Positions 1-25,649 of a DNA stretch of 25,649 bases are shown here, in pieces; the stretch's first letter is position 1, and each line of letters starts with the position of its first letter. This DNA comes from a virus, in IMG/VR virus record IMGVR_UViG_3300031758_000513, positions 1-25,649 of that record; one strand, given 5' to 3'. A program made the translations under genes and the position numbers. Below the pieces are notes generated by a model. That model worked only from the letters and a program-made list of their open reading frames with translations, was not told the origin of the DNA and ran no database searches.

Positions 1-1
1 C

Positions 2-160
2 CTAACATTAGAAGAGATCAAGGAAAGACTTAAGAGATGGGATGAGATAACATTAGTTGAAGAACTAGCGTTAAGGTCTGAGGATATAGTAGAAAGATTT
101 GACGATATAATAGAAGACCAAGCAGACAGATTACAAAACTTAGTTAACTGGGAAGAATAA
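2..160 (+). CDS. Small conserved phage protein, 5' end cut by window
   Basis: An open frame runs from the window edge to TAA at 158-160 and gives the last 52 residues; the start lies outside. The peptide is very acidic and leucine-rich, beginning LTLEEIKERLKRWDE and ending NLVNWEE, with no cysteines and no membrane segment; it should form two or three helices. From memory, short proteins with the pattern LEEIKERL...SEDLVERF...I occur beside DNA-metabolism genes in many podoviruses, but their function is unknown. It ends 5 bases before the ribonucleotide reductase start, and its last codons (GGAAGAA, 151-157) supply that gene's ribosome binding site, so the two are probably co-transcribed and coupled. 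I see no basis for a functional name. Confidence 0.72.
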   Translation, partial: LTLEEIKERLKRWDEITLVEELALRSEDIVERFDDIIEDQADRLQNLVNWEE

Positions 161-165
161 AATAT

Positions 166-2055
166 ATGGATTACTATCAACAGTTTATTGCAAAGAGTCG
201 TTACAGCAGGTTCCTACCTGAGAAGAATCGCCGTGAACACTGGGAAGAATCAGTAGACCGATACTTTACCTTTATGTTTAATCACTTGGAAGAGAAGTAC
301 AAGTTCTCTCCTAACAATGACCTACGCCTAGAACTTATCAGTGCAGTCAAGAACCTGGATGTTATGCCATCCATGAGGGCTATCATGACCGCAGGCAAGG
401 CCCTAGACCGTGACAACACTGCTGGTTATAACTGCAGCTACCTGCCTATCGATGACCCTAAAGCATTCGATGAGGCTATGTACATTCTCCTGTGTGGTAC
501 AGGTGTAGGCTTTTCTGTGGAGCATAAATATGTCGATCAATTACCTGAAGTCCCGGATCAGTTGTTTGATTCTCAGACTACTATTTCGGTTGCGGATTCA
601 AAAGAAGGATGGGCCAAAGCACTACGCCAACTCATCGCTTTACTATATTCTGGGGAAGTTGCAAAATACGATCTTAATAGAATTCGACCTGCAGGAGCCA
701 GACTCAAAACTTTTGGAGGACGTGCCTCTGGTCCCGGACCTTTGGATGAGCTTTTTAAGTTCACTATCGCCAAGTTCAGAGGAGCAGTGGGTAGAAAACT
801 TACATCAATCGAATGTCATGATCTTCTCTGTAAAATCGGGGAAGTTGTTGTTGTCGGTGGAGTACGAAGGAGTGCAATGATCAGTCTGTCTGATCTCGAA
901 GATGACCGTATGAGGAGCGCAAAGAGTGGAAACTGGTGGGAACAAACAGGACATAGAGCACTTGCTAACAACAGCGCAGCTTACATTAATAAGCCAGATA
1001 TTGGACAGTTTCTCCAAGAATGGACAAGCCTTTACAACAGTCACTCTGGAGAGCGAGGAATCTTCTCACGAGAGGCAAGTCAAAGTCAAGCTGCAAAGAA
1101 CGGCAGACGTAATCAGGATTATGACTTCGGAACTAATCCCTGTAGCGAAATCATACTACGACCCTATCAGTTCTGTAACCTCACAGAAGTCGTTGTACGG
1201 GCCGAGGATACCGTTGCAGACTTGGCTAACAAAGTACGCATCGCCACAATCTTAGGCACGTTCCAGAGCACTCTGACACACTTCCCATATCTTCGTAAGA
1301 TTTGGCAGAAGAACACTGAGGAGGAGCGTCTCTTAGGTGTATCATTAACTGGTATCTTAGATAATCCTTGGATGGGGAGGGTCTGTGAAAGCACTACGCA
1401 ATCTCTTGAATACTTACGTGATGTCTCCATTACTACCAACAATGAGTTTGCAACACGCTTGGGAATTCCTGTGTCTGCTGCGATTACTTGTGTCAAACCT
1501 AGCGGCACTGTGTCTCAACTTGTTAATTCTGCCTCTGGTATTCATACTAGACATAGTGAGTATTATGTTCGCCGTGTTCGTGGTGACAAGAAAGATCCAC
1601 TGACTAAGTTCCTCACAGACTCAGGTATTCCTACAGAGGACTGTGTCATGAGACCTGATAGCACTGCTGTGTTTTCTTTCCCAGTGAAAGCACCAGAGTC
1701 TTCTCGTACTCGTGATGATCTGACAGCTATGCAGCACCTTGATCTGTGGCTGATGTACCAGCGTCACTGGTGTGAGCACAAGCCTTCAGTGACTATCTCT
1801 GTTAAGGAAGATGAGTGGATGGACGTAGGAGCTTGGGTGTGGAGGAACTTCGATGAGCTTAGTGGTATCTCATTCCTGCCTTGGGATGGAGGCTCTTATC
1901 GACAAGCACCTTACGAGGAGTGTACTAAAGAGCAGTACGAAGAGCTTCTATCTAAGATGCCTACAGATATCTTGTGGGATAACCTCAAGGAAGAAGATGA
2001 TAATGTCGAAGGCGCACAGACATTAGCGTGTGTCGCAGGTCACTGTGAGATTTGA
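166..2055 (+). CDS. nrdJ: Class II (adenosylcobalamin-dependent) ribonucleotide reductase, monomeric type
   Basis: Reduces ribonucleotides to deoxyribonucleotides for phage DNA synthesis, using a coenzyme-B12 radical, so no separate NrdB subunit is needed. Visible signature residues: C90 in GYNCSYLPI, the N324-P-C326-S-E328 active-site triad, C337 as partner of C90, the phosphate-binding stretch CVKPSGTVSQ, and a C-terminal redox pair C622/C627 (ACVAGHCEI). The 13-residue step from N324 to C337 and the 5-residue step of the C-terminal pair match Lactobacillus leichmannii RtpR (N406/C408/E410/C419 and C731/C736, from memory). At 629 residues it is about 110 shorter than RtpR; about half the loss falls between the first cysteine and NPCSE, where RtpR carries its allosteric region. 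The ATG at 166 has GGAAGAA upstream and follows the previous gene by 5 bases. Family assignment is secure; substrate form (NTP or NDP) is not determined. Confidence 0.95.
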   Translation: MDYYQQFIAKSRYSRFLPEKNRREHWEESVDRYFTFMFNHLEEKYKFSPNNDLRLELISAVKNLDVMPSMRAIMTAGKALDRDNTAGYNCSYLPIDDPKAFDEAMYILLCGTGVGFSVEHKYVDQLPEVPDQLFDSQTTISVADSKEGWAKALRQLIALLYSGEVAKYDLNRIRPAGARLKTFGGRASGPGPLDELFKFTIAKFRGAVGRKLTSIECHDLLCKIGEVVVVGGVRRSAMISLSDLEDDRMRSAKSGNWWEQTGHRALANNSAAYINKPDIGQFLQEWTSLYNSHSGERGIFSREASQSQAAKNGRRNQDYDFGTNPCSEIILRPYQFCNLTEVVVRAEDTVADLANKVRIATILGTFQSTLTHFPYLRKIWQKNTEEERLLGVSLTGILDNPWMGRVCESTTQSLEYLRDVSITTNNEFATRLGIPVSAAITCVKPSGTVSQLVNSASGIHTRHSEYYVRRVRGDKKDPLTKFLTDSGIPTEDCVMRPDSTAVFSFPVKAPESSRTRDDLTAMQHLDLWLMYQRHWCEHKPSVTISVKEDEWMDVGAWVWRNFDELSGISFLPWDGGSYRQAPYEECTKEQYEELLSKMPTDILWDNLKEEDDNVEGAQTLACVAGHCEI

Positions 2056-2056
2056 T

Positions 2057-2182
2057 ATGAATATAGACCTATGTATTATATCTGGACTGATGTTTGGTTT
2101 TGAGTATGTCGAAGTTGTAGATGATGAAGAACGATATATTGTAGTAGACTTTGCGTTCCTACGGATTCTTATCAACTTTTAA
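2057..2182 (+). CDS. 41-residue small phage protein
   Basis: This short frame starts with ATG one base after the reductase stop (TGA T ATG) and ends with TAA at 2180-2182. It encodes MNIDLCIISGLMFGFEYV, an acidic middle (EVVDDEERY), and IVVDFAFLRILINF. The hydrophobic-acidic-hydrophobic pattern with SGLMFGFE and VVD...RILI resembles small unnamed proteins I recall from other podoviruses, often in this kind of position; this is memory, not a search. Coupling to the reductase stop supports translation. Its last 24 bases overlap the 3' end of the lysozyme gene on the other strand, so the two convergent transcripts must overlap. Function is unknown; either hydrophobic end could lie against a membrane, but neither is long enough to be a clear transmembrane helix. 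Confidence 0.6.
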   Translation: MNIDLCIISGLMFGFEYVEVVDDEERYIVVDFAFLRILINF

Positions 2183-2650
2183 ATAGAGTGTGCTTTCATC
2201 CTTCCTGCGCTTAACAAGGCCGGGAAGGACTTTTCCCCCAGCTTTCGTCCACTGCATGAAAGCTTCTGCAGCCCCTTCAAACTCACCCCTGTTATGCTTC
2301 TGTCTTATTGTGCTACGCTGGAGGTTACCCAGTCCCACATTAAAAGCAAAGCTGACGAGTGCATCAAACCTAGACTGAGTAAGATTAGTAGGACACAGTC
2401 GTAGTACACCTCTCTCAAACGTGAGGAGATCCTTGGCGAGTATGTCATCAACCTCTGCCATAGGCAAGACTCTGTCCCACCCACTGGGTATTGCGAGGTT
2501 TTTACGCTCCTCAAATGGAACCCTTATATGGTTGGGGTCTATGACATGACCAACGCCCACTGTCCACAGCAAAGCTGGACACCTGTAACTGCGTGTCCTT
2601 ACCCCTTCGTGGTGCTTGATCATCTCGATGCATTCTTTGGATACTTTCAT
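2159..2650 (-). CDS. GH24 lysozyme (T4/P21-type endolysin)
   Basis: Muramidase that cuts the host peptidoglycan at lysis. The 163-residue length fits a single-domain glycoside hydrolase family 24 enzyme. The catalytic triad follows the E-8aa-(D/C)-5aa-T spacing exactly: E15 (HHEG), C24 and T30 (WTVGVGH). Cysteine at the second position is seen in some family members where T4 lysozyme has D20. The conserved helical part FDALVSFAFNVG and the C-terminal GLVKRRKDE are also present. No signal peptide or SAR-type hydrophobic N-terminus is visible, so it should stay in the cytoplasm and need a holin. The start ATG overlaps the holin stop (ATGA). It is the last gene of the - strand late block, and its 3' end overlaps a small + strand gene. 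Confidence 0.93.
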   Translation of the reverse strand: MKVSKECIEMIKHHEGVRTRSYRCPALLWTVGVGHVIDPNHIRVPFEERKNLAIPSGWDRVLPMAEVDDILAKDLLTFERGVLRLCPTNLTQSRFDALVSFAFNVGLGNLQRSTIRQKHNRGEFEGAAEAFMQWTKAGGKVLPGLVKRRKDESTLYLKVDKNP

Positions 2651-3132
2651 TTCTTATTGAAAGACTGTGACCCAAACCAGAAGGCTATGATAGACGAGAA
2701 GATTATGGCTGAGTCCTCATCCCAGAGCAGGTTCAGCGCCTCATCAAATGGGACGTTCTGCTTCCAAGCGTAGAAGAACCCAAACACATTTACCATTACC
2801 AGCATAAAGAACATACCGTAGGTAATGACTGGTCTGACGCTAGCTCTAAGGTTTATGACCCACTTACTGGCTCCCTGTCCTATGGCTATATCGTGGGCAT
2901 AAAGGGCTTCCTTCTCCTGAACTGCAGCCTGCATTGCAATTTGGTCAGTCCTAATCTCCTCCACCCTAGCCTGAGCTAGGAACCCCTTCTCTGCCATCTC
3001 CAATTCCCTAGCCATCTGCAATTTAGCCAGCTCTAATTCGTGTTTTTTATCAGACTTATCTTGGAAAAAGTCTAGGAACTTAGGGAGACCACCAGCCAAG
3101 AAGGAGACAAGGGTAGAAAATAGGGTAATCAT
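2647..3132 (-). CDS. Holin-like membrane protein (three hydrophobic segments)
   Basis: A 161-residue protein with hydrophobic stretches at about residues 3-21, 103-122 and 141-155, separated by a long charged, probably coiled-coil part at 24-80 rich in K, E and Q. The end, IIAFWFGSQSFNKK, resembles the three-TM holin family linked to gene-transfer-agent release (GTA_holin_3TM), by memory of the family pattern. The role would be to make the inner-membrane lesion that frees the lysozyme. The best support is context: the stop overlaps the lysozyme ATG by 4 bases. AAGGA lies 6 bases before the ATG. The family assignment is an inference; the membrane segments are seen directly. Confidence 0.78.
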   Translation of the reverse strand: MITLFSTLVSFLAGGLPKFLDFFQDKSDKKHELELAKLQMARELEMAEKGFLAQARVEEIRTDQIAMQAAVQEKEALYAHDIAIGQGASKWVINLRASVRPVITYGMFFMLVMVNVFGFFYAWKQNVPFDEALNLLWDEDSAIIFSSIIAFWFGSQSFNKK

Positions 3133-3141
3133 AGACGGTCC

Positions 3142-3579
3142 TTAAGGTTTATAGCCAAGCACATAGAAAAAACTAACTAATATAAAAGCCGTTAGGAAGC
3201 AGTACCACTTGAGCATCGCTAGCTTGCTGAGGTCTCTGCCATACTCGTCAGTCAGATCCTTGGTGTCTTTCAAGATTCTGTCCTTGATTACCATGATCTC
3301 CTCCCAAGCTGCTGGTCCATGCTTAGAGATGATATCTTGTTTGAGTTCTTCTTCTATCTTTTTAATCTCGTAGACTCCCCGCCATTCTTCTACTGCTGAG
3401 AAGACAGATGTATCTGATGGTCTTTGCTTTTGTTTACGCCTGAATGAAGCTCTGGCCTGAAGGTCAGCTTTGCCTAGGTCTTGTATGTCCTTAGTAACTG
3501 ATTCTAGTTCTTTCCCTACCGCCAGTGCTTCACGAATACCAGCTACTGCTGCCTTAGCAGCCCCGGTAACTTCGCTCAT
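3142..3579 (-). CDS. Hypothetical protein with a single C-terminal membrane anchor
   Basis: A 145-residue protein. Residues 1-120 are hydrophilic and largely helical, with charge-rich stretches typical of coiled coil (KKIEEELKQDI, KDRILKDTKDL) and a basic patch RRKQKQR near residue 50. One clear membrane helix lies at about 123-142 (YCFLTAFILVSFFYVLGYKP), leaving only three residues after it. No lipobox or signal peptide is present. A strong ribosome binding site (GGAGGA) sits 5 bases before the ATG, inside the last codons of the upstream ejection-protein gene. It lies between the ejection and lysis genes, so it could be a lysis helper or a membrane-seated virion protein. Classical Rz spanins have the anchor at the N-terminus, so the topology does not fit simply. 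I do not recognise the family. Confidence 0.75.
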   Translation of the reverse strand: MSEVTGAAKAAVAGIREALAVGKELESVTKDIQDLGKADLQARASFRRKQKQRPSDTSVFSAVEEWRGVYEIKKIEEELKQDIISKHGPAAWEEIMVIKDRILKDTKDLTDEYGRDLSKLAMLKWYCFLTAFILVSFFYVLGYKP

Positions 3580-3580
3580 G

Positions 3581-5473
3581 TTAGTCCTCCAAGTCTTCTT
3601 CGGTTGCCCTTACTCCTCGTTTCTTCAAGACTTGTCTGCGGAACTCAGTAGCGAACTCAGGATCTGAAGACATCTTTTCACCAAACATAATGTTAGTAGC
3701 GGCTAGTCTACCACGCTCTGCTACTCGTTTCATGATAAATCTTTTTTGTTCTTTGGTATAGTTATTAAACTCAGGACTTTCAACTATTGGTGTTAGTAGT
3801 TCATTAATCATTTGACCTGATAACTTTGAGTAACGCTCATATGTTGTAGCATCTAGCTCTACACCACGAATTTTCTTCTCTGGTCTAGTGTATGTAAAGC
3901 CCACATCATCAATGGCTTTCTGTAATGGGGTCTGTGTTGCTTCTTTAGTAGCAAGACCGAATGTACCCATGAGTCCATATGCAGGATTCTCTCGTGCTTC
4001 TCCTACGATATCATACTTAACAGGAAGAGTAGTTCTTAATCCGGGTAATCTGTTTTGCAAGGCATCACTAAAACTATTGATCTCTCGCATGACAGGGTCT
4101 GCACCTCTAGCAAATTGAGCTACTGCACCCGGAACCAACACGCTTGCAAAGCTGTTGAGGTACGAACCACCATATCTCTCAGGGTCATGGACAGCTTGTA
4201 AGAATCCAGTGATACCTTCGAGGAATGTTTTAGAAGTTAAGTTCTTTGTGATTGCCAGCACAGCATCTACTGCTAGCTTTTCAGACTTCTTTTCTGGATC
4301 TGGTAAACGAAGGTAGTCAATCATAGTTTCTACCCCGTCAGCAGTAATACCCAAGACAGTAGCCAAAGGCTCAATGCGTGAATAAGAATACCAACGATCA
4401 CCAATCTTCATAGAGTATTCAGGAATACCTGCAGCAATCATCGCCTCTCTACGCCCCGGATCTTTAGGATAACTACCAGTTAAGTTACCATCCATTACAG
4501 ACTTGGCAGTCATCAATCCTAGCCCAGCACCTAACAGCATACGTGCTGCTGCCTCGTCCTTCTTGCCTTTGAATTGTTTCATTGCAAGACTGACTGGAGT
4601 ATAGGATAGAGCATCCTTTAGAATATTAATAGGTGTCTTAATGAATGGAGCAATAAATACAAGCTCAGGCACTTTGGCCTTGGCACGTATCATCATGTTA
4701 CCAAGCTCACCCAAGTCTTGCTGGAAGGTTTGAATCTTAGCAAAGTTAATAAGCTCGTCAGCTAGGTCAGGAGATACCTTCTTTAGTTCTTCCTGCCATG
4801 CACGAGTAGCTCCTACCTTGGTTGGATCAGAGATATCTATAGTACGAATAGAATCGTATAGTTCATCTCTGGTCTTACCATTAAGTTTACCTTCAGGAAC
4901 GCTGCGAGATATGCGATATGCTTTAGCATTAAGCTGCATCCTACGGAAGATAGCTTTAGAGAACTCGTCCACTGCAACAGCAGCTTTAGTAGGTACTGTA
5001 ACAATAGGAGCTATAGCCTTTTCAATAGGACCAGAAGATATAGATTTACCAAATGCTGTTGACGTATCAACCAGAGTCTTATCTAAAGGCATACCTTCGA
5101 TGTAACCAGCTTTTAAAAAGCCTATACCTTCTGCCAAGCCATCAAAGAAACCACGCATCATAGCAGTAGTCTCTCCAAGTTTAACCTTGTTCCCCGGCAT
5201 CAGTCCAAGCAACGCACGCTCAGCAATAAGGAAAGGAGCTTTAACAAGTGTAGAGTATAAGTTTACTAGCGGCGTTCCAATAGCTGAGATAAATGAGTTG
5301 ACTACAATCTCAGACATACGCTGACGAAAGCCGGGAGATGTGGCAACCTCTTTAGTTGCCTTAGCTTTCATTGCTGTTTTTGCGCCCTCATCAATAGCTA
5401 GTCCATCTATTGCACGAATCCCATCAAAGTATGCATCAATAGCTTTCTTGCAAGCGTCTTGGTTTTTTAACAC
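3581..5473 (-). CDS. Polyvalent internal (ejection) virion protein, C-terminal half
   Basis: A 630-residue protein with features I recall from the C-terminal parts of large polyvalent phage virion proteins: PFIKTP at 276-281, YPKDPGRREAM at 335-345 and KIGDRWYSYSRIEP at 356-369. Hydrophobic stretches lie near residues 56-92 and 311-325. Such proteins are packed in the capsid and enter the cell with the DNA; that role is inferred. The start is GTG at 5471-5473, with GGAGGA 5 bases upstream, overlapping the stop of the preceding 538-residue gene by 7 bases. In related phages I believe these two gene products form one long polypeptide, so this may be a naturally split gene. It is separately translatable here. 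Confidence 0.82.
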   Translation of the reverse strand: MLKNQDACKKAIDAYFDGIRAIDGLAIDEGAKTAMKAKATKEVATSPGFRQRMSEIVVNSFISAIGTPLVNLYSTLVKAPFLIAERALLGLMPGNKVKLGETTAMMRGFFDGLAEGIGFLKAGYIEGMPLDKTLVDTSTAFGKSISSGPIEKAIAPIVTVPTKAAVAVDEFSKAIFRRMQLNAKAYRISRSVPEGKLNGKTRDELYDSIRTIDISDPTKVGATRAWQEELKKVSPDLADELINFAKIQTFQQDLGELGNMMIRAKAKVPELVFIAPFIKTPINILKDALSYTPVSLAMKQFKGKKDEAAARMLLGAGLGLMTAKSVMDGNLTGSYPKDPGRREAMIAAGIPEYSMKIGDRWYSYSRIEPLATVLGITADGVETMIDYLRLPDPEKKSEKLAVDAVLAITKNLTSKTFLEGITGFLQAVHDPERYGGSYLNSFASVLVPGAVAQFARGADPVMREINSFSDALQNRLPGLRTTLPVKYDIVGEARENPAYGLMGTFGLATKEATQTPLQKAIDDVGFTYTRPEKKIRGVELDATTYERYSKLSGQMINELLTPIVESPEFNNYTKEQKRFIMKRVAERGRLAATNIMFGEKMSSDPEFATEFRRQVLKKRGVRATEEDLED

Positions 5474-7083
5474 TTAAGTCCTCCAAGATACGGTGGTAAC
5501 GTACCGTTTGAATTTATAATTTTCTTAACCTGTTTAGTATATGCCAGAGCACGTCCTAGATTACTGATGTTGCCATCAAGTGAGGATGATAAGGCATTGA
5601 CAGTAGCAAACCGTTGAGCAATGTAAGCGTACATCTCTTCGTTATTCTGCTCTTTAGCTAGCCTAGCTACATCTTTTAACTGGTCAAGTTGGTTTAGTTC
5701 TGATGCAAGTGCTTTGGAAATCTTAGATGTAAGCTCCGCACCTAACACCTCTTCTTGCTTACGGTTAACAAAGGCAGAGACAACAGTCTCATAAGGAACT
5801 GACTCTCCTTTAATCTCTACCTGCTCCCAAGTCTTTGCTGCTTTCTCTCTGTTAAACCTACCAAAGGTTGGTCCAATAAGTTGAGATAAAGCATCAGTCA
5901 TTTTCTCATCTCTTGATAGAGCAGTCTTAAGATTCTGTCCCTTGAATGGATTCTCAGGAGCAATCATCTTAGCAAACTGAGTAGGAGACAGAGGATAGTT
6001 ACGAATAGGATCAGTTAAGAAGTCTCTGTAATCTCCAGTCTTCTCTGCTTTTAAGTATGAACTAGACTCAGCAAACGCATCGTCAGTAACCTTTGCACTT
6101 TGGATTGAAGCTTTCTGGTCAAAGTCTGCCTTTATTAAAGCAGCCTGTTGCTGTGCCACCGTATCTGGTGGTTCTTTTGCACCACGAAATAGTGCAGCAG
6201 CTTGTGGATTAGTAGATTCTAAAGCATCAGCTACTTCATCAAATGCTTTATTAGGTAGCAAATCTACGTCTTCATAGCGAGACAGAACCTTATCTACGAT
6301 AGACTGGTCTGCATCAGGTAGCTTAGACAGAAGGGTAGCAGGCTGTTCTGCTGGTGTAAGCGGAGGAAGTTCTGCCTCAATCTCTTCTCTAGTCTTTGTG
6401 ACAGGAGGAGCATCACCCTCCATCTTAGCAGCAGCTTCATCAGCCTTACGAGCAAACCTACCAGCCAGTGCGCCAAGACCAGCACCAAAGACAGCCCCAC
6501 CACCTGCACCAAAGGCTATGTTACGAAGACGAGAATCACCAAACTCTTCGTACACTGGTTCAATTGCTGCTTGAGCACCACCTAATGCGCCTAACTGAGT
6601 AGCACCTTGCAGTGCTGTCTTAGCTGAAAAGGCAACTAAGTTTGTAGGATCGCCTGCAATAGCACCAGCTAAGTAACCACCGATAGCAGTTACTGGTCTT
6701 TGCTCAAGCATTGCTCTGTATTCTTGCTCTCTCTCAAAGTCTGTTAGTTGTCGCTGACCCGGAGTAGCAAGGCTAGTTGTTTCAGGAGATACTGGAGAAC
6801 CCAGCATACCAGTTAAAGGATCAACGTAACCTTCTGGTGTAATACCAGTCTGCTCAGTAGCTCCTACATCAATACCTGCTTTACGTAGTACGTCAGCACC
6901 ACCACGAATAAACCCAGTAGCACCACGCTCAGCACCACGAGCAAAAGTTTCTCCAGCGCCGAACTCTTCTCCAGCTAATAGCTTTAATGCTGGGAGAGAT
7001 ACGGCCTCAAGATTACCTTCTGATAGTGCTCGTAAGTCAGATATAGATAGAGATTTTAAAACAGATTGATTTATCTCAGCCAT
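5467..7083 (-). CDS. Internal (ejection-type) virion protein, N-terminal half of polyvalent protein
   Basis: A 538-residue protein. Residues 1-130 are mixed and end in a charged helix (FEREQEYRAMLEQ). Residues 132-210 form a long Gly/Ala-rich hydrophobic region (AGAIAGDPTN, AAIEPVYEEFGDSRLRN, GAGGGAVFGAGLGALAG) of the kind seen in proteins that insert into host membranes during DNA ejection. The remainder is helical and charged and ends GRALAYTKQVKKIINSNG, then LGGLKC. The ATG overlaps the previous gene's TAA (TAATG). The stop overlaps the start of the 630-residue gene. Length and content suggest it is the front part of a polyvalent protein that continues there. Function as ejection or channel protein is inferred from position and composition, with no enzymatic motif seen. 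Confidence 0.82.
   Translation of the reverse strand: MAEINQSVLKSLSISDLRALSEGNLEAVSLPALKLLAGEEFGAGETFARGAERGATGFIRGGADVLRKAGIDVGATEQTGITPEGYVDPLTGMLGSPVSPETTSLATPGQRQLTDFEREQEYRAMLEQRPVTAIGGYLAGAIAGDPTNLVAFSAKTALQGATQLGALGGAQAAIEPVYEEFGDSRLRNIAFGAGGGAVFGAGLGALAGRFARKADEAAAKMEGDAPPVTKTREEIEAELPPLTPAEQPATLLSKLPDADQSIVDKVLSRYEDVDLLPNKAFDEVADALESTNPQAAALFRGAKEPPDTVAQQQAALIKADFDQKASIQSAKVTDDAFAESSSYLKAEKTGDYRDFLTDPIRNYPLSPTQFAKMIAPENPFKGQNLKTALSRDEKMTDALSQLIGPTFGRFNREKAAKTWEQVEIKGESVPYETVVSAFVNRKQEEVLGAELTSKISKALASELNQLDQLKDVARLAKEQNNEEMYAYIAQRFATVNALSSSLDGNISNLGRALAYTKQVKKIINSNGTLPPYLGGLKC
5479..5484 (-). promoter_or_regulatory. Strong ribosome binding site for the GTG start at 5473
   Basis: On the - strand GGAGGA lies 5 bases before GTG. 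It falls inside the last codons of the 538-residue gene (CTT GGA GGA CTT AAG TGT TAA). This site decides that the 630-residue frame is started afresh and is not reached only by frameshifting. The gene starting at 3579 has nearly the same arrangement (TTGGAGGACTAAC before ATG). Confidence 0.75.
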
Positions 7084-7895
7084 TATTTATTCTTTAAACG
7101 CCTGTCAAGTTCTTGTTGATAGATGTTAGGCACAGCGCCTCCACCACCAGTTCCTTGAGGAGCAGCACCAGCACCTGCACTTTGAGCACCAAACGTCTCA
7201 CGGCGAATCTCATTTCCATTACGATCAAGAATAATGTATCCAGTAGTAAAGCCAGTACGTGGGTCAACAATAGGCTGACGCACTACTCCACCTGCTGCAG
7301 CCTGTGCTGCTGCATAGTCTGCTTTAGTTTCAAATGCTCCATGTGTTGCTTTCTTATAAGGATCTAAAGAAACTACACCCTCATCATCAACTTTTTGCAC
7401 GTACAACCTACCTTCTCTTTCAATAATTGCATCACCTTTCTTGGTTACAAAGTTAGTTAGATTACCTTGTGTAGCTTTTGCTTCTTTTATTCTTACATCT
7501 TTTTCTTGTACGCCTACTTGACGCTCTTTTATAGAAAGTTCTTTAGCCTGTGTTCTTGCCTGTGCTGCTTGCTTTAGAGCTTCAGGAGCTAAGTCGCCAT
7601 AACCACCTTGTTGTAAAGCAGCAGCTACTGATTCATAATATGTTGCAGGATTCTGAGGATCAAAAGGAACACTACTTAAGATACGCTGTACTTCTGAAAC
7701 CCTACGAAGACCAGCATCGCCAGTGTCCATAAAGCCACGTCCAGAAGCTACATTACCAATGCCTCTACCAAGCAAAGCACCAATAGCACCTGCAGCACCT
7801 CCAGTAGGATTAAGCCGTTGCATCTCCTGCTGAGCCATCTGTCTACGCAGATACTCTGGATCACTCTGTAATATTTGTTGTGATGACATTCCCAT
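7083..7895 (-). CDS. Probable internal virion / structural protein
   Basis: A 270-residue protein without a family I can name. Residues 1-60 contain a Gln-rich helix (RRQMAQQEMQRLN) followed by a Gly/Ala-rich hydrophobic patch (GGAAGAIGALLGRGIG). Residues 110-140 form a charged coiled coil (LSIKERQVGVQEKDVRIKEAKA). Residues 190-240 look like beta structure (GFTTGYIILDRNGNEIRRE), and a Gly-rich linker precedes a short basic tail. AGGAG lies 5 bases before the ATG at 7893-7895; a second in-frame ATG two codons later is less well placed. Its stop overlaps the next start (TAATG). Its place in a run of four ejection-type genes suggests a capsid-internal protein comparable in position to T7 gp14-16 or P22 gp7/16/20; this is context only. 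Confidence 0.72.
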   Translation of the reverse strand: MGMSSQQILQSDPEYLRRQMAQQEMQRLNPTGGAAGAIGALLGRGIGNVASGRGFMDTGDAGLRRVSEVQRILSSVPFDPQNPATYYESVAAALQQGGYGDLAPEALKQAAQARTQAKELSIKERQVGVQEKDVRIKEAKATQGNLTNFVTKKGDAIIEREGRLYVQKVDDEGVVSLDPYKKATHGAFETKADYAAAQAAAGGVVRQPIVDPRTGFTTGYIILDRNGNEIRRETFGAQSAGAGAAPQGTGGGGAVPNIYQQELDRRLKNK

Positions 7896-7907
7896 ATCTT
7901 CTCCTAA

Positions 7908-8939
7908 TTAATCAGACCCGCCCCAATACGCAAAACCTTGAGCAGCTTGTGGACCCATTCTTCCATAGATTTGCCCTGTTGTTGGCCCCATACCCCCACC
8001 TCCAAACCCACCAAAGCCACCAGTAAAGCCACCAACAGCAGCGCCTAAAGCTTGATTCATAAAGCTAGTAAGTTGTGCAGATGCAGCATCACCAGCACGT
8101 TGCTGAGTCTGTGCAGCACTGGACAGACCAGACTGCAGAAGCTGAGCACCAGTGTTGGCTCCTCCCTGTGCAGCGCCTCCAACCTGTAACCCAAGTTGAA
8201 ATGGTTGTTGTCCAAGTTGTTCAATAGAACTAAGCGTACCAAGATAGGACTGTAGAGGCCCAAGTGCCTGTGTCGGTATAGCGTACTGCTCACCAAGACG
8301 TTGAGAACCTAGGCCAAATAAACCACTACCAAACTGAACTTGTTGTTGTGCTTGCTGTTCTGCTGAAACAATATCTTGAGCACGTTGTGCCTCACGAGCA
8401 CGGGCTAAGCTATACAGTTCAGGCTGACCAATACCACCAATATTTAATCCAGCACGCCCACGACCAAAAGCACCAGAGGCTAGCCTTTGTTCTTCTTGAA
8501 GCTGTGTTGGCATCCTTGCTTCTTGTAGCTGATTAAAGATACGCTGACGAGCAGCCTCTGGAGACTCAGAGATATACTGACCACCAAGATTAAATAGGCG
8601 TTGAGCAGCAGCACCTAGAGGCTGAGCAGCCATCTGAGCTTCTTGAGCAGTAGATACAGCGCCGCCAGTCAATCCCATTATTTGATCTTGAATGGCCTTT
8701 AACTCAGGCGCTACTGTGTAGCTGGCTCCAGTGACACGAGGGACACCACCAACATCTGTGATATCAAACTGACCGCTACCAAAGCGAGAGGTCATCCCGA
8801 CTGGTCTGAATGCAGATATCTGAGCAGCCCTTAAAGCAGCTTCACGCTGAGCAGCAGCAGATTGTTCACCACGCTCTCGTGTACCTTTGATATCTGTTAA
8901 GCCTACCGCATCAGTTATACCGCCAATCAACTTACCCAT
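7908..8939 (-). CDS. Probable internal virion / ejection protein, Gly-Ala-Gln rich
   Basis: A 343-residue low-complexity protein. The start MGKLIGGITDAVGLTD is followed by helices rich in Ala, Gln and Arg (residues 20-215, for example RAREAQRAQDIVSAEQQAQQQ). The C-terminal 60 residues are Gly/Phe-rich (GGFTGGFGGFGGGG) and could associate with membrane. This composition and the short hydrophobic N-terminus are typical of small ejection proteins of short-tailed phages, such as the T7 gp14 class. It has AGGAG 6 bases before the ATG, and the start codon overlaps the stop of the preceding small gene. No catalytic motif is seen. The name rests on composition and neighbours. Confidence 0.72.
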   Translation of the reverse strand: MGKLIGGITDAVGLTDIKGTRERGEQSAAAQREAALRAAQISAFRPVGMTSRFGSGQFDITDVGGVPRVTGASYTVAPELKAIQDQIMGLTGGAVSTAQEAQMAAQPLGAAAQRLFNLGGQYISESPEAARQRIFNQLQEARMPTQLQEEQRLASGAFGRGRAGLNIGGIGQPELYSLARAREAQRAQDIVSAEQQAQQQVQFGSGLFGLGSQRLGEQYAIPTQALGPLQSYLGTLSSIEQLGQQPFQLGLQVGGAAQGGANTGAQLLQSGLSSAAQTQQRAGDAASAQLTSFMNQALGAAVGGFTGGFGGFGGGGMGPTTGQIYGRMGPQAAQGFAYWGGSD

Positions 8940-9223
8940 TATACACTCCTAATATCAATCTGATAAACATTTCCATCGTTTCCTATCAAATTTTTTAAGT
9001 ATTTGAATCCTATCGTTTTACTAAACTTACTAAGCTTATCATTGTCTATCATTGCGTATAGAGGAGCATTGAGTAGTGATTGAAGCTGGTTTAAATCTTT
9101 AATATAATGTTTCTTTATTTCTGCTGACCACTTAAACACATCAGTATGAAGCCAGTATAAGTTACTAAACAACTCCAAGTACATTATATATTCTTGTCTA
9201 TTTACTACTGGAAACTTTTGCAT
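8939..9223 (-). CDS. 94-residue hypothetical protein, AT-rich
   Basis: Starts MQKFPVVNRQEYIMYLE and ends GNVYQIDIRSV; aromatic- and lysine-rich with no membrane helix. I take the ATG at 9221-9223, which overlaps the stop of the collar gene (TGATG), the coupling used by many genes here. A TTG at 9244 would add seven residues but lies well inside the collar gene and has no ribosome binding site. The gene is visibly richer in A and T than its neighbours, with many AAA, TAT and ATT codons, which suggests a later arrival or an unconstrained accessory gene. It sits between the tail-collar and ejection genes and could be a chaperone or a moron. No family recognised. Confidence 0.65.
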   Translation of the reverse strand: MQKFPVVNRQEYIMYLELFSNLYWLHTDVFKWSAEIKKHYIKDLNQLQSLLNAPLYAMIDNDKLSKFSKTIGFKYLKNLIGNDGNVYQIDIRSV

Positions 9224-9915
9224 CAAGTCTTCATAATGTAGCAAAGGGCATAGTATGGTGGCAGGTTAGCGTTGTTACCTGAGACACCCTCTGTGCTAAC
9301 TGAGGTGGAAGCAGATATCCCTGTGGTTGAAGTAGTCATGTTACCTATGAACCCAAGGCCATTATTCGGACCAACAAACCATCCTCCACCGTTGTTACCG
9401 GGACCAGTTACAGAGTGAACACCTGCGAGGTGAGTGTGTCCGGGGTCGGTAAGAGAGGTGGTAGCAGTGTGGGCGTGGCTTACCACTACAGCATCTTTAG
9501 AACCACCAGTAGCAGCTACAGCATAAGAATTACCAGCACCGATAACAAACTTATCCCGTAGATCTGGGGTGCTGTTAGAGCCGTTACAGAGTACCCACCC
9601 AGAAGGCACAGAACCCACTGAGCCAGACCAAATCATAATCATACCAGCGGGTACTAGGGCAGCCGTAGCAGCGGCAATAGCAGTGGTTACAAAGGCTGTG
9701 GTGGCTATCTGGGTAGTACTGGTTCCTGCAGAGGCTGTAGCAGCCGCTGGAGTCCCTGTAAAGGTAGGGCTATTTAGGTCAGCCTTGGACGAGATAGCAG
9801 AGGCGATAGCGTTATACTCGGTATCAATCTCTGTACCCTTGATGATCTTGGCTGGGTTGCCAGTGGATAGGCCATCCTTGACAGCAAAGTTAGTAGCTTT
9901 TACATAGTTACTCAT
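9223..9915 (-). CDS. Tail collar domain protein (short tail fibre/tip)
   Basis: A 230-residue fibre-type protein. Residues 1-50 are helical (VKDGLSTGNPAKIIKGTEIDTEYNAIASAI). A phage fibre repeat (PTFTGTPAAATASAGTSTTQIATTAFV) covers about 49-76. The Phage Tail Collar motif spans about 90-127 (PAGMIMIWSGSVGSVPSGWVLCNG then PDLRDKFVIGAG). A histidine-rich tip part (SHAHTATTSLTDPGHTH) lies at about 146-162, where related fibres bind metal along the trimer axis, and the protein ends NNANLPPYYALCYIMKT. Likely a trimeric tail-tip or receptor-contact protein. The ATG overlaps the stabilisation-protein stop (ATGA), with AAGGA upstream. It is the first full gene after the internal promoter at 10086-10114. 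Confidence 0.88.
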   Translation of the reverse strand: MSNYVKATNFAVKDGLSTGNPAKIIKGTEIDTEYNAIASAISSKADLNSPTFTGTPAAATASAGTSTTQIATTAFVTTAIAAATAALVPAGMIMIWSGSVGSVPSGWVLCNGSNSTPDLRDKFVIGAGNSYAVAATGGSKDAVVVSHAHTATTSLTDPGHTHLAGVHSVTGPGNNGGGWFVGPNNGLGFIGNMTTSTTGISASTSVSTEGVSGNNANLPPYYALCYIMKT

Positions 9916-11765
9916 GCTTGTTTTCCTTGTTTAATATATATATCAATCCGCTGGATAGAGATAGGGTTCCCATTGATCTCAGCCTCTAGACCAATCTGCA
10001 TAACAGACCCTGTACCACCAGCCTGTATCTTGAACTTGTCTAGAACAATACCGTCTGAGAACTCAGCAATATTATATTCCCCTATATTATACTCGTAAAC
10101 TACAGCCGTGTCAAGTTTTTTCGTAAAAGCAAAGTAATTTTCATTATAATCGAAGCCCCACTTGACAGCTACGTTTTGATTAGAACCACCAATAACTACA
10201 AATCCAATCTGCTTCATTATCTTTTCAATGGTGGGCTGTTCAAAGTCAAAGTAATTGGTATAGTAGCTAAATCGATACTCAGCCCCATTGTCTGCATGAC
10301 CGTAGTACTTGCCAATGTATCCGGGTTTACCAAGGTATAGGTCTTTAGAGTTAGTTACAATAAAAGATTTTGGTTCGATACTACTCCAAGTGGTAACCCT
10401 AGCTGCACCATCCTGTAGAGGAGTCCTCATGTCAAAACAATATACTGACTTAGTAATTGGCAAGCTAAGAAGGTAGAAGGCATCCCTGTCATAGTAGACA
10501 GACTTGATATTAGCTGCTGTCTCAGAGGCTACGCTAGTCATTAGCTCATCCCGTACATTCTTAGAGATATCCCGCATAGGCAAGGACTTCTCTTGAATAA
10601 CCCGCTGCAGGCTTCTAACCCCAGAATCAGACAAGAAGATAATATCCGTACCAGTACTCTGAACAGAGTCCCTAGCGATACAGCCCACATTAGGGATATA
10701 GTCAGCTAAGGTCAGTGTTGTCACATCGATAGGGTTAGCATAGACAGCAATGTTATTACGACCAAAGATAATAAGGAATCCGTTGTGCGCTGCAATAGCA
10801 ACTATCTTGTCTGTGTTAGGGAATACAGTGTTCAAGGACAGAGAGCCTGAGTCTCCACCTTGGAAGTCTGATCCGTCCAGTAACCTAGTAAAGTAGACCG
10901 TCTGTGGGTCTCCTGCTATGTCTGCTGCCCAGATACGTCCATAAGCTGCTAAAGCGCAGTTAGGGGCGAAGTCACCAACAGAATACCCCAAAGGCATTGA
11001 CCCGATGTCACCGAGCCTCTGGAAGCCGTATGATCCTGTGTGAGAGTGTGGATTAGCAGACGTTGTTACTGTGCTAGTAAGGGCATCAGAGACTGTGTAT
11101 CCAGCACCACCAGTAGTAATCGTTACAGTAGCCACACCTGTACCAGACAAGGTAGCCACAGTAACCGTAGCGGCAGTGGTTCCACCAGACAGAGTAAGGA
11201 TATCTCCGACATTGTAGCCTGATCCAGCAGCAGTTACTGTCAAGCCAGTGATAGCACCGCTAGAGACAGTAGAGACTGTAAAGGTAGCTCCTGTGCCGGG
11301 AGTAGACATACGATGGTAGATCAGCATTGGGTGAGCAGACTGAACTAGATAGGCATGAGGTTCTGCAGCAGAGCCATCACCATAGGGCAGAGCAGCCCCT
11401 TGCCAGTTGTTACCAGTAATCGTGTATGCTAGGTCTGCACTGTTAGCCTGATTACGCACAGCTTTAGTGGTCATAGTCGTAGTACCAGTAAACAGTCTAT
11501 TGTTACCAGCACTAAGGAACTGACTAGATCCGTTGTCAGTTAACTCAAACATAAACTCTACTGGGTTAGCAGCGCCTAAGTCTGTGTTAACTGCTGAGTT
11601 TACAGGTGTCCAGCCTCTACGAGCACCCATACGACCATAGCGGTCAATGACACAGTTGTTAGCCTCTAGCGCAAAGCCAGAAGACAACGATACTGCAGAC
11701 TCTTGGATGTTTAGTCCAAAGAATCCGGGTGCTGCAATACTAGCGGTTTGCGAAGGAGAAGCCAT
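9912..11765 (-). CDS. Tail/DNA stabilisation protein (P22 gp10-like)
   Basis: A 617-residue protein expected to close the head-tail channel below the adaptor and carry the fibres. The N-terminal pattern GFFGLNIQES...LSSGFALEANNCVIDRYGRMGARRGW is typical of the gp10-like stabilisation or nozzle proteins of podoviruses, and the beta-propeller-like middle contains GRIWAADIAGDPQTVYFTRLLDGSDFQ. I start it at ATG 11763-11765, which overlaps the adaptor stop (TAATG). A TTG five codons upstream would extend it within the adaptor gene and looks less likely. Residues about 157-237 are a Gly/Thr-rich beta insertion with two related repeats, apparently foreign to the core fold. An exact sigma70 promoter lies inside the last 200 bases. 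Confidence 0.85.
   Translation of the reverse strand: MASPSQTASIAAPGFFGLNIQESAVSLSSGFALEANNCVIDRYGRMGARRGWTPVNSAVNTDLGAANPVEFMFELTDNGSSQFLSAGNNRLFTGTTTMTTKAVRNQANSADLAYTITGNNWQGAALPYGDGSAAEPHAYLVQSAHPMLIYHRMSTPGTGATFTVSTVSSGAITGLTVTAAGSGYNVGDILTLSGGTTAATVTVATLSGTGVATVTITTGGAGYTVSDALTSTVTTSANPHSHTGSYGFQRLGDIGSMPLGYSVGDFAPNCALAAYGRIWAADIAGDPQTVYFTRLLDGSDFQGGDSGSLSLNTVFPNTDKIVAIAAHNGFLIIFGRNNIAVYANPIDVTTLTLADYIPNVGCIARDSVQSTGTDIIFLSDSGVRSLQRVIQEKSLPMRDISKNVRDELMTSVASETAANIKSVYYDRDAFYLLSLPITKSVYCFDMRTPLQDGAARVTTWSSIEPKSFIVTNSKDLYLGKPGYIGKYYGHADNGAEYRFSYYTNYFDFEQPTIEKIMKQIGFVVIGGSNQNVAVKWGFDYNENYFAFTKKLDTAVVYEYNIGEYNIAEFSDGIVLDKFKIQAGGTGSVMQIGLEAEINGNPISIQRIDIYIKQGKQA
10071..10099 (-). promoter_or_regulatory. 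Possible second promoter, in tandem with the one at 10086
   Basis: On the - strand TATAAT (10071-10076) is preceded by a 17-base spacer and TTTACG (10094-10099), which matches TTGACA at four of six positions. It overlaps the exact promoter just upstream and would start transcription about 15 bases further on. It may be fortuitous, because the two Y-N-I codon runs of the protein generate both TATAAT copies. Confidence 0.3.
10086..10114 (-). promoter_or_regulatory. Exact-consensus sigma70 promoter inside the stabilisation gene
   Basis: On the - strand TTGACA (10109-10114), 17 bases, then TATAAT (10086-10091). Both hexamers are perfect and the spacing is optimal. The expected start is near 10079, about 165 bases upstream of the collar gene start at 9915. 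The sequence lies within codons for DTAVVYEYNIGEYN. It would add transcription of the collar, ejection and lysis genes. Confidence 0.7.
11055..11297 (-). repeat. Inserted beta-repeat segment within stabilisation protein
   Basis: Codons for about residues 157-237 of the 617-residue protein. They contain two related units, GLTVTAAGSGYNVGDILTLSG and VATVTITTGGAGYTVSDALTS, rich in Thr, Gly and Ala. This GSGY-VGD-LT pattern recurs as an inserted module in many phage virion proteins. The flanking sequence (YHRMSTPG before, SHTGSYGFQRLGD after) reads like continuous core fold. Confidence 0.55.
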
Positions 11766-12421
11766 TAGACAGCATCCCAAGTAAATTCATCTGGATAGTG
11801 GTTGCCTTCATTAGCTACATGGTCTGATAAAGAAGTTAAGTATAAACCATAAGCCTCAGAACTTTTTAATCCACCATCTTCACCACGTTCTGCCAATGCT
11901 TTAGCATATGCTAAGAATATAACAGGCTCTGCTGGAACCTTGATCTGAGTGCTATTTAATGTTAGTTCTGCTTGTGGCTTAATGATGTTAAAGTTAAGAA
12001 TATAGTTTCCATTAGGAATAGGATATAGATCTACCTGTGTATCTCCATTAGAATCTACACCGTTAAAGTTATAGTAGCGAGGAGATCCTAGTTCAGGAGC
12101 TTGATTTAGAAACCAATTATTCATGTCACTAGTAGAAGCGTTTTCCATAAACCAATCGCTTGTATCATTTAAAACATCAAAGACTCTAAATCGAATACCA
12201 GCGTCAGTCATAACATAGTTAAACAGGTTAGCTGTAGTAGAAACAGTAAGAGTCTCAGACAGAGCATTCCAGTTATATGCGTCTTCTACTTGTCTCTTAG
12301 CATCGTTAACAAACTTACTAATTAATTTTGAGTAGGTAGTATCATTGACAGAAGTAACCTCGTTCTCACGAAGCCTAATCAACACATCATTGACTAGTTC
12401 TAGATAAGTTTTGTTAGCCAT
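11765..12421 (-). CDS. Head-tail adaptor protein (P22 gp4 / tail tubular A-like)
   Basis: A 218-residue protein starting ANKTYLELVNDVLIRLRENEV, the helical opening common to phage adaptor proteins that sit on the portal ring and receive the tail. It continues with FVNDAKRQVEDAYNWNALS, a beta-rich middle (RYYNFNG...VDLYPIPNGNYILNFNII) and a helical end (EPVIFLAYAKALAERGEDGG). These features match the gp4-like/tail tubular A class by memory. It abuts the next gene (TAA directly followed by ATG upstream) and overlaps the stabilisation gene by one base (TAATG). The order adaptor then stabilisation protein supports the assignment. Confidence 0.8.
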   Translation of the reverse strand: MANKTYLELVNDVLIRLRENEVTSVNDTTYSKLISKFVNDAKRQVEDAYNWNALSETLTVSTTANLFNYVMTDAGIRFRVFDVLNDTSDWFMENASTSDMNNWFLNQAPELGSPRYYNFNGVDSNGDTQVDLYPIPNGNYILNFNIIKPQAELTLNSTQIKVPAEPVIFLAYAKALAERGEDGGLKSSEAYGLYLTSLSDHVANEGNHYPDEFTWDAV

Positions 12422-12667
12422 TTAACAGTCCCATTTCCTTAGTGCTAATGCTTTACGGGTGGGTCTACCCTTTTCATCCTTCATAGGCCCCGGCACACCA
12501 CTCATACGAGCGCAGAAGGATTTCCTACGCCCTGCCTTCTTAGGAGACTTAGCAGCCTCTTTAGCAGACACTGGAGGCTTCAGGTTAGCGCCTTCCTTGT
12601 TTTTGAAGTATGCTCTACCTTTGGCGTTTAAGCCACCTTCTGGATTCTGATATACCTTCTTTACCAT
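12422..12667 (-). CDS. Small basic conserved phage protein (DUF6321-like)
   Basis: An 81-residue, strongly basic protein: VYQNPEGGLNAKGRAYF, then Lys-rich linkers (KEAAKSPKKAGRRKSF), CARMSGVPGPMKDEKGRPTR and KALALRKWDC. The patterns GGLNAKGRAYF and RRKSFCARMSG...KGRPTRKALALRKW are familiar from cyanophage and other aquatic phage genomes; I recall the name DUF6321, but without a search. Two cysteines (one near the C-terminus) and high lysine suggest a nucleic-acid or structural contact. It directly abuts the adaptor gene and overlaps the preceding 49-residue gene by one base. Function is not known. Confidence 0.78.
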   Translation of the reverse strand: MVKKVYQNPEGGLNAKGRAYFKNKEGANLKPPVSAKEAAKSPKKAGRRKSFCARMSGVPGPMKDEKGRPTRKALALRKWDC

Positions 12668-12816
12668 TATTTCTTCGCAGTCTTCTTAGCTTGTTTAAAT
12701 GCCTTAGCTGTGGGAGCGCCTTTAGAGCCGACCTTACGCATCTTCTCACCAGATCCTTCAGCTATCCGCTTACGCTTGGCCCAGATATTTGAATATAGTC
12801 CCGGCTTAGTAGCCAC
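12667..12816 (-). CDS. 49-residue basic phage protein with GTG start
   Basis: A short frame reading ATKPGLYSNIWAKRKRIAEG after the start, then SGEKMRKVGSKGAPTAKAFKQAKKTAKK. It starts with GTG at 12814-12816 with AAAGG about 8 bases upstream, overlaps the previous gene by 11 bases, and ends TAATG on the next start. Sequences of the form KPGLYANI.AKRKRI..GSGEKMRKPG.KGAPT occur as small unnamed genes in many aquatic phages (from memory), which supports a real gene. Very high Lys/Arg content suggests nucleic-acid binding or a packaged peptide, but no function is established. Confidence 0.75.
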   Translation of the reverse strand: MATKPGLYSNIWAKRKRIAEGSGEKMRKVGSKGAPTAKAFKQAKKTAKK

Positions 12817-12988
12817 GAGAAGAACCTTTCTTAGTCTTCTTCTTAGACATACCAGTCATGGCTAGGCCAACAGCTACTGCCTGCTTCTGTGGCATACCTT
12901 CTTTACGAAGCTTACTGATCTTAGCCGAAGCTGCTGCTTGTTTGCCCTTCTTAGTGTAAGGGTATTTCTTTCCGTCTACCATTGGCAT
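12806..12988 (-). CDS. 60-residue basic phage protein
   Basis: Starts MPMVDGKKYPYTKKGKQAAA, continues AKISKLRKEGMPQKQAVAVGLAMTG and ends MSKKKTKKGSSRGY. AAGGAG lies 6 bases before the ATG. The MPMVDGKKYPYT...GMPQKQAVAVAL form is another small conserved phage protein I have seen without a function. It is the first of three consecutive small, lysine-rich genes and overlaps the GTG-started gene by 11 bases. The middle resembles a helix-turn-helix-like PQKQAVAVG stretch, but that alone does not justify calling it a regulator. Confidence 0.75.
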   Translation of the reverse strand: MPMVDGKKYPYTKKGKQAAASAKISKLRKEGMPQKQAVAVGLAMTGMSKKKTKKGSSRGY

Positions 12989-12999
12989 ACTATTCTCCT

Positions 13000-13347
13000 T
13001 TAGAATTGGAACTGAACTGTCATTTCAGGCATGAACTCTACAGTTGCTATGTAAGTTACTGTATTAGTTCCTGAGTTCTGTACTCGAATCTCATCACCAG
13101 CTTGCATTACTACCTCTGCCTGTCCGTCTAATCTAATAAACTCACCAGCACCTAAGTTCTTACCACCAACAATAAAGTACTCAGTGTTGGTAGAAGAGTC
13201 GTACCAGTAGACCTTTGGAGTATCGTTACCAGTAAGACTAATGATATACATTAACTGCCAAAGACCAGTATTCTTGGTAGGAACCGTAAGAATAGTTTCC
13301 TTGGCAGTAGTGGTCTTGGTTGTAACAGCGGATACTTTTCTGCTCAT
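13000..13347 (-). CDS. Small beta-rich virion protein
   Basis: A 115-residue protein, almost entirely predicted beta: VSAVTTKTTTAKETILTVP, LWQLMYIISLTG, VYWYDSSTNTEYFIVGG, EFIRLDGQAEVVMQAGDEIRVQ, and an end in TYIATVEFMPEMTVQFQF. The pattern (short strands, a DEIRV turn near the end) suits a small decoration or tail-spike attachment protein with a jelly-roll-like fold. It is separated by one base from the upstream 55-residue membrane-protein gene and followed by a 12-base gap. No membrane segment or catalytic motif. Called a virion protein from fold type and position only. Confidence 0.65.
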   Translation of the reverse strand: MSRKVSAVTTKTTTAKETILTVPTKNTGLWQLMYIISLTGNDTPKVYWYDSSTNTEYFIVGGKNLGAGEFIRLDGQAEVVMQAGDEIRVQNSGTNTVTYIATVEFMPEMTVQFQF

Positions 13348-13348
13348 A

Positions 13349-13516
13349 TTAACCTACTTTAAGAACTAAACTGAGTAACAGAATTACGATGAAACCAGTA
13401 GTTCCCAGCAGGATCTGTTCTAGTCTCTTTAGCCTAGCGTTGATGCCTGCATAGCGTTCAGCGCACACTGCTTCATGGGTGTCAAGTTGTCCTTTAACTT
13501 GGTCTACTGATGACAT
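13349..13516 (-). CDS. 55-residue membrane protein, XhlA-like
   Basis: The frame begins MSSVDQVKGQLDTHEAVCAE, continues RYAGINARLKRLEQ, and ends in a hydrophobic helix at about residues 35-52 (ILLGTTGFIVILLLSLVLK). The layout of a short amphipathic helix then one C-terminal membrane helix is that of hemolysin XhlA-type phage proteins, which assist membrane damage in lysis; the match is by pattern. Its ATG overlaps the stop of the preceding gene (TAATG), and its stop lies one base before the next ATG, so it fits the operon exactly. It lies about 10 kb from the holin/lysozyme pair, so it may instead anchor a virion component. Confidence 0.7.
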   Translation of the reverse strand: MSSVDQVKGQLDTHEAVCAERYAGINARLKRLEQILLGTTGFIVILLLSLVLKVG

Positions 13517-14037
13517 TATTCACCCCAGTTTTGGTTGCTAACCACAGCAATAAGTGCTTCTACATCTGTACAGGCAGCAATAGCAGCTTCTAACCTGTCA
13601 CACTCAGCAACGATAGCGGCTCTCTTCGTAGCCACTGCAGCAGGTACATCGATGTTTCTCTCAGCCTTGCGTACAATCATCCAGTCAGTCTGTGCCAACA
13701 GCTTGCCAGCCGTGTCCTTGACCTGTGCAGTCCATTGGCTCTTGAGTCCCTTGGTTACTAGACGCTCTGCTGAGTCAACCATAGCAGGCTCACCATTGAC
13801 TGTACCCAAGACTTTGACATAAAGAGGATTACCTTCCTCGTCAGACTCCTCACGGTCATTCAGGAGTTTAGGATTGCCTACGCCCCAGTAAAAGCGTTGG
13901 TCATACTGCTCAGGGTCTGCTACCTCTACCACGCCTAGTTGCTCACGCAGGGCAGGGTCACGCAGGTGTGGATAGCGTATACCACCGATGACTTGTTCAG
14001 AGTCGATTGAGATTGGATTACCGTTTAGTTGAAACAT
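13516..14037 (-). CDS. Fibre-associated protein, possible tail fibre chaperone
   Basis: A 173-residue protein. The N-terminal half (FQLNGNPISIDSEQVIGGIRYP, RDPALREQLGVVEVADPEQYDQRFYWGVG) and the C-terminal part (LAQTDWMIVRKAERNIDVPAAVATKRAAIVAECDRLEAAI, split here by its own loops) resemble tail-fibre assembly or DUF4376-type proteins that follow fibre genes in many phages. The TDWMIVRKAERN...VATKRAAIVAECDRLE core is the most recognisable element. It lies directly downstream of the large LamG/SPRY fibre gene with GAGG upstream of the ATG, as expected for a fibre chaperone. No catalytic motif. Assignment is by pattern and position. Confidence 0.65.
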   Translation of the reverse strand: MFQLNGNPISIDSEQVIGGIRYPHLRDPALREQLGVVEVADPEQYDQRFYWGVGNPKLLNDREESDEEGNPLYVKVLGTVNGEPAMVDSAERLVTKGLKSQWTAQVKDTAGKLLAQTDWMIVRKAERNIDVPAAVATKRAAIVAECDRLEAAIAACTDVEALIAVVSNQNWGE

Positions 14038-14039
14038 AA

Positions 14040-16466
14040 TTACCTCGCAAGAGAATACTTAAAGGGATTTTCGGCAAAGGCTGCGTAGATGATTGTGTTG
14101 CCAGATTGATTCAAGCCGTTGTTTGCACGCATTTTGAAACCATTTGACAAGAAATCAAGCGAACTAAATGCGCTCCCCGCAGCAGATGAGTCGGGGTCAA
14201 GACGCTCACCCATGATGTTGTATGTGCTTCTTGCTGTGTCAAAAATAATCCATGATGTTGTGTTGTCCGTTGTGTTTTTGAACATCACAAACCTTGGCCT
14301 AAACCCTGTGTAAATAAACGGCCCGTCAGTAGATGCGTTGCCAGTATACGAACCAAAGGCAGAATAGCCAGCCACGGGTGCGAAGCAGTAGGCGACGATT
14401 GTGGCGTTCAATCTATTAGTATCGCCAATCGTTCCAACAGAAAACACCGAACTGGTTGGTGCTGTATTGTTCCAAACGGTACTTGCGGCGCTTGCATTTG
14501 TTAAGTTTAGCATTACACGATTAGTTGCACCGATAGATGTGTGATACACAGTCCAATCATCACCAGCACTTGACCTAACTTTTGCAATCACCATACTAGG
14601 CGCTACACCTAACCCATGACCTACCGTAGCGTTAGACCCTGTGCCCGTATAAGTAACAATCGAGAACCCGCTAGTAGTGCTTGCGCTGACTGTGCTGGTA
14701 ATAGTGCCAGCCGTGTTAGAGGAGCCAGCACCGTTGGCTTTCCAGTTCCATGCCACTAAAGAAGCGCCGCTATTATTGATTGAACCATTTTGTTCGGGAA
14801 CACCAACAGTAAAGCCATCTGCGTCAAACGACACTAAGTCTTTTGCTGTTGTTGTAGATGTTGCTTCTGCATCACTAAGGCTAGAAAAAAGTAACTTGCT
14901 TCGTCCACGAACAGCGTCAATTAGAGCGTGATTGACAGCAGCACTTCTGCTTTTAAACCAAATAAAATCTGGCTGAAAGCCGACACCAGTAAGACTTTGT
15001 TGTGTTCCTGTTCCTGTGTAAGTCTTTATATTAAAGTAATCATTTGCCTGTGTCGTGCTAGTTGCACCGATAGTCGGCGTAGGCAGATTCTGTGTGCAGA
15101 GTGCTTTGAAGCCAGAGGGGGCGGTGTAGGCAAAGGCTCTTTGACCGAAGTTGATATCGCACGACCCGCCAGTTCCGTTCTGTCTGCCAACAATTGCTGG
15201 TGCGTATGTTGCAGTCAAGCTAGAAACAAAAGTTCCTTGGCTAGAGTTGTTTTTGTAAAACACCAAAGTTCCTGCGTCAGCGTCAAACGCAACACCAATT
15301 ACATCACCATTCGTAAATGTTGCGCCGTAATTTACAAATGAACCGTTGTTATAGGATGCACTTGCTACTCCCGTATATGTATAAACGCCAGCCGCCAAAG
15401 CCGCACTTGTGTTTGCAATATTAATAATTCCAATCCCGGGCAAACTAGGACTTGTAGATGTTACAGTTGCTTCCCAGTACCATTTCCCAGTTGTTGGTAA
15501 CGCAATCGTTCCTCTTGTAATTTCTGATGTTGTGTTGCCTTGAGAAACAGACAAGTTTCCATTTGATAATGTTAAGTTTGTAGTTCCAGATTGCAACGGA
15601 TTCAACGTACAGTAATTCCCACGCACCGTACCACCAACACCAGTATCGGTTCCGTAGGCCGTGGGCGAATCTACTAAGGAGTCATTGCCAGCACCAGCGG
15701 TTACAGAGAAGTTATTAGGTGTCCAGTTGTTACCGTTGCCTGAACTGTCCTTGCCTAGCGTTGCAGCGGTGGTGTTGCTATTATCAGCAAACTTGAGGAA
15801 GAACCCGTTAGTGCCATATGTGCCTGTGTAGGCTTTAGGCTTCCATACACCTGTGTTGGAGTCTGTTTCACCGAATGAGGATGGCGTTAGGGCTTGACCG
15901 TCAATGAAGTTGACTTCGGTGAGGTAGCCGTTAAGCAAATTTGTTGGAGAACCAAAGTCAGGGTCATAAAATGTACCAATCGTGTGTAAAAAAGCACGAT
16001 TTATATGACCGTCTGTATTTTGTGTTGGGTCAGAAGATGTTCCAAAGACGGTTACTTCAGAACCGTTTATGTACAATCTCATGCGATTTGAAGCGGTTGC
16101 ATTAGGAGTGTCCCAAATTGCCACCACATGGTACCAAGCAGAAACATCACGAAACACCTGAGTTGTAATTTTCTGACCAGCATATGCTCCAGAATAATTC
16201 CAAAACTCTATTGTGTCAGATGAGGTAAATCTAATCCCGTGCTGATTATTTGTTGCTCCACCAGAAGCATAATCAAACACGGCAAACATTGCTTGAATTG
16301 ACCCAAGCGCACTCCGCTTAACCCAACCACTCCAAGTCCAAGTTCTACGGTTTCCCGCACCCGCAGGAGTTCTGTTCAGATACGCCGTGTCTGCGCTATT
16401 GAACCTGAGACTGCGCTCAACATTGTAGCCAGTGACTGGGCCAATGCCCGTAGGTAGAACAGCCAT
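14040..16466 (-). CDS. Large multi-domain fibre/receptor-binding protein (LamG-like, SPRY, DUF7483-like repeats)
   Basis: An 808-residue protein likely to be an adhesin that contacts the host surface. Domains in order: a concanavalin/LamG-like lectin fold at about 15-230 (RTWTWSGWVKRS, WYHVVAIWDT, MRLYINGSEV, YLTEVNFIDGQAL); a SPRY domain at about 318-450 (GKWYWEATV, GDVIGVAFDADAGTLVFYKN); then three related units beginning near 477 (FNIKTYTGTG...GFQPDFIWFKSR), 601 (FSIVTYTGTG...GVAPSMVIAKVR) and 704 (FGSYTGNAS...GFRPRFVMFKN), similar to DUF7483-type repeats. No endosialidase or depolymerase motif is visible. The ATG overlaps the end of the upstream gene (TAATG). Its codon choice looks more varied than the flanking genes, in keeping with horizontal exchange. 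Confidence 0.85.
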   Translation of the reverse strand: MAVLPTGIGPVTGYNVERSLRFNSADTAYLNRTPAGAGNRRTWTWSGWVKRSALGSIQAMFAVFDYASGGATNNQHGIRFTSSDTIEFWNYSGAYAGQKITTQVFRDVSAWYHVVAIWDTPNATASNRMRLYINGSEVTVFGTSSDPTQNTDGHINRAFLHTIGTFYDPDFGSPTNLLNGYLTEVNFIDGQALTPSSFGETDSNTGVWKPKAYTGTYGTNGFFLKFADNSNTTAATLGKDSSGNGNNWTPNNFSVTAGAGNDSLVDSPTAYGTDTGVGGTVRGNYCTLNPLQSGTTNLTLSNGNLSVSQGNTTSEITRGTIALPTTGKWYWEATVTSTSPSLPGIGIINIANTSAALAAGVYTYTGVASASYNNGSFVNYGATFTNGDVIGVAFDADAGTLVFYKNNSSQGTFVSSLTATYAPAIVGRQNGTGGSCDINFGQRAFAYTAPSGFKALCTQNLPTPTIGATSTTQANDYFNIKTYTGTGTQQSLTGVGFQPDFIWFKSRSAAVNHALIDAVRGRSKLLFSSLSDAEATSTTTAKDLVSFDADGFTVGVPEQNGSINNSGASLVAWNWKANGAGSSNTAGTITSTVSASTTSGFSIVTYTGTGSNATVGHGLGVAPSMVIAKVRSSAGDDWTVYHTSIGATNRVMLNLTNASAASTVWNNTAPTSSVFSVGTIGDTNRLNATIVAYCFAPVAGYSAFGSYTGNASTDGPFIYTGFRPRFVMFKNTTDNTTSWIIFDTARSTYNIMGERLDPDSSAAGSAFSSLDFLSNGFKMRANNGLNQSGNTIIYAAFAENPFKYSLAR

Positions 16467-16897
16467 TAAGCTAGTGCTCCAGAGTTGACAACAAACACGT
16501 TAGTACCGTCAGAGAAGTAACTAAGTAGGTATGTCCCAGTAGCAGACATAGTAGCTAACGCACCAGTGGCTACCTTGGTATTAGCATGAGCAGATACTGT
16601 GTAGTTAGATCCGTTGACTAACAGGATAAATCCAGACTGACCAGCAGTGATGTTAGTAAAGGTCAGCGTAATAGAGCCTGTAGGAGTACACTTGAAGTTG
16701 TTAGTCACGTTCATGTCAAACGAACCATCGTTGTCAGTAGTGACAGTACCACGCTGTGAGGCTGTGAAGGTCTGTGCAGCGTCTGACCCAGCTACTGTAA
16801 AGGTAGCATCAGGCACTGTAACAGTACGGTTAGCCGATGGTGAAGCTGATATTGTGGATGTGAAACTGGTTGATCCACCACTAATTGCAATAGCCAT
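16466..16897 (-). CDS. Beta-structured fibre protein
   Basis: A 143-residue protein rich in Thr, Ser, Gly and Val. It opens AIAISGGSTSFTSTISASPS, then NRTVTVPDATFTVAGSD, which is a short version of the NRTLTLPD motif found in the next fibre gene upstream. It continues with beta stretches SITLTFTNITAGQSGFILLV and ends FSDGTNVFVVNSGALA. This type of protein is common among aquatic phage tail fibres. AAAGGA lies 7 bases before the ATG. It abuts the large fibre gene by TAATG overlap, so it may be a connector between the baseplate and that fibre. The role is inferred. Confidence 0.72.
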   Translation of the reverse strand: MAIAISGGSTSFTSTISASPSANRTVTVPDATFTVAGSDAAQTFTASQRGTVTTDNDGSFDMNVTNNFKCTPTGSITLTFTNITAGQSGFILLVNGSNYTVSAHANTKVATGALATMSATGTYLLSYFSDGTNVFVVNSGALA

Positions 16898-16900
16898 AGT

Positions 16901-17191
16901 TTATTCCTTTGGAAAACGATTTTTTATTTCTGCTACCTTGGCCTGCCACTCTTGCACTGTAGCCTCACCACGCTGGGCTTTGAAGAACAAAGGGTCTGCC
17001 TCGACTATGTAGGCACTACGGCGGTTCTCGGTAGCCATCTTTGCCAACTGGATTGGGATTAACCGTTCAATCTCGGTAGCAACGGCTGACTCGTCAATCG
17101 TGATTTGATTACCCTGTGCATCAAACGCACCTGCGCCATCATCAATGGAGACTACTGTTGGGTAGAGATTTCTTATGGCCTCGTGTCTCAT
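16901..17191 (-). CDS. Small fibre-region protein with conserved C-terminal motif
   Basis: A 96-residue protein: MRHEAIRNLYPTVVSIDDGA, then GNQITIDESAVATEIERLIP, and a charged helical end containing ADPLFFKAQRGEATVQEWQAKVAEIKNRF. The EADPLFFKAQRGEAT.QEW.AKV.EIK pattern recurs in small genes next to phage tail fibres (from memory), and the beginning resembles XkdW-like proteins. The ATG overlaps the previous stop by four bases (ATGA). It is probably a fibre attachment or assembly protein. No enzymatic signature. Confidence 0.72.
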   Translation of the reverse strand: MRHEAIRNLYPTVVSIDDGAGAFDAQGNQITIDESAVATEIERLIPIQLAKMATENRRSAYIVEADPLFFKAQRGEATVQEWQAKVAEIKNRFPKE

Positions 17192-17859
17192 GCCGCAATC
17201 TCCATGACTGTAATGGTTGAAACACCTTTGCTAATATATGCGTTGCTATTTTGTGTACTTCTATTTAAATAAGCCGTTCCTGTATTACTTCGTATTTGGA
17301 TTTTATAAGTTGTTGATGAGGTTGTCGAAGGAGAATCTAAATAAGTTAGGCTTATTGTTCGTATTCCATAATAACTCTCACCTGATGAGTTACCACCAGT
17401 AAAACCACCACCTAACACACCATCATTACCACTAGAGTTGGCAATTTGAGTGCTACCACGAAGTAAAATGGCGTAAGCCACATCTGCGGTATCCACGACA
17501 TTTCCAAGAGAAACAAAAATAAGTATTTTACTTGATGCGGATGTTGGTGTAATTGATACAGAAAGCCCTGTTACATCTACAAAAGTGCTTGAGGCAGTCG
17601 AAAAAGTATCGTTCTTGAAAGTGCTTGCCACCTGTAATACAGAACCAGCAGGGAATCCCGTAGTAGTAGCAGAGGTCAGGATAGTGCCAGTATTGTCAGG
17701 TAGCGTCAGCGTCCTGTTGCTAGTTATCGAAGCAGGAGCAATAATGTCTACATAGTTAGTGCCATTATCGGTGTCCTCATACAAACGGACATAAGCAGAA
17801 CCAGTAGCATTGGCTCCAATAGCAATCTTGTTATCTGAACCGTCTAATGTAATAGCCAT
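17188..17859 (-). CDS. Tail fibre protein with conserved N-terminal beta motif and distinct C-terminal tip
   Basis: A 223-residue protein. Residues 1-62 carry the fibre motif AITLDGSDNKIAIG...VDIIAPASITSNRTLTLPDNTGTIL. After a linker (GFPAGSVLQV) the C-terminal domain reads FVDVTGLSVSITPTSASSKIL, ...VAYAILLRGSTQI, ...TYKIQIRSNTGTAYLNRST and ends ISTITVMEIAA-like, a globular beta tip widespread in aquatic phage fibres. The two parts differ visibly in base composition: the tip coding DNA is richer in A and T. It directly abuts the collagen fibre gene (TAA then ATG). Likely a secondary fibre or tip on the collagen shaft. Confidence 0.78.
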   Translation of the reverse strand: MAITLDGSDNKIAIGANATGSAYVRLYEDTDNGTNYVDIIAPASITSNRTLTLPDNTGTILTSATTTGFPAGSVLQVASTFKNDTFSTASSTFVDVTGLSVSITPTSASSKILIFVSLGNVVDTADVAYAILLRGSTQIANSSGNDGVLGGGFTGGNSSGESYYGIRTISLTYLDSPSTTSSTTYKIQIRSNTGTAYLNRSTQNSNAYISKGVSTITVMEIAA

Positions 17860-19110
17860 TTAGAACACCACCCATCTTGCGCCGTTGCTAACAGTGACTG
17901 CAAAGCCATTGTTAACAGTTATAGGACCGACTGTCCAGCCATTGTGTGTACCATCAATTGTTATATTCTCACCGATAGTTTGAGCGTTCCAGAAGATTGC
18001 CTTGGCAGCAGCAGAACCTTCCATCTGACCGCCACCAGCAACAGTAGCCCACGAGGCCGTAGATCCATCAGTGGTTAGGTACTTACCATTATTACCTGTC
18101 TGAGAAGGTAATGAACTAAATGTAATCCATGACGTATCATAGTTAGTAGAACTATTCTTTTGTAGCACCTGACCAGTTGTTCCACCAGTAGGGACTCCCT
18201 GACCAGCAGGAATACTGAAGTCAAACACTGCTGCAGAGCTAGTACCAGAGTTTGTTACTGTTGCGCTAGATCCGGGGGAGCCAGTAGTTGTAGTACCTAC
18301 AGCAATCGTTGCAGCGGCTCCAGCAGCACCTGTAGAACCCGTTGCTCCAGTAGCTCCAGTGTCTCCTCTAGGGATACTGAAGTCAAAGACAGCGGCAGAG
18401 CTAGTGCCAGAGTTAGTAATTGTTGCTGAGGAACCTGCAGCACCTGTTGAGACTGTTCCTACTGCAATCGTAGCAGCAGTTCCTGCAGCGCCTGTGGAGC
18501 CTGTAGCGCCTGTTGCACCAGTAGCCCCAGTATCACCACGAGGAATAGTTAGGTTCAGTGTCTGGCTGGGAGAAGTACCAGTGATTGTAGCATTGGCACT
18601 AGAGCCTGCAGTGCCAGTAGTAACAGTACCAATAGAGAGCGTGTTAGCTGGTCCTGCTGCGCCTGTAGCACCAGTTGCGCCAGTAGCTCCTGTGGCTCCT
18701 GTGGCCCCTGTATCGCCTCTTGGAAGTCCTAGAGACAGTTCATAGGTAGTGTTATTGAATGCAGCAGTGGCTGAAGAGCCGGGACTTAATGTAGTTGCAG
18801 ATACATTAAAACCATTTGCTAAGTTAATAGAAGCTGTAGAGGCAGCTTGTGCGACAGCCTCTGCAGCTTCTGCGTTAGTCTCTGCAGTCTCTGCTGCAAC
18901 TTTTGCAGCCAGTGCAGCAGCGGCAGAGGCATTAGCAGCCGCAGCAGCAGCTATCGCACCTGTAGAATCATTCTCAGCGGCATCAGCACTATCAGCAGCG
19001 TCAGCAGCCCTATTAGCAGCTAGAGTAGCATACTGTAGTGCTAGTGCAGCGGCGTTGGCTGCATCTGCTGTTGCATCACCGGGACCGCCGGGACCACGAT
19101 AAATAGCCAA
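17860..19110 (-). CDS. Collagen-like tail fibre
   Basis: A 416-residue shaft protein expected to trimerise. It starts with TTG (19108-19110) giving AIYRGPGGPGDATADAANAA; GGAG lies 8 bases upstream, no ATG is near, and the AIYRGPGG..GDAT opening is familiar from other aquatic phage fibres. Residues 12-100 are Ala-rich and probably coiled coil. Three collagen blocks follow at about 132-155, 192-212 and 249-266, each beginning GDTGATG, separated by constant 36-residue beta linkers. After GQGVPTGGTTGQVLQKNSS comes a C-terminal foldon-like part ending GNGARWVVF-like. It is the first gene after the capsid-gene terminator and needs read-through for expression. Confidence 0.85.
   Translation of the reverse strand: MAIYRGPGGPGDATADAANAAALALQYATLAANRAADAADSADAAENDSTGAIAAAAAANASAAAALAAKVAAETAETNAEAAEAVAQAASTASINLANGFNVSATTLSPGSSATAAFNNTTYELSLGLPRGDTGATGATGATGATGATGAAGPANTLSIGTVTTGTAGSSANATITGTSPSQTLNLTIPRGDTGATGATGATGSTGAAGTAATIAVGTVSTGAAGSSATITNSGTSSAAVFDFSIPRGDTGATGATGSTGAAGAAATIAVGTTTTGSPGSSATVTNSGTSSAAVFDFSIPAGQGVPTGGTTGQVLQKNSSTNYDTSWITFSSLPSQTGNNGKYLTTDGSTASWATVAGGGQMEGSAAAKAIFWNAQTIGENITIDGTHNGWTVGPITVNNGFAVTVSNGARWVVF
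18205..18717 (-). repeat. Three tapering collagen-plus-linker repeat units
   Basis: Units of 180, 171 and 162 bases (18538-18717, 18367-18537, 18205-18366), i.e. 60, 57 and 54 residues. Each has a Gly-X-Y tract of 8, 7 then 6 triplets followed by a 36-residue linker. Units two and three have nearly the same linker (ATIAVGT...NSGTSSAAVFDFSIP), so they come from a recent duplication. Confidence 0.8.
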
Positions 19111-19132
19111 GGTTTATTCTCCGTGAAGTTTG

Positions 19133-19157
19133 CTTAAACAGACAGTATCTGCTTAAG
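19133..19157 (-). promoter_or_regulatory. Hairpin beside the capsid-gene terminator
   Basis: Inverted repeat with 10-base arms (CTTAAGCAGA and TCTGTTTAAG on the - strand) and a 5-base loop; one position pairs as G-U. It begins within the T-run of the terminator and ends about 22 bases before the TTG of the collagen fibre gene. It could be an RNA processing site, a 3' end stabiliser or part of an anti-terminator fold. Confidence 0.45.
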
Positions 19158-19188
19158 AAAACTCCCCAGCCCTTGTGAGGCTGAGGAG
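19155..19188 (-). terminator. Rho-independent terminator after the major capsid gene
   Basis: On the - strand, arms CTCCTCAGCC and GGCTGGGGAG (19179-19188 and 19162-19171) form a 10-pair stem with one U-G pair and a 7-base loop, followed at once by TTTTCTT. It lies 20 bases past the capsid stop codon. It would limit transcription from the strong capsid promoter into the fibre genes. Confidence 0.8.
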
Positions 19189-19208
19189 AGCCACTAGCTT
19201 ATAAAGCT

Positions 19209-20153
19209 TTAGGCTGGAACTGCGAGAGCAACAGCGGAGCCGTCACGCAACTCAGCAACACCGTACAGCATATCGCTGGTAAACAGAGTACCAAGATACT
19301 CTTGTTTGTACTGAGTCTGTGAACGAACACCCATTTGCTCGGCTAACACAAATGCGTCTTTGTGTGCCAACAAGCAGATACGGTCTGTGCCAGAAGTACC
19401 AGCAGCAGTGTCAGCGTTGGTGGTAACAAATACCTTAACACCAAACACGTCACCGATTTGACCGTTACGAATTGTGTTGCTAGAACCAGCCTCACCAACA
19501 AATGCCTGCTCAGTGAAACGCTGGATGCTCATCAACGTGTTGCGGCTTGAAGGAGGAACAATCAGGAAACGATCCGTCATCGGAACGTCTTGGTCATCAA
19601 GACGCTGGATTGAACGGCGAATACCTGCCTCGCCAAGAGCAGCAGCGTTAGACGTGCTGGAGTTGTACACCGTTGCGCCAGTCGAACCAATGAAAGCATT
19701 CGTGCTAGCAGCAGCAGTAGCGTAGTCACTCGTACCAGCTACACCACCGTTGACAGTACGACCAAGCTGAATGAGGTCAACGTCAACACGCTTAGCCAAC
19801 GCATAGCCAGCATCGTCCGTGTAGAAGCGGCGCAGTGAAGACAGAGCCTGAACTTCGACAATATCTTCGATCAAGCGGCTGTACTCATAGTGCTTGTTAA
19901 TGTTAACAAGAACTTCTGTCTCAGTTGCAGCAATCAGAGTTACCTGACTCGATGCAGTCTTGACAGCAGCGTCACCACGGGTGGGCTTAGGAATGTGAAG
20001 GACATCACCCTTTTTGCCTTTGAAAGACATTTTAGAGAACAGGTTAGCAGCAACCAAGTTCTTTTTGTAAGCAGCGATGATTTCATCAGACCAAATTTCA
20101 GGGATAAATTTATCCGCTGTTGTTTTTGTTACGTGATCGGTACCAAGAGCCAT
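19209..20153 (-). CDS. Major capsid protein (HK97-fold)
   Basis: A 314-residue shell protein. It opens ALGTDHVTKTTADKFIPEIWSDEIIAAYKKNLVAANLF (quoted in parts: DKFIPEIWSDEI, AYKKNLVAANLF), the standard start of capsid proteins in podovirus and related aquatic phages, then GKKGDVLHIPKP, ALAKRVDVDLIQLG, RSIQRLDDQDVPMTDRFLIVPP and an end YGVAELRDGSAVALAVPA. AGGAG lies 7 bases before the ATG. It sits directly after the scaffold gene and is followed by a terminator, as expected for the most highly made protein. No N-terminal propeptide is obvious and no canonical prohead protease gene lies beside it. Confidence 0.92.
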   Translation of the reverse strand: MALGTDHVTKTTADKFIPEIWSDEIIAAYKKNLVAANLFSKMSFKGKKGDVLHIPKPTRGDAAVKTASSQVTLIAATETEVLVNINKHYEYSRLIEDIVEVQALSSLRRFYTDDAGYALAKRVDVDLIQLGRTVNGGVAGTSDYATAAASTNAFIGSTGATVYNSSTSNAAALGEAGIRRSIQRLDDQDVPMTDRFLIVPPSSRNTLMSIQRFTEQAFVGEAGSSNTIRNGQIGDVFGVKVFVTTNADTAAGTSGTDRICLLAHKDAFVLAEQMGVRSQTQYKQEYLGTLFTSDMLYGVAELRDGSAVALAVPA

Positions 20154-20177
20154 TTTAAATCTCCTAAATGATTAAGT

Positions 20178-20993
20178 TTATTTAACTCGACCCTGAGCGT
20201 ATGCAGCCATAATTTCATCTTGTAGCTGGTAATAACGATCTGGGTCTTCCAGTTGTAAACGGATTAGATCCGCTCTTCGATAGACCTTTGCAGAGGTAGC
20301 ACCAGTATTAGAACCAACATCCACTGTAGCTGACTTGACTGCTGCTTTCTGTGCCGCTTTAATCTCTGGCGCAGGAGCAGAAGCTGTAGGAGCTACGGCT
20401 TTAGGTTTAACATAATTCCAAGTACTAAGAAGTTCTGCTGCAGAATCATAGTCCATATTTGCGTCAGCCGCTGCGTATAAACGCAAACGAACTGGAGAGG
20501 CTTTAACCCACTCAGCAAATTCGGGGTCTCCTACAGTAGACTCAAAGTCAGGAAATTCTGTCTTAAGCCTATTTAATGTTTGCATCCTTTTAATCTCAGC
20601 CGTTTGTTCCTTAGCTTCTCTGACTGCAGGATGGTTCTCTACTGCTTGATTTACTGCCCTCTTCGGATCTTCAAAGAAATCGATCTCGTCTTCTTTTGTG
20701 ACCTCAACTTCTTTCTTAGTGTCGAGTTGTCGCTTGATAAGTTCGTCTGCAAGCTTGCGTACTTCACCAACTTCCTGAGCCTGTCTACCAATTAGCTTCT
20801 CAGCCTCTTGGTGCATCCTGATTATTTCATCAAGACTCTTGCCCTTGTACTTGGTAGGAAGATTCTCCTCTTCAGGAACCACTTCCTGTACGGCTTCAAC
20901 TTGAGGTTCTTCAGCTACTTGCTGAGTCTCTTGCTGAGTAATATCACTTGCTTCAAATAACTCTTCTTGCGTATCGGTAAAAGTTGCAGCCAC
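20178..20993 (-). CDS. Capsid scaffolding protein
   Basis: A 271-residue, highly charged, helical protein. The N-terminal 60 residues are very acidic (EELFEASDITQQETQQVAEE), followed by coiled-coil stretches (LDEIIRMHQEAEKLIGRQAQ, VGEVRKLADELIKRQLDTKK). The basic C-terminus (VYRRADLIRLQLEDPDRYYQ, then AAYAQGRVK) resembles the capsid-binding end of scaffolds in podoviruses. The start is GTG at 20991-20993, with AGGAGG five bases upstream; the overlapping ATG is in another frame. It lies immediately upstream of the major capsid gene with a 24-base gap. No serine protease motif is seen. Confidence 0.85.
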   Translation of the reverse strand: MAATFTDTQEELFEASDITQQETQQVAEEPQVEAVQEVVPEEENLPTKYKGKSLDEIIRMHQEAEKLIGRQAQEVGEVRKLADELIKRQLDTKKEVEVTKEDEIDFFEDPKRAVNQAVENHPAVREAKEQTAEIKRMQTLNRLKTEFPDFESTVGDPEFAEWVKASPVRLRLYAAADANMDYDSAAELLSTWNYVKPKAVAPTASAPAPEIKAAQKAAVKSATVDVGSNTGATSAKVYRRADLIRLQLEDPDRYYQLQDEIMAAYAQGRVK

Positions 20994-21045
20994 ATTATCC
21001 TCCTGTCCACAACGGATTCTAGGAACTTTAAAATGTCACTTGGAA

Positions 21046-21279
21046 TCAGCTTTGCTGTTTCTTGTAAGCGACTCTAGTTGCTTCTTCGTGCTTTCTAGCC
21101 CACGCATCACACGCTGAAGGAAACGCACCTGTGATGCCCTCCAGACTGATACGGGGTGACGAGATAATACGAGAAGCTTCATTGCGACAATGTGGACACT
21201 CTATAGAGCGTACCTCATCATCGACCAATTTTTCGGTGAGGTGGTCTTTAACGCACCTGAACTCAAATATCCGTTTCAT
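21046..21279 (-). CDS. Zinc-ribbon protein, FmdB-like
   Basis: A 77-residue protein with C9, H13, C28 and C31 (FRCVKDH, then ECPHC) arranged as a zinc ribbon, followed by SRIISSPRISLEGITGAFPS, a form widespread among small FmdB-type phage proteins. The C-terminal half is a charged helix (DAWARKHEEATRVAYKKQQ). GGGAG lies 7 bases before the ATG, and it overlaps the upstream 80-residue gene by 17 bases. Genes of this kind commonly sit between portal and scaffold genes in podoviruses. The first zinc pair is C-x3-H where FmdB usually has C-x2-C, so the exact metal site is uncertain. Confidence 0.82.
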   Translation of the reverse strand: MKRIFEFRCVKDHLTEKLVDDEVRSIECPHCRNEASRIISSPRISLEGITGAFPSACDAWARKHEEATRVAYKKQQS

Positions 21280-21505
21280 CTGTTAACTCCCTATAGGCTT
21301 CTTCCGAAGTTTGCTTAAGGTTTATTACCCAGTTTAGGATATCTAACTGTCCTTTGGCGTAGTGTAAGTCCTCAACACCAGTCAATCTTTCGATCTTGTT
21401 GTAGGCATCCAGCATTTTCTGAATGTCTTCAAGTAGATCTGTCCATCCTTTTGAGGCCATCATGTCAAACCTAGCCTCATAATATTCCTGAATGTCTTTA
21501 TCCAC
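21263..21505 (-). CDS. Small conserved helical protein, first gene after the capsid promoter
   Basis: An 80-residue acidic helical protein: DKDIQEYYEARFDMMASKGW, TDLLEDIQKMLDAYNKIERL, then GQLDILNWVINLKQTSEEAY. It starts with GTG at 21503-21505, with AGGAG five bases upstream. The form YYEARFDMM.SKGW.DL.ED is common among phages in the portal-scaffold interval, by memory; function unknown. It is the first gene downstream of an exact sigma70 promoter, whose transcript would have a leader of about 40 bases with a small hairpin. It overlaps the zinc-ribbon gene by 17 bases. Confidence 0.8.
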   Translation of the reverse strand: MDKDIQEYYEARFDMMASKGWTDLLEDIQKMLDAYNKIERLTGVEDLHYAKGQLDILNWVINLKQTSEEAYRELTDETDI

Positions 21506-21526
21506 AGTTTCTCCTATCTAGGACTG

Positions 21527-21544
21527 TGTTGTATTTCTACAACA
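21527..21544 (-). promoter_or_regulatory. Palindrome at the expected start of transcription
   Basis: TGTTGTA, four bases, TACAACA: a perfect 7-base inverted repeat. It begins about two bases after the expected start of transcription of the promoter at 21553-21581. It could be an operator or a 5' hairpin protecting the capsid mRNA. Confidence 0.55.
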
Positions 21545-21552
21545 TATAATTT

Positions 21553-21581
21553 ATTATACCATACTTTTCTTGATTTGTCAA
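21553..21581 (-). promoter_or_regulatory. Exact-consensus sigma70 promoter with extended -10, for the capsid genes
   Basis: On the - strand TTGACA (21576-21581), 17 bases, TATAAT (21553-21558), with TGG just before the -10 (extended -10). It lies in the 80-base gap after the portal stop. Expected start near 21546. It would drive the 80-residue, zinc-ribbon, scaffold and capsid genes up to the terminator at 19155-19188. Confidence 0.88.
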
Positions 21582-21585
21582 GTAC

Positions 21586-23577
21586 TTATTGAACTTTTCT
21601 ATTCATCTGAGCTTCGACAATGTTTTCCTTAGTCTCAATCTCTCGTTCCTTTAGGATAAGCTCAGCTACCTTAGCACGGCGCTCAAACTCCCCTTGGCTG
21701 GAACCATCTAAGTTAGCAGACACTGACTGAATAACCTTAGCTCGTAGTTCTTCTGGCATCAACTGGGCTTCGACCATAGTCTTCTGCGCCTTAGCCATTG
21801 CCTCTTGAGCGTCAGCTTGTGACTCTGCTGCTCTAGAGTTAAGCTCGTTAATCTGCGCCTGAACCAGTTGAATCTGAGCCTGCATCTGAGCTTGTTGCAT
21901 AGCCTGAGCTTCAGGGTTAGGCTGGTTCATCTGGTCTAGGGCTGCCGCAAGCTCTTCCTTATTGGACAGACTAGAGCCTTTGATGATACCTTTTAGGACT
22001 AGCGGCAGTACAGGGCTATCAGGACCAAGGGTTTGCAAGAGTCCAATGAACTGTTGCTGCTCATACTCCCTAGCTACCATGCCAAGGGTGGATGCAGGAG
22101 TAAACCTAAAGTCCTTAGACGGGTAACGCTCTGGGTCAAACTGCATATAGCGGTAGGCTACCTTCTTAATCAGAGGAATCAAGAAGTCATCTTGGAAGTT
22201 CATCAGCGCCTGCTTGTTCTTCTTAATGATAGAAGACATAGCCAAGGACATAGAAGCTCCACCAGCCTCTCCCGCAGCTACTGAGCGAGTCATAGCTTGA
22301 CTATCTAACGTGCCCGTAGCCTGCAGCAACATAGTCTCAAACTCTTTAGCAGTAGAGATGTTACCTGCGTCAGTAGATCCAAACTTAAACGGAAAGAGGA
22401 TCTCGTTAGGATTGCCGTTGGTAAGCAGGGTCTTTCCGGGTTGTACCTTATAAGATACGCCACGAGGTAGTCTTGTAGCGTCCGCTGCCATCATAGGGGC
22501 CGTAGTCAGTGCTAAAGAGTCCAGATGACTACGGAGTTGGGCATCAATAGCTTTCTGCATATTGTAGCCCTTTTGCACGGTTCCCATACCCACTAACCTA
22601 CCTGATACCTTCTCAGGTACATAGGTTACGATAGGACGGTCTTTCATCATGTATGGGTTGGCTTCTGCCTTGAGCAGGTATTGCCCGTTAGCAATAACAA
22701 CTACAGCCTCAACCATGTCTGAATACTTATCTGCATCGCTATCTTCTGGGAACAGGTCTTCTACTTCACCACCTTCGTTCTCTAACTGCTCCAGATACTC
22801 ACGAGGAACTAGCCCGTAGTAGCGAAGGACTCGTACTTTATCTTCTTGGTAAAGTGAGTCCAGTTGATTTGGGATGAGATCAGCGTCACTAAACTCAGGA
22901 CCAATATTAACCTTTCGATAGATTCCATCTTCGATGCCTTTAACTACTTTAAATAAACTTGTGTACTCTTCAACGGCTACACCAAGGCAATCATCTATTG
23001 TCTCAGAGTTTGGATCCCATATAAAGTTACGAGGATGCACCGACTTAACAGGAACAGATACACGCTCAGCTTCTATAACTCCAATAGCAGCACCAGTCCC
23101 ATCAGGCATTGGCTGCATCGCTGGCTGTAATTCAACTGTAGATTTAATTTGAACCTCAGCTATACCAAGGCCAAAGACTTCAGCGTTACGATTAACCTCT
23201 GCCCAAGTCTTATCTACCTTGTCTTTCTTTAGGTCATCGTGAAGCTGGGTCTTTACCATCTCGATGTCCATCTCTTGCTGGTCAGCAGCATCATCTTCCA
23301 TCTCAAAGAACTCTCCACGACCAGTGGTGGCTTCAATGATCTCTGATGTTTTATTCTCTACCGCCTGACGGATAGCTGGAGATACAAGTCTACTGCGCTC
23401 TGAGTCACGAGTCTTGTCTTCGTCAGACCATACGCCGTAATAGAGGCGCTCGTACTCATCCCACTTAGCCTGATAGTTTGTATCACGGTATTCTTTCCAC
23501 CGATCACAATGATCAATAATAAAAGCTACTAGCTCTTTATCTGATTCAGATACTGGGTCTTCTTGAAAGTCACTCAT
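21586..23577 (-). CDS. Portal protein (P22-type)
   Basis: A 663-residue ring protein forming the DNA entry vertex. The start KELVAFIIDHCDRWKEYRD followed by KWDEYERLYYGVWSDEDKTR and SRLVSPAIRQAVENKTSEI is characteristic of podovirus portals of this class. Further marks are SVHPRNFIWDPNSETIDDC and MTRSVAAGEAGGASMSLAMS. The C-terminal 130 residues are a Gln/Ala-rich coiled coil (QAQMQAQIQLVQAQINELNS), which would form a barrel into the capsid. The ATG overlaps the upstream HExxH gene by four bases (ATGA). It is followed by the strongest promoter of the window. Confidence 0.92.
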   Translation of the reverse strand: MSDFQEDPVSESDKELVAFIIDHCDRWKEYRDTNYQAKWDEYERLYYGVWSDEDKTRDSERSRLVSPAIRQAVENKTSEIIEATTGRGEFFEMEDDAADQQEMDIEMVKTQLHDDLKKDKVDKTWAEVNRNAEVFGLGIAEVQIKSTVELQPAMQPMPDGTGAAIGVIEAERVSVPVKSVHPRNFIWDPNSETIDDCLGVAVEEYTSLFKVVKGIEDGIYRKVNIGPEFSDADLIPNQLDSLYQEDKVRVLRYYGLVPREYLEQLENEGGEVEDLFPEDSDADKYSDMVEAVVVIANGQYLLKAEANPYMMKDRPIVTYVPEKVSGRLVGMGTVQKGYNMQKAIDAQLRSHLDSLALTTAPMMAADATRLPRGVSYKVQPGKTLLTNGNPNEILFPFKFGSTDAGNISTAKEFETMLLQATGTLDSQAMTRSVAAGEAGGASMSLAMSSIIKKNKQALMNFQDDFLIPLIKKVAYRYMQFDPERYPSKDFRFTPASTLGMVAREYEQQQFIGLLQTLGPDSPVLPLVLKGIIKGSSLSNKEELAAALDQMNQPNPEAQAMQQAQMQAQIQLVQAQINELNSRAAESQADAQEAMAKAQKTMVEAQLMPEELRAKVIQSVSANLDGSSQGEFERRAKVAELILKEREIETKENIVEAQMNRKVQ

Positions 23578-24533
23578 TGCATATCCTCTACTGTACTAGG
23601 AAAAGGAGAAACATAATCTAAACGTGCGTCTAAAGCGCCGCCTTCGTTATTAATAAACTCTGTTGGTCCAAGCGGACGATTGAATGCAGCCATTGTATCC
23701 TTGTCTTGTCCCATTGTTGTTGGAAATACTTTGCCTTTGGTTTTATCTACTGAGCCAGAAGTCTTTGCATAGAAAGGATCTTCAAATCTTAGCTGCACGT
23801 TACGAGACTCTGCTTCTCCATATGATTTTAAATAATCACGAGTAGCTTTTTCTTTGTCAACTTTAGAAGCTTGGTCCCATGTTTTGTTTGTGTATCGTTT
23901 TAAAAATTTAGACTTGCTTGTACCACGTAAGAAATTTTCTACTTGTTGTGCGTAATGCTGAGATTCGTGAAGTAGTCCAGAGATAACTGAAACTGGATCT
24001 TGGTCAATAAAAGGCATTGATCCTACGTTTAAGTCAATAGTCTGGCTATCAAAGTTATAAGCTCCAAAAGACATTGGTTTATCTGGTTCGTTAATAATAC
24101 GTACTTCTTTGTTTGCTAAGTCAGGATAGAACTCATATAGTTTAGGATGACTTAATAAATCCTGAACTCTATAAGTCTCACCTTCTTCGAGCATATCCGT
24201 AGGCAAACGCAGCCTTGCGTCTGTGTCTGGAATTTCAAACCTCAACTTGTCATCTGGTCCAATACCCATTCCAGTACGGGCTACTTGCTCCTCAAACGTA
24301 GCTCCTCGTTTTGCCATGTCCTTGGCTAGCTTCATACTAGAGTCCATCAATTCCATCTCTTCCTCTGTTGCTTTAGGAAGATAGTTCATTAACGCTTTCT
24401 CGCCTCCAATAATCTCAGGACGTGTAAGCTTAGGAGGCATCTCTTCAAATAAAGCTCTCCCGCCTCTGGTAGAAGCAGAGATAAACTCCTCTGGTATTTC
24501 TAGGAGTCCTTGGAATAAACGAGCAATAGCCAT
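23574..24533 (-). CDS. HExxH metallopeptidase-like protein (LPD23-like) between terminase and portal
   Basis: A 319-residue protein with a zinc-peptidase signature H189-E-S-Q-H193 (LLHESQHYAQQVENFLRG), and a downstream YGEAESRNVQLRF (E240, E242) that could give the third metal ligand. The pattern LLHE.QH..Q..E.F.RG...YGE.E.RN.Q.R is what I recall for the LPD23 domain of large polyvalent phage proteins; here it stands as a separate gene. Residues 95-170 (DDKLRFEIPDTDARLRLP to FDSQTIDLNVG) precede it as a beta region. No signal peptide or membrane segment. It lies one base after the terminase stop and overlaps the portal start by four, so it belongs to the head-assembly block. A virion- or head-linked protease role is an inference; the active-site residues are present. 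Confidence 0.8.
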   Translation of the reverse strand: MAIARLFQGLLEIPEEFISASTRGGRALFEEMPPKLTRPEIIGGEKALMNYLPKATEEEMELMDSSMKLAKDMAKRGATFEEQVARTGMGIGPDDKLRFEIPDTDARLRLPTDMLEEGETYRVQDLLSHPKLYEFYPDLANKEVRIINEPDKPMSFGAYNFDSQTIDLNVGSMPFIDQDPVSVISGLLHESQHYAQQVENFLRGTSKSKFLKRYTNKTWDQASKVDKEKATRDYLKSYGEAESRNVQLRFEDPFYAKTSGSVDKTKGKVFPTTMGQDKDTMAAFNRPLGPTEFINNEGGALDARLDYVSPFPSTVEDMQ

Positions 24534-24534
24534 G

Positions 24535-25649
24535 TTAGTATCCTGATATTTCGTCTAGGGCTTCGTACTCTTCGTCTTCAATCATATCTGTAAACTCAGT
24601 TATGCCAATCTGATCTATGTAAGCTAAGGCATCAATCAAGTCATCGTGTACTGCGCTATTCGGAAAGTTAAGAAGCTGGTCTACAAACTGCTTAGTCCAC
24701 TCGCCCCTAACTAACTTAATCCTTCCATGCTCGAAGCGTCCCTGTAAAGCCCATACTATTCGGTCCGTCTTCTTCTTGTTGCCGTGTGTCAGTTCTATCA
24801 CTGATATGAAAAACGATTTCTTCTTCATCAAGTCTTGTAGGTACGGGAGTACGGCGTTCCGTGCCATTCCCCGCTCGATACCTACTAGCCGCACATCGTA
24901 ACTTTTTGCTGTTTCTAATATCTTGTTTGCGGTTTCTTTGATATCCCATCGTCCATACACTATAGTATCTACAAACCATCCATCTAGAGTAACCTTGACT
25001 ACAGCTATAGCTGTTTCATCTAGATGCTTCTTCTTGTTAGTGGCTTGCTTGCTTACATCTTCAAAGCCAGCCAAATCAACAGCGATGTAATACTGACCGT
25101 CGCTAGGAGTATCGTCGCTATCAACATAATGTATCCATTCTTCTTTAAATAACTCTGAGGACGCTGCCTCGAAACTAGCAAGGTATTCCTGTCTAAAACT
25201 GAAGGAAGACATTGACTTCTTTGCAGCCTCAATCTCTTTAGGATCGAGAAGAGGGTTATCAAAAGAAGTAAAGTGAAACGATACCCAGTCTTCATCTTCA
25301 TCTTTCTGAGCCATCTGGTACAACTCGTAAAAGTGATTCCTGCCCTTTGGGGTTCCAATGAACAGTGCTCCACCCTTTACATCTGATAATGCTGGTCTAA
25401 GAATTTGCTCAAAGACCTGTGGCTTCATGTCAGCGTACTCGTCAACTACAACGTAAGCAAGACCAACACCACGCATAGTATCAGGGCGATCAGATCCTTT
25501 AAGGTAAATCTTTCGATCATTAACTAAAGTTATTACCGCCGTATTCTCGTGGACAGTTTTGATAACTTCGTGTCCAAGCTCTTTAAGAACCGTCCACATA
25601 ATGTCTTTAGCTTGCTGAAAAGTTGGGGCAACATAGAAGACATCCTTCT
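24535..25649 (-). CDS. Terminase large subunit, N-terminus cut by window
   Basis: DNA packaging motor ATPase and nuclease. The frame is open to the window edge (DVFYVAPTFQQAKDI precedes the first in-frame Met at 25599), so the Walker A part lies outside. Visible: Walker B VVVDEYAD; the coupling motif FIGTPKGRNHFYELY; the RNase H-like nuclease domain with its first Asp in YYIAVDLAGF, a Glu in VGIERG and late Asp residues in HDDLIDALAYID. At least 371 residues are present, all of which match the C-terminal two thirds of a podovirus-type large terminase. It ends one base before the start of the HExxH gene. The small terminase should lie just outside to the right. Confidence 0.93.
   Translation of the reverse strand, partial: KDVFYVAPTFQQAKDIMWTVLKELGHEVIKTVHENTAVITLVNDRKIYLKGSDRPDTMRGVGLAYVVVDEYADMKPQVFEQILRPALSDVKGGALFIGTPKGRNHFYELYQMAQKDEDEDWVSFHFTSFDNPLLDPKEIEAAKKSMSSFSFRQEYLASFEAASSELFKEEWIHYVDSDDTPSDGQYYIAVDLAGFEDVSKQATNKKKHLDETAIAVVKVTLDGWFVDTIVYGRWDIKETANKILETAKSYDVRLVGIERGMARNAVLPYLQDLMKKKSFFISVIELTHGNKKKTDRIVWALQGRFEHGRIKLVRGEWTKQFVDQLLNFPNSAVHDDLIDALAYIDQIGITEFTDMIEDEEYEALDEISGY

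Follow-up and report, generated by a model that had tools for sequence, protein, structure and literature searches.

We analysed, from sequence alone, a 25,649-nucleotide stretch of viral DNA, which we call the window (IMG/VR record IMGVR_UViG_3300031758_000513, positions 1 to 25,649). The features that concern us are all on the minus strand. The portal gene (21586-23577; phrog_1216) ends just before the -35 hexamer of a promoter, and behind the promoter lies a compact unit: an 80-amino-acid (80-aa) gene with a GTG start (21263-21505), a 77-aa gene (21046-21279) that weakly matches a zinc ribbon and overlaps the 80-aa gene by 17 nt, the gene for the head scaffolding protein (20178-20993; phrog_19777, 5.6e-05), the gene for the major capsid protein (19209-20153; phrog_267, 6e-48), and a strong intrinsic terminator (19162-19188). 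Two hairpins lie at the start of this unit. Hairpin 1 is a palindrome at the start site of transcription, and hairpin 2 encloses the start codon of the 80-aa gene. We think it probable that this region starts both the transcription and the translation of a self-contained capsid unit, by the steps that we propose below, in a lineage of podoviruses that is organized like T7 but lacks a T7-type polymerase.

An earlier note on this DNA, which was made from the sequence alone, placed the promoter in the only sizeable gap of the head block. This is almost correct: the promoter's gap measures 80 nt, but there is also a gap of 98 nt after the capsid gene, and the terminator is inside it. This terminator, which the note had not mentioned, has a G+C-rich stem and a T run, and it is conserved as a structure, as an intrinsic terminator should be. 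Nearly all of the relatives that have the capsid gene also carry, in the corresponding position, a stem that resembles a terminator, and these stems vary on both sides in a compensatory way (for example, CTCCTCAGCC/GGCTGGGGAG versus CTCCCTAGAC/GTCTAGGGAG).

The first gene of the unit is predicted to encode a four-helix protein. The model is confident (pLDDT 88.5), and it has no match among solved structures at E <= 0.001. It has no recognised nucleic-acid-binding fold, and its only relatives are unnamed viral proteins.

A promoter of the sigma70 type

The promoter consists of TTGACA (21576-21581), a 17-nt spacer that ends in TGG, and TATAAT (21558-21553); the extended -10 element is TGGTATAAT (21553-21561). 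The predicted transcription start is at about 21546. Two hexamers about 17 nt apart, with TGn before the -10, are the hallmarks of an extended -10 sigma70 promoter, and the sequence, which lies on the minus strand behind the portal gene, is as the earlier note had described it. We call this a putative host sigma70 promoter from its match to the consensus.

Exact matches to TTGACA-(15-19)-TATAAT should be rare. The window has 2, versus 0.02 expected from dinucleotide shuffles. The second match, with a spacing of 17 nt, is at 10114-10086 (minus strand) and had gone unnoticed. It lies inside a tail gene (ORF 9912-11780), it lacks the TG, and it recurs in three relatives, where the site is kept only within the same reading frame. 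For these reasons we rejected it as a promoter; it is best read as coding sequence. This site is a caution against promoter scans that rely on hexamers alone.

Conservation of the promoter in relatives

We collected 80 related loci from IMG/VR via the portal protein and inspected 79 of them. (The window's record is a 25.6-kb fragment, and many of the relatives are short contigs.) The earlier note had suggested a search for the promoter in related genomes. We found it within 150 nt of the portal match at 62 of the 79 loci, across a large lineage of uncultured podoviruses, and it is also present at some loci whose portal identity is about 60% or less. At three loci (L018, L047, and L063) an extra gene lies between the portal gene and the promoter, and the promoter still adjoins the 80-aa gene. 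Similarly, a promoter that scores at least 11 of 13 precedes 55 of the 78 distinct starts that we compared for the 80-aa gene. The leader TGTTGTAGAAATACAACACAGTCC is found exactly in 73 contigs, and all 47 of the distinct contexts that we inspected run into the 80-aa gene, either intact or broken.

Fifteen diverged relatives provide a further comparison. Their -10 hexamers are identical, their -35 hexamers are all TTGACA or TTGACT, and the spacer varies. The start region AGGAGAAACTGTG is also identical in all of them, while just 7% of the portal gene's four-fold sites there are invariant. Because the promoter is conserved where neighbouring synonymous sites of the portal gene vary, we exclude a chance match, in agreement with the earlier note.

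Some of the relatives have unusual arrangements. At L209 and L199, just 6-9 nt separate the end of the -10 from the ATG that opens the 80-aa gene, so in this clade the mRNA for the first gene of the capsid unit would be leaderless or nearly so. At L207 and L299, the TATAAT of a good promoter overlaps this ATG (TATAATG), so transcripts from that promoter could not contain that start codon. Between the portal gene and the 80-aa gene, L050 to L054 have a second TTGACA with a degenerate -10 directly after the main promoter, followed by a separate GGGTGG/CCACCC stem-loop; these are possible tandem promoters with another leader hairpin. Between the same two genes, L041 and L300 lack the promoter and hairpin 1 as well as some of hairpin 2's 5' arm, which may reflect a deletion or an assembly fault. 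Finally, a 46-kb contig (IMGVR_UViG_3300046779_000201; loci L010 and L030) carries two portal genes, which are 94% and 80% identical to the window's portal, and two copies of the promoter and leader, towards its two ends. It could be two phages that were joined during assembly or a real duplication.

A lineage apparently without a T7-type polymerase

The earlier note proposed that the capsid genes are transcribed from a host-type promoter without a phage polymerase. The conservation of the promoter supports this, and so does the gene content: we did not find T7-type RNA polymerase (PF00940) in nine relatives of 36-39 kb, and our positive control, T7 itself, was detected at 1e-110. The single-subunit polymerase that marks the Autographiviridae is thus absent from these nine relatives, the window itself being a fragment of 25.6 kb. 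A near-identical record (G001) encodes a helicase-primase, a family A DNA polymerase, and an exonuclease-like protein.

The note also described the promoter as lying inside a late operon. It does head the capsid unit, but its sequence is not in itself "late." The same type of promoter fronts the terS-like/terminase, replication, ssb-like, and ribonucleotide reductase units, and because it precedes replication genes, it does not look specifically late. More broadly, replication, nucleotide, terminase, and capsid units all have sigma70-type promoters, so the hexamers do not separate early from late genes. In the window, the ribonucleotide reductase gene (166-2055) is on the strand opposite to the structural genes, and in relatives a promoter of the capsid-promoter type lies upstream of it.

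The group is widespread, and none of the cultured phages is closely related to it. Searches with the DNA or with the 80-aa protein found no close relatives among cultured phages, and the nearest cultured phages have portal proteins that are just 23-25% identical. A search of bacterial genomes, which might have pointed to a host, found no relatives either, and the three genomes that we examined had no tRNA genes that could have served as a clue to it.

The hairpin at the start site

Hairpin 1, TGTTGTA-GAAA-TACAACA (21527-21544), begins at about +3 and is the perfect 7+7 inverted repeat that the earlier note reported. That note suggested that the palindrome might be either an mRNA hairpin or an operator. 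The first suggestion stands in part. As RNA, the palindrome folds with -5.9 kcal/mol (z = -5.2 relative to shuffles), and it is strictly conserved where it occurs: eight variants keep the outer pairs, the loop varies, and most of the changes in the stem, at positions 13 and 17, give G-U pairs that keep the stem. There is a single two-sided change, at the inner pair (L298). On the other hand, the covariation is not significant, as the pair counts of the eight variants are no higher than in shuffles. Hairpin 1 is most likely a 5'-terminal stem that would protect the message from 5'-end-dependent decay.

As an operator, the 18-nt palindrome would be bound at +3 to +20 by a phage or host repressor that silences the capsid promoter early. 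The half-sites TGTTG/CAACA are indeed nearly invariant around a variable centre among the eight variants, as might be expected of an operator. Nevertheless, we consider this improbable. The palindrome is limited to some clades, and most lack it, whereas the promoter is lineage-wide. Three variants have a G at position 13, which preserves a U-G pair in the RNA but breaks the symmetry of the DNA. The conservation of the last CA can also be explained by its being shared with hairpin 2. Also, there was no repressor candidate among the few non-structural proteins that we scanned, and nothing else points to a repressor.

A hairpin on the start codon of the capsid unit

Hairpin 2, CACAG-UCC-UAGAUA-GGA-GAAA-CUGUG (21503-21528), overlaps the palindrome by 2 nt and was not noticed in the earlier note. 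Its scheme is S1-UCC-loop-GGA-NAAA-S1'. (Folding favours U6-A11 over U6-A15, which gives a UCC/GGA stem and an NAAA bulge; the pair counts are the same.) The apical stem holds the Shine-Dalgarno sequence GGA (21512-21514), and the 3' arm contains the GUG start codon (21503-21505). Hence a conserved helix covers the signals for translation initiation, which is what defines a start-codon-occluding hairpin. By itself, hairpin 2 is of moderate stability (-3 to -8 kcal/mol). In the context of the leader, its mean predicted occupancy is about 0.5, with values from near 0 to 1 depending on the sequence, so alone it would not lock the start site tightly. In the window's clade, hairpins 1 and 2 compete for 2 nt.

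Hairpins at start sites have a precedent in phages (PMC3014915), and at gene e of T4 the late promoters are placed so that late transcripts omit the hairpin's 5' arm (PMC3014915). If timing worked in this way here, then read-through transcripts would be silenced and transcripts from the promoter, which would lack the 5' arm, would be translated. We find this the least likely of the explanations that we weighed. The predicted start at about 21546 is upstream of all of hairpin 2, whose 5' arm begins at 21528, so transcripts from the promoter would include both arms.

The arms of hairpin 2 covary. By scanning with an alignment built on the 80-aa protein, we collected diverse relatives of its gene. 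Because the automatic full-length alignment misplaced the 5' arms, we removed the variable loop before counting pairs in the arms. The arms differ yet pair: we found UUAAC/GUUAA, UAAUC/GAUUA, AUAGU/ACUAU, CAUAG/CUAUG, GUUUC/GAAAC, CAUUC/GAAUG, and others. If the arms are swapped among the 14 distinct combinations, then a mean of 44.6 of 84 pairs form, versus 79 observed, and none of 100,000 shuffles reached 79. Similarly, across 23 distinct sequences of the hairpin, 96% of pairs are standard, versus 67% when shuffled, and there are 56 cells with two-sided changes, versus 18. These counts were not reached in any of 500 shuffles, and controls in which the arms were slid collapse.

In this set of 23 sequences, neither UCC/GGA nor the bulge's AAA varies, partly by selection, as both served to find the set. 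The occurrence of the motif is the independent test. The 80-aa gene has 78 distinct starts in our collection, and 51 of them carry the motif, versus 9 of 9,118 other ORF starts. In whole records, it occurs once, at the start site, with two exceptions: G006 has one extra weak match, and G002, which carries two copies of the capsid unit, has two. Hairpin 2 matches no Rfam family above the gathering threshold, and in the open-access literature we found no description of this element or of a start-codon hairpin in this lineage.

The position of hairpin 2 relative to the start codon comes in two registers. In one set of clades, which includes the window's, the 3' arm either contains the start codon or ends just before it. 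In another (L245, L256, L211, L069, L078, and L059, and with one mismatch L055, L058, and L051), the apical loop holds the start codon, and the 3' arm falls within codons 3 to 5, so that the untranslated arm covaries with codon 4. At L063 and L225, a change of the start codon from GTG to ATG is matched by a C to T change in the opposite arm. At L263 and L292, an ORF that resembles a GIY-YIG endonuclease (identified by eye) lies between the promoter and hairpin 2, and the hairpin remains on the start codon. This arrangement links hairpin 2 with the start of translation and not with the promoter.

These observations bear on whether hairpins 1 and 2 might together be a put-like RNA signal for antitermination, acting on the transcribing polymerase. 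It is true that two adjacent stem-loops lie right behind the promoter of a phage that has no polymerase of its own. But hairpin 2 follows the start codon and not the promoter (L263 and L292), and its register shifts with the start codon; hairpin 1 is absent from most clades; and the unit is closed by a conserved terminator that should work. We consider antitermination to be very unlikely.

At L257 (2037-2511), an HNH-like ORF opens with hairpin 2 and with the 80-aa gene's codons MDKELQ; it looks as though the translation start of the capsid unit had been captured by an endonuclease gene. Hairpin 2 is missing from several clades, while the promoter and the gene are present: at L199 and L209 (which are near-leaderless), in a group with L228, L266, and L270, and at L288 and L232.

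How the capsid unit might be controlled

Host-sigma transcription combined with translational control is, in our view, the most likely explanation for the capsid unit. The host RNA polymerase with its housekeeping sigma factor would initiate at about 21546, and the transcript would span the 80-aa gene, the zinc-ribbon gene, the scaffold gene, and the major capsid gene and end at the terminator (19188-19162). Hairpin 1, at the extreme 5' end of the leader, would shield the message from decay. Hairpin 2 would sequester the Shine-Dalgarno sequence and start codon of the 80-aa gene, and would either lower its translation or let a factor control it. As the 80-aa and 77-aa genes overlap by 17 nt, translational coupling could pass this effect on to the downstream genes. 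Matched mutations have preserved hairpin 2 in distant relatives, which suggests that translation is a further point of control over capsid output.

We are less sure what kind of control this would be. One possibility, which we take seriously although we would not bet on it, is that an ordinary strong host-sigma promoter is paired with a 5' stabilizing hairpin and that hairpin 2 merely tunes translation down to a fixed level. Its moderate stability and partial predicted occupancy are consistent with this, and some clades manage without it. On the other hand, two-sided changes recur in the arms while the pairing persists, and both registers retain UCC/GGA and the NAAA bulge. This seems to be more constraint than a mere brake would need.

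Alternatively, and also tentatively, hairpin 2 may be a timing device for the capsid: a phage protein would bind the GGA-NAAA hairpin, and the timing would be set after transcription, in a lineage in which early-type and late-type units alike have one constitutive kind of host-type promoter. The invariant UCC/GGA and NAAA bulge in a stem that otherwise covaries freely look like a site of protein recognition, that is, a translational operator, although this is only suggestive. Moderate stability and a predicted occupancy of about 0.5 would also fit a structure that a bound factor adjusts better than one that stays locked. Only its position makes the 80-aa four-helix protein a candidate for the binder.

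T7-like phages without a polymerase must time and dose the synthesis of capsid through the host polymerase alone. A covarying hairpin on the start codon of the capsid unit, which much of the lineage keeps and Rfam lacks, offers a concrete and testable post-transcriptional answer. Hairpin 2 can also serve as an RNA signature of the lineage in metagenomes. If it is a timing device that is bound by a protein, then it would represent a new family of translational operators in double-stranded DNA phages.

Comparison with known systems

In the capsid region of T7, gene 10 lies between the promoter phi10 and the terminator T-phi, and T7 uses its own polymerase and promoters. The window's lineage is similar to T7 in genome organization and size, and it also has an extra promoter before the capsid gene and a terminator immediately after that gene. 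Given this layout of promoter, capsid gene, and terminator, the unit resembles the T7 arrangement with a host-type promoter: unlike in T7, the promoter is of the sigma70 type, and PF00940 was not found in nine relatives.

The replicase operator of MS2 is a start-site hairpin of an RNA phage, and its ligand is the coat protein. Hairpin 2 resembles it in architecture: the upper stem includes Shine-Dalgarno bases, the 3' arm carries the start codon, and there is a bulge. The differences are that our candidate is from a double-stranded DNA phage and that its bulge is 4 nt (NAAA) and on the 3' side.

The pelagiphage Skadi-1 is another podovirus without a phage RNA polymerase, with predicted sigma70 promoters (PMC10504331). 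It is like the window's lineage in both respects. However, the promoters reported for Skadi-1 are near replication genes, and terminators were not found there (PMC10504331), whereas here a promoter heads the capsid unit and a terminator is present.

Finally, hairpins at translation initiation sites are described for T4 genes e, soc, 49, and I-TevI and for mobE of phage Aeh1 (PMC3014915). As in those cases, a hairpin in a phage mRNA sequesters the Shine-Dalgarno sequence and/or the start codon. Unlike at T4 gene e, the promoter here is upstream of the entire hairpin, and in contrast to these T4 and Aeh1 hairpins, hairpin 2 is on a gene that opens a capsid unit and has an invariant apical UCC/GGA and NAAA bulge.
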